NCBI RefSeq assembly: GCF_947305105.1
Contig: NZ_CAMZCS010000004.1
Span: 62,001 to 126,000, forward strand
Reading direction: 5' to 3'
DNA length: 64,000 bases
Source of the DNA: an uncultured Fibrobacter sp.
Lineage (GTDB): Bacteria > Fibrobacterota > Fibrobacteria > Fibrobacterales > Fibrobacteraceae
Positions 1-64,000 of this stretch are shown here, one piece after another. Both the position numbers and the translations under genes were made by a program. The notes beneath the pieces are model-generated. The model ran no database searches. It was not told the origin of the DNA and worked only from the letters and a program-made list of their open reading frames with translations. How positions within the stretch are numbered: the first letter of the stretch is position 1; each line of letters opens with the position of its first letter.

Positions 1-562
1 CATGCAATAGCGTCCCGCGAAAACCATTTCCCGAAAGGTCTGCAACAAGGGATTCCAAGGCTATGCGCTGTTCATCGGTCAGAGGAGGCGCATCTGGCCG
101 CACGGGAACGGAATCTTTCGCCACGGCATTGCCGGGCAAATCATCGGTAGAATTTCCAACACCGGCAGCAAGTGCATCTAGATACTTTTCGAACTCGGCT
201 GGCCAAAAAACGTCCAGGGCCTTCATCGGCGTACTCATATAGTAGCGGGAAGTCCACTCCAGCATTTCCATGTACCGTTCACTGAAAACGTACCCAGAAG
301 CATGGGGGAAAGCGCAACGCACATCGAACTTCGGGCGTTCGGCAGTCACCTTCGACACGAGAGCAAGCACCGGTTTTTTGCGGTTGGCCAGCTGGACCCA
401 GACAACGCTCCCGCGCTCCAACGAGACCCCTTCGGGGACGCCGTAAGTGAACACGGACGGGGCCTGCGGGATGTACACCTCGCAGAACTCGGCCAGGGAA
501 GACGCTTTCATCTTCATCCTAACCGCTTCGGGCGCTTGTGTTTTGGGGATCCGTTTCGACAT
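1..562 (-). CDS. priA: Primosomal protein N' (PriA helicase), N-terminal part
   Basis: About 187 codons are present; the gene runs off the left edge of the window, so the C-terminal helicase motifs cannot be seen. The translation begins MSKRIPKTQAPEAV and continues with the N-terminal 3'-DNA-binding region (EVYIPQAPSVFTYGVP) typical of PriA. It reaches the helicase entry PPLTDEQRIALESL and then FRGTLLHG, which precedes the Walker A loop in this family. PriA restarts stalled replication forks by loading the replicative helicase. The ATG is at 562-560. The gene is divergent from the DUF349 gene, with a 121-base AT-rich gap. The family call is firm from the N-terminal signature; activity cannot be judged from this fragment. 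Confidence 0.85.
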   Translation of the reverse strand, partial: MSKRIPKTQAPEAVRMKMKASSLAEFCEVYIPQAPSVFTYGVPEGVSLERGSVVWVQLANRKKPVLALVSKVTAERPKFDVRCAFPHASGYVFSERYMEMLEWTSRYYMSTPMKALDVFWPAEFEKYLDALAAGVGNSTDDLPGNAVAKDSVPVRPDAPPLTDEQRIALESLVADLSGNGFRGTLLH

Positions 563-683
563 TGGGCTAAAAAATAGCATCAAACCCTACAAAATAAAAG
601 TTTTTTAAAATTTTTTAATATTGTTTTAATTAGATTATGTTTCACAGGTTCGCAAAGGGCCTGAACCTTCCCTGGAGTTTACT
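563..683. promoter_or_regulatory. Divergent promoter region priA / DUF349 gene
   Basis: This AT-rich spacer separates divergent genes. On the plus strand a TAGATTATG stretch near 632 could serve as a -10. The 5' leader holds a short GGTTC/GAACC hairpin (about 648-664), followed by GGAG just before the ATG at 684. Assignment is by inspection only. Confidence 0.4.
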
Positions 684-3581
684 ATGAGCTTATTGGACGC
701 ATTTAAACCGAAATGGCAGAATTCCAACCCTGAAAAGCGCATCGAGGCGATTGACGAGTTGAATTCACAGCATCAGGACATCCTCGAAAACATCGCATTG
801 CGCGATGAAGACAAGGACGTAAGATTGGCAGCCATCAAAAAACTGACCATTGTCTCTACGCTGCTGAACATTTCGAAAAACGATACCGAAGCGATGGTCC
901 GCCGTCTTGCTGAAACGCGTTACTACGAAGAAATCACCAAGAAGCTGAAAGAATTCCGCGAAGCCGCAACTCCCGATATTATTGCGCATCTCGATGAATT
1001 GAAAGACACTCGCTACGCCGAAGAACTGCTCAAGTCCATGAAGTCTTCCGAACTTCGACTCGAACTGGTCAAGAAGTGCTCCAAGCAATCGCTCCTCACC
1101 TATGCCGCAAACCGCGACCCCAAGGAAAGCGTAGCCAAAGCCGCGTTCGAGCGCATTGAGTCCGAGAACGCCCTCCAGGATATTTCCAAGAACTCCAAGC
1201 ACACCACCATCCGCAAGATGGCCGCCGAAAAGCTCCGCGCGGCCAAGGAAGCCAAGGACGGTGGTCAGAAGGCCGCAGCGCTCCTGTTCAGCAAGCGCGA
1301 AGCCCTTATCCAGCAGGCTCACCACTTTGCCGCCCAGAAGGATCCTCTGGCGATCCGTCCGCAATTCGAAGCCCTGATGGAAGAAGCTCAGACCTTGGGT
1401 ATGGGTCCAGCCCAAGCAACACTCGACAAGATTCACGAAAGTTTCATCAAGTTCTGCAACGAAGCAAACGAAGCAAAGATTGCTGCACTCAAGGCCGAAC
1501 AAGAACTGCAGGCCAAGAAGCAGCACCTCACTGAAACTCTTGAAGAACTGGAATCCTTGCTCAACGAAAACGATGCCAAGGAAAAGGGCGAACGCATCGA
1601 TGCCATCATCGAAGAATGGAACGCCGAAAAGTCCGTCATGGATGCCGCAAGCGTCAAGCGCTTCAACCAGGCATTCTTCAAGGCACAGGATTTGAAGCGT
1701 GCCGTACTCGAAAGTCAGCTGAATAACGAAGAGACCGAGAACAAGGAAGCGTCCCGTCCAGAACTGCTGGAACGCCTCCAAGCTCTTGCCGATACGGACA
1801 CGAGCGAGAATACATCCAAGTATCTCCACGCCATCGTGCGCGAATGGGAAAAGCTCCCGCTCCTCGAAGGCGCCGACCCCGTCCTCCAGAGCTACAACGC
1901 CCTGCGCAACAAGCTCAGCGAAAAGATTACCACGTTCAACGAGAACGCCGAAAAGGTGATTGCCGAAAACAAAGTGAAGCTCACGGCTCTCATCGAAAGA
2001 GTCAAGGCAATCAACGAGAACGAGAACTTCAAGGAAATCAACAAGAAGCTCCGCGAGACGTTCCAGGAATGGAAGTCCATCGTCGGCGAACAGAAGTTCA
2101 AGTACCACGATCTGTGGCAAGAATACAAGAGCGCTACTGCACGTTTCCAGGAAATGCAGCAGTGGGAATCTTGGCACAACGAAAAAGACCGCGACGAAAT
2201 TCTCACCGAGATGGAAACGCTGAGCAACGAAACACCGAGCCAGGCAGTCCTTTCCAAGCTCCGCGACTTGAGCAACAAATGGCGTGAAATTGGCCCCATC
2301 TCTCCGGCCAAGCTCAACGAATACCGCGAAAAGTTCCAGGGGCTCTGCGACAAGATCAAAGAGAACTGCGCTCCGTTCATCGAAGAACAGCAGGCCGAAC
2401 GCCAGAAAAATTTGGAAGCCAAGGAAGAACTCTGCAAGAAGGCCGAAGAGCTCGTTGCCAACAACGAAATATTCTGGAAGGACAAGTTCAAGGCCATGCA
2501 GGAAATCCAGGAAAAATGGAAATCCATCGGCATGGTTCCCAAGGAATCGATGGCCGCATTGTTCGACCGTTTCAAGGCCGTAACCAATGCGTTCTACACC
2601 CAGCACAAGGAAAACCTGAAGCAAGAAGACCAGGCCCGCGAAGCGAACTACGAAAAGAAGGTGAAACTCTGCGAAGAAGCCGAAGCGATCAAGGAATCCA
2701 GCGACTGGAACGCAACTTCGAACAAATTAAAACACCTCCAGGAAGCCTGGAAGGCAATTGGCCCTGTGCCCAAGAGCAAGTCCGATGAAATCTGGACACG
2801 CTTCCGCACTGCATGCGACGCCTTCTTCGAAAAGAAACGCGCCCACTTCGAAGAAATGGACGCATCCAAGCAGAAGAATCTCGAAGCAAAGCAGGCTTTG
2901 TGCGACAAGCTCGAAGCTCTTGACATGAACAACATAACGCCGGAACTCATCGAGACAGTCAAGTCGATCGAAGCCGAATGGAAGAACATCGGCATGGTTC
3001 CCAAGGAATCTGTCGAAAGCATCAGTGACCGCTTCAACGAGACGATTAACCAGTTCCTCGGCCGCTGTGCCGAAAAGGATGAAGATCTCCACAGGCAGCT
3101 CGACGAAGTGAAGGCCAAGAAGCAAGACATGATCGAAAAGGTCCGCCAGTTTGCCGAAAGCGCTGGCAGCAACCAGCTCGCCGAAGCCGTGCGCGAGCTC
3201 CAGAAGGAATGGCGCAACCTGGGCAGTTGCGGTGTCGACGACTTGCTCATCCACAAGACATTCCGCGAAGCCTGCGACGACTTCTTCACACGCCGTCGCG
3301 ACCAGCTTGACATTCAGGAACAGGCCCGCCAGAACAACCTGCAAAAGAAGGTGTTGCTCTGCGAACAGGCCGAAGACCTGCTCACCGACTTGAACGAACA
3401 GACTGTGGGTGTATCCATGAACAAGGTAAAGCACCTGCGCCACCTGTGGAAAGAAGTCGGCGCGGTACCCCGCGACCAGTCCGACAAGATTTGGAAGCGC
3501 TTCAATACCGCCTGCGACCAGGTGTTCGCCTTCGGTCGCAAAGACCAGATCGAAGCCCCGGCAGTGGCCCCCGAAGCATAA
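684..3581 (+). CDS. Giant DUF349 repeat protein
   Basis: This is a 965-residue, highly charged, almost entirely helical cytoplasmic protein. The first 200 residues look HEAT-like (EKRIEAIDELNSQ, DEDKDVRLAAIKKL). The rest consists of about nine DUF349 units of 70-85 residues, each with a Trp-containing core such as EKWKSIGMVPKES, EAWKAIGPVPKSK or KEWRNLGS, ending near residue 955. DUF349 proteins of Bacteroidetes and Fibrobacter are usually shorter or have fewer repeats; their role is not established, although coiled-coil scaffold or nucleic-acid roles have been discussed. The ATG at 684 has a GGAG ribosome site. A strong terminator follows at 3607, so the gene appears monocistronic. It is rich in codons that also leave the antisense strand open. 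Confidence 0.85.
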   Translation: MSLLDAFKPKWQNSNPEKRIEAIDELNSQHQDILENIALRDEDKDVRLAAIKKLTIVSTLLNISKNDTEAMVRRLAETRYYEEITKKLKEFREAATPDIIAHLDELKDTRYAEELLKSMKSSELRLELVKKCSKQSLLTYAANRDPKESVAKAAFERIESENALQDISKNSKHTTIRKMAAEKLRAAKEAKDGGQKAAALLFSKREALIQQAHHFAAQKDPLAIRPQFEALMEEAQTLGMGPAQATLDKIHESFIKFCNEANEAKIAALKAEQELQAKKQHLTETLEELESLLNENDAKEKGERIDAIIEEWNAEKSVMDAASVKRFNQAFFKAQDLKRAVLESQLNNEETENKEASRPELLERLQALADTDTSENTSKYLHAIVREWEKLPLLEGADPVLQSYNALRNKLSEKITTFNENAEKVIAENKVKLTALIERVKAINENENFKEINKKLRETFQEWKSIVGEQKFKYHDLWQEYKSATARFQEMQQWESWHNEKDRDEILTEMETLSNETPSQAVLSKLRDLSNKWREIGPISPAKLNEYREKFQGLCDKIKENCAPFIEEQQAERQKNLEAKEELCKKAEELVANNEIFWKDKFKAMQEIQEKWKSIGMVPKESMAALFDRFKAVTNAFYTQHKENLKQEDQAREANYEKKVKLCEEAEAIKESSDWNATSNKLKHLQEAWKAIGPVPKSKSDEIWTRFRTACDAFFEKKRAHFEEMDASKQKNLEAKQALCDKLEALDMNNITPELIETVKSIEAEWKNIGMVPKESVESISDRFNETINQFLGRCAEKDEDLHRQLDEVKAKKQDMIEKVRQFAESAGSNQLAEAVRELQKEWRNLGSCGVDDLLIHKTFREACDDFFTRRRDQLDIQEQARQNNLQKKVLLCEQAEDLLTDLNEQTVGVSMNKVKHLRHLWKEVGAVPRDQSDKIWKRFNTACDQVFAFGRKDQIEAPAVAPEA

Positions 3582-3606
3582 GCACAGGGTGCAAACACAA
3601 TTTAAG

Positions 3607-3638
3607 GGATGGCAGCGACGCCATCCTTTTTTATTTTT
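3607..3638 (+). terminator. Intrinsic terminator of the DUF349 gene
   Basis: The arms GGATGGC (3607-3613) and GCCATCC (3620-3626) form a perfect 7-bp stem with a 6-base loop, followed by a T-rich tract to 3638. It lies 25 bases past the DUF349 stop codon and directly before the Sua5-type gene. Confidence 0.9.
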
Positions 3639-3646
3639 GTGCCATA

Positions 3647-4612
3647 ATGAAATTCCCTCCATGGACAAGTGTCAGCGAAGCCGCCCGCCTGCTCAAAACG
3701 GGCGAAGTCGTCGCCATCCCGACAGAGACCGTGTACGGGCTTGCCGGCAATGCGTTTGAGCCCAAGGCCCTCGCCAAAATTTTTGCTGCCAAGGAACGCC
3801 CGACATTCGACCCGCTCATCGTGCATATTGCAGACATCGCGCAACTGAGCGACATTGCCAAAGACATACCCGAAGCCGCATACAAACTCGCCGAAGCCTA
3901 CTGGCCCGGCCCCATGACGATTATCCTGCCCAAGAAGGATTGCATCCCGGATCTGTGTACCAGCGGCTTGCCTTCCGTCGCCGTGCGCTTCCCGAGCCAC
4001 CCTGTCGCGCAGGCCATCATCAAGGAATCGGGATTACCGCTTGCCGCACCGAGCGCGAACCTGTTCAAACACGTGAGCCCGACAACCGCCGAGCACGTGG
4101 CAGCACAGCTTGCCGACCGCATCGCGGGCATCGTTGACGGCGGTCCCTGTACGGTGGGTGTCGAAAGTTCCATCATCTCGCTTGCAGGCGAAAAGCCCGC
4201 GGTGCTCCGGCCCGGCGCCATTACGCCGGAGATGTTTGCAAAAGTACTCGGCAGCGTAGACGTGAAGGATTCCACAAGCAAACCAGGGCAGCCCATGGCG
4301 GCGCCGGGCCAATGCGATACGCACTACCGCCCGCAAGTCCCGCTGTACTTCGGCGAACTCCCTGCCGGCTACAAGCTCCCCGCAAACACCGTGCGCATCG
4401 CATTCGGCAAGCAAAACGGCCCCATCCCGGCAACAGTTAACTTGTCTGAATCAGGCGACATGGCCGAGGCGACAGCCAACCTGTACGCCTTCATGCACGA
4501 TTTGGACAAACCCGAATACGGCTTGATTCTCGTGGACCCGATTCCGAATGCAGGTATCGGCATGGCGCTAAACGACAGGCTGAAACGCGCAAGCGTCAAG
4601 GCACTGCCGTAA
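3647..4612 (+). CDS. tsaC: L-threonylcarbamoyladenylate synthase (Sua5/YwlC type)
   Basis: The protein has 321 residues from the ATG at 3647. It makes threonylcarbamoyl-AMP from threonine, bicarbonate and ATP for the t6A37 modification of ANN-decoding tRNAs. The YrdC/YwlC domain fills residues 10-200 with the hallmark segments GEVVAIPTETVYGLAGNA and KIFAAKERPTFDPLIVHI, and later PSANLFKHVSPTTAEHV. The extension after about residue 210 (AAPGQCDTHYRPQVPL) corresponds to the Sua5 C-terminal domain, so this is the long Sua5 form rather than short TsaC. An upstream in-frame extension to 3446 overlaps the DUF349 gene and the terminator, so I reject it. No clear Shine-Dalgarno sequence precedes the ATG. 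A TTATTT motif 9-14 bases upstream raises the possibility of a leaderless mRNA. Confidence 0.93.
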   Translation: MKFPPWTSVSEAARLLKTGEVVAIPTETVYGLAGNAFEPKALAKIFAAKERPTFDPLIVHIADIAQLSDIAKDIPEAAYKLAEAYWPGPMTIILPKKDCIPDLCTSGLPSVAVRFPSHPVAQAIIKESGLPLAAPSANLFKHVSPTTAEHVAAQLADRIAGIVDGGPCTVGVESSIISLAGEKPAVLRPGAITPEMFAKVLGSVDVKDSTSKPGQPMAAPGQCDTHYRPQVPLYFGELPAGYKLPANTVRIAFGKQNGPIPATVNLSESGDMAEATANLYAFMHDLDKPEYGLILVDPIPNAGIGMALNDRLKRASVKALP

Positions 4613-4621
4613 TCATACGAA

Positions 4622-5365
4622 TTATTTCATATCGGTGATAGGCTCTTTTTCAACATCGTCCTTGAGACAGCGGACTGAGAACCTATTATCCTTATTGTAG
4701 TAGTCCAAATCTGCACCATCGCGGTCGTAGAACAAGTACATGCCGCATGCGGAACGGTCGTCCCCTGTAGAGCTCCAAAAGCTCGCGAAGTACCCCCCGT
4801 TACCAAACCCATCATTGAGCCAGCTGCCAGCAGGGAGTGCCGAGAACCCGAAAGCATCCGCGCCGTTGCCATTTTCATTCCAACCAAGCGAAGACTTGAG
4901 AACCATGCCCGCAATCCTTACATTCCCGACTGCAAGAAACAAAGTGTCCCACTCCGCTTGAGTCGGCAGGTGCCATCCCAGTGGACAAACTCCGTATACA
5001 CTATTGGGCGAAGTACAAGCACTGTCGAAGCCGCAATATACACCACTGTCTTTGTCATATAAGTTAACTAAGCCCACTGCCTCAGCCCAAGTATAAAGCC
5101 GTCCATACTTGGCACAGTTGCTTTCCTCATTGTTGTAACAGAAACTTCCGTCCGTTTTGAAGTTGAGATTTTCCGCCATCCACGTCTGCGTACCGATCTT
5201 CACGGTCTTGTAGGTCTGGCCATCGCGGGAATCGGTCATGGTTCCTATCGCTTTAGTTGCCCTAGAATCGCCATTGCTAGACGAAGAATCAGATTCGTCG
5301 CCGCAGGCGGATAGAACAAGTATTGCAGCTAACGACAGCATCATAGCATATTTACATGTTCTCAT
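4622..5365 (-). CDS. FISUMP-domain lipoprotein
   Basis: This 247-residue lipoprotein has a signal peptide with lipobox LSAC (Cys21), then a Ser-rich spacer (DESDSSSSNGDS). A Fibrobacter succinogenes major paralogous (TIGR02145) domain covers about residues 40-240. Diagnostic pieces are DGQTYKTVKIGTQTWMAENL, GRLYTWAEAV, GVCPLGWHLPTQAEWDTL and FSALPAGS, ending with DNRFSVRCLKD. FISUMP proteins occur in large paralogous families in Fibrobacter; they sit at the cell envelope and their function is unknown. The gene converges on the Sua5-type gene with a 9-base gap. This domain is the strongest taxonomic marker in the window. Confidence 0.93.
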   Translation of the reverse strand: MRTCKYAMMLSLAAILVLSACGDESDSSSSNGDSRATKAIGTMTDSRDGQTYKTVKIGTQTWMAENLNFKTDGSFCYNNEESNCAKYGRLYTWAEAVGLVNLYDKDSGVYCGFDSACTSPNSVYGVCPLGWHLPTQAEWDTLFLAVGNVRIAGMVLKSSLGWNENGNGADAFGFSALPAGSWLNDGFGNGGYFASFWSSTGDDRSACGMYLFYDRDGADLDYYNKDNRFSVRCLKDDVEKEPITDMK

Positions 5366-5482
5366 TTTTACTCCTGTTTTTAAACCAATTTTGCCAAATA
5401 TTTCAAGGCAGAAATTTCATGTCCATAATATATCTTAAGTTCTACAAATATTGACCAAGATACCATTTGAACATTCATTTTT

Positions 5483-6202
5483 TTACATCGGGAACAAGGG
5501 GTAATTTTCCTTCGTGTACGTCCTTGTGTACGCGTTGAAATGCCACCATTCGCTGCTGAGAGGCACCCAGCCCGCGCGCTTCATAATCTTGCGGAACAGG
5601 TTCCGGTTGTCGACCTGCTGCTGCGTCAGGCGACCGCTCTGGAGAGCTTCGACCTCGCCCACTTCGCCAGCACACCGTTCAAAAGAATCGAAATCCGTGC
5701 CCATATCAAGCATCGCACCCGTGCTGTCGGCAACACCGATATCGAGAGCGAGCCCGTAATTGTGCAGCCCACCCGTCTTTCCCGACGACACGTAGTTCGA
5801 GTAGGGCGTTCCCGCCACGGCACGTTTGAGCGCACTCTGCGCATACAGCGGACGCGCCGCATCGAACACCACCAGCGTAGCCCCCGGCATCTCCTTTCGC
5901 AATAGCGCAATGGCCCGTTTCAGCTTAGGCAATGCATCCTTATGCACAAACGCACGACGGATGCCGCAATAGAGGTCGTGCCCGGTAACGTTGTCGAACG
6001 TCGCATAGCGCAAATCCATGCGGAGCCCTTTCATGTACGTAATCTCGACTAGGTTGGAATCGGCCTTTGCATAAGCAATCCACTGCTTGGCAGCCTTGCA
6101 GAAACGCACCGGCTTCGCAGGTTTCTTGGGGACAAACAAACTATCCGTCTCGTGTGCCCACGCAACCATACACAAGCAGAAGAGCAACAGAACGATTCTC
6201 AT
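5483..6202 (-). CDS. D-alanyl-D-alanine dipeptidase (VanX/DdpX-like, peptidase M15D)
   Basis: This is a 239-residue exported zinc peptidase. The signal peptide is MRIVLLLFCLCMVAWA. Zinc ligands expected for the M15 fold are present: His147 and Asp154 in GGLHNYGLALDIG, and His221 in SEWWHFN, with Glu218 as the catalytic base. The substrate-site motif VVFDAARPLYAQSAL matches the DAYRP-type segment of VanX. The family cleaves D-Ala-D-Ala; outside vancomycin-resistance clusters it is usually linked to peptidoglycan turnover and dipeptide scavenging, which fits here because no vanH or vanA partner is nearby. It precedes the TonB-dependent receptor-like gene's 3' end, separated by a CTAG-rich repeat. 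Confidence 0.88.
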   Translation of the reverse strand: MRIVLLLFCLCMVAWAHETDSLFVPKKPAKPVRFCKAAKQWIAYAKADSNLVEITYMKGLRMDLRYATFDNVTGHDLYCGIRRAFVHKDALPKLKRAIALLRKEMPGATLVVFDAARPLYAQSALKRAVAGTPYSNYVSSGKTGGLHNYGLALDIGVADSTGAMLDMGTDFDSFERCAGEVGEVEALQSGRLTQQQVDNRNLFRKIMKRAGWVPLSSEWWHFNAYTRTYTKENYPLFPM

Positions 6203-6242
6203 ACCACAAGGCTCTCAGCCTCTAGTCTCTAAATTCTAGCCA
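6203..6242. repeat. CTAG-rich intergenic repeat
   Basis: This 40-base spacer between two minus-strand genes is built from near-heptameric units such as GCCTCTA, GTCTCTA and CTAGCCA. It belongs to the same family as the spacers at 23419, 29167 and 58059. Confidence 0.6.
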
Positions 6243-8597
6243 CTAAATTCCCAACTGCACTTCAACACCGAACTGGAACCACAGTCCCATCCCCTTAGCC
6301 ATGAACGGGACAAGATCAAATCCATCCGAGTATTCCTCGTTCCTATCCCGCGTCACCCACGAGCGCTCACGTGGATTCTGCCCTCCGAGGAATTCCAGGG
6401 CTTCCACATCCAGTTTCGCAAAGACGTTGTCCACTTCCAAGTAGAACCGGGCATTCTTGAAGAAATACTTACTCGTCATAATGTCCAAGTTAACGCGGAT
6501 ATCCGTGCGGTACAAGTTCGTAAATTCGTTCAAGTCACGAAGGCAACGCGTTCCGTTTTTCTCGTCGATGGATGCAGACGGCGTAATAGCGTAGTAATAC
6601 AACGGACGGTGATACAATGCATGATGCGTAAGGATTACCGAGATTATGGAGTCCTTGCGCGGGTAGTAACGGAAGTGCGAAAGCATGTCGAGGCGGGCGT
6701 TCGCTTCCCAAGGAATCGAGTTTCCACCCTCCAGTTCGTATTCACCATAGACGGAGTTCACGTTCGTCGAGAAGGAGAAGTGATGAGACGTTTTCCATTC
6801 TATTTTCACTCCACCACCCAACGACCAAGCGTAATCCACAGGAGTCACGTCCCTGTAGTGGGCATAGGCCTTCGGCATCGGGAGTATCGGGTCCGGATAA
6901 TAGCGCCCAAACCCTGCGACTTGTCCTTCAAAATACTTAGAGCGATAACCAAAGCCCAATTTCGCAGAGGTTCCCGTTTCGAGGCGCCCCGTCAGGTCTC
7001 CGTTGTCAAAATAGGGTTTCCAGTCGCTGCGGTAGGCGGTATTGCCGAACACATGCCAGTAAGCGGAATCGGCATGCGAGAGATTCACGTCGGCATCCAA
7101 AGAAGCCGTCGGCTGCGCATTGTGGTCGAGCGCGTCGGCCACAGCACCTGCAGAAAGGATGTAACGGTTGTAATCGCCACTCCAGTTAAAACGGCTCGTT
7201 CCCGAAAGGACGCCCGTCTGATAATCCTGCGAAGTCGTACCACCAAACTCAGGATAGTTGCGTTCGATAATCTGCTGTTCGTACAGCACCGCACCGCTCA
7301 GACCAGCACCCAGGATACTGCCCTTGAAATTCTTGCTCAAGCCACCACTGATTGTGGAATGGATTTGCTCGTAACCGTCGATGAACGAAGTCTGTTCCTT
7401 GTTATCCAAAAGGTCGCGGAACCCGGTCGTATCGCGGAGCGTATCGCTCAAGTATTCCCGCACATAACCCGCATGGACACTTGTTCCGAACCTGGAATTA
7501 TATTCGGCACCAAGCACCAGGTACTGCTGCTCACCTGCGATAATATTCACAGAATTCACCTTGTCCATGTGGGTGGTGGTATCCTGCATAATCGCATACT
7601 CGTCAGAACTGTAGAGTGTGCGCAACGCCCAAGTGTCGCCCATTGAATCAGAGCCACTCAACTGCGCATACACATCGAAAGCCGACATATCAAACGGATC
7701 AGAGGATTTCACACTGCCGTCGTCAGATTCACTGTCCGCATCGCGCTTGCGGAATTCGGTATAGAACTTTTCGCCAAGGTTCTTGAGAACCTCGTCGTCC
7801 AGGCGACGCAGCGAAATCCGGAAGGAATCCCAGAAGAACCAGGGCATATCCAAAACGACTTCCTGAACGGTCAGTCCCATGGTCCCCTTGAGCCCCCATT
7901 CTCCCTTGGGTTGCTCCGGAATGTACTGAATCGAAGTTGCAAGGCCCTGCCCTAACGGCCCCGAACCATAATGGTCATGGACCTCTATGCCACTCAAGAC
8001 ATGCGGATTGACTACAGAAATATTACCTGGGAAGCCGACATCCAGGTGGCGCATATTCGGAATGCGGAGTTGCCCCAGATGGTAGGCCACATCCCCCGCA
8101 CGGGAACCTTCATAATACAAGGCGCTCGAAAAATCCTTCTGTCCCGAGATCCCGGGCATCTGGCTCAAATGCTCCGTAATATCGAAACGCATACCGGCTG
8201 CATCTTCTAGCGATTCGACCTTCACCGTACGTTCAGGTTCCCACTTTATGGGTTCGCCACCGCCCACCACCGTACTCGACCCTAGATCGCGCACATTGGG
8301 GACAAGCGAGACAACCATGTCCAGCAGGTCGGCAAAATCCTGAAGTTCCACATACACGCTGTCGTAGCCATCCTTGCTAAACACAAGAGACGCGTTCTTG
8401 GAATCAACTTCATATTCAAAGCGTCCGTCGGAATTCGTTTCACCAACAGTCTTACCACTGCGGTAAGTGATTTTCACACCCTTGATGGGCAAATCAGATT
8501 CAGATTCAAGAACGACACCAATAATGGTCGTCGGGGTCGCTGCAAACACACTAACTGCAAAAAAAGCGAGAATCCAAAAAACGGAGCGAAATTTCAT
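6243..8597 (-). CDS. TonB-dependent receptor-like outer-membrane protein with carboxypeptidase-like N-domain
   Basis: This is a 784-residue protein with signal peptide MKFRSVFWILAFFAVSVFA. Residues about 23-95 form a carboxypeptidase-regulatory-like beta domain (TIIGVVLESESDLPIKGVKI, NSDGRFEYEVDS). A plug-like region follows at about 110-230 (FDITEHLSQMPGISG, GFPGNISVVNPHVLSGIEV). The rest alternates short charged loops and beta strands and ends in an amphipathic aromatic-containing strand, as expected for a 22-strand barrel. SusC/TonB-type receptors import siderophores, cobalamin or glycans. No TonB box is obvious and no partner lipoprotein is adjacent, so the ligand cannot be inferred. The gene is divergent from the nitrilase-family gene. 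Confidence 0.75.
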   Translation of the reverse strand: MKFRSVFWILAFFAVSVFAATPTTIIGVVLESESDLPIKGVKITYRSGKTVGETNSDGRFEYEVDSKNASLVFSKDGYDSVYVELQDFADLLDMVVSLVPNVRDLGSSTVVGGGEPIKWEPERTVKVESLEDAAGMRFDITEHLSQMPGISGQKDFSSALYYEGSRAGDVAYHLGQLRIPNMRHLDVGFPGNISVVNPHVLSGIEVHDHYGSGPLGQGLATSIQYIPEQPKGEWGLKGTMGLTVQEVVLDMPWFFWDSFRISLRRLDDEVLKNLGEKFYTEFRKRDADSESDDGSVKSSDPFDMSAFDVYAQLSGSDSMGDTWALRTLYSSDEYAIMQDTTTHMDKVNSVNIIAGEQQYLVLGAEYNSRFGTSVHAGYVREYLSDTLRDTTGFRDLLDNKEQTSFIDGYEQIHSTISGGLSKNFKGSILGAGLSGAVLYEQQIIERNYPEFGGTTSQDYQTGVLSGTSRFNWSGDYNRYILSAGAVADALDHNAQPTASLDADVNLSHADSAYWHVFGNTAYRSDWKPYFDNGDLTGRLETGTSAKLGFGYRSKYFEGQVAGFGRYYPDPILPMPKAYAHYRDVTPVDYAWSLGGGVKIEWKTSHHFSFSTNVNSVYGEYELEGGNSIPWEANARLDMLSHFRYYPRKDSIISVILTHHALYHRPLYYYAITPSASIDEKNGTRCLRDLNEFTNLYRTDIRVNLDIMTSKYFFKNARFYLEVDNVFAKLDVEALEFLGGQNPRERSWVTRDRNEEYSDGFDLVPFMAKGMGLWFQFGVEVQLGI

Positions 8598-8652
8598 AGA
8601 GTATAAAATAGAAAAAATGAGTTTCCGGGCACAACGTTATTAAATTTTGGCA

Positions 8653-9435
8653 ATGCAGAACGTTTATCTTGTCCAAATGGAGTCCATTCCGGGCGAAAAG
8701 GCCCACAACTTGGCTCACGCCGTATCCCTCGTCGAAAGCGCAGACGTGAAAAGCGGCGGCATTATCCTGTTCCCCGAGATGTTCGCCACAGGCTACCTGC
8801 CCAAGGACCCCGCCTGCGAGGCTGAAAATTTCGAAAACGGCAACGGAGAAACCGCATCGGTCCTTTCCGACCTCGCCAACAAGACCGGCTGCACAATTTT
8901 CGGGGCGGGCATTGCAAAGAAAGGCAATGCCATCACCAACCACTCCAGTGTCTACGTTCCTGCCCAGCAGTCCGAATTCGCCGGATACGATAAAATTCAC
9001 CCGTTTTTCCACGAGCAGGAATCGTTCCGTGCGGGAGAATCTGTTACTTTATTTAAAATCAACGGATGGAGAATCGCCCCCACCATCTGCTACGACCTCC
9101 GCTTCCCCGAAACCTACCGCGAAGCGGTACGCCAGGGCACAGACCTTTTCACGATACAAGCCGCATGGCCCAAGAGCCGGACGGCGCACTTCGAAGCGCT
9201 CCTCCGGGCCCGCGCCATCGAGAACCAGTGCTACGTGGCTGCGGTAAACGCCTGCGGTCGCGATGCCGGAGGCAACCCTTACGCAGGCCATTCCGTAATC
9301 TTAGACCCCGAAGGGAACGTTGTTGCTGCGGCAAATGATACAGAAACAGTCCTCGAAGCAGAAATCGACCTGGAAAGAGTCAAGGCTTGCAGGGCACTTT
9401 TCCCCGTCCTAAAAGACGCAGGAATTGCGGTTTAA
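8653..9435 (+). CDS. Carbon-nitrogen hydrolase (nitrilase superfamily, omega-amidase-like)
   Basis: The 260-residue cytoplasmic hydrolase has the full Glu-Lys-Cys triad: Glu42 (ILFPEMFATGY), Lys114 (YDKIHPFF) and Cys146 (TICYDLRFPE). The end fits the family (NPYAGHSVILDPEGNVV). Length and motifs suit the Nit2/YafV omega-amidase branch, which deamidates 2-oxoglutaramate-type metabolites, but substrate choice among amidases cannot be read from sequence. I chose the ATG at 8653 over a TTG two codons earlier; neither has a good ribosome site. The gene stands alone, divergent from the receptor-like gene. Confidence 0.88.
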   Translation: MQNVYLVQMESIPGEKAHNLAHAVSLVESADVKSGGIILFPEMFATGYLPKDPACEAENFENGNGETASVLSDLANKTGCTIFGAGIAKKGNAITNHSSVYVPAQQSEFAGYDKIHPFFHEQESFRAGESVTLFKINGWRIAPTICYDLRFPETYREAVRQGTDLFTIQAAWPKSRTAHFEALLRARAIENQCYVAAVNACGRDAGGNPYAGHSVILDPEGNVVAAANDTETVLEAEIDLERVKACRALFPVLKDAGIAV

Positions 9436-9666
9436 GATGATTTTAGTCACGAGCCTTCACTTTTTTTGCTTTGTAAACAATTTTATTCATTTCGTTAAGT
9501 TGTTAACCATCAAAAGATTAAGATAAACTTACATAATTTGGAATGCAAAATACTGCACATTTTTTCACCAAAACCCCTCGCTTTTTGCTTAAAAATATCT
9601 TATAATTATTAATGCGGAGGCATTCCCTAAACAAGGGAACCAAAAACTAAACAGCGAGGTTAAACA

Positions 9667-9807
9667 ATGACTTCTCCAGATATAGACAAGCTCAGCTACG
9701 TCAGGGCGTTGATCAAAGCTGGTCTCGCTCGTGACCTGATAATCAAGATAACTTCCATATCCATGTACCAGTACGCCCAGATCCAGCGCGACCTCTTAGC
9801 CGCTTAA
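9667..9807 (+). CDS. 46-residue small protein, unknown
   Basis: A short ORF starts at ATG 9667 with a well-placed GAGG (9656-9659) and ends TAA at 9807. It begins MTSPDIDKLSYVRALIKAGL and continues with a helical stretch (ARDLIIKITSISMYQYAQIQ) before RDLLAA. It looks like two amphipathic helices, compatible with a small DNA- or protein-binding module, but I recognise no family. Upstream (9575-9640) lie an AT-rich promoter-like run ending in TATAAT and a small TTCCCT/AGGGAA hairpin, suggesting a dedicated 5' leader. The good ribosome site argues that it is translated. Confidence 0.6.
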   Translation: MTSPDIDKLSYVRALIKAGLARDLIIKITSISMYQYAQIQRDLLAA

Positions 9808-9822
9808 TTCGGGTTCGTAAAA

Positions 9823-10188
9823 TTGGACGTTATCGTTAAAATTCCGGCGCAGCCCGCCACCTCCAATGAGGAACGGTTGGCTGCGCTTTCTCTTTGCTTT
9901 CGCGACGGGTCGCTCCTGCTCACGGGACGGGACGCGAAAAAGCCGGCCCAGTTCACGCTCAAGCCCGCCGACAACTTCCCCTGGGGGGATTTCCTCGACA
10001 AGCTCCTAGTCGCATGGCAATTGGGCGACTACAGCGACATTCCGATAGCCTTCCGGCCCCAGAAGCGCATTCCCCAGTTCGTCATCGACGGATTCCCGAA
10101 CGAGAGCGTCCCCAACCGGCTGAAGGTACTCGCCACACTCCGCAGCCAGGGCTACTTCCTCCCGCTCCCCGCCCCAGGGCACCACTAG
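9823..10188 (+). CDS. Conserved-looking protein upstream of maltokinase, unknown
   Basis: This is a 121-codon frame beginning at TTG 9823; the frame has no ATG or other Met codon at all. The translation starts LDVIVKIPAQPATSNEERLA and contains GRDAKKPAQFTLKPADNF and IPAFRP-type segments, ending LPLPAPGHH. Codon use resembles the following maltokinase gene, which starts 19 bases later, so the two are probably co-transcribed. I recognise no domain. It could be a small accessory protein of the glucan-kinase step. The absence of Met makes the exact start uncertain, and translation from the upstream small ORF by coupling is conceivable. Confidence 0.5.
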   Translation: MDVIVKIPAQPATSNEERLAALSLCFRDGSLLLTGRDAKKPAQFTLKPADNFPWGDFLDKLLVAWQLGDYSDIPIAFRPQKRIPQFVIDGFPNESVPNRLKVLATLRSQGYFLPLPAPGHH

Positions 10189-10207
10189 GCCCAAGACTCA
10201 CAGAACA

Positions 10208-11449
10208 ATGCAGGGCACAATCGACATCGAGGCAATCCGCAACAAGCGCTGGTTCATGGGCAGGAACCGGGATATTTCGGGTATCCGCATGGCGGACTCC
10301 ACCAAAATCGGCGATGCAGAAATTGCACTATTTAACGTCTCGTTTGCAGACGGGGAACAAGACAAGTACACCATTGTCGCCGACGAGGCCCGCATGGGGG
10401 CCATCCTCGAGGCGGGTTTCGCCGGGAACTCCGGCAGCCGGGAATTCGCCGGGGAACGCGGAACGTTCGTCTTCCTCAGCGCCCGCACCCGTGAAAACGG
10501 CCAAGTCGAAGAATGTGCAGGGCAAGGGGACTTGCTCGGTGCGAAACCTTTCCCGGGAGAACAAAGCAACTCGTCGTTCCTCGTCCCGGGCCACAGCATA
10601 TTCAAACTGTACCGGCGGTTGCAAGCGGGAACCCATCCCGAAGCCGAAATTCTACGCCACCTGGACCGCTCCGGAACATGCACCTCCCCGCGACTCTACG
10701 GGGAATGCCTCTACAAGGCGAATTCCGGGGAAACATACGCGCTCGGCATCCTGGAGCAGCTCGTCCCCAACGCAAACGACGCTTGGGAGCAGTTCTGCAA
10801 AAGGATGGACGCCAGCGAAGCCGCAGCACTCGGCAAGGCGACCGCCCGCATGCACGCCGCACTGAAAACGCTCCCCGGCACCGATGTCGGAAACGAGCCC
10901 CCGCCCTTCGACAAGCTGGAAAAACTCCTCCAGGCGAGCCACGACCCTCTGGCCAAACAGTTGCTGGAATCGATGAGTTCCCTGCACGAGGCTTTCGCCC
11001 GCATGGGAGCCGAAGCGCGGGGCCTCGAAACCGGAAACCTCGCCCCGCAGCGCATCCACGGGGACTACCACCTGGGCCAAGTCCTTATCCGCGAAAGCGT
11101 CCCCGGCACCACCCCCGGCGATGACGACTCCGAATTCAAGATTCTCGACTTCGAGGGGGAACCCTCCCGCACCCTCGCCTACCGACGCAGGTTACGCTCC
11201 CCCGCCGTCGACATCGCCGGAATGCTCCGCAGCTTCCGCTACGCCGCAGCCACCGGTGGCCGCGACTGCGCCGCCGCAGAAGAAGCATTCTTGGAAGAAT
11301 ACGCACGCACGCGCTCGATCGACTTGGAAAACCTGAAGGCCGCCGCAAGGCCCCACATCCTCGCCAAGGCCGTCTACGAAGCCTGTTACGAACTGGAATT
11401 CAGGCCCGACTGGTTCCACATCCCAGCGAAAGCACTCCTCGCACACTAA
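10208..11449 (+). CDS. Maltokinase-like phosphotransferase (APH fold)
   Basis: This 413-residue protein resembles maltokinase (Pep2/Mak), which phosphorylates maltose with ATP to maltose-1-phosphate for GlgE-type glucan synthesis. It opens with RNKRWFMGRNRDISGIRM, the cap-domain signature. It then has FKLYRRLQAGTHPEAEILRH in the N-lobe, the catalytic loop RIHGDYHLGQVL, the metal-binding ILDFEGEP, and RSPAVDIAGMLRSF in the C-lobe. No trehalose synthase or GlgE is adjacent in the window. The start ATG at 10208 follows the preceding frame by 19 bases. The gene converges on the ORF6N remnant, with 15 bases between the two stops. Confidence 0.85.
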   Translation: MQGTIDIEAIRNKRWFMGRNRDISGIRMADSTKIGDAEIALFNVSFADGEQDKYTIVADEARMGAILEAGFAGNSGSREFAGERGTFVFLSARTRENGQVEECAGQGDLLGAKPFPGEQSNSSFLVPGHSIFKLYRRLQAGTHPEAEILRHLDRSGTCTSPRLYGECLYKANSGETYALGILEQLVPNANDAWEQFCKRMDASEAAALGKATARMHAALKTLPGTDVGNEPPPFDKLEKLLQASHDPLAKQLLESMSSLHEAFARMGAEARGLETGNLAPQRIHGDYHLGQVLIRESVPGTTPGDDDSEFKILDFEGEPSRTLAYRRRLRSPAVDIAGMLRSFRYAAATGGRDCAAAEEAFLEEYARTRSIDLENLKAAARPHILAKAVYEACYELEFRPDWFHIPAKALLAH

Positions 11450-11464
11450 GCCAAGGAAAACAGC

Positions 11465-12254
11465 CTAAAAGGCTTTACCCTCTTGGTTTATTTTCGCGTC
11501 TTGAATCTTGCGCGATTCCTTCAAGACTTCTTCCAGCGTAAACTCCTCCTGCGTAAAGAAGAAGGTATTTTTGCCTAAATCTTTGAGAGATGCACCAAAA
11601 TGATAGGCCGTATCGTCAATGAACAAAAAGCGGTCGTGCATTCCGTAGCTCGGCAAAACCCGCATCGGGCTGTCGGGATACTGCTCGTTGTAAGTCGCCA
11701 AATCCATCTCGAGAACCTTGCTCTTGTCGTAGGTATAAATAGTCACGGAGACACCTTTTTCGCGTTTGAGCATCATGCTCAACGTTTTTTCCGTCACGAA
11801 TCTATCAACAAGGACGATTCTCTTCTTTGCTTGGCGAATCAGCCCACACACAAAAACGTATGCGTCAAACTCCTGGTTGTTGTAGAATGATATCAATGCT
11901 GACCTTTATCGCCTTTTCACTACGCAATACAGCAGAAAGCATAGCTACACCTTGTTCGGTGAAAGCTGTTGGAGCGTAACGAAGTCCTTTTTTATCTGCC
12001 GTGGAGGTAACAAATTGTGACCTCCATGCACTGAATTCGTCTGAAGATAATTTGAAACAAAACTCTTCCGGAAACCGTTCAATATTGCGTTTTACCGCTT
12101 GGTTCAGAGCCTTCGTCTCCACCCCATAAAGTGAAGCCAAGTCGCGGTCAAGCAACACCTGCTTGCCACGAATAACCTGAATCATCTTTTCAACCCCCGA
12201 CTCCATAAGCGAATTTTTCGCCACAAGGTCCCTATTTTCTGATTTTTCCTTCAT
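11465..12254 (-). pseudogene. ORF6N-domain gene broken by an internal frame-shifting deletion
   Basis: The 5' part (ATG 12254, strong GGAGGA site) encodes an ORF6N DNA-binding domain (VIRGKQVLLDRDLASLYGVE, RNIERFPEEFCFKLS). It runs to KVSIDII and then shifts into QQPGV and a stop. In another frame, from about 11893, a C-terminal module resumes with FYNNQEFDAYVFVCGLIRQA, IVLVDRFVTEKTL and HDRFLFIDDTAYHFGASLKD. Those two halves occur in one protein in intact ORF6N family members, joined by a linker of roughly 80-90 residues that is missing here. So this is one gene with a deletion whose junction lies near 11885-11896. ORF6N proteins are phage-type regulators often spread on mobile DNA. A long hairpin lies in its leader. 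Confidence 0.75.
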
Positions 12255-12270
12255 TTTTCCTCCCAAAAAC

Positions 12271-12338
12271 AAAAAAAAGCCGGCCGTTGCTATATATCAA
12301 TTCCCAACACAAGCTGGGCATATAACAAACGGTCGGCT
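12271..12338 (-). other. Long hairpin with U-tract in the ORF6N leader
   Basis: Arms at 12278-12288 and 12328-12338 pair over 11 positions with one G.U on the plus strand (an A.C mismatch on the minus). An inner TATAT/ATATA step and a CCCA/TGGG tip continue the stem. Read on the minus strand it ends in eight Ts and sits just before the ORF6N ribosome site, like an attenuator or a small RNA terminator. Confidence 0.5.
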
Positions 12339-12404
12339 ATTTGTCGATCACGGCATGTAGACGGAAACCCGCTACCGGCGCCTTTCGTAGGACAATATAC
12401 AATT

Positions 12405-12426
12405 TTTTTCTATATTTGTACGCGCT
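12405..12426 (+). promoter_or_regulatory. cysE promoter, probably leaderless
   Basis: A T-tract followed by TATATT (12411-12416) lies only 10 bases before the cysE ATG. If this is the -10, transcription would start about 3-4 bases before the start codon. No Shine-Dalgarno sequence is present. Confidence 0.5.
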
Positions 12427-13212
12427 ATGAAAATCGACGAAATGGAAACACGCCTCCGCGAAGAGGCCCAGGAACTGGTCAAGAAAGAGCCCTTCTCCAG
12501 AAGCATGCTCGAAGAACAGGTTCTAAACCGCAAGGACTTTGCGGACATGCTTTCCGTTACCCTCGCCTGCCAATTGGCCGGCGAAGTCGTCGACCGTGCG
12601 GAACTGGAATCCATTTTCAACTCGATGTACGTCAAGTACCCCGAGCTCCTCGTTTCCGCCTGCAAAGATTTGAACGCGACCGTCCTCCGCGACCCCGCGT
12701 GCACCAGCTACCTCGAACCGCTCCTGCTGTTCAAGGGTTTCCAAGGCCTCCAGGCCTACCGAGTCGCGCATGCGCTCTGGCTCGAAGACAGGCGTTTCCC
12801 GGCCAAGATGCTCCAGAACATCATCAGCCGCAAGTTCGGCATGGATTTCCACCCCGCGGCAAAGATCGGTCACGGGCTCCTGATTGACCATGCGACAAAC
12901 ATCGTCATCGGCGAGACCGCCGTCGTCGGGAACAACGTCAGCTTTTTGCACGGGGTTACGCTCGGCGGTACCGGCAACGAAGTCGGCGACCGTCACCCGA
13001 AAATCGGCAACGGCGTCATGCTCGGCGCGCACGCCCAGCTTTTGGGAAACATCCACATCGGCGATGGCGCAAAGATTGGCGCGGGAGCCGTCGTGCTCTG
13101 CGACGTACCGGCGCACACGACATTCGCCGGAGTGCCCGCCGTGGAAGTCGGCCACCCGCACGACGAAATGCCCAGCTTCAACATGCAGCAGGACTTCACG
13201 CGCGACGCATAA
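12427..13212 (+). CDS. cysE: Serine O-acetyltransferase
   Basis: This 261-residue enzyme acetylates L-serine with acetyl-CoA, the first step of cysteine synthesis. An N-terminal helical domain (residues 1-140, with YVKYPELLVSACKDLNATVL) is followed by a left-handed beta-helix of hexapeptide repeats (IGHGLLIDHATNIVIGETA, VSFLHGVTLGGTGNEVGDRH, GAKIGAGAVVLCDVP). His residues of the GHGLLIDHAT and HGVTLGG segments are the expected catalytic and CoA-site positions. Length fits the E. coli type. It is monocistronic: a promoter lies immediately upstream and a strong terminator at 13220. Feedback inhibition by cysteine is a family property that I cannot judge here. Confidence 0.95.
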   Translation: MKIDEMETRLREEAQELVKKEPFSRSMLEEQVLNRKDFADMLSVTLACQLAGEVVDRAELESIFNSMYVKYPELLVSACKDLNATVLRDPACTSYLEPLLLFKGFQGLQAYRVAHALWLEDRRFPAKMLQNIISRKFGMDFHPAAKIGHGLLIDHATNIVIGETAVVGNNVSFLHGVTLGGTGNEVGDRHPKIGNGVMLGAHAQLLGNIHIGDGAKIGAGAVVLCDVPAHTTFAGVPAVEVGHPHDEMPSFNMQQDFTRDA

Positions 13213-13219
13213 GCAAAAC

Positions 13220-13254
13220 ACCGGAAAAGCTTCTTTCCGGTTGTTTTTTATTTT
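13220..13254 (+). terminator. cysE terminator
   Basis: ACCGGAAA (13220-13227) pairs with TTTCCGGT (13234-13241) across a 6-base loop, followed by a T-rich run. It lies between cysE and the convergent Rpn gene. Confidence 0.9.
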
Positions 13255-13268
13255 GTACAAATTAGAAA

Positions 13269-14210
13269 TTACAGCCTGGCGATTTCTTCTATGGAGAGGC
13301 CGGATACCTTCGCGATAATGGAATCCGCCACGCCCTGCTCACGCATAGCCTTCGCCATTTCTCGTTCACGTTCGCTGATTTCCTTGGAAATGCGCTCAGA
13401 CACACGTTCCTCGACCTTCGCGTCAATTTCTTTCGCGAATTCCTCAAAGACGCCGTCGACCATGGCGTTATGGTCCCATTCCTTGTGGTACATTTTCTGG
13501 TATGCCTCAAATTCTTCCTTACTGAAATTAGATACTTTTGAACTCTCTGTCAAGCGTTCGAACTTGTGTTCGGAAAATTCAGCGGGAAGTTCCTTGAGTC
13601 TGCTCAGGAAACGGAAGAAGAAGAGCCATTTGCTCAAATCGTCGGATTTCTTATCGATGAAGAACGGAACTTTCGGAAGTTCGACAACCGTATAATTGTA
13701 GGTGTCAACAAACTGCTCGCCCGTTTCCAAATCTGTAGTTGTTGCACGATGAACAATCCGCTCATCGTCGAATACGTTATGCTGTGCAAACGCGATGACG
13801 TAGGTCGGCTTCACGTCAAATTTCCACTCTTGGCCGGGCTCCGCCTGGTTTGCCACCAATTCGCTCGCATAGAAAGCGAGGCGCTTACGAAAATTTCTCA
13901 ACTTGCGGATCTGCACCTCTATTTCGATGAGGTTGCCCATATCATCTTCGCAGTGCAAGTCAAAAATCGCCGTGCGGGATTCCCTGCTCCCGCTCAAATT
14001 TTTCGCCACGTTGCGAGTCCACACGTTCTTGATGGGCCGCTTGAGCTGCGGTTCCAACAGATCGTTCAGCAGGTTCACAAGGTTTTCACGGCTTGAAGGT
14101 TTATCCGGGTCGAAGGCCTTCTTGAAGGCCAAATCCACCAGCAAATTTGCAAACGGGCTCTTTTCGCCCGGTTTCACGATACAGTCCTTAAGCAGCTTGC
14201 GCTTGGCCAT
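13269..14210 (-). CDS. Rpn family recombination-promoting nuclease (PD-(D/E)XK)
   Basis: The protein has 313 residues. The N-terminal region carries the family signature: SPFANLLVDLAFKKAF, then a catalytic-type core TAIFDLHCEDDMGNLIEIEV with Asp and the EVQ motif, then RKRLAFYASELVANQ. The C-terminal 60 residues are charged and coiled (EERVSERISKEISERERE) and end with a helix-turn-like DSIIAKVSGLSIEEIARL, typical of these proteins. Rpn/YhgA-type proteins are nucleases related to transposases, often present in many copies. Their cellular role is debated, with recombination and phage defence proposed. A palindrome with arms at 14228 and 14255 lies just upstream and might control it. Confidence 0.85.
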   Translation of the reverse strand: MAKRKLLKDCIVKPGEKSPFANLLVDLAFKKAFDPDKPSSRENLVNLLNDLLEPQLKRPIKNVWTRNVAKNLSGSRESRTAIFDLHCEDDMGNLIEIEVQIRKLRNFRKRLAFYASELVANQAEPGQEWKFDVKPTYVIAFAQHNVFDDERIVHRATTTDLETGEQFVDTYNYTVVELPKVPFFIDKKSDDLSKWLFFFRFLSRLKELPAEFSEHKFERLTESSKVSNFSKEEFEAYQKMYHKEWDHNAMVDGVFEEFAKEIDAKVEERVSERISKEISEREREMAKAMREQGVADSIIAKVSGLSIEEIARL

Positions 14211-14227
14211 TGTACATTCCCCTGTCG

Positions 14228-14262
14228 ATATTGTCGTTCAATGTTTCAAACACGGACAATAT
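14228..14262. promoter_or_regulatory. 8-bp inverted repeat upstream of the Rpn gene
   Basis: ATATTGTC (14228-14235) and GACAATAT (14255-14262) are perfect inverted arms 19 bases apart, 18 bases upstream of the Rpn start codon. They could be an operator or a transcript hairpin. The rest of the 147-base spacer is AT-rich with nothing else evident. Confidence 0.4.
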
Positions 14263-14357
14263 AAACCGGCAGAAAGCGCAAGTCAAGACAAAATAATTTT
14301 GCAAAAATAGGTGGACAAAAATTCCGTTTAGAACGTCTATATAATTAGCAACGCCAA

Positions 14358-15779
14358 TTACTGCATCTTCGACAGTATTACAGTCGCTTGGAGGGCGGCG
14401 TTCAGCAGTCCTGCGACGACGGCAGAGGCGACAAAGGCGTTTTTCCACTTTTCGGAATCGAGCGCCATGTACATCCGGATGACAATGAAGAGCAAAAGGA
14501 TGCTTGTCATGTAATAGACGCGTTCACCCGAAGCGTACATCGTCGGCGAGAAATGCATCACGAATTCGCAGGCGATGGCTCCCGCAAAAACAAATAGCGG
14601 CAAAAGCGACTTGCAGACTTTCCACAAGAAGGGCACCGTGAAGGTAATCGCGACGGTCCACCAGAAAAGCGCAACCTTGTTCATGGCGGTCATGGCCGCC
14701 CACGAAGGCAACTTTGTTAACGGCACGGCAGGGTCAATACCGTACAGGCCGACATCCGAGAAGATGTTCACCTTTGCAAACGGCAACAGCGCTGCCACGC
14801 CAAAGAGAACGGCGGGAACAATCCAGCGGAAATCCCTGTCGCCACGGCGCAGCAGGAGCATCACGCCGAGCGCCCAAATACCGAGGAAGAACAAGCGCCC
14901 TTCATTTGCGAACGAGGAGATGAGCCACTGGAACGTAAGGAACAGATGGCCGCCCGCGCCCAGGTTCCTGAATTCTGGAGGGAGCCAGTCCGCATATTCC
15001 GCCTCCGCGCGCAAGGCATTACCCGGAGCCACAAAAAGGACGGCAAAGGCGATCAGCACAATCGCGGCCTGCGCCACGAGCCCCGTATCGATGCGGCGCT
15101 TACGCAACCATACGGTCACAAGGGAAATCAGGATAAAAGCGATGAGAGCGGCACCAATCTGCTCGATGGACATTGCGGCGACAATACCGAGCGGGATAGC
15201 ATACGCGAGTTCCCACCTGCGGTAACCGCCGGCATAGGCGCACTTGACGGCAGGGGTCACCGCCAGAAGTCCGCAAACGATACTCCACGTGTAAAAGATG
15301 GAGCCGTTCACCCACACTGCCGCATGGCCAAACGTCATGACATCCATCAGCAAATAACCCGCAAGCGCGAGGACGAACAAGCGCACAAATTCCCAGTTGG
15401 AAAAAGCGTTTTGCTCATCGCAAACAGAGCGGCACGGACAAACTAACCTTCTGGAGGCGCTGATGGAGCAAAGGTTCAACAAGCAAAGAGGCAGGGCCGC
15501 GACCATCAAGGCATTCGCGATGCGCCAAAACCAGATGCCGCAGCAACGGAATACGACGTACACCATCGATTCGCCGCCCATGCGTCCGGTCCATGTCTCG
15601 TAACGGAACTTGAGGTAATCGAAAAAGCTGCGCGTGGATACCATCTCGTCAAAGATGGCGTCGTCACCGTCAGAGTAATGGATAAGGCAGAATACGCCAA
15701 AGAAGCAGACTACGAAAAATGCGAGGACTGCGCAGGGAACCCATTTCTTTTCGTTCACGAAATCGACGATTCGCTGCAC
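14358..15779 (-). CDS. DUF6056-like polytopic membrane protein
   Basis: This is a 473-residue integral membrane protein with about 11-12 hydrophobic segments, starting WVPCAVLAFFVVCFFGVFCL. The first periplasmic loop carries an acidic motif, HYSDGDDAIFDEM, followed by RYETWTGRMGGESMVY. That arrangement matches the DUF6056 family of GT-C-like or glucosyltransferase-associated membrane proteins. A lipid-linked sugar transferase is plausible but unproven. It lies 14 bases downstream of ribF and is likely the last gene of the rimP operon, although its role is unrelated to translation. The 3' end is followed by AT-rich spacer without a clear terminator. Confidence 0.7.
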   Translation of the reverse strand: MQRIVDFVNEKKWVPCAVLAFFVVCFFGVFCLIHYSDGDDAIFDEMVSTRSFFDYLKFRYETWTGRMGGESMVYVVFRCCGIWFWRIANALMVAALPLCLLNLCSISASRRLVCPCRSVCDEQNAFSNWEFVRLFVLALAGYLLMDVMTFGHAAVWVNGSIFYTWSIVCGLLAVTPAVKCAYAGGYRRWELAYAIPLGIVAAMSIEQIGAALIAFILISLVTVWLRKRRIDTGLVAQAAIVLIAFAVLFVAPGNALRAEAEYADWLPPEFRNLGAGGHLFLTFQWLISSFANEGRLFFLGIWALGVMLLLRRGDRDFRWIVPAVLFGVAALLPFAKVNIFSDVGLYGIDPAVPLTKLPSWAAMTAMNKVALFWWTVAITFTVPFLWKVCKSLLPLFVFAGAIACEFVMHFSPTMYASGERVYYMTSILLLFIVIRMYMALDSEKWKNAFVASAVVAGLLNAALQATVILSKMQ

Positions 15780-15793
15780 GGTTCCCTCCCGGG

Positions 15794-16750
15794 TTATTCA
15801 GCCCAATGGTTCCCGTTATAGTTTTTCGCGGTATCGGCGTCCATGCCGATTTGCCGCACAAGATCCTCGAGGCTTGCAAACTTCTGTTCCGGGCGCAAGT
15901 AAGCGAGCAAGTCCAGCGCAAGGTGCTGGCCGTAGATATCCTCGTCAAAGTCGAGCAGGTACGCCTCGATGGCAAGATGATGGTTGCCCGGAGCCGAGGG
16001 CTGCGTACCGATATTCACCACCGCGCGGAAGATGCGTTCTTCACCCTGGCCGCCGCCGAGACGCGCCGACGCGACATACACGCCGCCCTTGGGCAAGAAC
16101 TTGTACGGTTCCACCTGGAGGTTCGCCGTCGGGAAGCCGATGGTGTGGCCCAAACGCTTGCCGACAACCACAGTGCCCGACAGACGGTAAGGACGGCCGA
16201 GATACGTCTGAGCGCGGGCGACATCGCCGTTCAAAAGCGCATTGCGCACCGCCGAAGAACTCACGCGCTCGCCCTTGTGCAGCACAATGGAAAGCATCGC
16301 TGTCGAAAGTTCGGGGAATGCCTGCGTGATGGTCTCGTAGTTGCCCTTGCCGCCAGCGCCAAAGCAGTGGTCGTGCCCGAAGAACATGGAACACACGCCG
16401 CGCTTTTCGATGAGTTCACGGCGCACAAAAACGTCGAACGGGAGTTTCGCGACCTCGGAGGTGAAAGGCAACACCAAAAACTCAAGGCCGAGGCTTTCGA
16501 TAAATTCGCGCTTTTCTTCGGTCGTCGTAAGCAGCAGCGGATCGCCGGGACCATAGAGCACGTAATTGGAATGCGGTTCGAAAGTGATGACCGTCGGGAC
16601 GAGCCCGTTCACTTCGGCAACCGCCTTGAGCGTACGGAAAAGCGCCTGGTGGCCCATGTGGCAACCGTCAAAATTTCCCATCGTCACCGCGCGGCGGACC
16701 GCAGGGCGCTCGACGTTATCCTTCAAATTCTTTTCGTCTTCCGCACTCAT
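15794..16750 (-). CDS. ribF: Bifunctional riboflavin kinase / FAD synthetase
   Basis: The 318-residue enzyme phosphorylates riboflavin to FMN and adenylylates FMN to FAD. The N-terminal nucleotidyltransferase domain (residues 15-190) has TMGNFDGCHMGHQALF, a close variant of GNFDGVHLGH, and FGHDHCFGAGGKGN. SSSAVRNALLNGDVARA leads to the C-terminal kinase domain, which has GRPYRLSGTVVVGKRLGHTI, GFPTANL and PKGGVYVASARL. The end, DLVRQIGMDADTAKNY, fits the family. Placement after truB repeats the common order in bacteria. The gap to truB is 15 bases. Confidence 0.94.
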   Translation of the reverse strand: MSAEDEKNLKDNVERPAVRRAVTMGNFDGCHMGHQALFRTLKAVAEVNGLVPTVITFEPHSNYVLYGPGDPLLLTTTEEKREFIESLGLEFLVLPFTSEVAKLPFDVFVRRELIEKRGVCSMFFGHDHCFGAGGKGNYETITQAFPELSTAMLSIVLHKGERVSSSAVRNALLNGDVARAQTYLGRPYRLSGTVVVGKRLGHTIGFPTANLQVEPYKFLPKGGVYVASARLGGGQGEERIFRAVVNIGTQPSAPGNHHLAIEAYLLDFDEDIYGQHLALDLLAYLRPEQKFASLEDLVRQIGMDADTAKNYNGNHWAE

Positions 16751-16765
16751 TCAAATAACCAAAAA

Positions 16766-17716
16766 CTAGCCGTCACTCGCCAGATACACATCCGCCATGA
16801 TCCGGCCCGGCTCATACTTACACAAACTTAGCACTTCGCCCGCGCTGTTGGCAGCAAACACACGGCCTTCGGGGCCCACATTCTCTACAGGAACCTTCCA
16901 CGGGATCCAATTTCCGTTACGGATAGAGGCAAGTTCCTTGTCATTCATGCGCACGACCGGGAAATCCAGCACCTGGTCGACCGGCACCAAGTCGCTAGCG
17001 GTCAGGTCGGCACCCTTCACGGCACGTTCCAGCGTCACCTTCCCTATGCGCAGGCGGCGTATCCGGGAAACGCAACCGAACGTTCCCAGAGCGCGGGCAA
17101 TGTCGCGACCCAGGGCTCGGATATAGGTGCCCTTGGAACATTCGCACACGAGGTCAAACGCGGCAAAGCATTTCCCTGTGCAGGTCGGGTCAGCTTCTTC
17201 GACACAGCCGATGACCTTGAGCGAAGAGATATGGATTTTGCGGGGCTTGAGTTCCACATTGCGGCCACGTTCCATGAGGTCGCTTGCGCGCACACCGTTA
17301 ATCTTGACGGCGCAATACTTGGGCGGGATTTGCTCGATATCGCCCGTGAACTGCGGAAGGACCGTTTCAAGGACAGAACTGTTTACAATGCCATTGGAGA
17401 TTGCTTCGCTACGCTCGCAATGACAATTAGCATCTTGTTCCACGACCTCGCCGTCCCATTCGAGCGTATCGGTCTCGTAGCCCAAATGCAGGCGGAAACT
17501 GTAGCACTTTTCCTTCGCTTCGACAAAGGGCAGAAGCCTTGTCGCACGGTCGGTTGCGGCGATTATCAAACCGGACGCCCGCAAGTCGAGCGTTCCCGCA
17601 TGGCCGACGCGCTTAGTACAAAAGACCCTTTTCAACGGGAAAAGGGCCTTGAAAGATGTTTCCCCGGCTTCTTTATCCAGCAGGACAAAACCGGGAATGG
17701 TCGATTTAGGGGCCAA
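16766..17716 (-). CDS. truB: tRNA pseudouridine(55) synthase
   Basis: This 316-residue enzyme isomerises U55 in the T loop of tRNAs. It starts with PGFVLLDKEAGETSFKAL. The catalytic Asp lies in VGHAGTLDLRASGLIIAA, and CYSFRLHLGYETDTLEWDGE and QIPPKYCAVKINGVRA follow. The C-terminal PUA-like part is diverged. The start is TTG at 17716, immediately after the rbfA TAG, implying translational coupling. Odd feature: around residues 98-108 the protein carries the string CHCERSEAISN, encoded by a dispersed intergenic-type repeat (17397-17425) inserted in frame. The insertion falls in a surface-exposed region between core motifs, so the enzyme is probably still active. Confidence 0.92.
   Translation of the reverse strand: MAPKSTIPGFVLLDKEAGETSFKALFPLKRVFCTKRVGHAGTLDLRASGLIIAATDRATRLLPFVEAKEKCYSFRLHLGYETDTLEWDGEVVEQDANCHCERSEAISNGIVNSSVLETVLPQFTGDIEQIPPKYCAVKINGVRASDLMERGRNVELKPRKIHISSLKVIGCVEEADPTCTGKCFAAFDLVCECSKGTYIRALGRDIARALGTFGCVSRIRRLRIGKVTLERAVKGADLTASDLVPVDQVLDFPVVRMNDKELASIRNGNWIPWKVPVENVGPEGRVFAANSAGEVLSLCKYEPGRIMADVYLASDG
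17397..17425. repeat. Dispersed repeat inserted in frame in truB
   Basis: The 29 bases begin GAGATTGCTTCGCTACGC and end CGCAATGACA. This is a sequence familiar from many bacterial genomes as an intergenic repeat and, when translated, as CHCERSEAIS. It is flanked by normal truB coding sequence on both sides. Confidence 0.75.
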
Positions 17717-18067
17717 CTAGAGTTCCCCTTTATTCTTCAGTTCGGCGAGGATGCTTTCGATGCGCATCGCATGCTCGAGGTTCTCGTCCAGCACAAAGGA
17801 GAGTTCAGGAATCTTGCGGATCTTGATGCCCTTGCCCAAGAACTGGCGGATGAACCCGGCCGAATTCTTGAGGCCGATGAGCGTGTCGCGCTTTTCCTTG
17901 TCGCTACCCATCACGGAGACGAGGACCTTCGCATAGCTCAGGTCTTCGGTGATGTCCACGCGGCTGATGGTGGCAAAACCCACGCGAGGGTCCTTCAAGC
18001 CCTTCTGCAAGAGCTTGGAGATTTCCTCGCGAAAAAGTTCGCCCAACCTGTCGGTACGACGGCTCAT
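17717..18067 (-). CDS. rbfA: Ribosome-binding factor A
   Basis: This 116-residue KH-fold factor aids 16S rRNA 5'-end maturation on 30S precursors. Recognisable parts are RTDRLGELFREEISKLLQKG, DPRVGFATISRVDITEDL, YAKVLVSVMGSDKEK, and SAGFIRQFLGKGIKIRKIPE, followed by LSFVLDENLEHAMRIESILA. The start codon overlaps the infB stop by one base (TAATG), and truB follows directly. This is the standard infB-rbfA-truB order. Confidence 0.95.
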   Translation of the reverse strand: MSRRTDRLGELFREEISKLLQKGLKDPRVGFATISRVDITEDLSYAKVLVSVMGSDKEKRDTLIGLKNSAGFIRQFLGKGIKIRKIPELSFVLDENLEHAMRIESILAELKNKGEL

Positions 18068-21000
18068 TATTCAGCACCCTTTGCAGCAGCGGCAGCGGCT
18101 TCGGCCTTCTTCTTCTCTTCGGCTTCTTCGCGAGCCACGTCTTCGAGAGTACGGGCCACCTTGATTTCCTTGAAGAAGATGAGGCTGTCGCCTTCCTTGA
18201 TATCGTCGTAACCCTTGAGGCCGATACCGCACTCGAAGCCACGAGCGACAGACTTGACGTCGTCCTTCATGCGCTTCAAAGACTGCACCGCGGTAGAACC
18301 GAGTTCCACGCCGTTGCGGTAGACACGCACGAGGCTCGTGCGGTCCACTTCGCCGTCTGTAACCATACAGCCGGCGATAAGGCCGACCTTCGGCACCTTG
18401 AACACCTGGCGGATTTCGGCTTCGCCCACGAGTTCTTCGCGGAGCGTCGGCTTGAGGAGGCCTTCAACGGCGTTCTTGATGTCTTCGATACAGTCGTAAA
18501 TCACGCGGTAGTTGCGGATTTCGATGCCTTCCTTCTGAGCCATTTCGCGCACGGAGAGCGACGGCATCAGGTGGAACGAAATAATGATTGCCTGGGCGGT
18601 CGTTGCGAACAAGATATCGGATTCTGTAATGGTACCGACACCCTTGCGGATGATGTTCACGCGGACTTCCCTGTTGGTAAGCTTTTCGAGGGACGCGGCC
18701 AAAGCTTCGGCAGAACCACCCACGTCGGCTTTGACGATAAGGTTGAGTTCGGAGAGCTTGCCGTCCTTCTTCTCGTTAAATTTGTTTTCGAGCGTGATGG
18801 TGTTACGGGCACGGAGATCGCGTTCGCGGGCGGCCATGCGGCGCTTGCTCGCGATTTCGCGGGCCGTCTTTTCGTCGTCCACCACAATGAGGTCGTCACC
18901 GGCCTGCGGAGTACCGTCAAAGCCCAGCACCTGGCAGGGAGAAGACGGAGGCACGACCTTCATCTGCTCGCCACGTTCGTTGAACATGGCACGCACACGG
19001 CCGGCATAGATACCGCAAACAAACGGGTCACCCACATGGAGCGTACCGTTCTGCACGAGGATAGTCGCCATGGATCCCTTGCCCACGTCGAGCTTGGATT
19101 CCACCACGGCACCGCGCGCATGCGCATCCGGATTGGCCTTGAGTTCCAAAACTTCGGCTTCGAGGGCAAGCGTTTCGAGCAAGTCGTCCATGCCCTGGCC
19201 AGTACGGGCGGAAACTTCGATACAGCTGGTCGAACCGCCCCACTGTTCCACTTCCACGCCGCGTTCGGCAAGCTGCGTACGGATCTTGTCCGGGTTCGCC
19301 GTCGGAAGGTCGATTTTCGTGATGGCGACCACCATGGGAACCTTTTCGCGCTTGGCGAGTTCAATACATTCAACAGTCTGCGGCATCACCATGGAGTCGG
19401 CCGCGACCACGAGCACGATAACGTCGGTCACCTGGGAACCGCGAGCACGCATGGCGCTGAACGCCTCGTGACCCGGAGTATCGAGGAAGGTCACCTTGCC
19501 CTGGCTGGTCGTGACTTCGTAAGCACCAATGTGCTGCGTAATACCGCCGGATTCGCCGGACACCACGTGAGTCTTGCGGATCCAGTCGAGGAGAGAAGTC
19601 TTACCGTGGTCAACGTGGCCCATGACGGTAACCACGGGATGACGCGGCTTGAGATTTTCCTTGGACTCCTCTTCGACACCGAGGACTTCTTCTTCGTATT
19701 CTTCCATCATCTGCGCTTCGTAGCCAAACTCGTCGGCCAAGAGCTGGATGGTTTCGAAATCGAGGCGGGCGTTGATGGTCACCATCATGCCCATTTCCAT
19801 GCACTTCGCAATCACGCGGGCCGGCATCTGGTCCATGAGGCCAGCGAGTTCGCCGACGGTGATGAAGTCAGAAGTCTTGAGAATCTTCTTTTCTTCGCCC
19901 GTATTATTGTCGGAGTGATCCTTGTGATAAACTTTCTTGACAGGCTTCTTGGAGAGGTCGGCCATCACGCGAGAGACGTTCTGGCGTACAGCTTCTTGCT
20001 GCTGCTCCCTCTGCTGTTCCATGCGGTCCTTGTTGTTGCCACGACGGTTCTTGTCGTTGCCATGGCGACCGTTCTGACCCTTGCCGCCACCCTTGCCGTT
20101 CTGCATGGACGAGCCCATGTTACCGGCAGAAGAGGCATTGAAGGCTTCCTGCATGGAGCCGCTGGAGAAGCCGCTATTGCGGTTGTTGCCGCCGTAGGGG
20201 CGGTTTCCGCCTTGGCCACCCTGGTTCGGGCGGCGATTGCCGTGGTCTCCACGGTTGTTGTCGCCGGAATTCTGGAGACGGCCAAACGTGCCCGTGTAGC
20301 CCTGGGCGTTGCCGTTGCCGCGAGGACCGTTCGGACGGTGGCCTCCGCGGGAGGCCTGCGCCTGCTGGCGAGACTTTTCGATACGGGCGAGAATCGCCGC
20401 ATCGGGTTTGAACACTTGAGCCTTCATCGGAGGCTGCTTGAGCTCGGTATTCGAGGTCATCATCGTGGGAGCAGCGGCCGGAGCGGCGGGCTTTGCCGCG
20501 GGAGCGGCAGGAGCCGGAGCCACGGGGGCAGGAGCCGCCTGGGGCTTCGGAGCGGGTGCTGCCGCAGGCTTCGCTGCGGGAGCGGCCGGGGCCGCCGCGG
20601 GGGCGGGTGCCGGAGCTGCAGGCTTCACAGCCGGAGTTTCGGCAGGCTTTGCTGCAGGAGCGGGTGCTGCCGGAGCTGCAGGAGCCGGCGCCGGAGCGGC
20701 GGGCTTCACAGCCGGAGCTTCAGCAGGCTTTGCTGCAGGAGCGGGTGCTGCCGGGGCAGCGGGAGCCGCAGCCGGTTTGGCAGCAGGGGCTGCAGGGGCG
20801 GCAGCAGGTTTTGCCGCAGTAGCCTTCTTCGCGGGCGCCTTCTTCACAATCGCCGTAAGGCCGAGTTTCGTCTTGGTCGTAACCGTAGAAGAATCCTTCT
20901 TCTTCGGAGCGACAGGAGACGCTTCCGCAGTTTCGGAAGATGCAGGTTTCTTCAGGTTCTTGTTTCGGGCATCCTGCTTCTGCTTTTCGGCAGCAGCGGC

Positions 21001-21150
21001 CTCCTCGATCTTTGCGTATTCAGCGACGTCCACCTTCGACATGTGTGTACGCACAGCTACGCCGGCATCGCGGAGCAACTTCATCACGACGTCTACTTTG
21101 ACGCCGTGCGATTCAGCCCAGTCCTTTGGTTTAATCTGATCTTCGCTCAT
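18067..21150 (-). CDS. infB: Translation initiation factor IF-2
   Basis: This 1027-residue GTPase places initiator tRNA on the 30S subunit. An N-terminal IF2_N module (residues 5-55, WAESHGVKVDVVMKLLRDAG) is followed by a long low-complexity linker. The linker has Ala/Pro repeats of the AAKPAAAPA kind at about 105-235, then a Gly/Asn/Arg-rich stretch to about 395. The G domain begins near residue 505, with VMGHVDHGKTSLLDWIRK (G1), GGITQHIGAYEV (G2), FLDTPGHEAF (G3) and AITKIDLPTA (G4, TKID rather than NKxD). Domain II and the C-terminal tRNA-binding domain follow, ending KEIKVARTLEDVAREEAEE. It is longer than the usual 850-950 residues because of the linker. It sits between nusA and rbfA. Confidence 0.97.
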   Translation of the reverse strand: MSEDQIKPKDWAESHGVKVDVVMKLLRDAGVAVRTHMSKVDVAEYAKIEEAAAAEKQKQDARNKNLKKPASSETAEASPVAPKKKDSSTVTTKTKLGLTAIVKKAPAKKATAAKPAAAPAAPAAKPAAAPAAPAAPAPAAKPAEAPAVKPAAPAPAPAAPAAPAPAAKPAETPAVKPAAPAPAPAAAPAAPAAKPAAAPAPKPQAAPAPVAPAPAAPAAKPAAPAAAPTMMTSNTELKQPPMKAQVFKPDAAILARIEKSRQQAQASRGGHRPNGPRGNGNAQGYTGTFGRLQNSGDNNRGDHGNRRPNQGGQGGNRPYGGNNRNSGFSSGSMQEAFNASSAGNMGSSMQNGKGGGKGQNGRHGNDKNRRGNNKDRMEQQREQQQEAVRQNVSRVMADLSKKPVKKVYHKDHSDNNTGEEKKILKTSDFITVGELAGLMDQMPARVIAKCMEMGMMVTINARLDFETIQLLADEFGYEAQMMEEYEEEVLGVEEESKENLKPRHPVVTVMGHVDHGKTSLLDWIRKTHVVSGESGGITQHIGAYEVTTSQGKVTFLDTPGHEAFSAMRARGSQVTDVIVLVVAADSMVMPQTVECIELAKREKVPMVVAITKIDLPTANPDKIRTQLAERGVEVEQWGGSTSCIEVSARTGQGMDDLLETLALEAEVLELKANPDAHARGAVVESKLDVGKGSMATILVQNGTLHVGDPFVCGIYAGRVRAMFNERGEQMKVVPPSSPCQVLGFDGTPQAGDDLIVVDDEKTAREIASKRRMAARERDLRARNTITLENKFNEKKDGKLSELNLIVKADVGGSAEALAASLEKLTNREVRVNIIRKGVGTITESDILFATTAQAIIISFHLMPSLSVREMAQKEGIEIRNYRVIYDCIEDIKNAVEGLLKPTLREELVGEAEIRQVFKVPKVGLIAGCMVTDGEVDRTSLVRVYRNGVELGSTAVQSLKRMKDDVKSVARGFECGIGLKGYDDIKEGDSLIFFKEIKVARTLEDVAREEAEEKKKAEAAAAAAKGAE

Positions 21151-21179
21151 GTATTAGCCTGTTCCAATTCCTTTTCGTC

Positions 21180-22466
21180 TTATTCTTCTGTATTGGCCTG
21201 TTCGTTTTCAGCGGATTCCACAGCCGGGCTTTCAACAGCTTCGGCGGCCGGGACCTCTTCGGGTTCGGCAGCGGCTTCACCCTTTGCAAACAAATTATCA
21301 GCCTTCATCTGGGCATAGCGGTTCACCTCGTTGGGGCGCGGCGTCATGACCAAGGCCTTGGCCTCTTCGTCCTTCTCGGACCATTCCTTCTCGCCGAACA
21401 CGTCAAGGTCGCGTTCCACAAGCTGGGAAGCGAGCTTCACGTTCTGGCCATTCTTACCGATAGCCTGAGCGAGGTTTTCGTCGTTGATAACGACCACCAC
21501 GCGGCGCGTGCCCGGGACTTCGCTCATCTTCACGATGTTAGCCGGAGCAAGAGAACGCTGGATGAACACGTCGATATCCGGATTCCAGTGAACGATATCG
21601 ATACGTTCGTTGCCGAGTTCGCGGACAATCGTCTGCACGCGGGCGCCCTTCATGCCGACGCAGGCACCGACCGGGTCCACATGCTCGTCGCGGGAGTAGA
21701 CAGCAATCTTTGCGCGGAGGCCCGGTTCACGGGCGACACCCTTGATTTCGACAGTGCCTTCGTAAATTTCCGGAACTTCCTGGCGGAAGAGTTCCTTGAG
21801 GAAGTCTCCACTTGCGCGGGAAAGAACAACCTGTGCGCCGTTCTTGCTGGATTCTTCGACGCGGGCGATGACCGCCTTGATGGAAGCACCCTGGGCGAGA
21901 CGTTCACGGCTGATCTGTTCACGCGGCGGCAGCACGGCTTCGGTCTGCTTGCCGAGAGAAACGATAACGTTGCGGCCTTCGAGACGCAGCACTTCGCCGC
22001 TCACCATCGTGCCAATACGGCCACGGTAGGTGTCCATGATCTTCTGGCGTTCTGCATCGCGGATGTGCTGGGTCAAAAGCTGCTTGGCAGTCTGGATAGC
22101 CTGGCGACCGAAAGCCGTCACCGGGATTTCGATTTCCAGCAAGTCGCCCGCCTGGGCGGCTTCGTTGAATTCCTGGGCTTCCGGGACGAGCATGTAGCCT
22201 TCGTCCATAGCCTCGACTTCTTCGGCGGTCATGTTCGGATCGTAATCCGGGAAGTCATCCACGACTTCGACGCGGAGCATCACGTGGACTTCGTTCGACT
22301 CGGTGTCGATGTCCACTTCAATCTTCTTCTCGATATGGAGGTACTTCCTGGCAGCCTGGATCAAGGCCTGCTTCAAGGCGCCGATGACGACGGTATCATC
22401 CATGTTCTTCGCATCGACCACGCCCTTCAAGACTTCGAGTAAATTGACTTTCGGTTCGTTCTTCAT
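21180..22466 (-). CDS. nusA: Transcription termination/antitermination factor NusA
   Basis: The 428-residue protein has an N-terminal RNA polymerase-binding domain (1-130, with VVIGALKQALIQAARKYL). An S1 domain follows at about 135-200 (GRIGTMVSGEVLRLEGRNVI, EAVLPPREQI). Two KH domains come next, with VGMKGARVQTIVRELGNERI and IGKNGQNVKLASQLVERDL. The acidic, Glu/Ala-rich tail replaces the AR repeats of E. coli NusA. An AGGAAGG ribosome site precedes the ATG. It is the second gene of the rimP operon, with gaps of 15 and 29 bases to its neighbours. Confidence 0.96.
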   Translation of the reverse strand: MKNEPKVNLLEVLKGVVDAKNMDDTVVIGALKQALIQAARKYLHIEKKIEVDIDTESNEVHVMLRVEVVDDFPDYDPNMTAEEVEAMDEGYMLVPEAQEFNEAAQAGDLLEIEIPVTAFGRQAIQTAKQLLTQHIRDAERQKIMDTYRGRIGTMVSGEVLRLEGRNVIVSLGKQTEAVLPPREQISRERLAQGASIKAVIARVEESSKNGAQVVLSRASGDFLKELFRQEVPEIYEGTVEIKGVAREPGLRAKIAVYSRDEHVDPVGACVGMKGARVQTIVRELGNERIDIVHWNPDIDVFIQRSLAPANIVKMSEVPGTRRVVVVINDENLAQAIGKNGQNVKLASQLVERDLDVFGEKEWSEKDEEAKALVMTPRPNEVNRYAQMKADNLFAKGEAAAEPEEVPAAEAVESPAVESAENEQANTEE

Positions 22467-22481
22467 AAAATGACCTTCCTA

Positions 22482-22931
22482 TTATATTTGTACATCCACT
22501 TTCGCGACGAGCACCTCGGCAAGCGGCACGTCTATTTCACCCGCGTTGCCCTTGAGCGAGAGCTTCAGGCTCTGCTCGTCCGCGTCCACCAGTTTGCCCG
22601 TCAGGGGCTTCCCGGTGCTCCGGGTCACGCGAATAAAGCGACCCTTGTTACGGAGAAAATCTGCGACCGACTTCAAGGGGCGGTCCAATCCCGGCGAAGA
22701 AACCTCAAGCGTGTAGGCTCCCTCGATCAAATCCGGATTCTGGTCGAGCGCATCGGAAAGATAGCGGCTCACAGCAGAACAATCGTCAATGCTCACGCCC
22801 TCGGGCTTGTCGATATACAGGCGCAGCGTCTTGCGCTTGCCCGCCCGGAACATGTCGGCTTCCACCAACGTCACATGCTGGGCCTCGCAGGCCTCGTCGA
22901 TAAGAGCATTCAACTTTTCTTGGCTTACCAA
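22482..22931 (-). CDS. rimP: Ribosome maturation factor RimP
   Basis: This is a 149-residue 30S assembly factor. Key parts are LNALIDEACEAQHVTLVEAD, KTLRLYIDKPEGVSIDDCSA and YTLEVSSPGLDRPLKSVADF, a signature of the family, and the small C-terminal SH3-like barrel. I place the start at TTG 22931 because GAGG lies seven bases upstream and the resulting length equals E. coli RimP. The frame is open further upstream (to 23015), but that stretch overlaps a structured leader and has no family similarity. First gene of the rimP-nusA-infB-rbfA-truB-ribF operon. Confidence 0.93.
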   Translation of the reverse strand: MVSQEKLNALIDEACEAQHVTLVEADMFRAGKRKTLRLYIDKPEGVSIDDCSAVSRYLSDALDQNPDLIEGAYTLEVSSPGLDRPLKSVADFLRNKGRFIRVTRSTGKPLTGKLVDADEQSLKLSLKGNAGEIDVPLAEVLVAKVDVQI

Positions 22932-22956
22932 ATAAACCTCGTATATTAAAATTACC

Positions 22957-23019
22957 GTCCGCATGACGGAGGATGTCTTGCCCTGGATCAAGGTCCAAAG
23001 CGGGGCGTCCTCCACGGAC
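22957..23019 (-). promoter_or_regulatory. Structured leader upstream of rimP
   Basis: GTCCG (22957-22961) pairs with CGGAC (23015-23019), and GGAGGA (22968-22973) with TCCTCC (23008-23013), enclosing smaller complementarities. Further upstream on the minus strand, CTATTTGTACGCG near 23035-23047 resembles the cysE promoter. A hairpin leader before rimP could control the whole translation operon; rimP leaders are known in other bacteria. Confidence 0.45.
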
Positions 23020-23208
23020 AGTCAAAAAACCGCGTACAAATAGAGAAATTTTAAGGGACTTGTTCAACCCCCCGCACCCGTGAAAACCCCTCTTTAAAGC
23101 CGTTTAGAGCCATTTAGAGGGGGTCTAGAGCCGTCCGAAGAGCATTTCAGCCTTTTCTGGAACATAAACAGGCAAATCGCGCAAAAAAAAGTTATCTTCT
23201 ACGCCGCT

Positions 23209-23418
23209 ATGGCATACGTACTATTGATTATCGCAACTCTTATCGGACTCGGCATCAGCCTGTTCTTCCTGAAAAAGAACGTTATTCGTATTCGCGAAAA
23301 GAACAAGAACGAACCGAAAGCGTACAAGCGCGGGCTGAACTACGTCTTGACCGGACTCTGGTACGGCTACCTTATCGTATTCTTCGTCGGCCTGACCATC
23401 AACAACACGATTTTTTAG
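23209..23418 (+). CDS. Small two-helix membrane protein, unknown
   Basis: This 69-residue protein has two predicted membrane helices (AYVLLIIATLIGLGISLFFL and GLWYGYLIVFFVGLTI) separated by a basic cytoplasmic loop rich in Arg and Lys (RIREKNKNEPKAYKRG). No family is recognised. It is transcribed away from the rimP operon, preceded by a TTATCT motif 12-17 bases before the ATG, so the mRNA may have almost no leader. The upstream 190 bases contain an imperfect palindrome CCCCTCT/AGAGGGG (23087-23122) made of repeated TTTAGAG units. Confidence 0.6.
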   Translation: MAYVLLIIATLIGLGISLFFLKKNVIRIREKNKNEPKAYKRGLNYVLTGLWYGYLIVFFVGLTINNTIF

Positions 23419-23448
23419 TCTCGGGCCTCGGGCCTCGAACCTCGAGCC
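23419..23448. repeat. CTCGGGC-type repeat between convergent genes
   Basis: Four imperfect heptamers of the form CTCGGGC/CTCGAAC/CTCGAGC fill the entire 30-base space between two convergent stop codons. Confidence 0.6.
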
Positions 23449-24159
23449 TCATTGCTGTCTCTGCCACCGTTCGTAAAGGAACAGGGCAATCAAATTTTTC
23501 CCGTCGACAAACTGGCGAGCGGCCTCCTCGTAAGGGAGGACTTCCGTGCGGATCCATTCGTTTTCATCCATGTACGTCTGGTCCTTGCCGTCCATCGCCT
23601 TGAGCTGTTCCGGAGTCACCTCGCGTTCAATCGCAAACAAACGAATGCGCTCGTCCAGGAGCCCGCAACTCGCCGCGAAACCATCCGTGGAATCGCCCCA
23701 CCAAAAACGGGTCAAATCAATCAGTTCGGAATCCTCGGCGACAATCTGCGCTTCTTCTTCCAGTTCCGAGAGCGCCACCTTGCGGTAATCGCCCGTCCAG
23801 TCGAGAATGCCGGCTGGAATTTCGAGGGATGCCTGTTCCGAAATAGCGAACCGGGGCTGCCGCACCAGCAACAGGTACTTCTTGCCTTCGCACTTCAATA
23901 CCACAAGCACGCCCACCGCGTTCCCGCGCACAAGGGCAATGCCATGCACAGGCTTGCCGTCGGGGAGCGTCGCCGTCGCACGCAACTTTATAAACAACGG
24001 TTCGTGGACCTTGCTCAAAAAATCGACCGATGCAAAATGGATTTTCGACACGACAAACTTTTCCTGGGAACGTTGCAGCCATTCCTTGAAAATCCGGCTG
24101 TTCAAGATGACAGGCTTGTCGGCCTCGGCGATTTCCGCCGCAAACGTATATTCAATCAT
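23449..24159 (-). CDS. Nudix hydrolase (ADP-sugar-diphosphatase-like) with divergent Nudix box
   Basis: This 236-residue protein has the layout of plant NUDT14-like ADP-sugar diphosphatases. An N-terminal extension ends at VHGIALVRGNAVGVLVVL. KKYLLLVRQPRFAISEQASL leads into the Nudix region EIPAGILDWTGDYRKVALSE and LEEEAQIV. The Glu pair expected to bind metal (ELEEE) is kept, but the Arg of REUXEE is Ser and the first Glu of GX5E is missing. Later WWGDSTDGFAASCGLLDERI fits the substrate loop. The start overlaps the previous gene's stop by 4 bases, so it is translationally coupled to the lipoprotein gene upstream. Confidence 0.75.
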   Translation of the reverse strand: MIEYTFAAEIAEADKPVILNSRIFKEWLQRSQEKFVVSKIHFASVDFLSKVHEPLFIKLRATATLPDGKPVHGIALVRGNAVGVLVVLKCEGKKYLLLVRQPRFAISEQASLEIPAGILDWTGDYRKVALSELEEEAQIVAEDSELIDLTRFWWGDSTDGFAASCGLLDERIRLFAIEREVTPEQLKAMDGKDQTYMDENEWIRTEVLPYEEAARQFVDGKNLIALFLYERWQRQQ

Positions 24160-25256
24160 TTCTTAGCCTTGCTTGGAGCGACCTTCGCCTTTTTCCACGC
24201 CTTGTACAATTTCTCGGCAGTTCCGAGCGAATCCGTTTCGGAATCAAGCATAACCGCCCCTTTACTCAAAAGCCGTAAAGCGATCCAGCTATCACGCGAA
24301 AGGGGGCCACAGGCCATATCGGAGGAATCAGGAGAAAACAGTTCGCGAATGAATGACCCCGTGTACCCTACAGAGAGCGTCTTGTACGCATATCGGTCGT
24401 ACGTAGCACAAGCAGGCACCGATTCCACCAAAAACATACTCGTATGCCACGCCGTATCCCGATGAATACGCACGGAGCCCAACGCAGAAGAATCGTTTTC
24501 CCAATGCGACGACATACAATAAACATCATCGGAATCCGCGCAGGCCTGGCGGACAGGCACCAGCAGCGTGTCTCCGAGAACCCACTCGGTCGGGAACAGC
24601 GTATCGGTGACCAGCGAATCGCAATCGGTAATCTTCATCTTGCATTTCGACTTCATGGGGCGCCAATAAAACTCCAGCGGAGTGATGGAATCGAGCACCT
24701 TCAGCAACGAAGGCGAGCCCTTTGTGCGCAGGGGCAAGCTATCGTTAGATGCGAACAAACTGTCGACGTATATTTCAAAGGTATCCAGCGACATGTTTCC
24801 CCGGCGAACGGCAATCGTATCGAACACGGAATCATACGTATTGGCCGCGACAATGCGAGAAATTCCCTCAAGTTCTTCTTCACTCAAAACCAACTTGAGC
24901 ATGTAACTCGGCCGATAGTAGGGAGACGGGCAATCCTCAACAGTCTGGTGCAGATGAAGAATCGGTTTAATGTAGTATGTAGAATCCTCTTTGCGCTTAT
25001 CGAAAGAAATTCTCTTGAGCGCACAATTCGAATAAGTCCACATACTGTCCAAGTACAAGTAGAGCGTATCCTGGGCCAAGTGGATAGACTTGCCGGAATC
25101 CAGCGTCGGGCGCAAGTAGTAACCCGTACGCGAAAGCTCAATACTTTCACGGGAAACGTCCAGAGGTCCATCTTCGCTCTGCGTACACGCCACCAAGGCG
25201 GTACACGCCAAAAGCAGTGCTAGCAGAACAAAAATATGGCGCAGACCAAAGCGCAT
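24156..25256 (-). CDS. Lipoprotein, unknown
   Basis: This 366-residue envelope protein begins with a signal peptide and lipobox ALVAC (Cys24). The mature part is rich in Tyr, Asp, Ser and strand-forming segments (RTGYYLRPTLDSGKSIHLAQ, TLYLYLDSMWTYSNCALKRI) and ends with a basic tail KAWKKAKVAPSKAKK. No domain is recognised. It is third in a minus-strand run of envelope genes (26930-28219, 26195-26857, 25269-26186), with only 12 bases to the upstream gene, and is followed by the Nudix gene with a 4-base overlap. Confidence 0.65.
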   Translation of the reverse strand: MRFGLRHIFVLLALLLACTALVACTQSEDGPLDVSRESIELSRTGYYLRPTLDSGKSIHLAQDTLYLYLDSMWTYSNCALKRISFDKRKEDSTYYIKPILHLHQTVEDCPSPYYRPSYMLKLVLSEEELEGISRIVAANTYDSVFDTIAVRRGNMSLDTFEIYVDSLFASNDSLPLRTKGSPSLLKVLDSITPLEFYWRPMKSKCKMKITDCDSLVTDTLFPTEWVLGDTLLVPVRQACADSDDVYCMSSHWENDSSALGSVRIHRDTAWHTSMFLVESVPACATYDRYAYKTLSVGYTGSFIRELFSPDSSDMACGPLSRDSWIALRLLSKGAVMLDSETDSLGTAEKLYKAWKKAKVAPSKAKK

Positions 25257-25268
25257 GAAGACCTCAAC

Positions 25269-26186
25269 TCAAAAACCGATTCGTTTCTTGAATATAGCAA
25301 TTGAGGAGGAATCCACAGGATGCGTATATCCGTAGAAATCGTTCCATCGCATAAACAATCCGTTCCGGCGAACCGTCAAGAAAAACATGGCACTGTCCTG
25401 CGGCATCAGGCGCCCCACAGGGACATCGGCATAAACGGAATCACCCACCGACAGCGGCGTTGACCAGAAACCGAGCCCAGAAGTCCTCGTCGTCACGTTG
25501 TCACCATGGTCAATTTCAACAAAGTAACCAAAGGAATCCTTCCCCACGTCGAGCACAACCCCCGAAAGGACCGGATATACAGGAGCCTCGCCTTCACCGC
25601 AAAAGACATCCTTCGTGAGAAGCGAATCCTGGCCTTCAAAATCGAAATTGACCGATATAGGAACAGCTGCCCAACCGAGCGGGCGACGCGGGCACAGGCC
25701 CGGGAAAAGGCAGCCCGTGGCCTCGTCTATCCAGTAGCGCACGGAATCGTTCTTGACCACCTGCAGGTAATTGTGTACCATGGAATCGCCTTCCAATCGC
25801 ACCAACACGCCATCCAAGAAATCCTCGCTACCAGAGACCCAACGAATCCGGGAAGCCCCCGTATTCCTCATCGAGGCAACATAACGCAGCATGGGTGTAG
25901 GGAACTTGGTTGCCGTATCGCCAATATTCCAAACGCATTCATGATAGCCCTTCTTGAGTTCAGCAAATACACCGCCCGAACTATCGCAACGAGTCTCCCA
26001 TGTTTCCACGACCTCGGCCGACTTGTTCATTTTCAAAGGAAGAGCATCGACAATCTTGCGGAACAGGCCGAAGGCAAAACCAACGGACACTAGAATCACA
26101 AGGAGCAATATTCTCAAAAGTGGAAACCGGCGCTTATTGAACGGACGTTTTCTCTTTCCCCGGTATTCCGAAAACTCGACAGCCAT
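25269..26186 (-). CDS. Membrane-anchored protein with degenerate LytM/M23-like domain
   Basis: The protein has 305 residues: a basic cytoplasmic start, one membrane helix (RILLLVILVSVGFAFGLF) and a periplasmic part. The C-terminal 110 residues read like a peptidase M23 fold: VYPVLSGVVLDVGKDSFGYF, VEIDHGDNVTTRTSGLGFW, then LSVGDSVYADVPVGRL. The zinc-binding HxxxD and HxH motifs are not complete, so it is probably a non-catalytic LytM regulator, as in EnvC. That inference rests on pattern alone. It lies within an envelope operon, 8 bases after the STAS gene. Confidence 0.6.
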   Translation of the reverse strand: MAVEFSEYRGKRKRPFNKRRFPLLRILLLVILVSVGFAFGLFRKIVDALPLKMNKSAEVVETWETRCDSSGGVFAELKKGYHECVWNIGDTATKFPTPMLRYVASMRNTGASRIRWVSGSEDFLDGVLVRLEGDSMVHNYLQVVKNDSVRYWIDEATGCLFPGLCPRRPLGWAAVPISVNFDFEGQDSLLTKDVFCGEGEAPVYPVLSGVVLDVGKDSFGYFVEIDHGDNVTTRTSGLGFWSTPLSVGDSVYADVPVGRLMPQDSAMFFLTVRRNGLFMRWNDFYGYTHPVDSSSIAIFKKRIGF

Positions 26187-26194
26187 TTTCTAGG

Positions 26195-26857
26195 TCAGAC
26201 GAGCAAATAGGCCAACAGGCCGCCAATCAGGACGACAAGCAGGATAATCGTCAGCACCGTACGTGCCGGGGACTTTTCCTCATCGAAGGGCATGTTCATC
26301 CCCTTCTTGGCAAGTTTTTCTTCGTCCTTGGAAATAGCATTGAAGCTCTTGGTAAACTTGCGATGCGAACCCGTGCGACGTTCCAGCGAGGTGTTCGGAG
26401 CCGGGGCCGCAGCACCAGAATAGGTATTCTGCGAAGCCACCTGAGGCTGTTCTGCGACCGGTTCAGGATCAATGGTAATCATCGACGGTTCCTGCGGAGC
26501 CTGGTTATGCAGCGAGAAGGCCATCATCTCCGCTTCGAAGGAGAACACCTTCAGCTTCTTGTCGAGGCCAGCCTTCTTGAGCCCATCAATAATCGTGGCG
26601 TTGTTCGTGAGCATGGCCATCATGCCACCACGGGCGGACAGTTCCGTCTGGAAAAGGAGCAACGCATTATAGGCGTCGCTATACAAGAAATCTAGGCCAG
26701 CCAGGTCGACGGCGACGAACTTGTCTTCGGAGCGCTCGTCCAGCAAAGCGCGAACATCTTTCTTGAATTGTTCGGCGTCAAAAGCGCCGATGGGGTTCAG
26801 CGGCGCCGACAACAAATCAAAAATTCCAACTTCACGATAGTTCTTCAACTGGTCCAT
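26195..26857 (-). CDS. STAS-domain protein with C-terminal membrane anchor
   Basis: This 220-residue protein has an N-terminal STAS (anti-anti-sigma-like) domain at about 10-115 (SAPLNPIGAFDAEQFKKDVR, FVAVDLAGLDFLYSDAYNAL, LTNNATIIDGLKKAGLDKKL). The Ser in DFLYSDAYN sits where such proteins are phosphorylated. A Pro/Ala-rich linker follows, then a single C-terminal helix (TVLTIILLVVLIGGLLAYLL) that would anchor it to the inner membrane. Tail anchoring of a STAS domain is unusual and suggests membrane-localised signalling to the adjacent LytM-like protein; this is inference. Confidence 0.75.
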   Translation of the reverse strand: MDQLKNYREVGIFDLLSAPLNPIGAFDAEQFKKDVRALLDERSEDKFVAVDLAGLDFLYSDAYNALLLFQTELSARGGMMAMLTNNATIIDGLKKAGLDKKLKVFSFEAEMMAFSLHNQAPQEPSMITIDPEPVAEQPQVASQNTYSGAAAPAPNTSLERRTGSHRKFTKSFNAISKDEEKLAKKGMNMPFDEEKSPARTVLTIILLVVLIGGLLAYLLV

Positions 26858-26929
26858 ATACGACCAAATTTATAAAAAAAAATTAAGAAAGCGAGAAAAA
26901 TCACCAAAAAAGGCAATTATTCATCCCCA

Positions 26930-28219
26930 TTATTCTTCCCAATAGGTTCCTCCAGACGGGGCGAGAGGCTGAGCTTCCTCCGGCGATTCATCCATTTTGG
27001 CAGCATCTGCACCCTCACCGGATTTGGCGGGAGATTCCTGCGGCGGCGGGGTCTTTCCTTCATCCTGGGCAGCAGGTTCCTCAATCGGGGCTTCGTCGTC
27101 ACTGTCATTTTCCTGGAGCGGCCTGCGGGCGGCTTCCGCCGGCGACAGTCGCGGCCGGGCACTCTCGTCGTTATGGCCGAACAAATAGGGGCTCACGCTC
27201 ACACTCACCCTGTGTACCGCAGAAAGTTCCGGGTGGGACTCGAAAGCATAGTCAATCTTGAAGAATTTAGCCACGACAAGGCCCGCACCGGCAGTCACGC
27301 TCCCGAGAGTGGTGAAACTGGCCAGACCCAAGCGGACCGAAAGACCAAAGTCAAACAGGAACTCTAAACCGCCACGGCCACCCGAGAGCCAGTCCAGCGG
27401 GTCTTTCCAAACAGGTTCGCCGCGGTCCTCGTCCGTTTCGAGTTCCAAATCGCGAGCCTCGGCATGCAATAAACCCGCTCCCTGCCAGTACAGGCCCAAG
27501 GCGCCATACAAGTAAGGAATATCCAAAAAGTAGCTGGCAGCAACATAGAATTCCGGAGCCGAGTATTCCGTTGTTCCGGATTCCCACTTGACGGCCGAAG
27601 ACGTCCAGCCCTTGAGGAATGCCGCCAAGTATAGCTGGTCAATAGTGCGATAACGCAAGCCGGCATCGCCGCGGAAGCCCCAGCCCGTCTGGTCCATGTC
27701 GCGGTACAGAAGGTTGAACGCAGCGCCCACCGACAGCCTCTCGGTAATGTTCCGGCCCCACGATATACCGAGCACCCAGTCCGCAATGGAAAGCGTTTTG
27801 TAATTGGAACCTTCGGGTAGAGGTTCACCTTCCTTGACCCATGGAATGTCGTCGGCACCAAAGCGGGAGAACGAAATGCCCAAAGCCTGCCCCTCAGAAA
27901 GCGGAGTCACGACAGAAGCGTAGTCGTACTTGGTGTCTTCGTAATAGGCGGTATGCGAGAAAGAAGCCCAGGTATAGCGAACACCCGACAATTGGTACGG
28001 ATTAGACATAAGTCCAAGGTAATCGCCATCAATGGCCATCGTCGCCGAACCCAGTGCAGCAGAGCGCGCTCCCGGTTCGATATCCAAAGTCGCATTGGCT
28101 CCGGTAACTCTATCCATTGCACAAAGGGGAGCCGTGCACACAAGGGCGACCGCTACCAACGGACGCCCCAGAAAGAGACTCGATGCGCAACACTTCTTCA
28201 AAATACCGTCAATCATCAT
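26930..28219 (-). CDS. PorV/PorQ-like outer-membrane barrel protein
   Basis: The 429-residue protein has a signal peptide ending near APLCA. The mature start is typical of the PorV/UPF0164 family (IEPGARSAALGSATMAIDGD, LMSNPYQLSGVRYTWASFSH). Repeated beta strands follow (WVLGISWGRNITERLSVGAA). After about residue 355 there is a long Glu/Pro/Ala-rich tail with no strands. PorV-type barrels serve as shuttles or docking proteins for type IX secretion in Bacteroidetes and Fibrobacter. The acidic tail is unusual. It appears to be the first gene of the envelope operon, divergent from xerC. Confidence 0.75.
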   Translation of the reverse strand: MMIDGILKKCCASSLFLGRPLVAVALVCTAPLCAMDRVTGANATLDIEPGARSAALGSATMAIDGDYLGLMSNPYQLSGVRYTWASFSHTAYYEDTKYDYASVVTPLSEGQALGISFSRFGADDIPWVKEGEPLPEGSNYKTLSIADWVLGISWGRNITERLSVGAAFNLLYRDMDQTGWGFRGDAGLRYRTIDQLYLAAFLKGWTSSAVKWESGTTEYSAPEFYVAASYFLDIPYLYGALGLYWQGAGLLHAEARDLELETDEDRGEPVWKDPLDWLSGGRGGLEFLFDFGLSVRLGLASFTTLGSVTAGAGLVVAKFFKIDYAFESHPELSAVHRVSVSVSPYLFGHNDESARPRLSPAEAARRPLQENDSDDEAPIEEPAAQDEGKTPPPQESPAKSGEGADAAKMDESPEEAQPLAPSGGTYWEE

Positions 28220-28272
28220 TTTCTGAGTGCTAAAATAGATTATTTTTTCCCAGCAGCCCAGAGCAATTTTCC

Positions 28273-29166
28273 ATGACGCTTCGAAACCGCATCACAGATT
28301 TCCTGACTTACCTTTCTGCGCGGCGAAATTTCTCGCCGCGTACAGTTTCAACATACAGAAAATCGCTCGACAAGTTTTTGGAACGGCTAGACGAGGACTC
28401 CCCCATCGGAGCGTTAAACGAAACAAACATCAAGGCTTTCGTCTGGGACCTCAAGATGAAGCAGAAACTCGCACCCGCAAGCATCTGCGAGCACCTCGCC
28501 GCACTCAAAAGTTTCGGCAAGTACCTAGTGCGTTCAAAAATTCTAGAAACAAATCCGGCAGAAAACGTTCCTATGCCCAAGCGTCCAAAGCGGCTAGTCG
28601 CCGTCCTCGGGCAAAAAGATCTTGCGCCCGAAAAGTTCCCGGAAATAGAGAACCCGTCACTCCAACAAGTGCGAGCCCGCATCCTGCTTGAACTCATCTA
28701 CGGCTCTGGCCTGCGCATCTCGGAATGCCAGATGCTCACGTGGGACCGCATCGACACAAACGCAAAGCTCGTACGCGTACTCGGCAAGGGCAACAAGGAA
28801 CGCATCGTACCGCTTACCGAAAGTTTCATCGACCGCATCGCAAATTACAAACAAATGCAAGTCCAGGCAGGGCACCTGCCTACAGCGACGGGCTACGTTT
28901 TTTTGAGCGACGACGGCAAGCCCTTCGGGCTACGCACGCTCCGTAACGACATCCAGCACCTGCTCCGCGAGATCGGCTGGGAGGGCAAAGCGAGCCCGCA
29001 CGTGCTGCGCCACAGTTTTGCCACGCACCTGCTCGAGAACGGCGCCGAAATCATGAGCGTCAAGGAAATGCTCGGGCACTCGAACATCTCGACCACGCAA
29101 GTCTATACGCACGTGAACGCAGAACGGCTCCGCGCCGCATTCAAGAAGACGCACCCAAGAGCGTGA
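28273..29166 (+). CDS. xerC: Tyrosine recombinase XerC/XerD
   Basis: This 297-residue site-specific recombinase resolves chromosome dimers at dif. The N-terminal SAM-like core-binding domain covers 1-100 (FLTYLSARRNFSPRTVSTYR). The catalytic domain has all residues: Arg148 (YGSGLRISE), Lys172 or Lys175 (GKGNKERIVP), His243 and Arg246 (SPHVLRHSFATHLL), His269 (LGHSNISTTQ) and Tyr278 (VYTHVN). Length suits a housekeeping Xer protein rather than a mobile-element integrase. There is no adjacent attachment site. The gene is followed by a complex CTAG-rich intergenic element that separates it from the convergent gene. Confidence 0.92.
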   Translation: MTLRNRITDFLTYLSARRNFSPRTVSTYRKSLDKFLERLDEDSPIGALNETNIKAFVWDLKMKQKLAPASICEHLAALKSFGKYLVRSKILETNPAENVPMPKRPKRLVAVLGQKDLAPEKFPEIENPSLQQVRARILLELIYGSGLRISECQMLTWDRIDTNAKLVRVLGKGNKERIVPLTESFIDRIANYKQMQVQAGHLPTATGYVFLSDDGKPFGLRTLRNDIQHLLREIGWEGKASPHVLRHSFATHLLENGAEIMSVKEMLGHSNISTTQVYTHVNAERLRAAFKKTHPRA

Positions 29167-29361
29167 GGGGAGTGAGGTCGCTGCGCTTTGAGGTCGGCAC
29201 TTCGTGCCTTTGAGGTATGAGGTAAGTAGGAAGTGATTAGGGGTTAGGATCTAGGATCTAGAGGATAGGGAGAAATATCACGGCTTCGCCGTCTTATATT
29301 GACGCACGAAGTGCGTGATTCTTATTCACTAGCCTCTAGTTTCTAGCCTCTCACCTCGAGC
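29167..29361. repeat. Composite CTAG-rich element between convergent genes
   Basis: The 195 bases contain three GAGGTC/A units with nested hairpins (GCACTTCGTGC), then purine-rich GGATCTA units. Next come ACGGCTTCGCCGT and ACGCACGAAGTGCGT hairpins, then pyrimidine-rich CTAGCCT units, so the whole folds as a long imperfect palindrome. Positions 29296-29323 are identical to 58113-58140. No ORF is present. Confidence 0.7.
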
Positions 29362-30495
29362 CTAGAAGAAGCACCCCTTGATGCCGACGGCGATGGTCCA
29401 CTGCTGCAGGAAGTCGTCCCAATCGGGAGCGTTCCATTCCTTCATCGGGGAGTCGTCGTATTCATCCATCGGGTCTGCCGCATTCGCCTTGTCGTGGATG
29501 GGGAGCGAAAGTGCAAGGAACACCGGGAACGAAGCATCCGAGAATTCTATGCCATAAACGAACGCACCGGACCAGGCCTTGTGATCGGGGTCAGGACGCG
29601 GATCGTACACGCCCACCTTCTCCGACGAAATCCAAGCCACACCGAGAGGTGCGGAGAACGTCACGCCAAACGATTGCACAATGCCCAAGCGACCGCGATA
29701 CCCGTAAGCAATCGATGCTCCCACAGATGGCGGAGTAAAGGCACCGAGATCGTTTTCGCCATAAGGCTTGAAACGGTACTCGAAGCGGTCGTCGGAATGG
29801 TCGTAATCCTTCCAGTAAGTATCGTTGAATTCGTTCTCGCCCGATATCAGGTGCATCGCGAAGGGATGCGTATAAGTCAACCCATAGAGCCAGATACCCT
29901 TATCCGTATCGCGGCTGTAATCCCAGCCAAGCGTAAGCGAATAGAGGCCCGAACCCTTCTGGAAACTCGAAGGCAGAATCATCTCGGCACCATCGGTACC
30001 GCGCTTGATGTCGTACTGCCCAGTCGGGATAGAAAGAGATGCCGACAGCGAAGCCGCACCACCGCTACCAATCGTCTTCGAAAAATCAAACGACAGATCA
30101 CCCAGGCCACCTGTGCTACGATCCATCGGAGCCTGGTTACTACGGAACTGCACTTCTCCCCTGTGTGACATCCAAGGGACCGTCACGCCCAGTTTAGTCG
30201 ACCACGTGGGCTTGATGGAAAAATGGGGAGAAAGTGTAAGCGACGAAAAATTCTGACCTACGCTATACTTCGTGAACACTTCCGTTTCGAGATATCCACC
30301 CGAAACGCCCTGCCCAATCCACTTGATGCCGTCACCAGAACCGCCACCGGAACCGCCAGCACCACAGCCGCCAATGGATTCCCACGGCGTCGAGACATCG
30401 ACAGGGGATTCAAAACCAACAACAAATGCGCCCGCCAAAGCAAAGGCAACCATCAAACCGTATCCAATTTTTCTCTGTTTCATGGCATGCCTCAC
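29362..30495 (-). CDS. Outer-membrane beta-barrel protein, unknown
   Basis: This 377-residue exported protein has a signal peptide (IGYGLMVAFALAGAFVVGF) and a Gly-rich segment GGCGAGGSGGGSGDG near residue 45. The rest is a series of amphipathic strands (SSLTLSPHFSIKPTWSTKLG, GLYSLTLGWDYSRDTDKGIW) ending in Phe (IAVGIKGCFF), the usual C-terminus of an outer-membrane barrel. It resembles transporter or porin-like barrels of the MetA-pathway class, but I cannot assign a substrate. It overlaps the upstream lipoprotein gene by 4 bases, so the two are coupled. Confidence 0.65.
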   Translation of the reverse strand: MRHAMKQRKIGYGLMVAFALAGAFVVGFESPVDVSTPWESIGGCGAGGSGGGSGDGIKWIGQGVSGGYLETEVFTKYSVGQNFSSLTLSPHFSIKPTWSTKLGVTVPWMSHRGEVQFRSNQAPMDRSTGGLGDLSFDFSKTIGSGGAASLSASLSIPTGQYDIKRGTDGAEMILPSSFQKGSGLYSLTLGWDYSRDTDKGIWLYGLTYTHPFAMHLISGENEFNDTYWKDYDHSDDRFEYRFKPYGENDLGAFTPPSVGASIAYGYRGRLGIVQSFGVTFSAPLGVAWISSEKVGVYDPRPDPDHKAWSGAFVYGIEFSDASFPVFLALSLPIHDKANAADPMDEYDDSPMKEWNAPDWDDFLQQWTIAVGIKGCFF

Positions 30496-31703
30496 GGGAG
30501 TTCAATCATAAATCCATGACTCGTTCCTGTCGCAAGGAACTTACTATCTGGCGACCTGCCCCCTATCATGGGAAGCGGAGCAAGTTCACGGACATCGCCA
30601 ATCCATTCCATGGCAAGATCCGAAGCGGCACCCGGCGAAAGCCGAACTTCGCGCATCGCCGTACGACCCGCAGACCCATCCTGAATGGAACTGACCGTAT
30701 AATCCTTATCGTTACGTATAAACCCATCGGTTTCCGCCCAAACCACAAAAAGGCGCCCGTCATACTGGAACCAATGCGGCTGGGCCGGAGCGCTAATCAT
30801 GCCATCCAGCTTTTCAATCTTCATGGGCTCGGAATTCTTGGAAAGTTCCTGAATGTAAGCGTCCCAATTCGTTTGAGAAGCATCGACCAGATTATAGGTG
30901 ACAAATTTTCCATCGGGCGAAATAAGCGGGTTCTCAAGGGATTTGCCATTGTAACCCTTCGGCAATTTCAGCTTGACTTCCTTGCCGCCATTTGCAAAAT
31001 CGCGGAACACAAGTTCGCGAACCTGCATGTTCTCTTCTTTCGTCCTCACAAAGACAAGGCGTACACGGTCTGTCCCGAAAAATCCACGGATTGTCGTATC
31101 GGATGCAGACGTATCCGGTTCTACTACGGAGGGGTCTACCCAAATATGCGGATCACCGAACTCGCTTTCTTTTTTATCGTAAAACACGAAACGCTTCTTG
31201 TCCGAAATGCGCACAGCAATGATGCCGTAGTCAAGATTGTCCGGAGAACAGGCCTTGCTTCCATTAACATCGTATGCACGGAGCGATGCGATAAAATTAG
31301 GATGCGTACTCCACTCCGGGTCCTGGAACTGGCAGTCCCCATTGGCCGTATCTCTCATCAAATACCAAAGAACGGTTTCCGACGTATCGGAAATTGTCAA
31401 ACGGTCGTGCTGGCTCACCTTGCGATCTTTGGACGAGACCACATTGTACACCGAATCCGGAGCCTTCACGCCAATCTTGCTGAAGTTAAGCCACAACATC
31501 GAGGCCGGGAAACGAGCCGTATCCTGCGAAACCGATGGATTACAGATCTGGAACGAGACGCCTCCATTTATAGGAAACACCTTCCCTATTTCCGATTCCG
31601 AAGTCGAGGGACCTTTGTCTTCTACAGAAGCCACATAAGGTTCCGGATCGTAGCAAGCCGCGAACACAAGCAACGGCAATAATTTCAAGAAAAACGTTTT
31701 CAT
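30492..31703 (-). CDS. TolB-like beta-propeller lipoprotein
   Basis: The protein has 403 residues from ATG 31703, chosen because it gives a clean signal peptide with lipobox FAAC (MKTFFLKLLPLLVFAAC). The frame is open 11 codons further up without a signal. The mature part has WD40/TolB-like segments (LENPLISPDGKFVTYNL, QPHWFQYDGRLFVVWAETDG, SPDSKFLATG) that suggest a beta-propeller. Role unknown; it may work with the outer-membrane barrel encoded by the overlapping downstream gene. Confidence 0.65.
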   Translation of the reverse strand: MKTFFLKLLPLLVFAACYDPEPYVASVEDKGPSTSESEIGKVFPINGGVSFQICNPSVSQDTARFPASMLWLNFSKIGVKAPDSVYNVVSSKDRKVSQHDRLTISDTSETVLWYLMRDTANGDCQFQDPEWSTHPNFIASLRAYDVNGSKACSPDNLDYGIIAVRISDKKRFVFYDKKESEFGDPHIWVDPSVVEPDTSASDTTIRGFFGTDRVRLVFVRTKEENMQVRELVFRDFANGGKEVKLKLPKGYNGKSLENPLISPDGKFVTYNLVDASQTNWDAYIQELSKNSEPMKIEKLDGMISAPAQPHWFQYDGRLFVVWAETDGFIRNDKDYTVSSIQDGSAGRTAMREVRLSPGAASDLAMEWIGDVRELAPLPMIGGRSPDSKFLATGTSHGFMIELP

Positions 31704-31728
31704 CGTTTCCAATATAGCATTGTTGGCC

Positions 31729-32265
31729 CTAGGCATTGACGACCAGGCCTGCTTTTTTAAACTTTTCGCGAATCAATTGCAGGTCGTGCTGGTACGGGTT
31801 CCTCACAAAATCCTCAAAAGCCCATTTTGTCGGGTGGAAAGAGCCCTTGGAATAATTCAGGAGCATGTCCAGCCAAACACCCCTACCCGCATAGAGTTTA
31901 TAGGGGCCCCTTTTGTAGCTGGGCAAAACGACCTTGTCCAAGTCCATGTAACCGATGTCGATATTCACATTACGCGCCGTCAGGCTTTCGGCCAAGGAAA
32001 GTTCCAGCGCATTGCTGCGCTCCTTCTCCAGAGCAATCGTTTCGGCAGGGATCGTCTTTTCGAACGATACCACGCCGCGATAGAGGTCTGTCCCCATCTC
32101 GGGTTCATAATAGCCGGTCTTGTCAAAGGCAAAAAGTTTACCCCGGTGGCGGATTGGCCCCCACGTTTTTTCAAGCGCCTCGATAACAGAGGGGTTCCAG
32201 TCTTCACCCTTTTGCAAAACAAAGGCAATTAACTGAACCTGTTCCGAAAACTGTGATGCTTTCAT
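31729..32265 (-). CDS. DUF4416 family protein
   Basis: This 178-residue cytoplasmic protein has the DUF4416 pattern: LFAFDKTGYYEPEMGTDLYR, then a Lys/Glu helix with KERSNALELSLAESL. NVNIDIGYMDLDKVVLPSYK and LYAGRGVWLDMLLNYSKGSF follow. The family is common in Fibrobacter, spirochaetes and deltaproteobacteria and has no known function. It lies between two lipoprotein genes (25 and 12 bases away) in an operon reading 33561 to 29362. Confidence 0.85.
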   Translation of the reverse strand: MKASQFSEQVQLIAFVLQKGEDWNPSVIEALEKTWGPIRHRGKLFAFDKTGYYEPEMGTDLYRGVVSFEKTIPAETIALEKERSNALELSLAESLTARNVNIDIGYMDLDKVVLPSYKRGPYKLYAGRGVWLDMLLNYSKGSFHPTKWAFEDFVRNPYQHDLQLIREKFKKAGLVVNA

Positions 32266-32277
32266 AAAATCGCCTGC

Positions 32278-33561
32278 CTAGTGAGGCATAATCATAAGAT
32301 TTGTTCGAATAACACTGAGCTGTTGCTCACTGAACCCCACAAGTTCAGTCTCGGATTCCATGGGGAACATGAAATTAGACGCATCGGGACAGCGAGAAAT
32401 ATCAGATAAAGACTGATAAGTTGGAGTGAAATCGTAGCGAGGAGCCAACCGACGGAAAGGATCCCTATAATCCGATACCATCCCATCCTTCGCAAACACA
32501 ACCTTACGGCTACCCTTCTGGAAACAATAAGGCGTGTCCGTAAAACCATCATCATAAACGGAATAATCCCCATTCGCAGTTTGGTCCGAATGAGTCGCCG
32601 TCGTATGCCGGAGTCCAAAGAAATGCCCGGTCTCATGCAATGCGGTATACACAATGCGTTCGGCATTGACAACCATGTCTTCGCCGTCCTGCCGGTTATG
32701 ATTCGCTACAACAACAGTACTCCCACTACCGCCGCCCATATTTGAGCCAAACATGTCCGACAAACCGAGCAGGCCTTCCTGTTTGAACCGATGGACCAAA
32801 ACGATATCCAGCGCAGAAAAGACATCCTCTTCGGGCCAACCGCCCAATTCTGTCATCATTTGGTCTTCAGAAGAACGCCCCGCAATCCACGGTTCCGTTT
32901 TCGGGTACTTTTTCCCAATGACTGGATGCTCATGAGCAAAACGCACATAGACGGTATCCAGTTTCACACTTGTATAGAATTTTTTGAACCCGGCCTGGAG
33001 CATTTTGGCAAGGCTATCATAACTGACATCAAGATCCTTGATTTTCCCTGCAACAATAAGATTGGCCGAGAAATGATCGGAATAATCACCATACGCCTTG
33101 AGCCGGACATTCCTAGTCGCCCCTTCGTAGAAGCCTTTCCCGTCATTTAAACTGGTAATCCAAATCGAACGATCGCTTTCTTCGCATACAAATTTGTACA
33201 CGTAACGTCCATTTTCCACAGATGGCTTTATCGAACGGACCCAAGAAGCCGCATAGGTTTTGAGTCGTTCGTTCCAGTAAACACGGAATAACCGCAATTG
33301 GGGATTCGCCGAGGCATAACCGTCTATGTCGAACGAAAGCTCATAATGTGCATTCGGATGCACGAATATTCTCACCCCATGTGCCAAATTCGCATCTACC
33401 GAATCCCCAGGGACATTGTCATTGGGAATAAGGGCAAACTGCAATTCGCCATCCGGTATAAAGCCCTCGTCCGTTTCAGGAGGTTCTACCGAATTACATG
33501 CCGCAAGGCATACCGCAAAAAAGAACAACAAAAAAAATTTTTCAAGACAAAAATGCTTCAT
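32278..33561 (-). CDS. Secreted zinc metalloprotease lipoprotein (metzincin motif)
   Basis: The protein has 427 residues from ATG 33561, which gives signal peptide MKHFCLEKFFLLFFFAVCLA and lipobox LAAC. The mature protein carries the zincin signature HETGHFFGLRH near residue 325: three His ligands and the catalytic Glu in HExxHxxGxxH order. A Met-containing segment (NFMFPMESETEL) later in the chain may be the Met-turn. The N-terminal half is a beta-rich region. Such cell-surface metalloproteases are common in gut fibrolytic bacteria. It is the first gene of the operon, divergent from comEC. Confidence 0.8.
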   Translation of the reverse strand: MKHFCLEKFFLLFFFAVCLAACNSVEPPETDEGFIPDGELQFALIPNDNVPGDSVDANLAHGVRIFVHPNAHYELSFDIDGYASANPQLRLFRVYWNERLKTYAASWVRSIKPSVENGRYVYKFVCEESDRSIWITSLNDGKGFYEGATRNVRLKAYGDYSDHFSANLIVAGKIKDLDVSYDSLAKMLQAGFKKFYTSVKLDTVYVRFAHEHPVIGKKYPKTEPWIAGRSSEDQMMTELGGWPEEDVFSALDIVLVHRFKQEGLLGLSDMFGSNMGGGSGSTVVVANHNRQDGEDMVVNAERIVYTALHETGHFFGLRHTTATHSDQTANGDYSVYDDGFTDTPYCFQKGSRKVVFAKDGMVSDYRDPFRRLAPRYDFTPTYQSLSDISRCPDASNFMFPMESETELVGFSEQQLSVIRTNLMIMPH

Positions 33562-33616
33562 TAAACGTCTTATAAGAAGAAGGTTTACTCCAATGTACAA
33601 AAAAAGGCAAAATAAA

Positions 33617-36154
33617 ATGTCCAATCCATTCAAAGAAACTCATTTGTCCGCCAAAAAAACGTTCCAAGACCTGCTATCGCCCATAGTAGGCAAGCCCGCA
33701 CTCACTTGCGCGCTCGTTCTCATGGGGACATACGCCAGTTTCGATGTTCCAACATTCGCTCCGGCACTGATGCTTACGCTCGCGATAGCGAACCACTTTT
33801 TCCCGCGATCGAGGCAATGGGTCGTATTCCTGAGCCTTGCCGCTGGCATCGTAAGCTACGATTTTGCGAACGGAGGTTCATGGTCATTCCTCCTCATGTC
33901 GGGAAATCGTTCAACATACGAACACAGCCAGCAAGCACCTCCCAAAGACGGATGCGGTCGAGTGGAATCGGTCATCCGCAGGGCCAAGGGGAACGCCTAC
34001 ATCATCAAGACGAGTGTAGGCAATGAAACCTACCGCTTAAGGATTGCAGAGCGTAAGATGCAAAGCAAGCCGAAAGTGAAAAAAACTCCGAGCGAAATGC
34101 AGGAACCCATGGTATTTGCAGACACAGCCAGTGCGGGTCAACCTTTGGATTTGTATTCCGTGACAAGCGAACCTATCGTCGTACCACGTTGGGCAACGAA
34201 AGCAACCACGGCGAGGGCGGCGAATCCGGGCGACACCCTCTGCTACAGCGCATCGTGGTACCCGGTGTCGCCCCCGCGGGTGCCGGGCGCGTTCGACACC
34301 CGCGGCTGGCTCAAGAGCCAGGGATTCGCCGCCTACGGGCGGTTCAACGACTACAAGATTGTCGGCAGCAGTTGGATTCCCGAGCGGACATTCGCCAACT
34401 TCCGCAAGTGGATTGAATCACGTTTTGCCGACTACCTCGACCCTGCCGAGACCGGACTCCTGCTAGGCCTTCTCGCCGGCGACCGGAGCGGCATTCCCGA
34501 AGCCCTCCGCAGCGATTTCCAGCGGTCCGGACTCGTCCACGTGCTCGCCATCAGCGGTTTCCACGTCGTCCTTCTCGCAGGCATCCTCATGATTTTCCTC
34601 AAGGCGACCGGGCTCCCCCTGCGCGCCGTACGGATTATCGCCGTCGCCTTGCTGTTCCTCTACATTCCCGTCACGGGCGGTTCCCCCGCCGTACGCCGCG
34701 CCGTCCTCATGTTCTCCGTGCCACAAATCGGCGCACTCTTCCAGCGACCCGCCAACACGATGAACAGCCTCGGGGTCGCCCTCATCCTCATCCTGCTCCC
34801 CGAGCCGGGCATCCTCTGGAATCCCGGCTTCCAACTTTCCGTCGCGGCCACCGCGGGCATCCTTATCGGAAGCCCGCTCAACCCGTTCGCCAACTTCCCG
34901 GAATCCCTGAAAAAGAACAAACTCTGGAACACCCTCCGAGCATTCGCCATCGACCCCACTTACGTCACCTTGTGTGCCACCCTCGCCACCGCCCCGTTCC
35001 TCGTCCACCATTTCAAGACACTCTCCCCGATGGCTTGGCTCGGGAACATCGTGGTCGTTCCCGGAATTTCGTGGGGCATGCAAGCCGGCCTTTTCGCCCT
35101 GATTTCACCTATCGACTTTATGCGCGAACATTTCTGCTACGCCGCCAGTTTCTTCTTGCGCCTGGCAAGCCTCCTTACGCGGCTCATCTCAGATTCCTCC
35201 ATCGCCTCCGTCACCATCGGGCCGTTCAGCCCGGCCATCCTTTTGCTCATCGGCTTCGCGCTGACCTTCATTCCCGCAATCCGGCGCAACCGAATTGCCC
35301 GCATCTATTGCGTCTCGTGCCTAGTCCTTTTCGCCGGGATATTCTGCTACAACAGCTACGCCAAGGTAACACACCCGACGTGGAAACTGACGACCATTGA
35401 TGTCGGACAAGGCGACAGCCATCTCGTCGAGGCTCCATCGGGCAGGCACTTCCTCGTGGATGCCGGCGACAACAGCAGGCAAGATTCCGGCAAAGACATC
35501 ATCGTTCCATTTCTGCATCACATCGGCGTGCGGGAACTCGACGCCCTCATCATAACACACCCCGACAAAGACCATTTCGGCGGCGCCAAATCCATCCTGA
35601 AAACATTCCCCGTCAAAGAGCTTTGGGCAAGCGACTGCGCCATCAAAGAACGTAAACCCGAATGGCAACAAGTCATCCAAGAAGCACGGAAAAGGAACAT
35701 TCCCATCCGAAAAATCCATCGTGGCATCCTGTGGAAAGAAACCTACTTTGAAATGCAGACCATCCACCCGCGAAACGACATCTGCGTCGAAGCCAACGAA
35801 GGGAGTATCACGCTTCGACTCAAAGGGCTCGGGCATTCCGCAGTCCTCACCGGAGACCTCACCATCAAAGGCGAAAAAGAAATCATGAAAACAGACGCTT
35901 ATCTGAAAAGCGACGTGTTAAAGCTCGGGCACCACGGTTCCAAAACATCCAGCAGCGTACCGTTCCTGAACGCAGTCAATCCCACGTACGCCATCATCCC
36001 TAGCGGGAAAAACAACCGGTTCCGGCATCCGAGCAAAGAAGTCGTACAGCGGCTCGATTCGTTGAACATTCCCTACATCAATACAGCAGAACGGGGAAGC
36101 ATATCGATTACGTTCTCCGAAGACACCACCATTATCCAGACCATGCTGGAGTAG
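33617..36154 (+). CDS. comEC: ComEC/Rec2 DNA-uptake channel
   Basis: This is an 845-residue inner-membrane protein. N-terminal hydrophobic segments and a DUF4131-like region are followed by the Competence domain (about 230-500, with LLGLLAGDRSGIPEALRSDF, SGLVHVLAISGFHVVLLAG). A metallo-beta-lactamase-like domain follows from about 590 (TTIDVGQGDSHLVEAPSG, LIITHPDKDHFGGA, LKLGHHGSKTSSS). ComEC transports single-stranded DNA across the inner membrane in natural transformation; the MBL part may degrade the other strand. The start could be ATG 33593, eight codons earlier. A single ComEC implies possible competence, relevant to the acquired DNA in this window. Confidence 0.93.
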   Translation: MSNPFKETHLSAKKTFQDLLSPIVGKPALTCALVLMGTYASFDVPTFAPALMLTLAIANHFFPRSRQWVVFLSLAAGIVSYDFANGGSWSFLLMSGNRSTYEHSQQAPPKDGCGRVESVIRRAKGNAYIIKTSVGNETYRLRIAERKMQSKPKVKKTPSEMQEPMVFADTASAGQPLDLYSVTSEPIVVPRWATKATTARAANPGDTLCYSASWYPVSPPRVPGAFDTRGWLKSQGFAAYGRFNDYKIVGSSWIPERTFANFRKWIESRFADYLDPAETGLLLGLLAGDRSGIPEALRSDFQRSGLVHVLAISGFHVVLLAGILMIFLKATGLPLRAVRIIAVALLFLYIPVTGGSPAVRRAVLMFSVPQIGALFQRPANTMNSLGVALILILLPEPGILWNPGFQLSVAATAGILIGSPLNPFANFPESLKKNKLWNTLRAFAIDPTYVTLCATLATAPFLVHHFKTLSPMAWLGNIVVVPGISWGMQAGLFALISPIDFMREHFCYAASFFLRLASLLTRLISDSSIASVTIGPFSPAILLLIGFALTFIPAIRRNRIARIYCVSCLVLFAGIFCYNSYAKVTHPTWKLTTIDVGQGDSHLVEAPSGRHFLVDAGDNSRQDSGKDIIVPFLHHIGVRELDALIITHPDKDHFGGAKSILKTFPVKELWASDCAIKERKPEWQQVIQEARKRNIPIRKIHRGILWKETYFEMQTIHPRNDICVEANEGSITLRLKGLGHSAVLTGDLTIKGEKEIMKTDAYLKSDVLKLGHHGSKTSSSVPFLNAVNPTYAIIPSGKNNRFRHPSKEVVQRLDSLNIPYINTAERGSISITFSEDTTIIQTMLE

Positions 36155-36173
36155 GTCCACATTTTTTGAAAGA

Positions 36174-36989
36174 TTACTTTTCGGAAAGAGCGTTCAACGT
36201 GACTTCGTGCAATAGCCCGTTCGTTGCGACACTCGTAAAGCCTTCGTAAATCGGTGCCGTCGGCTTGCCGTTTACATCGAAGAGTTCCGTCTTGCCGTCG
36301 ATGGTGCTGAACTTGCCACCGGCTTCTGCGAACAGCAGCGGATACGGAGCGATGTCCCAAAGCGAAACGACAGGATCCACCATGATTTCGGCGCGGCCTG
36401 CGGCCACGAGGTAATAGCCGTAGCAGTCGCCCCAACCGCGATGCAGGCGAGCGCTGCGACGGAGCTTCGCAAAACCTTCGCCAAAGCCCTTGTCTTCCAT
36501 CGTGTTCACCGTACCCGAAAGCACGAGCGCATCTTCGATTTTTTCAACCTTCGAGCAGTTCACCGGGCGGCCATCCAAAAAGGCGCCGCCACCGTTCACC
36601 GCCCACACGGCCGTATTCATCGCCGGAATGCGGATAAGGGAACACACGGGAACGTTCTTCTTGTAGAGTGCAATCAGCGTGCCGAACAGGGGAACGCCAT
36701 GCACGAAAGCCTTCGTGCCGTCAATCGGGTCAATGACCCACTGGTATTCCGCATCGGGGCTCTCGATTCCGAACTCCTCGCCAATCACGCCAAAGCCCGG
36801 AGTCTCCTTGGCCCAGAATTCACGGGCCAGTTCTTCCGTACTCTTGTCGGCAATCGTCACCGGAGTATTGTCTTTTTTCCACTCGACACCCACTCCTGTC
36901 TGGAAATACTTCAGGATGTTTTCCTGAGCCATTTCCGCCGTCTTGAGAGCGATTTTCAAGAGCTCCAGATTTTCTGCCGTCGCGGACAT
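36174..36989 (-). CDS. hisN: Histidinol-phosphatase, inositol-monophosphatase type
   Basis: The 271-residue Mg2+-dependent phosphatase has the IMPase motifs GEEFG (residue 68 region), WVIDPIDGTKAFVHGVPLFG and SLWDIAPYPLLFAEAGG. HisN-type histidinol-phosphatases share this fold, and the location one base after hisC (TAAGATG junction) makes histidine synthesis the best reading. I start at ATG 36989 rather than the in-frame codon 10 codons earlier inside hisC. A 3'(2'),5'-bisphosphate nucleotidase role is less likely. Confidence 0.88.
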   Translation of the reverse strand: MSATAENLELLKIALKTAEMAQENILKYFQTGVGVEWKKDNTPVTIADKSTEELAREFWAKETPGFGVIGEEFGIESPDAEYQWVIDPIDGTKAFVHGVPLFGTLIALYKKNVPVCSLIRIPAMNTAVWAVNGGGAFLDGRPVNCSKVEKIEDALVLSGTVNTMEDKGFGEGFAKLRRSARLHRGWGDCYGYYLVAAGRAEIMVDPVVSLWDIAPYPLLFAEAGGKFSTIDGKTELFDVNGKPTAPIYEGFTSVATNGLLHEVTLNALSEK

Positions 36990-36990
36990 C

Positions 36991-38082
36991 TTAGGCCTCC
37001 GCTTTCCATTTCTTGACAAGCATCACGAGGAACTCGTTTTCCTCGGGCTTGCCGATAGTGACACGGATGTATTCCGGCATACCGAAGCTTGTGAGGCCGC
37101 GGACAATCATGCCTTTCCTTTCCAGGAACGAGACGAGTTCACGGGCGCGTTCGCCAATCTTGACGCAGATGAAATTCGCCTGTGTCGGAAGCACCTTGAA
37201 ACCGAGTGCCGTAAATTCGCGGGTAAGGACTTCAATTCCCTCGGCATTCATCTTGCGGGTCGCTTCCACGTGGGCCGCATCGTCCAAGGCAGCGATGGCC
37301 GCCACCTGTGCCGCCTGGTTCACGTCAAACGGGGGCTTGACCTTCCAGAGGTGGCGCACCACATCCGTACTCGCGATGGCATAACCGATACGCAGACCGG
37401 CAAGTCCATAAATCTTGCTGAACGTCCTGTTGATGAAAAGGTTCGGGTGTTCATCCAAAGCCGAGAACATGTTCGGATAATCCGCAGCGGTTGCGAACTC
37501 CGAGTAGGCCTCGTCCAGGAACACCAGCACATTCTGCGGAACCTTCTTCAGGAATTCGCGAATTTCGGATTCGGTGTAGTACGTGCCCGTCGGGTTGTTC
37601 GGATTGCAGATGAAGGCTACGCGGGTTTTGCTGTCGATGGCCTTCGCCAAGTCGTCAAGCGAAGTCTTCGCATCGCCCTCGCCCACGCCAATAAATTCAG
37701 CGCCGTTCGAAAGCGTCGTAAACTTGTACACGGAAAAAGTCGGCGTAATGCCCACACAGTTGTCGCCCTGGCGGATAAAGGCTTTGCCGACCATGTCAAT
37801 AATCTCGTCGGAGCCGTTACCGACGACAATCTGTTCCGTCTTCACGCCATATTTCTGGGCAATAGCGCGGATAAGCGTCGGAGCATCGCCGCGCGGATAC
37901 AGGTGCAGGCAGTCCGCAATCTTGTGGAACGCCTCGACCGCCTTCGGGGAGGCTCCAAGCGGATTTTCGTTGGAAGCCAACTTTACAATCTTCTTGAGAC
38001 CATACTGTTCACGGATTTCCTCGATGGATTTTCCGGGAACGTAATCGGAAAGCTTAGACAGTTCTGGACGCGGTTCAATCAT
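36991..38082 (-). CDS. hisC: Histidinol-phosphate aminotransferase
   Basis: This 363-residue PLP enzyme converts imidazole acetol phosphate to histidinol phosphate. Motifs in order: KLASNENPLGASPKAVEAFH, GNGSDEIIDMVGKAF, FICNPNNPTGTYYTESEI, VFLDEAYSEF, then INRTFSKIYGLAGLRIGYAI with the Schiff-base Lys near residue 222. The C-terminal half has VLPTQANFICVKIG and GLTSFGMPEYIRVTIGKPEE. It is the first gene of a two-gene hisC-hisN unit; hisF is 11 kb away in this window, so the pathway is dispersed. Confidence 0.94.
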   Translation of the reverse strand: MIEPRPELSKLSDYVPGKSIEEIREQYGLKKIVKLASNENPLGASPKAVEAFHKIADCLHLYPRGDAPTLIRAIAQKYGVKTEQIVVGNGSDEIIDMVGKAFIRQGDNCVGITPTFSVYKFTTLSNGAEFIGVGEGDAKTSLDDLAKAIDSKTRVAFICNPNNPTGTYYTESEIREFLKKVPQNVLVFLDEAYSEFATAADYPNMFSALDEHPNLFINRTFSKIYGLAGLRIGYAIASTDVVRHLWKVKPPFDVNQAAQVAAIAALDDAAHVEATRKMNAEGIEVLTREFTALGFKVLPTQANFICVKIGERARELVSFLERKGMIVRGLTSFGMPEYIRVTIGKPEENEFLVMLVKKWKAEA

Positions 38083-38127
38083 GTTTACCTCTATTTACGC
38101 GATAAAATTTAGCTAACTTTTAACCGT

Positions 38128-38826
38128 ATGAGAAAAGTCCTGACAGCCCTACTCGTCATTCTGGCCACAAATGTATTTGCCCTCGACAACATCTGGGATA
38201 TGCGCTATACATTCGGGCCCGACAGTAGGCCGTCCCCCAAACTGGGCCTTGGTCTCGGAATGCGTTCTGACTATGACCCCAATATACTTTTCCCCATCAA
38301 CCTCACAAGCGGCCTTACAAAAAATTTTGACTTCGGTTCCAAAATCAACGTCCAGACCTACGACAAAATGGGCCACATGCAGGCATCCCTTGACGTCGGT
38401 GGGCGTTTCCGATTCAACACAACCAACTTCATCGAAGTCGATGGCTACTTTGGTCTAAACAGGAACAACGGTAGCGCAATCGTCCTCACGCTCGGTTCAG
38501 ATCAAGTTATCTCCAAGAATTTTCTGAACTATTACGAAGCCCGCGCCGGTTTCCTCGATGGAGTCACAGGCGACGGAGGCTACGTAAAGTTTGCATTGGG
38601 AATGACGCCGACCCTCATTTTCGGGCGTTTCTTGCGTTGCATGGTCGAAGTCAATACATCGGGAAGTGCCGGGCACCTTCGCGACGACTTCATGATCGAC
38701 ATCTTGCCTAAATTCGAATTCGCATTCGGAAGCACACGAGTCCGCCTAGACTTCGACATCGGCGTGATGCAAGAAAAGAACAACAACCGCAAGGGAATTG
38801 GCCTGTACGTGATGACAGCTTTATAA
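38128..38826 (+). CDS. Small outer-membrane barrel protein, unknown
   Basis: This is a 232-residue exported protein with signal peptide MRKVLTALLVILATNVFA. The mature part shows alternating amphipathic strands (PKLGLGLGMRSDYD, NFDFGSKINVQTYDKMGH, ASLDVGGRFRFNTTNFIEVD) compatible with an 8- to 10-strand barrel. No family is recognised. It is monocistronic, with an AT-rich promoter region of 45 bases towards divergent hisC, and ends at a perfect-looking inverted AGGAAGT repeat shared with clpB. Confidence 0.6.
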   Translation: MRKVLTALLVILATNVFALDNIWDMRYTFGPDSRPSPKLGLGLGMRSDYDPNILFPINLTSGLTKNFDFGSKINVQTYDKMGHMQASLDVGGRFRFNTTNFIEVDGYFGLNRNNGSAIVLTLGSDQVISKNFLNYYEARAGFLDGVTGDGGYVKFALGMTPTLIFGRFLRCMVEVNTSGSAGHLRDDFMIDILPKFEFAFGSTRVRLDFDIGVMQEKNNNRKGIGLYVMTAL

Positions 38827-38886
38827 GTAGGAAGTTAGAAGTAGGAAGTAGGAAGTCACTGTCTACTTCCTACTGTCTACTTCCTA
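38827..38886. repeat. AGGAAGT / ACTTCCT inverted repeat array
   Basis: Four purine-rich units (GTAGGAAGT, TAGAAGTAGG) are followed by a short CACTG turn and pyrimidine units (CTACTTCCTACTG twice). They fill the 60 bases between convergent stop codons, and the arms can pair as a long hairpin. This could be a bidirectional terminator. Confidence 0.7.
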
Positions 38887-41439
38887 CTACTCAACCACAA
38901 ATTTCTCGCCATCGTAGTCGATGGTTACGGGCTTTGCGGCACTCACTTCGCCAGCAAGGATTGCATGGCTCAGCGGGCGTTCCACATTCCTTTCCAGGTA
39001 ACGCTGGATCGGGCGTGCGCCGAATTCCGGCTGGTAGGCCCCATCGGCAATGGCGTCGAGAGCCTTGTCGGTCAGCGTGAGCTGCAAATCCTGACGAGCG
39101 GCGCGTTCGGCGAGTCCCTTGAATTTCAGCTTCACGATGTCCTTGATCTGCGGCTTCGTTAAGCTCTGGAACACCAGCACTTCGTCCAAGCGGTTCAAGA
39201 ATTCCGGACGGAAGAATCCGCGGAGTTCCGGCTCGATTTCCTTGAGCGTCACGGGCTTTGCATCACCCGCGCGGTTCTGGAAATGAGCAGCGCCCAGGTT
39301 CGACGTCATCAAAATCAAGGTGTTCTTGAAGTTCACGGTACGGCCCTTGCCATCGGTCAAACGACCGTCGTCAAGCACCTGCAACAGCGTATTGAACACA
39401 TCGGGGTGGGCCTTCTCGATTTCGTCGAGAAGAATCACGCAGTACGGATGCGTACGCACGGCTTCGGTCAGTTGGCCGCCTTCTTCGTAGCCCACGTATC
39501 CCGGAGGCGCACCGATCAAGCGGCTCACGCTATGCTTTTCCATGTATTCGCTCATGTCGATACGCACAAGTGCCGCTTCGCTGTCGAACAGTTCGGTCGA
39601 AAGCGCACGGGCCAATTCCGTCTTGCCCACACCCGTGGGGCCCAGGAACAAGAAGCTACCAATGGGCGCATTCTCGCGGCTGAGGCCGCTACGGTTACGC
39701 AGGATGGCTTCGGAAACCGCTTCCACGGCCTCGTCCTGGCCAATCACGCGGGCATGCAGGCGTTCGTCCAAGTGCAACAACTTGGCCTTTTCGCCTTCGC
39801 AAAGTTTCGTCACCGGAATTCCAGTCCAACGGCTCACCACGAGGGCAATCGTCTCTTCGGTCACCTCTTCGCTCAGGTCACCGTCGCCTGCAGACTTCTT
39901 GATTTCTTCCGTCTTCGCGGCAATTTCCTTTTCCAGGTTCACGATCTTGTTGTACTTGAGTTCGGCGGCGCGGTTCAAGTCGTAGCGGGCTTCGGCCTGC
40001 TCCATCTCGTCCTTCGCCTGCTGCAAGGATTTCTTGAGGCCCTGCAACTCGGCGTTTTTCGCGCGCCTCTCCTGCCAACGGTCCTGCATAGCCTTCACGG
40101 CGGCATCCGTCAAAGCCAACTCCTCACGGAGTTCTTTCAAGCGCTTCACGCTGTTGTCGTCAGTTTCCTTCGCCAAGGCCTGCTCCTCGATTTTCATCTG
40201 GAGTTCCTTACGCTGCAAGGTATCCAAGGCTTCGGGCACGGTATCCATCTGCGTCTTCACAAGGCTTGCCGCCTCGTCAATCAAGTCGATGGCCTTGTCC
40301 GGCAAGAAACGGTCGCTGATGTAGCGGTTCGAAAGTTTCACCGCAGCCACCAGCGCGTTGTCATGCAGACGCACGCCATGGTGGGCGTCAAAGCCGTCCT
40401 TGATGCCACGCAGAATGGAAATAGATTCCTCTTCGCTGGGTTCGTCGACCTGCACAGGCTGGAAACGGCGTTCCAATGCGGAATCCTTCTCGATGTACTT
40501 ACGGTATTCCTGCGTGGTCGTCGCACCGATGCAGTGCAGTTCACCACGGGCCAGTTTCGGCTTGAGCATGTTGCCCAAGTCCATGGAGCCCTCGGTCTTG
40601 CCCGCACCCACGATGGTGTGGATTTCATCGATAAACAATAGCGTGTTGCCGTCTTCTTCAAGAGCGTCCAGCACGGCTTTCAAACGTTCCTCGAAATCTC
40701 CACGGTACTTGGCGCCCGCCATCAAGGCGGACAAATCCAGCGCGAACAACTTCTTGCCCTTCAAAGCGTCAGGCACATCGCCGCGATAGATTCGCTCGGC
40801 GAGCCCTTCGACAATAGCGGTCTTGCCCACGCCCGGTTCACCGACCAGGCACGGGTTGTTTTTCGTCTTTCGGCTAAGGATCAAGATGACACGGCGGATT
40901 TCCTCTTCACGGCCAATCACCGGCGAAAGCTTTCCGTCGGCGGCCATTTCCACGAGTTCACGGCCATAGAGTTTCAAGGGAGATTGTTCTTCGGCGTTGG
41001 CAGCACCCGCAAACGGGTCCGAAAGCCAGGTTTCCACGACTTCCACGGAGCCCAGCGCATCTTCGAACACCTTCGCAAGGCCACGGTCGCCCGAGAACTT
41101 CATGAGGGCCACGAGCATGTCGCCCGGGGTCACCATGCGGTTCACCTGACGTGCCGCCTGCACGGAGGCACGCAAGATACGGTTCAAGTCATTGTCCGGT
41201 TCCACGTCGGGGTTCACGCCTTCCATACGCGGAATCTTCTGCACGAACGGTTCCAGCTTGCCGCGGAGCTCGTTCGTCTTCGCGCCTTTGGACTTATAAA
41301 GTTTTTTCAGGGTGGCATCCGGGCCTTCAACTAGCCCCACGGCCAAATGTGCCGCACCCAGGTAGGAATGCGAGCAACGGTCACGCAAGCTCTGCGCCTT
41401 CGCCAAGACTTTTTCTGCATCGTTGTTGAAATCGGACAT
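38887..41439 (-). CDS. clpB: ClpB disaggregase
   Basis: This 850-residue AAA+ hexamer rescues aggregated proteins with DnaK. The Clp N-domain covers about 1-145. NBD1 has Walker [14 protein letters not shown] (near residue 200) and [20 protein letters not shown]. The coiled-coil middle domain covers about 400-530. NBD2 has [14 protein letters not shown] (near 602) and [20 protein letters not shown]. The terminal [18 protein letters not shown] is characteristic. The presence of the full M-domain separates it from ClpA/ClpC. No CIRCE element is visible in the 300-base upstream region. Confidence 0.95.
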
Positions 41440-41746
41440 ATAAACCTCGATTTTTGCATTTTTAACCGCGATTTATAGTGCAAAAGCCGTGCCAAGGGCC
41501 TCGTTCGACAAAAAAACGTCCAAAAACGGCTAAAAAAGCAAAAAATGTCGCATTTTTCAGCATCATTTTTTCAAAATAAGACGCACGGGTGTTTAATTCC
41601 GCACAAATCCAAAAGCAGGTCTTATAGGGGCTTTATGAGCTGAGGAAAAAAATCCAAAACAAACGCCCGCCCCTGTTGCCTATCTAACACCAAAAGACTA
41701 TATTTAGTATCAAATTCAGTCCGATTTTAAAACAAAAAGGCTCATC
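41440..41746. other. clpB upstream region and start of the cas1-cas2 island
   Basis: This 307-base gap has no ORF. It holds the clpB promoter side (AT-rich, 41440-41580), the first diverged repeat copy (41619-41652), and a probable promoter CTATATTTAG near 41698-41707 for the downstream antitoxin gene. Confidence 0.6.
41619..41652 (+). repeat. Diverged CRISPR-like repeat, upstream copy 1
   Basis: It starts GTCTTATAGGGGC, then TTTATGAGCTGAGG and an A-run. Compared with the consensus in the array it has a one-base deletion in the hairpin and several substitutions, but the GTCTTATAG start, hairpin and A-rich end are clear. Confidence 0.8.
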
Positions 41747-42022
41747 ATGAACCCGATAAAGAACATCAAGCCGATTTCGTACATCAAGGCAAATGCCGCC
41801 CAAGTTTTGGATCACGTATGCGAGTCACACACGCCTTACGTGGTCACACAGAACGGGGAGGCCCGCGGAGTCATCTTGGATGTCGATACATTCCAGACCA
41901 TGCAAGACGGGCTCAAGCTCTTCAAGTTGTTCGCGCAGAGCGAAACGGAAATCGCCAAAGGCGAAGTCATTTCGCAAAAAGACCTTTTTGATTCCCTGGA
42001 GCGCGAATTGAATGCCAAGTAA
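41747..42022 (+). CDS. Type II antitoxin, Phd/YefM family
   Basis: This 91-residue protein has the Phd/YefM N-terminal DNA-binding fold: IKPISYIKANAAQVLDHVCE, then TPYVVTQNGEARGVILDVDT. The C-terminal helix (KGEVISQKDLFDSLERELNA) would wrap the toxin. AAAGG six bases before the ATG is the ribosome site. Its 3' end overlaps the toxin gene by 11 bases, the standard arrangement for coupled antitoxin and toxin. It lies between two copies of the cas-associated repeat, so it may be one of the island's cassettes or its addiction module. Confidence 0.9.
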   Translation: MNPIKNIKPISYIKANAAQVLDHVCESHTPYVVTQNGEARGVILDVDTFQTMQDGLKLFKLFAQSETEIAKGEVISQKDLFDSLERELNAK

Positions 42023-42341
42023 AAAATTTCAGGTCATCTGGTCGAAATCGGCCGCATTCGACCTAAAATCCATCGTCACGTTCATCGCAAAAGACAGCCC
42101 CAAAAACGCCCGAGAAGTCTTGGCAAGAATCAAACGTGAATGTAAAACGCTAGAGTCGTTCCCGGACCTGGGTAAAGTTCCTGCCGAACTTGAAGCCCTG
42201 CAAATAGGGGGTTACCGTGAATTATCCATTTCGCCCTGGCGAGTCTTCTACAAGAAACTCCTCAATCAGGTTTTCGTCGTAGCCGTCGTAGATTCCAGAC
42301 GCGATCTCGAAGATGCGCTCTGGAACAGGCTGATGCGCTAG
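42012..42341 (+). CDS. Type II toxin, ParE/RelE family
   Basis: The 109-residue protein shows the RelE/ParE fold: FQVIWSKSAAFDLKSIVTFI, helix pair with KNAREVLARIKRECKTLESF, PDLGKVPAELEAL, and the closing strands GGYRELSISPWRVFYKK and VFVVAVVDSRRDLEDALWNR. Such toxins either cleave ribosome-bound mRNA (RelE) or inhibit gyrase (ParE); the sequence leans to ParE but does not settle it. The TAG stop codon (42339-42341) is part of the repeat copy 2, at the same TAG position as in the consensus. So either the repeat inserted exactly at the gene's end or the gene's last codons were recruited by it. Confidence 0.88.
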   Translation: MPSKKFQVIWSKSAAFDLKSIVTFIAKDSPKNAREVLARIKRECKTLESFPDLGKVPAELEALQIGGYRELSISPWRVFYKKLLNQVFVVAVVDSRRDLEDALWNRLMR

Positions 42342-42366
42342 GGGCTCTTTACGAGCCGAGAAAAAC
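42339..42366 (+). repeat. Diverged CRISPR-like repeat, upstream copy 2
   Basis: TAGGGGCTCTTTACGAGC followed by CGAGAAAAAC matches the consensus from its position 7 onward, with one base missing in the A-rich end. The first six bases are replaced by the toxin's last codons. Confidence 0.8.
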
Positions 42367-42376
42367 AACCTTTTTA

Positions 42377-43291
42377 CTAATTTTTCAATGCCGTAATCGG
42401 CACGACGATGACTCCATCGGGGCGTTTGTAGGCAGCGCTGCTCATTCCGCAAATAACGCAAAGATTAGATGGAGGAATGCCATCCGGGTCGTTGGAAATA
42501 TTTTTTTGTATTTCCAATAAGTTTCGTGCGGCTTCATCAATTTGATTCGCTCCGAGTTTTATTTCAAAAGCGCTCCAGCTGCCGTCGGGCATCTCGACGA
42601 CTGAATCAATTTCCCTGTTGGCATAATCTTGGTAATGGTACAATTTTCCGCCAAAGGATTTTGCATAGATATCCAGATCCCGTTCACAAAGCGATTCGAA
42701 CAGAAAGCCCAAAGTGTTCAAGTCGTGCAAAAGCTTATCTGGAGTCGCGCCCAATAGCGATGCAGCAAGCGAAGGGTCGGCCAGGTGCCTTTTTTCGGCC
42801 TGTTTAACCCTAAGCTTTGAGCGTATTTTTGTGCTGAATGGGAGCTGGTTCTCAACAAGAAAGAGTCTTTTCAAGACATCAAGATAGCTCGCGATCGTAT
42901 CCGTGTCGATATCGTCGTCATCAATTTCCTTGATGTCGTTTTTCAGGATTTTATTGGTCGCCGTGGTCGATTCGTTTCGGGCGAGTGATTTGAGCAACAG
43001 CTTCATCTTGCTCTTGTTCCGTTTGATTCCGTCGAGGCGGTCCATATCGTCGTCGACAAAGGCTTCAAGATAGGCTTTAGGAATAGCCATGGATTGTTCT
43101 GTAGTAAGTCCGAGATTGCCGGGCCACCCTCCGCGAACAACGAGTTCTATCAAATCTTTTAATTGAACGTCGCCCGTCATGACAGATTCTATTTCGCCGT
43201 TGCAGATGTCTTGTAGGGAAACGGCTCCGCTAGATGCTCCCGATTCGTATAGCGACATAGGGCGCATGCGGATTTTGGCAATTCGTCCGGT
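42377..43291 (-). pseudogene. DUF4143 AAA+ ATPase, 5'-truncated
   Basis: About 305 codons remain. The family similarity starts with TGRIAKIRMRPMSLYESG, immediately after a TAG codon at 43294-43292, and runs through the DUF4143 region (ELVVRGGWPGNLGLTTEQSM, IASYLDVLKRLFLVENQLPF, LGFLFESLCERDLDIYAKSF, YHYQDYANREIDSVVEMPDG). Intact members carry about 130 more N-terminal residues with the Walker A and B motifs; these are absent, so no ATPase activity is expected. An internal ATG could still yield a 296-residue product. The gene is opposite to cas1 and its truncated end points to it, suggesting the cas module was inserted or rearranged here. Confidence 0.8.
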
Positions 43292-43407
43292 CTAATTTTG
43301 CAAAAAAACGCCAAGAATACGCGCATTTTCAACATTTTTTAGAAATTTCTCGTTCGAGACTTAAATTTTAGCATATTTCAAATACACACAGAAACAGAAG
43401 GAGAAAC

Positions 43408-44304
43408 ATGCCCAAACAGACTCTCATATTTGAAAATCCGGTCCAGCTTTCGGTACAAAATTCCATGCTCAAAATCGCATACAAGGACAATCCCGACAAC
43501 GTCACGCTCAGGGCAATCGAAGATATCGCCATCATCCTCATCGACAACCATTCAGCATCGCTCACCACGCCCCTCATAGGCAAATTGGCAGAACAGAATG
43601 TCGCCGTCGTATTCTGCAACGAAAAGCACATGCCGTCATCCATGCTCATGAATCTGGACGCAAACACCCTGCAAGAAAAATACTTCCGCCTGCAACTGGA
43701 TGCATCCCAGCCACTGAAAAAACAAATGTGGAAAAATGTCGTGGAGGCAAAAATCAAGAACCAGGCTCTTCACCTCAAGTCCCTTGGAAAAAAACACGAC
43801 AAGCTCCTGAAATACGCCACCGGAGTCCTTAGCGGGGACTCAAGTAACCGCGAAGGGCTTGCCGCGCAATGCTACTGGAGAGAACTCTTCGGCAAGGAGT
43901 TCATACGCGACAGGTTCGGCGAACACCCCAACGATTTTTTGAATTACGGTTACACGCTCCTGCGGGCCGCAACCGCTCGCGCCCTGATGGCGAGCGGGTT
44001 ACTGCCCTCCCTCGGCATTTTCCACAGGAACTATTACGACGCATTCCCGCTGGCAGACGACATCATGGAACCCTACCGCCCCTTCATCGATCAGATTGCA
44101 TACAAATTACACGTAGCCAAAAAGAGAAAGTTGGACAAGGAAGTCAAGGCATCCTTTCTGGAACTGTTCTACACCAACATTCCCTTCGGGGAACAGATGG
44201 TGCAGCTGGGAACATGTCTCACCTACACCACAGCCTCCGTCGCGAAATTTTTCATGGGCGAAACAAAGAACATCGCCTACCCGAGGGTAGCATGTGGGTC
44301 GTAG
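43408..44304 (+). CDS. cas1: Cas1 integrase, type II-C-like
   Basis: This 298-residue CRISPR integrase matches the type II-C group of Bacteroidetes and relatives. It opens KQTLIFENPVQLSVQNSMLK, then AIEDIAIILIDNHSASLTTP, LAEQNVAVVFCNEKHMPSSM, and LQLDASQPLKKQMWKNVVEA. All catalytic residues are present: Glu149 (SSNREGLAAQCYW), His206 (LGIFHRNYYDAF) and Glu221 with the acidic ADDIMEPYRP motif. With Cas2 it would insert DNA at the leader end of a repeat array. A GGAG site precedes the ATG. No cas9, csn2, cas4 or interference gene lies within the window on either side. Confidence 0.93.
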   Translation: MPKQTLIFENPVQLSVQNSMLKIAYKDNPDNVTLRAIEDIAIILIDNHSASLTTPLIGKLAEQNVAVVFCNEKHMPSSMLMNLDANTLQEKYFRLQLDASQPLKKQMWKNVVEAKIKNQALHLKSLGKKHDKLLKYATGVLSGDSSNREGLAAQCYWRELFGKEFIRDRFGEHPNDFLNYGYTLLRAATARALMASGLLPSLGIFHRNYYDAFPLADDIMEPYRPFIDQIAYKLHVAKKRKLDKEVKASFLELFYTNIPFGEQMVQLGTCLTYTTASVAKFFMGETKNIAYPRVACGS

Positions 44305-44603
44305 CGATTTTTGATTTTCCAAGACACTGCAAGAGCGGCCGCCAAAACATGGCCAGGTTCGTCAAGGAACTAGAAAAAGAGGGATTCAACAAGGTGCAAC
44401 GGGGAATGTACGTCCGCTACTGCACCACTGCGGACAACGGCAGGACACACCGCCGACGAATCGCCAATTTAATCGAACCCCGCTCCACGCTCTGCCTGCT
44501 GAGCGTCACGGACAGGGAGTTCCTGGAAATCTACAGCCACTTCGGCAGCACCAGGGCTCCGAAAAAATGGCCCAAATCCCAGGATTTCATCCAATTTTTC
44601 TGA
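44292..44603 (+). CDS. cas2: Cas2, type II-like
   Basis: The 103-residue protein has the ferredoxin-like Cas2 fold: MWVVAIFDFPRHCKSGRQNM, then FVKELEKEGFNKVQRGMYVR, and SVTDREFLEIYSHFGS. Asp8 corresponds to the conserved metal-site Asp of the family. It overlaps cas1 by 13 bases and so is translationally coupled to it. In type II systems Cas2 bridges two Cas1 dimers and sets the spacer length, which makes the very long inter-repeat segments downstream hard to explain by ordinary acquisition. Confidence 0.92.
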   Translation: MWVVAIFDFPRHCKSGRQNMARFVKELEKEGFNKVQRGMYVRYCTTADNGRTHRRRIANLIEPRSTLCLLSVTDREFLEIYSHFGSTRAPKKWPKSQDFIQFF

Positions 44604-44662
44604 TTTTTTCAGCGTTCAATCGCTTGCGAACCCGCATAAAATAAGGTATATTCAGATAGTAG
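44604..44662 (+). promoter_or_regulatory. CRISPR-type leader with promoter before the repeat array
   Basis: The 59 bases between the cas2 stop and the first repeat contain TTGCGA (44624-44629), a 17-base spacer and TATATT (44647-44652), a near-ideal housekeeping promoter. The expected start point (about 44659) lies 3-4 bases before the repeat, so one transcript would cover the whole array and its genes. Confidence 0.75.
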
Positions 44663-44697
44663 GTCTTATAGAGGCTCTTTACGAGCAGAGGGAAAAC

Positions 44698-44755
44698 CTC
44701 AAAACAGCTGGTAGAGTCGCTGAACGGGACGCTGATGAACGAAGTATTAAATTGA
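44698..44755 (+). pseudogene. Possible 3' gene tail at the start of cassette 1
   Basis: In frame with repeat position 1 the sequence reads TSKQLVESLNGTLMNEVLN and stops at 44753-44755. It looks like a natural protein C-terminus but is short, and another frame is also open, so the call is tentative. Confidence 0.3.
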
Positions 44756-44764
44756 AATAAAAAA

Positions 44765-44856
44765 AGAATCTATGTGGATGGTCGGCAATCTCCATCATAC
44801 GGCCTACGAACGTCCCAAGTGGCCCGCCTCGGTTTCCACTTACTCACATAGATTCT
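44765..44856. other. Multi-stem structured element inside cassette 1
   Basis: A perfect 12-bp outer stem (44765-44776 with 44845-44856, AGAATCTATGTG and its complement) encloses GATGG/CCATC (44777-44781, 44792-44796) and AAGTGG/CCACTT (44817-44822, 44836-44841). This is a multibranched fold. On the minus strand it is followed by a run of seven Ts, like a terminated RNA. It could equally be a small inverted-repeat mobile element; no target duplication is evident. Confidence 0.55.
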
Positions 44857-44890
44857 CTTATCAATATACCTCATTTCTTGGAGAAAAGCA

Positions 44891-45205
44891 ATGCTTGACG
44901 CCAAAATTGATGACAAAAAGTGCATAATCCTGCTAAAAGGCATCGAAGACAAGTCTAAAGACTTATCCAAGGCTATGAAAACCATCGCCGTTGATCTTAG
45001 AACATCCATTGAGGAAAACTTCGAGGTCGGCGGTCGCTACAGTTCACCGGGGGCAATTATTGGCGGCTCAAAAAAATGGACTATAAAAAACGGGCGCGGC
45101 ACCCTTCTTGGTTCTTCCCCAGGATCAAGCTCTCTGCACTTGTCATTTGTTACCAAATTCGATAAAGACAGTGGTCTTATAGAGGCTCTTTACGAGCAGA
45201 GGTAA
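44891..45205 (+). CDS. Phage virion morphogenesis (Mu gpG-like) protein, 3'-truncated by a repeat
   Basis: A 104-codon frame with a good GGAG site. The translation has the pattern of Mu-type tail completion proteins: DLSKAMKTIAVDLRTSIEEN, FEVGGRYSSPGAIIGGSKKW, then GRGTLLGSSPGSSSLHLSF. Family members are longer (140-180 residues). Here the native sequence ends at Ser-Gly and the last codons (LIEALYEQR, stop) are read from repeat copy 2; the stop arises from that copy's altered end (AGGTAA). So this is the 5' two-thirds of a phage gene captured between two repeats. It is the clearest foreign DNA in the array. The family call rests on motif resemblance only. Confidence 0.65.
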   Translation: MLDAKIDDKKCIILLKGIEDKSKDLSKAMKTIAVDLRTSIEENFEVGGRYSSPGAIIGGSKKWTIKNGRGTLLGSSPGSSSLHLSFVTKFDKDSGLIEALYEQR

Positions 45206-45208
45206 AGC

Positions 45209-45290
45209 TACGTATTCCAGCTACAATTATGCAAATAACAGCATCGACCATTTATTCTTGGATATGATTGGATACTTGTTCTCGAACTAG
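45209..45290 (+). pseudogene. 3' gene tail at the start of cassette 2
   Basis: Directly after the repeat, in frame with its first base, the sequence encodes TYSSYNYANNSIDHLFLDMI and GYLFSN and stops at 45288-45290, ten bases before the next gene's ATG. No start codon is available inside the repeat. Best read as the C-terminal tip of a gene that once preceded the secreted-protein gene. Confidence 0.5.
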
Positions 45291-45300
45291 GAGGGGCAAA

Positions 45301-46053
45301 ATGATTGTCAGGAAATTAATATTTTTTTTGATTATTGTTACGATAAGTTCTTTCGCCAAGGAAAAAATCGTCTTCGCAACAGGAGAGAATGTTAAGACGA
45401 AATTAAAGAAAGCTGAATATTATAATGATCTAAAATATTTTAAAGAACAAATGACAAATTTTTTTGGAGAAACTCTGCTAGATGTTAATCAGGATGGTTT
45501 TTATTTGGAGATGGGAAAATGGAGAGTCTCTCAAACGGAAATTTTGGGTGATGGGGGTTATTCTGCGTATATTCCTGTGAAATCAAAAAAAATGAAGATG
45601 ATTTATATACCTCGATATCAGTGTGAGGATGGACCAAGTATGGGAAAATGCCGCGAGTGCTTAGAAAATGCCATATGGAAAAATAAAAGGAATATTTATG
45701 ACAGATGTTATGGAATAAAACAGATTTCAGATAGTGTGGCAATTCTTATAAAGAAGTTTTTTGATGAAAATAGACTTTCTTTATGGGAATTAAGTCTTGA
45801 AAATCTTTATTCAAAAAGAGGGGAGCAATGCGACGATCACTTCTATATCCTTTCTCAAGAAAAAAGTGAGAGAAAAATTATCCGAATGGTCCCGCCGGGC
45901 TGTATTGATAACGAAATGAAAAAGAATAAAATCATCGACGAGTACATTTACCTGTACGAGCAGTTCTATTCTATATTTCACAGCAACTTTGAAGAATGCC
46001 GCTGGGAAAACCTTGCTGACAAGAAACAGTTGGACAAGTGCCTCAGCTACTGA
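45301..46053 (+). CDS. Cassette gene: secreted protein, unknown
   Basis: The 250-residue protein has signal peptide MIVRKLIFFLIIVTISSFA and starts at ATG 45301, preceded by a strong AGGAGGGG site. The mature part is Lys/Glu/Tyr-rich and contains a pair of cysteine-bearing segments (QCEDGPSMGKCRECLENAIW, and a later DRCYGIK, GEQCDDHF, ECRWENLADKKQLDKC), suggesting disulfides in the periplasm. Codon use and base composition are AT-rich, unlike the flanking chromosome. No family is recognised. The stop is 15 bases before repeat copy 3. A periplasmic immunity or inhibitor protein is a reasonable guess from context, not from sequence. Confidence 0.7.
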   Translation: MIVRKLIFFLIIVTISSFAKEKIVFATGENVKTKLKKAEYYNDLKYFKEQMTNFFGETLLDVNQDGFYLEMGKWRVSQTEILGDGGYSAYIPVKSKKMKMIYIPRYQCEDGPSMGKCRECLENAIWKNKRNIYDRCYGIKQISDSVAILIKKFFDENRLSLWELSLENLYSKRGEQCDDHFYILSQEKSERKIIRMVPPGCIDNEMKKNKIIDEYIYLYEQFYSIFHSNFEECRWENLADKKQLDKCLSY

Positions 46054-46130
46054 TGAAAAAAACTATATGTCTTATAGAGGCTCTTTACGAGCAGAGGGAA
46101 AACTAGAACTTTTAGAATGAGGATGAAATA

Positions 46131-46619
46131 ATGAAGATTACTCTTGCTTTTTTATTTCTTGTTGGCATTTCATCTGCTCAGTTGTTGGAATCTGAAGAAA
46201 GATCAGTTTACCAAAATCATCCTAATTTGGATTATTTTGATAAAATTTCAAAAAAAAGAACGAATAAAAGTCTTTATCAATTGGCCCACGAAAGCTATTT
46301 TGCAATGGACAGCGCCAAAGGTTATACTTTATCAGGAAGAGAACTTCGTGCTGTAAATATGATTGTTTCTAATGTTCCGGGTGTTTTAGATAAGGATCCT
46401 TTTTTAGAATCTGTTTATATTTATAAATTAAATTCGGAGGTTCTTTATATTTGTATTGGACCAAATGAAAATGAATATTACATGAAAGAAAGCGGTGTAT
46501 TCGATAATTCCTCAAAAAAAAGAGGGAAAGGAATGATTCGTGGGGGCGGAGGCGGAGAATATCTAGTAAATTTGAAAACAATGTCTGTTATAGAAAAAAA
46601 AAGTGGTGGAGATAAATGA
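46131..46619 (+). CDS. Cassette gene: secreted protein, unknown
   Basis: The 162-residue protein has signal peptide MKITLAFLFLVGISSAQ and starts at ATG 46131, overlapping the stop of a short upstream frame (TAATG). The mature part includes LAHESYFAMDSAKGYTLSG and, near the end, a Gly-rich stretch KGMIRGGGGGEYLVNLKT. AT-rich codon use. No family is recognised. The stop codon (46617-46619) is three bases before repeat copy 4. Like the previous cassette it holds one complete gene on the plus strand with its own ribosome site, GAGG. Confidence 0.7.
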   Translation: MKITLAFLFLVGISSAQLLESEERSVYQNHPNLDYFDKISKKRTNKSLYQLAHESYFAMDSAKGYTLSGRELRAVNMIVSNVPGVLDKDPFLESVYIYKLNSEVLYICIGPNENEYYMKESGVFDNSSKKRGKGMIRGGGGGEYLVNLKTMSVIEKKSGGDK

Positions 46620-46657
46620 TGAGTCTTATAGAGGCTCTTTACGAGCAGAGGGAAAAC

Positions 46658-46736
46658 TGAAAAACGCTCTCCTCTTGAAGGTGTTGCTCCGGCAGACAAT
46701 ACTAATATCGTCAAACCATTTGATGAAGAGTGGTAG
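46658..46736 (+). pseudogene. 3' gene tail at the start of cassette 4
   Basis: In frame with the repeat's first base: EKRSPLEGVAPADNTNIVKP, then FDEEW and TAG at 46734-46736, three bases before the ATG of the small membrane protein. It reads like the true end of a larger protein; its beginning is missing. Confidence 0.5.
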
Positions 46737-46739
46737 TTT

Positions 46740-46937
46740 ATGAAATTTTTTCTTCAAAGTTTGGTTTGCGCAATTATTTTGACTATAATTGATATGTATT
46801 TAACGCAGAATAGATTGGGGGCGTTGCCGAGAATCCCTTTGTCAGAAGGTAATTTTGTACTTGGTTGTTTTGTCTCGTTTGTAACATCCTTTGTTTTTTC
46901 ACTAATTATTGTGTATTGTTTGAAAAGAAAAAAATAG
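46740..46937 (+). CDS. Cassette gene: 65-residue two-helix membrane protein
   Basis: Two hydrophobic segments (FFLQSLVCAIILTIIDMY and FVLGCFVSFVTSFVFSLIIV) flank a short loop NRLGALPRIPLSEG, and the end is basic (YCLKRKK). It starts three bases after the stop of an upstream gene tail, which is the spacing of an effector-immunity or operon pair. Small two-helix proteins are common immunity proteins against membrane-attacking toxins; I infer this only from arrangement. After its stop about 70 GC-richer bases, with more coding-like scraps, lead to repeat copy 5. Confidence 0.55.
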   Translation: MKFFLQSLVCAIILTIIDMYLTQNRLGALPRIPLSEGNFVLGCFVSFVTSFVFSLIIVYCLKRKK

Positions 46938-47042
46938 CTGGGGCTGTTGCGGGTGCTGCCGGAAGTGAAGTGGGATGATTACTGCGGGATATGAAAGAGC
47001 TCTCTGTATCTTATAGGGGCTCTTTATGAGCGGAGGGAAAAC

Positions 47043-47175
47043 CGAATCCCTACGGCAAGGGTACGTCCAGGCGTCCACCATCGAAGAGTTCACCGCCATA
47101 CTCCAGAAGAAAAAAGGTAAAAACAAAGCCCCCCGACCCAAAAGAATCTATATTAGAAGTGTAACGCGGAGATGA
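47043..47175 (+). pseudogene. 3' gene tail at the start of cassette 5
   Basis: In frame with the repeat's first base: TESLRQGYVQASTIEEFTAI, LQKKKGKNKAPRPKRIYIRS, VTRR, then TGA at 47173-47175. The basic, helical 44-residue end looks like a phage or DNA-binding protein C-terminus. It stops three bases before the next ATG. Confidence 0.5.
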
Positions 47176-47178
47176 AAA

Positions 47179-47310
47179 ATGACACTCCTGATTATAATTG
47201 CCTGTTTATGCTTTTTGGTAGTCCCGCTACTTTGGTGCCTGGGCTTCCTTTGGGGATTTATCTGGAACAGAATCTTAAAACCGCTCATGGCCTACGAAAC
47301 AGAAGGCTAG
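47179..47310 (+). CDS. Cassette gene: 43-residue membrane peptide
   Basis: The frame ATG 47179 to TAG 47310 encodes MTLLIIIACLCFLVVPLLWC, LGFLWGFIWNRILKPLMAY and ETEG: one long or two short membrane helices. GGAG lies seven bases before the ATG; an alternative frame starting at 47172 has no such spacing, so I prefer this one. A GGCAGG/CCTGCC hairpin follows (47335-47356), just before repeat copy 6. Type unknown; it could be a small immunity protein or a toxin peptide. Confidence 0.5.
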   Translation: MTLLIIIACLCFLVVPLLWCLGFLWGFIWNRILKPLMAYETEG

Positions 47311-47394
47311 TTTTTCCACCCCAAAAATTAACGGCAGGGTGCAAAATCCTGCCTCTTCTGTCTTATAGCGTCTCTTTACGAGCAGAGAGAAAAC

Positions 47395-47744
47395 TAAACA
47401 GATCACGGAGCTCTCGGTCTTATCGTCCTAGCAGGAGTCGGACGTATTCTTGACGGAACCATTTTTAAAGTATCTAATTACAAGAAAAAATGGCGAAAAT
47501 CGCCCAAATTACGCAATTATGAAGATTTTTCTTGTAAACACGACCTTTCCGTTGTAAACCTTTACACCGGAAACTACCCCCAATTATACCTATTTGGACT
47601 ATACTAATCTACATTATGAGAGCAAACGATAAAAGTTAGCAACAAAACCAAACATCCCATACACCAAACAACGGCGTTTCGCAAGGGGCGCCGTTGTTTT
47701 AATTTATACAGTTATTTTTGAATGAATTTTCCTGGCAATCCGCT
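47395..47744. other. Leader-distal end of the array, no intact gene
   Basis: After the last repeat, the fixed-phase frame continues for 12 codons (KQITELSVLSS, stop 47429-47431), and another frame is open to about 47606 without a start (GLIVLAGVGRILDGTIFK), probably a gene remnant. TTTACA (47561) and TATACC (47585), 18 bases apart, could be a promoter for a short RNA ending at the terminator at 47669. Nothing else is evident. Confidence 0.45.
47669..47705 (+). terminator. Terminator closing the cas/cassette island
   Basis: CAACGGCG (47669-47676) pairs with CGCCGTTG (47689-47696), followed by a T-rich tract. It lies 41 bases from the convergent tldD stop and may work in both directions. Confidence 0.85.
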
Positions 47745-49127
47745 CTATCGCCCACCGACGAGAATCTGATCAACCTTGATGCTCGGCTGCCCGACGGTTA
47801 CAGGCACATGGCCCGAAGAAGCTCCGCAAACACCTGCGGCCTGTTCAAAATCAGACCCGACCATACTGATGCGCGGCATAATTTCGTGGCCTTTGCCAAT
47901 AAGGGTTGCGCCACGAACCGGTTCACAAATCTTGCCGTTACGGATAACATAACCTTCATCGACAGCGAAGTTGAATTCGCCCGTAGCCGGGTTCACCGAG
48001 CCACCCGCCATGCGGGCCGCATAAAGGCCGTTATCGACACTTGCAATCATGGAATCGAGCGTATCCTTGCCCGGCGCAATAAAGGTGTTGCGCATACGGC
48101 TCACCGGGGCATATTTGTAGCTTTCACGACGGGCAGACCCCGTAAGGGGCACTCCCACCTCGGCTGCACCCACGCGGTCGCTCATGTAGTTTTTCAAAAT
48201 TCCGTTTTCAATAAGGACAGTGCGTTGCGTGGGCGTTCCCTCGTCGTCGTACTTGAGGCTCCCCCACACGCCGTCCATCGTCCCGTCGTCAATCGCGGTA
48301 AGGCAGGGCTGGCCAATAGCTTCGCCGAGTTTGCCGCAGAAGGGGCTCGCATTGCGGCGGACCGATTCCGTCTCGAGCGGGTGCCCACAGGCCTCGTGGA
48401 AAATCACGCCACCAAAGCCGTTGCCCATCACCACAGGCATCTGGCCGCCGGCAATATAGCCCGCATCGAGCATGCGCAACACGCGCTCCCCCGTAATAGA
48501 CGCCAGTTCTTCGGGGGAATAATTGCCCAGCAGTTCATAGCCACCCAAGGCTCCAGGAGCCTCATGCGACGTCAATCGCTCGGTGCCGTCGGTCGCCGTC
48601 ACGTTTACATTTACACGCAACCGACCACGGGTCATTTCAAGGTGCAGCCCCTCGCTGTTCATGAGGGTAATAGCCGTGCAGCTATCCACGACACTGGCCC
48701 CCACCTGCACAATCTTCGGGGAAAGGGCACGAGCGGCGTTATCGGCGCGGAATAAAAAATCTTGCTTAATGGACTGCCCCAACAGGCGAGGATCCTTGTA
48801 AGCAGCATCGTTAAAATCGCATACCCGTTTTTCGGGAGCAAATTCAAAAGACTTCGGAGCAGCCCCGGAAATTCGACCGAACGCAAGCGTCCGGACCAAC
48901 TTCACGAGAGCCTCTTCGCTATCGTCGCTGGTAAATCCGTAAAGCACTTCGGTGCCATAAAGCAGGCGGACACCAATTCCATATTCGGTCCCCGCAGTCG
49001 CCGTCTCGATATGCCGGTCCTTTAAACCCAGGCAAGAACTGCGAGTTTCTTCTTCGAAAATCTCGACAAAGTCAGCTCCAGCACTGCGGCCCGCTTCAAA
49101 AATCTTTACGGCAACATCCTGATTCAC
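47745..49127 (-). CDS. tldD: TldD-type metalloprotease subunit
   Basis: This 460-residue protein belongs to the TldD/PmbA family, whose TldD member carries the zinc motif: here GGVIFHEACGHPLETESVRR near residue 245 (HExxxH). Other family parts: GYIAGGQMPVVMGNGFGGVI, GVWGSLKYDDEGTPTQRTVL, then ILKNYMSDR and MRNTFIAPGKDTLDSMIA. TldD works as a heterodimer with TldE/PmbA, which is not in this window. It degrades modified peptides and unfolded small proteins. It starts with GTG right after the hisF stop codon (TAGGTG), so the two are coupled. Confidence 0.93.
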   Translation of the reverse strand: MNQDVAVKIFEAGRSAGADFVEIFEEETRSSCLGLKDRHIETATAGTEYGIGVRLLYGTEVLYGFTSDDSEEALVKLVRTLAFGRISGAAPKSFEFAPEKRVCDFNDAAYKDPRLLGQSIKQDFLFRADNAARALSPKIVQVGASVVDSCTAITLMNSEGLHLEMTRGRLRVNVNVTATDGTERLTSHEAPGALGGYELLGNYSPEELASITGERVLRMLDAGYIAGGQMPVVMGNGFGGVIFHEACGHPLETESVRRNASPFCGKLGEAIGQPCLTAIDDGTMDGVWGSLKYDDEGTPTQRTVLIENGILKNYMSDRVGAAEVGVPLTGSARRESYKYAPVSRMRNTFIAPGKDTLDSMIASVDNGLYAARMAGGSVNPATGEFNFAVDEGYVIRNGKICEPVRGATLIGKGHEIMPRISMVGSDFEQAAGVCGASSGHVPVTVGQPSIKVDQILVGGR

Positions 49128-49919
49128 CTAGACCTCGCCGTTCATCTTCTTGCGCACAGGGATTCCTGCCGCAAGCATTTCTCCCTTGATACCGGGCACC
49201 GTATAGTCTCCGAAATGCACCATCGAGGCGACCAGTGCCGCATCGGCAGAGGTCTTGCGGAACAAGTCGACAATGTGGGCAGGCGTTCCTGCACCACCGC
49301 TTGCAATCACGGGCACCTGCACCGCCTTCGCAATCCTGTCGGTAATGGTGAGTTCGTAACCGTTCTTCACGCCATCCGTGTCGATGGAATTCAGGCAAAT
49401 CTCGCCTACTCCCAAGTCTTCGGCCTTCTTGGCCCACTCCACGGCATCAATACCCATCGCCTGGCGGCCACCACGGATAAAGACTTCGTAGCCACTGGGA
49501 ATCTTCTCGGAAACTCCGACAAACTTCGCGTCCATGCCCAGCACCACGCACTGCCGCCCAAAGGCTTTCGCGCCATCGGCAATAATTTCGGGATGGAGCA
49601 CGGCAAGGCTGTTCACGCTCACCTTCTCGGCACCGGCCAACAAGGCCTCGTGCATGTCGTCAAGGTTGCGGATTCCGCCACCCACAGCAAACGGGATAAA
49701 GACGCGCTTCGCTATCTGGCGAATCATCTCCATGTCGCACGGACGATTTTCCGCACTTGCGGTAATGTCGTAAAAGACCAATTCGTCAACGCCGTCGGCA
49801 CTGTACTGAGCGCCCATTTCCACCGGGTCACCGATATCAATATTTCCTTTGAACTTTACGCCCTTCGTGACCTTGCGGTTCCGGACATCGAGACAGACTA
49901 TGAGACGTTTGGTTAGCAT
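49128..49919 (-). CDS. hisF: Imidazole glycerol phosphate synthase cyclase subunit
   Basis: This 263-residue TIM barrel converts PRFAR and ammonia to IGP and AICAR in histidine synthesis. It starts LTKRLIVCLDVRNRKVTKGV, where the catalytic Asp11 of the family is present (CLDV). Then FKGNIDIGDPVEMGAQYSAD, DELVFYDITAS, AVGGGIRNLDDM, and CLNSIDTDGVKNGYEL with the second catalytic Asp follow. VIASGGAGTPAHIVDLF closes the phosphate site. The partner hisH and the rest of the his pathway are not adjacent; tldD is co-transcribed. Confidence 0.95.
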   Translation of the reverse strand: MLTKRLIVCLDVRNRKVTKGVKFKGNIDIGDPVEMGAQYSADGVDELVFYDITASAENRPCDMEMIRQIAKRVFIPFAVGGGIRNLDDMHEALLAGAEKVSVNSLAVLHPEIIADGAKAFGRQCVVLGMDAKFVGVSEKIPSGYEVFIRGGRQAMGIDAVEWAKKAEDLGVGEICLNSIDTDGVKNGYELTITDRIAKAVQVPVIASGGAGTPAHIVDLFRKTSADAALVASMVHFGDYTVPGIKGEMLAAGIPVRKKMNGEV

Positions 49920-49934
49920 AAAAATGGTTAAAAA

Positions 49935-50258
49935 CTACAAGTTCCTGTCAATGACGCCCTTCACGGTCGCCTTAGGCACAGCACCCACAACGTTGTCGAC
50001 TTCGACCCCGTTCTTGAAGAGCTTCATGTTCGGGATGTTGGTGATGCCGAAACGTCCGCAAATATCGCCCACGCCCGGATCGTCCACATTCATCTTGGCA
50101 ATAATGACGCGACCGTCGTATTCCTGGGCCAGTTCTTCGACAACCGGACCCATCATCATGCACGGGCGACACCAAGTGGCCCAGAAATCCACAAAAACGA
50201 GCTGGCCGGAGCCAATAACCTGGTCAAAATTCTCTGCAGTCAAAGCGATTGCTGCCAT
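49935..50258 (-). CDS. trxA: Thioredoxin with CRPC active site
   Basis: This 107-residue thioredoxin fold protein reads FVDFWATWCRPCMMMGPVVE, with redox cysteines Cys30 and Cys33. Conserved parts: VIIAKMNVDDPGVGDICGRF, and GITNIPNMKLFKNGVEV with the cis-Pro. The usual CGPC is changed to CRPC, which should alter redox potential or partner choice. It is cytoplasmic (no signal). Separate from hisF by 15 bases and possibly in the same operon. The AT-rich 126 bases upstream hold the promoter. Confidence 0.92.
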   Translation of the reverse strand: MAAIALTAENFDQVIGSGQLVFVDFWATWCRPCMMMGPVVEELAQEYDGRVIIAKMNVDDPGVGDICGRFGITNIPNMKLFKNGVEVDNVVGAVPKATVKGVIDRNL

Positions 50259-50384
50259 AAAAATCCTCCACGAATTTTTTTCTAAAACTAGAAAAAACTA
50301 TCCTGCAAAAAAAGCGAAATCAGGAAATAAGCCTGAAATTATCCACAATCTAGACGATTCCTGCCATGCAAACAGCATAGCGCA

Positions 50385-53150
50385 TCAGTAAATAAGACGT
50401 AGCTCGTCGGCCCAGAGAGTCGCACCGACCGATCCCTCGTACAAGTTGCCCAAAGCGCTAGAAGCCATCACGATGCGAATGTGCGTCACATCAAAATCAT
50501 CCGGAGATTCCGTCTGCACCATGTGGTTATCGATACCATTAGTATTCTTGAGTTTTTTGTTAAAGACACTGGAATTGTAAATCGGCGATCCAGCCAAGGG
50601 CACTCCGTACTTCAATGCCAGACGAACTGTCTTGTAGCCCGCGCGCGAGGCATCCGTAATAGAAACGACATCCGGGTCATCCTCGCTGGTGACAATCGTC
50701 GCGCGATACCAAGCCGAGGCAATCAGGGTATTCACGTCGCTAGAGGTGCGGTACTGATTTTTGCCCTCGTTGCTTGTACGACTACGATGTTCAAGGATTA
50801 TATACAAATCGCAAGAATCTCCCTTGCCTTGGTACTTCACGTCGAATTCCACGAATCTGGGGCGACCAGTGAACGGACGACCAAGATCGATGAGTTCGTT
50901 GCCGTCATCGTAGCTGGTCAACTTGAGCGTACCAACACCCTTGGGATTGAAATAGCCAATAAACATGTTTCCGCTAGCAAAGCGACCGACACCCAAAACA
51001 GAAGCATATATCGACTCCATCTTGATAACTTGTTCATTTTCGTTCACGGTAAGCGTCTTGGCCGAAGTAACGGCATCGTTGTTGCCGTTATCCCAGCCTT
51101 CAATATCGTTCGTCTTGCCAAACGCATCCTTTACCCAATGGTTGAAATCGCTTCCCGGATACTGATACCCCGCCTGCACGACATACTCGGCAGTCTCCTC
51201 GCCATTCGACACAGAAACACTCAATCCCCGACTCAAGTCGAAAGCATTCCCTTCAGAAATGCCCGACACCGTAGCGCCATCAGTTAGTTCAATGTCGCTG
51301 ACCACGAGATTTTTCAAGTCCGCAAGGTAAGTCAAATTGTCGTAGTGGACATGGAAAACACGGGAACCCCCTTCATCGGCACTGTCGATGACCGCCGTAC
51401 TCCCGGCAATCTTCATCGAAAGCAGTCTTGGCGGAACAGAGACCGTCTCCACCACAGTGACCGACACATTCCAAGTGGCTTCGGTTCCATCTTCGGCGAC
51501 AACAACAATTTCGGCACCGCCATCACTCAAGTCCAAATAATCCTCGGCAGGAGTTCCTTTACGTGCCGCTTCGGAATACTCGGCATCAAAATAGACCTTG
51601 GAAAGTTTGGACTCGTACTTGGAAGGCACCGCAAATGAAATCGTCTTTTTCTCAGCATCAAGGTTCACTTCGGCAGAAAAACCGTTAGCCGCATTATCCA
51701 GCGTGAATGCCAATATTTCGGCATCGCTCAGTTTCACATAATCCCCGCTCACGGTCCATTCGGCAGTTGACTTGTCTTCGGCAGTAATAACCAATTTCTG
51801 AGGCTGGCGCAAGTCCACCTTCGATTCAAGATTGATGTATGCCGACGGCGACACCTTAATGGAAAGTTCCACCTCGGCAAGGTCTTCTGGCTTTTTCATG
51901 TGCACAACGACCGTCTTCTTGGACTCATCGATTGTCGCCGCCTTGACCTCGTCCTTCGCCGTCACGGACACAAGTTCCTTTTCGTCAGAAACGACTTCGT
52001 CCGCTTCCGCTTCGACCACAGTTACATACCACGTTACCTTGGAACCATCTTCTGCGACAATTTCAAGCTTCTGCGGTTTGGACCAGCTCTTTACGGAATC
52101 CGGCATCAGCGAAATGGACGCTCCTTCCGATACGCTCCACGAATCCACGGACGCCTTTCCCACATCCGAACCATTCTTCAGTCGCACCACAATCGTATCG
52201 CCATTTCTATTTGACTTCAACTCATCCTTGAAAATTATTTCAAAAGCCTTCTCGCTACTCGGGAGAGTCGATACGTCCACATACCAGGTTTTTGACGCCC
52301 CGCTTTCCGAAGTCACCACGAACTTCTGAACCTTGCTCCAATCTTTTACTTTTGTCGGGCTGCTATCCAAACTGGACTTGCGAAAAACAAATGATTCCGA
52401 AGTATCCACCTTGACTTTCGCGAGGTCCATTCCGTGCGCAAAGATTACATGGATAGTATCTCCCGCTTCGCGGGCCTCCAATTGGTCTGCAAACTTTATG
52501 CTGAACGACACATTGGAATCCAAAGTCACTTCACTGCTAGATGATTCCTCTTTTGAATCCTTACCCGACGATGCCCCATCCGACTTTCCAGAAGAACTAG
52601 AATTCCCTTTTTTGGACGAACTTGAAGACGTAGATTTTGCATCACCTGAATCTTCTGGATCATCGCCCGAATCCTCCGATTCCTGGGACGATTCCACATC
52701 GCCACCTTGCAATTCAAAAACAATCTGCCAGATTGCAGTCTTGCCGCTTTCCGAAACCACGATTACATAAACCGTTTTCGAAGACGGCAGACGGATTTTA
52801 CTCCCCTTGCTTAATTTCTCCTTCGAATAGGCGACCTTTTTCGCTATGGAGTCCAGTTTTGCAGAATCGGACGGAAAACTCCGCACCTTGCTTTCCACAA
52901 GATGGAGCGACGCAAAATGGCTCACCCCGATTTTCTCTATCGTCACCGAATCCCAGACAAAAGAATCCGAAGGGGCAACAAGGGTCACCTGAATCTTGTG
53001 TTCGTCAGAGAATATCCGAGCATCGTCTTCCTGATTTTCAAAGACCAATTCATCCAAAGTCCTGTAATCCGACGCACCAAAAGCATCGTAATCCTCCGTA
53101 CAGGCGGATAAGGCAAGAATCATAAAAAACAAAAAAAGCAATCGTTTCAT
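50385..53150 (-). CDS. Large surface lipoprotein with Ser-rich linker and PCMD domain
   Basis: This 921-residue lipoprotein has lipobox LSAC (MKRLLFLFFMILALSAC). After an N-terminal domain a linker rich in Ser, Asp and Glu (residues about 150-205) leads to repeated beta-sandwich units, each ending like KTWYVDV, VTWYVTVV, AEWTVSG or ATWNVSV. The last 230 residues (FNHWVKDAFGKTNDIEGWDN, MFIGYFNPKGVGTLKLTSYD, HIRIVMASSALGNLYEGS) match the putative carbohydrate metabolism domain PCMD. Proteins of this layout are thought to act in surface glycan handling. It is last in an operon with its smaller paralogue. Confidence 0.8.
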   Translation of the reverse strand: MKRLLFLFFMILALSACTEDYDAFGASDYRTLDELVFENQEDDARIFSDEHKIQVTLVAPSDSFVWDSVTIEKIGVSHFASLHLVESKVRSFPSDSAKLDSIAKKVAYSKEKLSKGSKIRLPSSKTVYVIVVSESGKTAIWQIVFELQGGDVESSQESEDSGDDPEDSGDAKSTSSSSSKKGNSSSSGKSDGASSGKDSKEESSSSEVTLDSNVSFSIKFADQLEAREAGDTIHVIFAHGMDLAKVKVDTSESFVFRKSSLDSSPTKVKDWSKVQKFVVTSESGASKTWYVDVSTLPSSEKAFEIIFKDELKSNRNGDTIVVRLKNGSDVGKASVDSWSVSEGASISLMPDSVKSWSKPQKLEIVAEDGSKVTWYVTVVEAEADEVVSDEKELVSVTAKDEVKAATIDESKKTVVVHMKKPEDLAEVELSIKVSPSAYINLESKVDLRQPQKLVITAEDKSTAEWTVSGDYVKLSDAEILAFTLDNAANGFSAEVNLDAEKKTISFAVPSKYESKLSKVYFDAEYSEAARKGTPAEDYLDLSDGGAEIVVVAEDGTEATWNVSVTVVETVSVPPRLLSMKIAGSTAVIDSADEGGSRVFHVHYDNLTYLADLKNLVVSDIELTDGATVSGISEGNAFDLSRGLSVSVSNGEETAEYVVQAGYQYPGSDFNHWVKDAFGKTNDIEGWDNGNNDAVTSAKTLTVNENEQVIKMESIYASVLGVGRFASGNMFIGYFNPKGVGTLKLTSYDDGNELIDLGRPFTGRPRFVEFDVKYQGKGDSCDLYIILEHRSRTSNEGKNQYRTSSDVNTLIASAWYRATIVTSEDDPDVVSITDASRAGYKTVRLALKYGVPLAGSPIYNSSVFNKKLKNTNGIDNHMVQTESPDDFDVTHIRIVMASSALGNLYEGSVGATLWADELRLIY

Positions 53151-53163
53151 AATTCACCTGCCG

Positions 53164-54996
53164 CTAGTAAACCAGTTTAAAATCATCAACGACAAGTTTG
53201 GAATTCTCGCCACCACGATACTTGTTATCGTTCCCGAGAGTTCCCCCAGCAACAACAAACGCATACGCCGAAGACGCAAACATCACATGGATAGTGGCAA
53301 CATTCTCGTTACCCGTCCCCACCGAAAGTCCCGATGCAACCGGATAATTCGAAGACAAGAGCCCCGAATCACTACCATAGGCCAAGTCTACATGGACTTT
53401 GTGCATACCGATGCTGGAATTGTCCGTCACAACGCCCGATGCGACCACCTTGTTATCGCGACTCACGAGCATCACATAAATCAAACTCTTTTGCGGGTAA
53501 GTCGAATTGCTGTTTTTCACATGCGAATAAGAATAGGTTACGTCAAAGCCTGTGGGGCGCGCACTGAACGATTTTCCAAAGGTCATGTCCTTCGATATAT
53601 CAGAAGCTCCAGTACTTGGCGTTCCGCTAGAATAACCTTGTTGGTAAATATCAATGGCCGAAGTACCATCATACGTTCCGGCAAAATAAAAACCACCGGC
53701 CATTTTCCAGGAACCTTCTATACCAATCCAAGATCCGGAAACTTCTTTTGTCGAAATCGTCATCTGCGATGACCCAAATTCAAGGTTCGCCTCCGACTTA
53801 ATCTTAATCGCAGCCTCTGTCACTGTATTCTCCATAGCGTCACTTGTTGTCGCCCAGAATCCGCTATAGTCGCGAGCATCGAACGTCGTCCCCGGGAGCT
53901 GCATTCCGGCAACCACCGTGTACTCGTTGAGCACACCTAAATCGTCAACAAATTTCATTTTCACAGGGCGTTCCAAATTGGCAACCGTATCCATCGGCAA
54001 AACCCTCAACGCCTTCAAATTCGATCCGTAAGGAACTTCCACATAAACCTTGTTTCCTTCCACATGAACGGAGCTATTTTGCTTATCCACGGCAAAATCA
54101 CTCAGGAGAACGACTTGATCGGAATCCGAGGATGACGGAGGAACAATGGGGGTCAACGGATCGTTCGTTGGGACCTCAATAACCGACGAACTGCTCGATT
54201 CTTCCGAAGATGAGCTTTCCGGTTTCACAGATGACGAACTGGCCGGCGGCACCGACGATGAACTCTCCGGATTTGCAGAAGAACTGCCAGGCTTCTCCGA
54301 AGACGAACTCCCCGGCTTTGCAGACGAGCTACTGGACTTATCCGAAGATGAACTCCCCGACTTTGTAGAAGAACTACTGGATTTCTTCGTGGACGACGAG
54401 CTCTCTGATTTTGCAGATGAACTGCTAGGCTTCTCCGAAGACGAACTCTCCGACTTTGCAGAAGAACTGCTAGGCTTCTCCGACGATGAACTCTCTGATT
54501 TTACAGAAGAACTGCTGGACTTTTTCGAGGACGACGAGCTCTTCGACTTTGTAGAAGAACTGCTGGACTTCTTTGAAGACGAACTCTTCTCAGCGACAAA
54601 GACGACTTTCCATACATCGACAACGCGGTCCTTCCCATCCAAAATCGCAAGGGCGAGCGCACCAGTATCGGGAACGGGAATTTTTGCGCCCGTTTCCACC
54701 GGCATAGCCCAATCCAGTTCAGGATCTTCCAGGTCATCCCCCACAACGACATAGGCCGAATAGTTTCCCGAAAATTCAAACTTCTTCACCTTGACCGTAC
54801 TTTCGGCATTCTTAGGATAGTTGCACTCGATCGTACGCGTCAACGAATCAACGCCGCCCTCTTTCATACAATCAAGTTCCAACAATTCAACCGGTCGCGA
54901 AACAGGATGAACGACTTCGTCGGAATCGCCACACGAAGTCAGCAAGGCAAAAGCCAGCGCCACACAGGGAAGTAATAAACCATTTCTCACAAACAT
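53164..54996 (-). CDS. Surface lipoprotein with Ser-rich repeat linker and PCMD-like domain
   Basis: The protein has 610 residues from ATG 54996, which has GGGAGG seven bases upstream. A GTG two codons earlier is too close to that site. Signal peptide and lipobox LTSC are followed by an N-terminal domain of about 110 residues, then a striking linker (about 135-275) built from units such as SSSSEKPSSSSAKSE. The C-terminal part (GTTFDARDYSGFWATTSDAM, FYFAGTYDGTSAIDIYQQGY, TIHVMFASSAYAFVVAGG) is PCMD-like. It is a paralogue of the gene 13 bases downstream, and both probably sit on the outer membrane. The linker is tandemly repeated at the DNA level (54180-54600). Confidence 0.8.
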   Translation of the reverse strand: MFVRNGLLLPCVALAFALLTSCGDSDEVVHPVSRPVELLELDCMKEGGVDSLTRTIECNYPKNAESTVKVKKFEFSGNYSAYVVVGDDLEDPELDWAMPVETGAKIPVPDTGALALAILDGKDRVVDVWKVVFVAEKSSSSKKSSSSSTKSKSSSSSKKSSSSSVKSESSSSEKPSSSSAKSESSSSEKPSSSSAKSESSSSTKKSSSSSTKSGSSSSDKSSSSSAKPGSSSSEKPGSSSANPESSSSVPPASSSSVKPESSSSEESSSSSVIEVPTNDPLTPIVPPSSSDSDQVVLLSDFAVDKQNSSVHVEGNKVYVEVPYGSNLKALRVLPMDTVANLERPVKMKFVDDLGVLNEYTVVAGMQLPGTTFDARDYSGFWATTSDAMENTVTEAAIKIKSEANLEFGSSQMTISTKEVSGSWIGIEGSWKMAGGFYFAGTYDGTSAIDIYQQGYSSGTPSTGASDISKDMTFGKSFSARPTGFDVTYSYSHVKNSNSTYPQKSLIYVMLVSRDNKVVASGVVTDNSSIGMHKVHVDLAYGSDSGLLSSNYPVASGLSVGTGNENVATIHVMFASSAYAFVVAGGTLGNDNKYRGGENSKLVVDDFKLVY

Positions 54997-55008
54997 GTGC
55001 ACACCTCC

Positions 55009-55791
55009 CTAGAAGAAATAAACCAAGGAGAAATCCAAGGCAAGCAAATTGATGGTAAAATTCACGACATTATAGACAAGTTCGCTATGTTTCTTGTCAT
55101 TTTCTTCCACCTCAACAATAGAGGAACTCAAGCCCAACAAGCCAACCGATGTTTCAAAGGCCAACTTGTCCAACACCATAATGCAAAGGCCAGGATTCAA
55201 ACCGAACTTGAATGTCCACATGCGATTCCTCGTCCGGGATATGTCCTCGCCATCGTCTGCCTGCGAAAGTCCGTAGGAATATTCCACCATAAGGGAGGTC
55301 TCGTTGAAAAAATAGAGAATCTTGGAATCAAGCACCTTAAGGTAATTCTTGAGGAACGGCTGCACAAAGAACCCGTTGCTCACATACTTTCTATGCTGCG
55401 ACAAATCGACCAAATCTTCCATGAGGGAGAAATCGATGTCGTACCAAGTCCGAGAATAACCGGCACGGAGGCCCAAAGCCAAGGCGTCCTTTATAAAGTA
55501 GCCACCAAAAGCCTCTACCGTAAAGGAATAACCTTCCGCCTCGTAAATTTCTCCAATAATCACGTCAAGCGCATCGTCATCCGTCTCCGCTTGAATAAGC
55601 GAAAGCGTCGCACCACCTTGGAGATGCCCCTTCGAAATAGCTTCATCTTTACTGACCGGATAGAGGGAACCCAAGAGGCCTCCCTTTCGCGAAGAATCAG
55701 CGGATGCAGACAATGCAGACGAATCCTTCCCAGCTTGTGCCAAGACGGAAACGCAAAGAAGAAGAACAAACAAAAAAATCTTTGAAGTCAT
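55009..55791 (-). CDS. Outer-membrane barrel protein of the PCMD operon
   Basis: The 260-residue protein has signal peptide MTSKIFLFVLLLCVSVLAQA. After a Ser-rich start it shows 8-10 amphipathic strands (QGGATLSLIQAETDDDALDV, EGYSFTVEAFGGYFIKDALA, WTFKFGLNPGLCIMVLDKLA) and ends in Phe-Phe, which fits an outer-membrane barrel. It is the first gene of the operon whose next two genes encode PCMD lipoproteins (gaps 12 and 13 bases), so it may anchor or export them. No specific family is recognised. Confidence 0.65.
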   Translation of the reverse strand: MTSKIFLFVLLLCVSVLAQAGKDSSALSASADSSRKGGLLGSLYPVSKDEAISKGHLQGGATLSLIQAETDDDALDVIIGEIYEAEGYSFTVEAFGGYFIKDALALGLRAGYSRTWYDIDFSLMEDLVDLSQHRKYVSNGFFVQPFLKNYLKVLDSKILYFFNETSLMVEYSYGLSQADDGEDISRTRNRMWTFKFGLNPGLCIMVLDKLAFETSVGLLGLSSSIVEVEENDKKHSELVYNVVNFTINLLALDFSLVYFF

Positions 55792-55850
55792 AAGACAGCA
55801 AACAGGGGTTAAGCATTTAAGAAAAATGCTCTAGAAGACATCGAAAAAAA

Positions 55851-57266
55851 CTAGAATGACCAGATAAAACCGACCGTGAACAATCCAAGACCGACAGCAC
55901 CAAGACTTGCGGCGACAATCCCCTTGATATCGCCCTTATGATTCAAATCGTGGTTGTCCTTGACCATCTTTTTCGTATCCTCGCTCTCAAAAGCCGAGAG
56001 GTTGTACGCTTTTTTCTTATCGGCAGCATCGCTCCAATCTCGCTCGGCGAAGTACCAAAGAATACCTCCCGCCAAGAACGGGGCAATAGACCCTAGGAGC
56101 ATGTAACGCCCCGTACGGCGCTGGCTACGTTCCGCATTGAAAGCCTTCTGTTCTTCAATGAACGGGAGGTCATCCAAGACCGGCTGCATCTCGACATTGA
56201 TGAAATTCGGCATGAACGCCTTGATTTCGGTTGTCACCATCGTATCGCGATAACCCACCTTGCGCAAGTAGATATCGACACTGGCCTGGGGCTTTACATC
56301 CTCAATGACCACATCGGTCATGTACTGCGGCATGATGTTTTCTGTCGGGACCTTGTTGATGAAAACTTCCACCGCTTCAGGGTCCGTATTGAGCGTTATA
56401 CGCGTAGACGGGCGCTGCACAGGAATCGTAACTGTATTCAAGCTGTCCGCATTGATTTTCACAATGGTAGTTCCCCACCATTCCACATCTTTCAAAACTT
56501 TCATCACCGAGATTGTGTACTTGCCCGGCTTGATATTCTTGATGGTATCGGGCGCCACCTGCTTGAGCGGAATGCCGTTAACAAACAGCGAACAAGCTTC
56601 CGGATTCGAAAGGACCAAAAGATTTGCCTTTCCGGGCGGATAAAGTTCCATTTCCGGTTCTTCATCCACGACCGGTTCAGGAACTACGTAATTCGAAAGG
56701 GTGAGGTCGATCATCGTCTTGTTTTCCATATCATAGAGCCTCTTCAGGTCTAGACGGAAAAACTTGATGAACGGATTCTTGTTCGCCGCCTCGATACTGT
56801 CGCGAATATCGCGCTGGCGGATTTCCTCTTCAATCTTGGCAATTTCTTCGTGCTTCAGGCGAACATCTTCTTTTTCAAGAGCCGTTTCCAAATCGTCTCC
56901 AGAACCATCGTCGACCACCGCAGCCGGTTGCGGTTCATCACCGTTTGCCATGGACTTCTTGACTTCGTCTGTCATGATGACACTCGTGGAATCTTTAGCC
57001 GGCAAGGCATCATCATCGTCATCGTCTTCTTCCACTTCCTGTCCATTGGTATTCTGGAGGGCGTTGTTCTCCGCATCATCAAGCGAACTGATGAGTTTCA
57101 GTTCTTCGGCATTCGGGGCACGGAGATATACGGTATCATGCTGGGTTTTCACGTAAATCGCTTCCTGTTCCGCAGATTCCCCCACAACCCAATAGCGAAC
57201 GGGGACCTCGCGGCACCAAGCCACAACAGCAAACACAGCAAGGATAAATAGGATACGTTTCGTCAT
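55851..57266 (-). CDS. PEGA-domain envelope protein
   Basis: This is a 471-residue exported protein with signal peptide MTKRILFILAVFAVVAWC. Residues 75-90 are a run of Asp and Glu (EVEEDDDDDDALP), and a coiled-coil region covers 125-160. A PEGA domain occupies about 215-280 (ANLLVLSNPEACSLFVNGIP, LKQVAPDTIKNIKPGKYTIS), and a second similar unit follows (RITLNTDPEAVEVFINKVPT). The C-terminus has two hydrophobic helices (MLLGSIAPFLAGGILWYF, GIVAASLGAVGLGLFTVGF). PEGA modules are small surface beta folds; function unknown. It is monocistronic or leads into the barrel gene 59 bases downstream. Confidence 0.8.
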   Translation of the reverse strand: MTKRILFILAVFAVVAWCREVPVRYWVVGESAEQEAIYVKTQHDTVYLRAPNAEELKLISSLDDAENNALQNTNGQEVEEDDDDDDALPAKDSTSVIMTDEVKKSMANGDEPQPAAVVDDGSGDDLETALEKEDVRLKHEEIAKIEEEIRQRDIRDSIEAANKNPFIKFFRLDLKRLYDMENKTMIDLTLSNYVVPEPVVDEEPEMELYPPGKANLLVLSNPEACSLFVNGIPLKQVAPDTIKNIKPGKYTISVMKVLKDVEWWGTTIVKINADSLNTVTIPVQRPSTRITLNTDPEAVEVFINKVPTENIMPQYMTDVVIEDVKPQASVDIYLRKVGYRDTMVTTEIKAFMPNFINVEMQPVLDDLPFIEEQKAFNAERSQRRTGRYMLLGSIAPFLAGGILWYFAERDWSDAADKKKAYNLSAFESEDTKKMVKDNHDLNHKGDIKGIVAASLGAVGLGLFTVGFIWSF

Positions 57267-57299
57267 GTAAAGAAATATATATAAAACAGAGGTAAAAAG

Positions 57300-58058
57300 C
57301 TAAAATTTCGTCAATTTCGCGCAATATATAGGCCCACGGCCTTCAGATGTGTCCGGGAGCACATGGACTCCAAATTCCGTTCTATCCGCTCCCGGTGGAA
57401 TCTCCTCGATGGGCTCAACTCGCATAGCAGGTCTCTTTTTCAGAATTTTCTCTACGACCTTGTCGTTTTCGAGCGGAGAAAGCGCACACGTGCCGTAAAC
57501 AAGGACACCGCCCGGCCGCAAAGCATCGACTGCGGAGGCCAGCAGAGCGCCCTGCTCCACAGAAAGGCGCTTCACGCGCTTTGCCGACCACACTTCTAGG
57601 TGAGCCGGCGAATTCAGGACATGCCGGTCCGAAGAACACGGCGCATCCAGGAGAATCCTGTCGTACGATTCTTTTTTGTGAAGCCCAAACTTTACGCCGT
57701 CATAGCCGGTCACTTTGACAATCCCTAGCCAAGAAGCCGGCAAAGAATTCTCCAGAACATGCGTCAAACGCAACCGACGGTCCGGAGACCTGTCGTTACT
57801 TTGTAAAGAACCTTCCCCCTGCAACATTGAGGCAATCACAAGCGACTTGCCACCCGGAGCGGCACACATGTCGAGCACATCCATACCGGGTTCCACAGCA
57901 AGAGATTTCGCTGCAAAGACCGAAGCCTCGTCCAAAAAATAAGGCTCCAGAGACTCCCCGAACTGCAAGCGGACAGCATTGCCTTCGCCCTTCAAAGCCT
58001 CAAGCAAAGCAGGCCAGCGATCGCCGTATAACTGCGAGAAGTAGTCGAAAAATTCCAT
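57300..58058 (-). CDS. RsmB/NOP-family RNA m5C methyltransferase
   Basis: This 252-residue SAM-dependent enzyme has the core motifs of rRNA/tRNA cytosine-5 methyltransferases: VLDMCAAPGGKSLVIASMLQ (SAM site), YDRILLDAPCSSDRHVLNSP (motif IV with the release cysteine), and GVLVYGTCALSPLENDKVVE (motif VI with the catalytic Cys). It lacks the N-terminal NusB-like domain of RsmB and the PUA-like tail of RsmF, so it is a short form whose target cannot be named. Its start codon is followed upstream by a CTAG-rich repeat region. Confidence 0.88.
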   Translation of the reverse strand: MEFFDYFSQLYGDRWPALLEALKGEGNAVRLQFGESLEPYFLDEASVFAAKSLAVEPGMDVLDMCAAPGGKSLVIASMLQGEGSLQSNDRSPDRRLRLTHVLENSLPASWLGIVKVTGYDGVKFGLHKKESYDRILLDAPCSSDRHVLNSPAHLEVWSAKRVKRLSVEQGALLASAVDALRPGGVLVYGTCALSPLENDKVVEKILKKRPAMRVEPIEEIPPGADRTEFGVHVLPDTSEGRGPIYCAKLTKF

Positions 58059-58250
58059 AGCGCAAATATAGTGATTTAGAGGTTAGGATTTAGGATCTAG
58101 GGGCTAGGGAGAATATTGACGCACGAAGTGCGTGATTCTTTTCACTAGCCCCTAGTCTCCCCCAAAAGGGGCCAAGCCCACATAAGTGCTAAAGCACTAA
58201 GTGGTCAAAGGTATTCTCTAGCCCCTCACCTCGTGCCTGAAAACAAAAAA
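58059..58250. repeat. Composite CTAG-rich element near tRNA-Gln
   Basis: Purine units (GGATTTA, GGATCTA, GGGGCTA) precede an ACGCACGAAGTGCGT hairpin and CTAGCCCCTAG, which pairs perfectly with CTAGGGGCTAG upstream. A GTGCTAAAGCAC hairpin and more CTAGCCCCTC units follow. Positions 58113-58140 are identical to 29296-29323. No ORF is present. Confidence 0.7.
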
Positions 58251-58268
58251 CCCTGCCGGTAAGCAGGG
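58241..58268 (-). terminator. Terminator of tRNA-Gln
   Basis: On the minus strand CCCTGC pairs with GCAGGG (58263-58268 and 58251-58256), followed by six Ts, G and three Ts. It lies nine bases after the tRNA 3' end. Confidence 0.88.
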
Positions 58269-58276
58269 AATTTTCG

Positions 58277-58347
58277 TTGAGCTACCAGGATTCGAACCTA
58301 GACAAACAGAGTCAGAATCTGTTGTGCTACCGTTACACCATAGCTCA
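58277..58347 (-). tRNA. tRNA-Gln (anticodon CUG)
   Basis: On the minus strand: acceptor TGAGCTA pairs with TAGCTCA, and D-arm GGTGTAACGGTAGC follows. The anticodon stem ACAGA/TCTGT holds loop TTCTGAC, with CTG at positions 34-36. The T arm CTAGG-TTCGAAT-CCTGG is complete. The discriminator is A and no CCA is encoded. 71 bases. CUG decodes CAG, hence Gln. Confidence 0.93.
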
Positions 58348-58400
58348 GTGTGGGCACAACATTAGAAAAATTTTCCCGATTGTGCAAGGGGTAAATGCAT

Positions 58401-59852
58401 TTATTTTATCACTGGAGGGGTATAAGTCATGCCCTGCTGGTTCAAAGTCACCCCTTCAGGCAGGTTTACATCGACCTGGGAGACAAATTGCGAAATCGGC
58501 GTACCCATATCCAGCAGCGTCGAGACAACCTTCGGGTCCCCGGTGTAGAGAATCAGGTCCTGCTCACCGTACGGCAGGTCAGACATCATTATCAGGTTGT
58601 TGGACATCGTCATCAGGTTACAGGTGACATCCCTGACGAAATGGGTCGTGCCCTTAATGCCGAGAACAACGCTGTTAACCACCCCCATACAATCGTTCGG
58701 GGAATCTTCATTCACAGAATCCGGGACAACACGGACGCTGCCGACCATTTTGGACGGGCGATGCAAAGTCACGGTTCCAACATCCAGGGTATCCTTCTTG
58801 CTCTTGATATCTTTCACGTTCACGTACTTGGAAACACCAGCCTCGCTCACCTGGTTATCGACCAGATAGCGGAACTCGACTCGGAAACTGTCATAAGGGA
58901 CGTCCTGAGGAATCGGCAGGAACCAACGACCATCGCCGTCCGTCACCGTTTCCGACTTGAACACCAAGAGGTCACCTTCAGTGAAATTGAAACCATACAG
59001 GTCGGTCACAAGCTGGACTTCCACTCCCTGGCAGGGCTTTCCATTCTTGCATTTGACCATTCCAGAAATCCTTCCGCTATTTTCGCGTTCCCTTATCAGG
59101 GTATCAACAGGAACGTTCGGCGAGACACTCCAAAGGAACGGTCCGATTTCAATAGACTCCCCTTCCTTCACGCTTCCCTTGGCCATTGTCCAATCACGGA
59201 ATATCAGGGAATCGGCGATGCCACGTTCAGACAGTTTCGCGACAATCTGCGGATCGCCAGGGCAGAAGGCCAACTTGACCTTACCCGACGGAATAAGCAT
59301 CGAGAACGAGTCACCGGCAAAGACACTGCGACTGATTAGCGTGCCCGGCACAAACGCCAAGAAATGGGACCCGACAGCCACCTCAGGTTCGGACAATTCC
59401 TGATAGAGCAGCTTGCTATTGACAATGGAGGCCTTGGTCAACTTTATAGGTTCAAGAGTCGAATCTTTTACGACAACCTTCGACTGGAAATAAATCTCGT
59501 TCGAAACAGTATCGATAATGGCAATCTGGAAGGAGTCCGCCAGCACAGAATCAACAACGGAGAACGCTCCAGCGCTGTCCGTTTGGAGTTCCACATAAGT
59601 AGGCACGGCAATTCCGGCAGATTCCTTGGACACACGAGCCATGCGCACAGTCACGTTGACGGCAGCCTTGCCGTCGGTGCGGGTCACGGAGCCGACAATA
59701 GGTGCCGCAGAAGCAATCGTATTCTCGGTATCAGTCGCAGTACCGCTGATACGCACACCGCCGTTGTCATCATCGGGCGTCGAGCAACCCACAACAGCCG
59801 TCAAGGAGACGACCGAAGCAAGAACAGACAGGAACAAGAACGAACTTCTCAT
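58401..59852 (-). CDS. Lipoprotein with carboxypeptidase-regulatory-like repeats
   Basis: The protein has 483 residues from ATG 59852, which follows GGAGGC. Signal peptide MRSSFLFLSVLASVVSLTAV has lipobox VVGC. At least two Ig-like regulatory units are visible: APIVGSVTRTDGKAAVNVTV with DSAGAFSVVDSV, and GRISGMVKCKNGKPCQGVEV with TDGDGRWFLPIP. A third, KMVGSVRVVPDS, follows. These modules are common on surface proteins of Fibrobacter. The start codon overlaps the stop of the TIGR02147 gene (ATGA), so the lipoprotein is translationally coupled to that regulator. That pairing recurs in Fibrobacter as I recall it; I cannot verify it here. Confidence 0.75.
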   Translation of the reverse strand: MRSSFLFLSVLASVVSLTAVVGCSTPDDDNGGVRISGTATDTENTIASAAPIVGSVTRTDGKAAVNVTVRMARVSKESAGIAVPTYVELQTDSAGAFSVVDSVLADSFQIAIIDTVSNEIYFQSKVVVKDSTLEPIKLTKASIVNSKLLYQELSEPEVAVGSHFLAFVPGTLISRSVFAGDSFSMLIPSGKVKLAFCPGDPQIVAKLSERGIADSLIFRDWTMAKGSVKEGESIEIGPFLWSVSPNVPVDTLIRERENSGRISGMVKCKNGKPCQGVEVQLVTDLYGFNFTEGDLLVFKSETVTDGDGRWFLPIPQDVPYDSFRVEFRYLVDNQVSEAGVSKYVNVKDIKSKKDTLDVGTVTLHRPSKMVGSVRVVPDSVNEDSPNDCMGVVNSVVLGIKGTTHFVRDVTCNLMTMSNNLIMMSDLPYGEQDLILYTGDPKVVSTLLDMGTPISQFVSQVDVNLPEGVTLNQQGMTYTPPVIK

Positions 59853-60676
59853 TTTGCCTCCTTTTCTTTGCTCAACGGGAAAAATTGGACGTTCAGTTCG
59901 CAAATCATGGATTCGCCTTCGTCAGAGCGGACGATGTCCAGGATTTCCTTGCGGAACAAGTCAATCTTGTTGATGATGCGCTCCAGCCCCTTGGCCGACA
60001 CGCTCATCGTCGTGCAGGACACGTTACGCCTTTCCACACTGTAGTGGTCGATGGCTTCCTTGCCCAAATCTATCATTTGTTTTTGGAACTGGTGGACAAA
60101 GAGCGGAGCAATTTCCCTTCCGCTGGATATAGTTTTGTTCACAGAGCGGTAAAAACCGTCCACAAGTTCAATCAGTCCCAAGTCCAGAAGCAACCGGATA
60201 GCCTGTTTTGCCTGCGGCACCGAAATGCGGGGATTGAGGAACAAAGCCAGTTCAGGAATATTCTTCTCGTTAATATCCAAAACAGCAAGCGACTCGCGCA
60301 CGGCGACATAGTACCACTTGCTATAATACTCCTGCTGGTTGCGAGTCAACGTCTTCGTGGCTCGCGGAAGAAGCGCCGACATCTGATCAAAGATCTGTTG
60401 CTTGGATGCTGGAGTTTCGGCGTGAGTGAAATCCACCATCAGCTGGAAGTAACGGCCTTCGCGTTCGTTCAAGCCCAATGCGGCAATGAACTTGGTAACC
60501 ATGGTCGGAGTAAGCGACTTACGCCCCTTAATCAAATCCAGATAAAAACCGGACGAACTATAACCGACCTTCTTGGCGAAGGACCGATAAGAGAAGTAAC
60601 GCTGGACAGACTTCTGGTATTCGTAGTAGTCCTGAAGGTACTTCCTATAATTATAGTAGGCGTAGACGTTCATCAT
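59849..60676 (-). CDS. TIGR02147/DUF4423 family putative regulator
   Basis: This 275-residue cytoplasmic protein of the Fibrobacter-rich TIGR02147 family starts VYAYYNYRKYLQDYYEYQKS. It then has a helix-turn-helix-like segment (SYRSFAKKVGYSSSGFYLDL, IKGRKSLTPTMVTKFIAALG). The central part (EYYSKWYYVAVRESLAVLDI, QAKQAIRLLLDLGLIELVDG) resembles a winged helix. The end, SVSAKGLERIINKIDLFRKE and ILDIVR, is standard for the family. Likely a transcription regulator; function unproven. The start is ATG 60676 (or 60673); upstream frame extension crosses the operator-like boxes and is unlikely. The GAACAC cluster upstream may be its own binding region. Confidence 0.85.
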   Translation of the reverse strand: MMNVYAYYNYRKYLQDYYEYQKSVQRYFSYRSFAKKVGYSSSGFYLDLIKGRKSLTPTMVTKFIAALGLNEREGRYFQLMVDFTHAETPASKQQIFDQMSALLPRATKTLTRNQQEYYSKWYYVAVRESLAVLDINEKNIPELALFLNPRISVPQAKQAIRLLLDLGLIELVDGFYRSVNKTISSGREIAPLFVHQFQKQMIDLGKEAIDHYSVERRNVSCTTMSVSAKGLERIINKIDLFRKEILDIVRSDEGESMICELNVQFFPLSKEKEAK

Positions 60677-60704
60677 TATAAATCTAAATTTTTTTCTTGT
60701 TTCT

Positions 60705-60917
60705 GGGAACACCCTTTTTAAAAAAAAATTATCAAATTTTTCGCGAAACCGCTCAGACATTGTGCTAGAGAACACTTTGGGAACACTTTTTCACAAAAAG
60801 TGTGTTCACTTTCAAATTTTTTAGCTATATTTAGAGAACACCCAATCCCATCCCTCGGACTTCCGCTTAACTCCAAGCGGAAGTCCTTTTGTTTTTAACG
60901 TTCACTAAAGAGAACAC
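60705..60917. promoter_or_regulatory. Cluster of GAACAC boxes between regulator and hydrolase genes
   Basis: GGGAACAC or GAGAACAC occurs at 60705, 60768, 60779, 60834 and 60910, and inverted GTGTTC/GTTCAC at 60802 and 60900. One inverted box lies at the -35 position of TATATT (60826), and the box at 60910 lies at the -35 position of TATATT (60929). This looks like an operator set controlling the regulator, the short RNA and the hydrolase. Confidence 0.6.
60838..60896 (+). ncRNA. Predicted short terminated RNA
   Basis: TATATT at 60826-60831 predicts a start near 60838. A perfect 12-bp stem (60857-60868 with 60875-60886) followed by TTTTGTTTTT ends it at about 60896. The ~58-base product has no ORF and few bases outside the hairpin. 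It may be a small RNA or an abortive leader of the downstream gene. Confidence 0.45.
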
Positions 60918-60940
60918 TCACAGTTTTTTATATTTGGTAC

Positions 60941-61720
60941 ATGAATTTCAAGCAGGCTCTTTCCGGCACCGTTTCTCGCATTCTCCGATTCATAGGAATA
61001 ATCGCAGTCCTATACGTAAGCATGGTATTCTACCTCGCCCTCACCGAACGCAGGAACGCCTACCCGCGCGCCATAAGCCACAACGAGGCTAGAGCCGCCA
61101 TACAAGAAACAGCGAAAGCCGCCGAATGCTCGCTAGAAGACGGCACAACGCTCAATGGCTGGATTGTCGGGAACAACGAAGCACCGGCCCTTCTTTACTA
61201 CCCTGGTGCCGACGAAGATGCGGCACAGTTCCTCGCCGAAATGGGAACGACAGACGAACTCAGACTTATAGCTTTCAACTATCGCGGAAGCGCCGACAAC
61301 AAGGGAACACCCTCCCAAGAAACATTCGAACCCGACGCAAAAGCCATCGCTGAATGCGCCTCACAACTGGCGGGTGGTCACGTGCAATTCCTTGCAGGGC
61401 GCGGAACAGGCGCGATTCTTGCCGCAGAGCAACTTGGCAACAATCAATCACTTATTCTTATCGACCCCGTAGAAAGCATCGCCGACGCTCTTGCCAGAAA
61501 ATATCGTTTTCTCTATCCAAAATTTCTCGTACGTTCAACGCTTCGCATGCCTGAAAAAGAGCTGTCCAAAAGGCAAAATCAAGTATCCATTCTCTTTGAC
61601 CGCAAAAGCGAGCGTGATGCCGCTCACATCGTTTTCGGAAAGATTCCAAATTCCAAAGCCACAGAAAGGCTCGGAGAAACCTTCAAAGACATCATTTTAA
61701 AAAACATACAAAAGAACTAA
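60941..61720 (+). CDS. Membrane-anchored alpha/beta-hydrolase-like protein lacking the nucleophile Ser
   Basis: The 259-residue protein has an N-terminal membrane helix (FIGIIAVLYVSMVFYLAL) and then a single alpha/beta-hydrolase domain: LNGWIVGNNEAPALLYYPGA, LRLIAFNYRGSADNKGTPSQ, and QFLAGRGTGAILAAEQL at the nucleophile elbow. There GxSxG is replaced by GRGTG, so ordinary esterase chemistry is unlikely. The late acid and His positions are not clear. TATATT (60929) lies 7 bases before the ATG, implying a leaderless mRNA. It may be a pseudoenzyme with a scaffolding or binding role. Confidence 0.65.
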   Translation: MNFKQALSGTVSRILRFIGIIAVLYVSMVFYLALTERRNAYPRAISHNEARAAIQETAKAAECSLEDGTTLNGWIVGNNEAPALLYYPGADEDAAQFLAEMGTTDELRLIAFNYRGSADNKGTPSQETFEPDAKAIAECASQLAGGHVQFLAGRGTGAILAAEQLGNNQSLILIDPVESIADALARKYRFLYPKFLVRSTLRMPEKELSKRQNQVSILFDRKSERDAAHIVFGKIPNSKATERLGETFKDIILKNIQKN

Positions 61721-61913
61721 TTCATCCGTAAATCCTTATTTTATAAGGGTTTCTGCGCATCGACCGCTCTCGTGACACGTAACGACATTTTTACATAAGT
61801 GTGACGAATATCAAAAAAAAGCCATTTTATTGCTTTTTTCTTACCATGGTTGCAACAAGCGAAAAAAATTATTAATTTATTGCCAAAACAACAAACAAAC
61901 AAAGAGGTGTATA

Positions 61914-62633
61914 ATGGAAAACATTGTTGTAAAAATGGACATCCGTGGTTTCATCCGTTTCTCGGAAGATGTAGCCAAGGCCATCAAGCTCGACAAGATT
62001 GCGGAGAAGGCTCCCAACAAAGAAGCCTACGCCGACATCGAAGTGGATCCGGTTGGCAAGCGCATTTCCATCTTCCCGACGGCCAAACTCAAAACCACTT
62101 CCTTCCGTTTCACTCCGAACAATAAGGGTTACCTGCTCTACTTCAAGGGCGCCCTGAATGCCATCGGTGAAGAAATCGCGACGGGAGCTTACTACCTGAC
62201 TCAGGAAAACGGTAAGTTCATTTTCACTGGCAAGAAGCCTTCCAAGAAAAAAGGTCCGTGGCAGGTTCTCGCTTGCCGTAACTCCGTCGGTCTCCCGATG
62301 CTCTCCATCGACTCCCGCGGAACCATCATCTTCGACAAGCGCACCAGCGGCGACAAGACCGGCGTGAACACGGCTGTCAACAAGACCATGGTTGCCGAAT
62401 ACGACACTGCGAAGAAGACCTTCAAGCTGACCTTCAGCAAGGACAAGGGCTTCATCAACGTTCGTACTATCGCGAGCCATGCCAACGCCTCCTTCATGGG
62501 CACGCTCTCTTCTCACGGCATCGCCCTGCCCAAGAAGAGCTTCCGTACCACCTGTAACATTAACGGCAAGGTAATCACGTTCAGCATTGCCTCCCTCGTT
62601 GCCGAACAGAAGGCCGCCGCTAAAGCAAAATAA
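61914..62633 (+). CDS. Cytoplasmic protein, unknown, with two similar halves
   Basis: The 239-residue protein starts at ATG 61914 with GAGG in AAAGAGGTGTATAATG. An open extension upstream to 61830 has no such site. It is basic (many Lys) and has no signal or membrane helix. Each half has an FSEDVAKAIK- or FDKRTSGDKT-like segment followed by strands (ADIEVDPVGKRISIFPTAK; AEYDTAKKTFKLTFSKDKG), suggesting an internal duplication. No family is recognised. Strong ribosome site and codon bias suggest good expression. The next small membrane gene starts 8 bases after the stop. Confidence 0.65.
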   Translation: MENIVVKMDIRGFIRFSEDVAKAIKLDKIAEKAPNKEAYADIEVDPVGKRISIFPTAKLKTTSFRFTPNNKGYLLYFKGALNAIGEEIATGAYYLTQENGKFIFTGKKPSKKKGPWQVLACRNSVGLPMLSIDSRGTIIFDKRTSGDKTGVNTAVNKTMVAEYDTAKKTFKLTFSKDKGFINVRTIASHANASFMGTLSSHGIALPKKSFRTTCNINGKVITFSIASLVAEQKAAAKAK

Positions 62634-62641
62634 GGTAAAGA

Positions 62642-63076
62642 ATGTTTGAAGTTCTCAGCGTTTTTTACCCGACCCACTATAATTTTGCTGCACTCAGCAT
62701 TCTCTTGACCATTACGATCATTTGGTTGCTGACAAAGAAAAATTACAAGTGGACCATTATCTTTCTCGTCATCCTCGTGGCGTTCAATATCGCCATATAC
62801 AAAAGGACCGAGGGAAAGACATGGACTATCAGCTTTGACGACGAAACATCAAAAAGTTCCGAAATTCAGGAAGGCGCAAAAACCTACACCTTCTCTGCAC
62901 ACAAGAACTGGACGGTTACCGACGAAAAAGGGAAGACCTATCACTGGTGCTGGGTTGAAGACTGGTGGGCTGAGTTCTCAAGCATGGATCTCGTAGCCAC
63001 AATATGGGGCGAAAACAAAAGCAAGAAGATGATGAAAGCTTCTGAGCAGCGTTTTAACGAGAATCCACAAGACTAA
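62642..63076 (+). CDS. Small membrane protein, unknown
   Basis: The 144-residue protein has two N-terminal membrane helices (FAALSILLTITIIWLLTKK, WTIIFLVILVAFNIAIYKR), then a soluble domain rich in Trp and Lys (TYTFSAHKNWTVTDEKGKTY, HWCWVEDWWAEFSSM). The GGTAAAGA before the ATG can serve as a ribosome site, and the gene follows the previous one closely, so the two likely form an operon. No family is recognised. It converges on lpxH with a 4-base gap. Confidence 0.6.
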   Translation: MFEVLSVFYPTHYNFAALSILLTITIIWLLTKKNYKWTIIFLVILVAFNIAIYKRTEGKTWTISFDDETSKSSEIQEGAKTYTFSAHKNWTVTDEKGKTYHWCWVEDWWAEFSSMDLVATIWGENKSKKMMKASEQRFNENPQD

Positions 63077-63080
63077 GCCA

Positions 63081-63803
63081 CTAGTCAATATTCTTCAATA
63101 AAAGTTCACCGGTCTCCAACTGGAGTACGGTGAATTTTTTTATCCACTCTCCCGGAGAGGCGACCACCCCGTTTTCCACATTCCAGACGCCGGCCAGATG
63201 GTGATGTCCATGAACGCAGATGTCGCAAGCTTTTTCGCGAAGGACACTGTTCCCCCATTCCAAATACTCGTCAAGGGGAATGACCTTGTTTTCGCCCGCC
63301 TTGCGACTGCTGCGGCCGACAAACCGGGCAAGAGCCATTCCCCAGTCCGGGTGAAACATTCCAAAAAGCCAGCGATTCAAAGAACAATCCAAAATTTTAC
63401 GATAGAGCCTGTACTTCCAATCCGACTTGATTACACCATCGCCATGGGCGACATATATCCGCTTTCCCTGGATTTCCAAGATGGCATTGTCATGGACATG
63501 CGCACCTACCGATTTTTCAAAGAAGTCCCCTAGTGCGAAGTCATGGTTGCCGCGGAACAAATGGACCGACACTCCAGACTCCACAAGGTCTGCCAGCGCC
63601 CGGATTAAAGGCAAGTGATTTTTAGAGACATAGTCGCGGTACTCGAACCAGAATTCAAACAAATCGCCCACAATGACAACATGACTCGCGCACCCTTTCC
63701 AAGAGCGCAACAGTTCGACAAGCTTTTTTTCTCTGTCGGGCAAACATCCCGGGGGATCAATACCCAGGTGAGCATCCGAAATGAAATACGCAACTTTATC
63801 CAT
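63081..63803 (-). CDS. lpxH: UDP-2,3-diacylglucosamine hydrolase (LpxH-type)
   Basis: This 240-residue calcineurin-like phosphoesterase cleaves UDP-2,3-diacylglucosamine to lipid X in lipid A synthesis. Metal-site motifs are complete: FISDAHLG, VIVGDLFEFWFEYRDY, LFRGNHDFALGDFF, VAHGDGV, ICVHGHHHLAG. FEFWF is a mark of LpxH versus other phosphoesterases. The start is ATG 63803; an upstream in-frame codon (63812) is less likely. It supports a Gram-negative envelope for the organism. Confidence 0.9.
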   Translation of the reverse strand: MDKVAYFISDAHLGIDPPGCLPDREKKLVELLRSWKGCASHVVIVGDLFEFWFEYRDYVSKNHLPLIRALADLVESGVSVHLFRGNHDFALGDFFEKSVGAHVHDNAILEIQGKRIYVAHGDGVIKSDWKYRLYRKILDCSLNRWLFGMFHPDWGMALARFVGRSSRKAGENKVIPLDEYLEWGNSVLREKACDICVHGHHHLAGVWNVENGVVASPGEWIKKFTVLQLETGELLLKNID

Positions 63804-63870
63804 CAAGCACAATGTAACAAGATATAAGGGCGATGTCCGTTCGGCAAAATAAAATACTACCTTTTAACGC

Positions 63871-64000
63871 ATGATTTTAACGGAGACCACACAGGGCATT
63901 TCTAGAAAACTCGTTGCGATTACGGCAATGGCGTTTTGCATGTTTGCCCTGAGCGCATGCTCTGTAAACCTGGCCCAAGCCGACCGAACCGCCATCAGCA
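63871..64000 (+). CDS. Lipoprotein, N-terminal part (runs off the window)
   Basis: An ATG at 63871 begins ILTETTQGISRKLVAITAMA and then FCMFALSACSVNLAQADRTA, with lipobox LSAC about 30 residues in. The leading 12 residues are unusually long before the hydrophobic core. The frame is open to the end of the window. Nothing of the mature protein is visible, so the function is unknown. It is divergent from lpxH with a 67-base spacer. Confidence 0.6.
   Translation, partial: MILTETTQGISRKLVAITAMAFCMFALSACSVNLAQADRTAIS

Follow-up and report, generated by a model that had tools for sequence, protein, structure and literature searches.

Gene-length phage and other DNA between the repeats of a Cas9-less Cas1-Cas2 array in Fibrobacter

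INTRODUCTION

How does the 5′ half of a phage gene come to end exactly at a short repeat beside a pair of cas genes? The locus that raises this question lies in the window, by which we mean the whole 64 000-nt stretch analysed here (uncultured Fibrobacter sp., contig NZ_CAMZCS010000004.1), where six 35-nt direct repeats stand directly 3′ of cas1-cas2 and are separated by ORF-bearing segments of 317-860 bp. CRISPR adaptation writes guide spacers of ∼30 nt. Beyond this single gene, the main result is a Cas1-Cas2-linked array of rumen Fibrobacter in which such phage fragments lie, and we ask how it was built, where its inserts come from and what they may do for the host.

RESULTS

Features of the locus

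All features lie on the forward strand.

43408-44304, +: cas1, orphan type II, 298 aa (TIGR03639, E 1.9e-83; PDB alignments; dN/dS 0.05-0.11)
44292-44603, +: cas2, 103 aa, overlapping the end of cas1 (PF09827, E 2.6e-9; PADLOC Cas2_II, E 4e-20)
44604-44662, +: leader, with promoter-like TTGCGA-N17-TATATT at 44624-44652, conserved before repeat 1 in ∼30 arrays
44663-44697, +: repeat 1 (leader repeat)
44698-45173, +: cassette 1, 476 bp of Mu-like phage DNA, a structured RNA and the 5′ half of gpG
44762-44860, +: structured RNA copy (model R1; 83 bits, E 1e-16; this copy was used to build the model)
44891-45205, +: truncated gpG ORF, 104 aa, 94 phage codons followed by LIEALYEQR and a stop from repeat 2
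45174-45208, +: repeat 2, 3′ end GGTAAAGC
45209-46068, +: cassette 2, 860 bp; ORF 45298-46053, secreted-like, without family
46069-46103, +: repeat 3
46104-46622, +: cassette 3, 519 bp, filled by ORF 46131-46619, without family
46623-46657, +: repeat 4
46658-47007, +: cassette 4, 350 bp; ORF 46740-46937, membrane-like, without family
47008-47042, +: repeat 5, four differences from repeat 1
47043-47359, +: cassette 5, 317 bp, phage-related, common to strain G022
47360-47394, +: repeat 6, terminal

The repeat contains a short inverted repeat (GCTC...GAGC), and no inverted repeats of at least 40 nt were found around the window array. The promoter match in the leader, taken alone, is not above chance. 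Searches of the window cassette ORFs against Pfam, NCBIfam, PHROGs and PADLOC gave nothing significant, and no source was found for the cassette 3 protein. Cassette 5 is 82% identical to a stretch near the Mu-like prophage of G003, and for cassette 1 the phage and viral collections held only more distant relatives, with no exact source. Outside the array, a degenerate repeat-like copy lies upstream of cas1 at 42333-42367 (PWM score 23.5), with similar copies in L095 and L106, and six overlapping tandem copies with a 45-48-nt period occupy 54209-54574.

A gpG gene closed by a repeat

The first-pass annotation had described a Mu gpG-like ORF that is cut exactly at repeat copy 2, and the alignments bear this out. 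Codons 1-94 of the ORF at 44891-45205 are 60% identical to a Mu-like gpG whose frame stays open in G003:C4, where the full-length protein has 179 aa and matches PF05069 at E 2.9e-12. The fragment by itself falls below the Pfam reporting level, and it is through homology to this full-length member that it can be placed in PF05069 (phage gpG / virion morphogenesis family). G003 is a Mu-like prophage carrier by gene order and content, with a transposase (Mu-transpos_C and rve domains), a gpF-like gene and gpG. The alignment to its gpG extends to residue 97, that is to base 475 of the 476 of cassette 1, and homology does not extend past the repeat edge. The C-terminal nonapeptide, LIEALYEQR, is encoded by frame 3 of repeat copy 2, and among the homologues seen there was no full-length protein that ends in this peptide.

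The stop codon had been ascribed to an altered end present only in copy 2. Among the window repeats TAA is indeed confined to that copy (GAGGTAAAGC versus GAGGGAAAAC), but the genus-wide consensus repeat end is GAGGTAAAAC, the same TAA-bearing end (GGTAAAAC), and the stop is therefore the usual state and no special alteration. The consensus repeat has stop codons in two of the reverse frames as well as in every forward frame, and in most frames it therefore supplies the stop for a gene truncated at a cassette edge. The gpG piece is probably phage by-catch in cassette 1, because the RNA just upstream of gpG is what all cassettes from that phage site have in common.

Phage DNA runs exactly from repeat to repeat

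The further proposal that foreign DNA was joined at a repeat boundary holds beyond this ORF: Mu-like phage DNA meets repeat edges exactly, here and in other arrays. The leader-proximal cassette of G012 (c37), which lies between two identical repeats, is identical over 310/310 nt to IMGVR_UViG_2738541339_000002, c102 matches IMGVR_UViG_2738541339_000001 at 186 of 187 nt (99.5%), and the first 333 nt of the c93 interval, whose downstream repeat is a diverged copy below the main repeat threshold, are 99.7% identical to IMGVR_UViG_2747842506_000002. Both ends of the phage match are repeat edges in these three cases. A fourth cassette, c24, is 99.5% identical over 1892 nt to IMGVR_UViG_2236876025_000095. 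The array sequence switches to the repeat at points where the phage sequence runs on, and the array repeat was absent from the phage contigs checked. Judged from these alignments, the inserts of several cassettes are copied phage DNA. No PAM or common flanking motif was seen at cassette ends. The sole mismatch between c102 (L127:6215-6401) and its phage source changes the gpG start from ATG to TTG.

Probable growth of the array at its leader side

Next to the leader the repeats do not differ from one another (G066 has nine identical copies); divergence is greatest in the terminal repeat for 20 of 25 arrays, versus 9.8 expected (permutation p 0.0008). Strains compared at the same chromosomal locus differ at the leader side: G021 has one more repeat-cassette unit (398 bp) than G012, directly after the leader repeat, and the window has four more units (2345 bp) than G022 at the leader end, the two sharing cassette 5 and the DNA downstream. 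Each of these differences, taken singly, is possibly a deletion instead of an insertion; overall we favour insertion at the leader end because repeats are identical near the leader and diverged at the terminus. Together, strain pairs and gradient point to leader-end addition with repeat duplication, as in type II CRISPR-Cas.

Spread and geometry across the genus

The repeat pattern occurs in 63 of 80 Fibrobacter genomes, and the reversed control gave none. At intact loci cas1 ends ∼361 nt and cas2 ∼62 nt before repeat 1, with one locus shifted by ∼80 nt. The leader of 60-75 nt with TTGCGA-N17-TATATT is also conserved in arrays that lost cas1-cas2; many arrays have no cas1-cas2 in cis, and several of these retain cas1 or cas2 fragments. 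An upstream scan within 6 kb found no other conserved neighbour genus-wide. Within each array all repeat copies have the same orientation and there is one leader.

We extracted 107 intervals and excluded the 11 that end in a second leader. The remaining 96 cassettes, an approximate count since interval c93 holds diverged repeats missed by the threshold, are 145-3074 bp long (median 437.5), and none is spacer-sized. In 44 of 67 cases the longest ORF (at least 60 aa) is directed away from the leader. Genes for HipA, VapBC/MazE, RelB and Fic lie mostly in the 11 second-leader intervals and are therefore not counted as captured. Toxin-antitoxin-like, HipA and AAA_14/DUF4143 genes also adjoin leaders or cas1 (upstream) or sit between two arrays (window 41747-43267; L093:5809-6476; L100:9215-10612; L120:1450-4144), where they may be stabilising neighbours rather than captured cassettes. 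In one array (L124, G038:C5) the usual repeat occurs together with a second, diverged type (GTTTTATAGGGGCTG...) at 5438-6770, and the array contains repeated copies of the phage RNA region.

A type II Cas1-Cas2 pair without Cas9

The window Cas1 and Cas2 belong to type II families (TIGR03639; PADLOC Cas1_II/Cas2_II). In PDB alignments E149, H206 and E221 of Cas1 align with the type II catalytic set, the residues that we take to be catalytic in SpCas1 and EfCas1. With a dN/dS of 0.05-0.11, the orphan Cas1 is by codon comparison under strong purifying selection. No Cas9 (HNH_4) match was obtained in the window's genome, and no interference effector was found. In about a dozen Fibrobacter genomes there is a Cas1 with at least 71% identity to that of the window; the remaining Cas1s of the genus, mostly linked to Cas9, share ∼38-45% identity with it, are found on other contigs and, in the cases examined (L107, L108), accompany a different repeat with a period of 78. 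Both kinds occur in G045, G022 and G072, whose Cas9 is on other contigs with another Cas1. The window's genome also has a second, unrelated Cas1 at G000:C19:57882-58661 (L008).

In an IQ-TREE phylogeny of 46 Cas1s the orphan proteins form one clade (support 100/96), which nests in Bacteroidales Cas9-linked Cas1, apart from Fibrobacter's own Cas9-linked Cas1. The clade includes, on a long branch and as a single case, a Cas1 of a rumen Alloprevotella (JAFUZP010000016.1, L166), where three repeats (TTGAAATTATAG...ATTAAAAC) come after a Cas9-less cas1-cas2, at intervals of ∼593 and ∼2288 bp that contain genes. Other Alloprevotella Cas1s are Cas9-linked; each has a canonical array except L248, which starts near a contig end. 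Given enough flank, nearly all other close Cas1 relatives in 85 000 genomes have Cas9 or a regular CRISPR array, and the Cas9-linked relatives, used as a control, adjoin regular short-period arrays.

Two phage elements are captured repeatedly and complete

Two overlapping cassette families derive from a single site in Mu-like phages, between gpF and gpG. Family 1 contains a covarying structured RNA of ∼110 nt, which occupies this site in Mu-like Fibrobacter phages. Its 20 pairs are 93.6% paired and 15 of them show compensatory change (0 of 500 shuffles); the structure was drawn on the same sequences, which biases the count towards it, and the slid controls, at 36-47% paired, are still sharply different. 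The RNA is complete in every array, prophage and viral match listed, with further copies at L252:5858-5970 and L145:9381-9493, and it had no Rfam match at either threshold.

Family 2 contains an ORF of 75-84 aa, DUF7675 (PF24723, E 1.4e-30), which is complete in 14 of 14 aligned cassettes despite varied ends and both orientations. Random placement would give this completeness with a probability of ∼9e-10 (13 cassettes), to be read as an order of magnitude only, the captures being perhaps not all independent. In Mu-like phages DUF7675 is encoded on the opposite strand, in the gpF-gpG gap (e.g. L261:1155-1382), and in Streptococcus satellite phages a version with 63% identity lies near one end (L260, MK448364.1, 8397-8609). 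The L111 array holds three different DUF7675 versions. A fold search with the predicted model (pLDDT 76) gave no significant match. Other cassettes encode Fib_succ_major and lipoprotein-like proteins, an ADP-ribosyltransferase-like protein and AAA_14/DUF4143, and many cassette genes have no recognised family. That whole elements recur in this way is best explained if the useful ones are retained, and the benefit would most simply be exclusion of related phages.

DISCUSSION

Probable capture of gene-length DNA

Cas1-Cas2-driven capture of gene-length DNA into the array is the reading that we hold to be very probable. A Cas9-less type II Cas1-Cas2 would insert phage-derived and other DNA fragments of ∼0.15-3 kb into the array at its leader-side repeat, and each insertion would duplicate the 35-nt repeat. 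The array architecture and the phage origin of inserts can be read from the aligned sequences; that Cas1-Cas2 acts as the integrase is suggested by linkage, leader and polarity. On this view the array would store captured genes in heritable form rather than serve as a guide library, with presumably no crRNA made or used, and captured genes would be expressed from their own signals and, when in leader orientation, also from the leader promoter. To our knowledge, the insert length is far beyond any known Cas1-Cas2 ruler, and a missing partner could be responsible. Gene-length arrays make the determinant of Cas1-Cas2 insert length directly testable.

What the cassettes do is a more tentative matter, and for an immunity benefit, taken alone, we put the chances at slightly less than even. 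Cassettes may be kept for an advantage that the captured element (the structured RNA, DUF7675 or another small gene) gives the host; in the simplest case it would block related phages in the manner of superinfection-immunity elements. The fuller proposal, that Cas1-Cas2 copies whole phage elements such as the RNA and DUF7675 into an ordered array and thereby confers heritable immunity by gene capture, we regard as plausible, though we would not quite back it over its negation. In such immunity, accessory or exclusion genes of the phages themselves would serve the host as defences, renewed after successive infections, with neither guide RNA nor nuclease effector.

The same array could be the remains of a CRISPR system that lost Cas9, after which Cas1-Cas2 without a length ruler left random long inserts as neutral scars of no benefit. 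The absence of Cas9, the lack of a PAM, both insert orientations and the many end points are as this account expects, but strong purifying selection on Cas1, a lineage that spans the genus and an Alloprevotella, and the same two phage elements held complete repeatedly, unlike neutral sampling, make it unlikely. Identical repeats beside unrelated cassettes, which show that repeats track the array and not the cassette, tell against an integron-like or Xer/dif-like recombinase that moves repeat-bounded cassettes with Cas1-Cas2 as a bystander, as do the variable cassette ends, the lack of an integron integrase above cut-off and cas1-cas2 as the sole conserved neighbour. Such a recombinase would fit the gene-cassette content, the occurrence of some cassettes in arrays of more than one genome and the two complete tyrosine-recombinase frames in the window's genome (below the integron cut-off), yet we give it very little weight.

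Least probable of all, to the point of being nearly negligible, is that dispersed REP/MITE-like repeats were inserted between pre-existing genes and that the array is only apparent. Spacing near gene size and the inverted repeat within the repeat would agree with this, but exact phage fragments bounded by repeats, with phage genes cut at them, already contradict it, and all copies of an array share one orientation and one leader, the inter-repeat DNA differs among strains at one locus, and the cas1-cas2 linkage is conserved.

If gene capture by Cas1-Cas2 is correct, this natural and widespread lineage with whole-gene arrays would open a new route by which genes are acquired horizontally, as an integron analogue made of CRISPR parts, and possibly provide adaptive immunity via captured genes; it would also point to an enzyme that inserts kilobase DNA at a short repeat. 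In the open-access literature searched we met no account of Cas1-Cas2 arrays with gene-length inserts; this literature did not extend to preprints or to most subscription papers, and an earlier description elsewhere is possible.

Comparison with known systems

The array is like CRISPR adaptation in its growth and like an integron in its storage, and it lacks a tested defining feature of either. With the adaptation module of type II-C CRISPR-Cas it shares Cas1-Cas2 families, catalytic residues, a leader, ∼35-nt repeats, growth at the leader end, terminal repeat degeneration and phage-derived inserts. It differs in having no Cas9 effector, no visible PAM and a Cas1 clade of its own, and regular spacers of ∼30 nt are replaced by the far longer inserts with whole genes or RNAs inside.

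Integrons and chromosomal super-integrons likewise have ordered, mostly single-gene cassettes, an adjacent integrase-like gene and a promoter-like leader at one end. However, attC moves with each integron cassette, whereas the short repeat here stays with the array and cassette ends vary; nor is there a tyrosine integron integrase, TIGR02249 (IntI) giving only matches below cut-off, as in all control genomes.

Casposons are Cas1-solo, PolB-linked transposons with terminal inverted repeats (PMC4046053, PMC9939771), and they too have Cas1 outside an immune effector system and move kilobase DNA. The present locus differs in its type II Cas1, its Cas2 and its array, it has no conserved polymerase neighbour within the 6 kb upstream, and no inverted repeats of at least 40 nt surround the window array.

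Phage satellites and the superinfection-exclusion cargo of prophages share DUF7675 with these arrays, the protein family being present in Streptococcus satellites and Mu-like phages. The difference is that here the bacterium keeps DUF7675, in several phage-derived versions, inside Cas1-Cas2 arrays.
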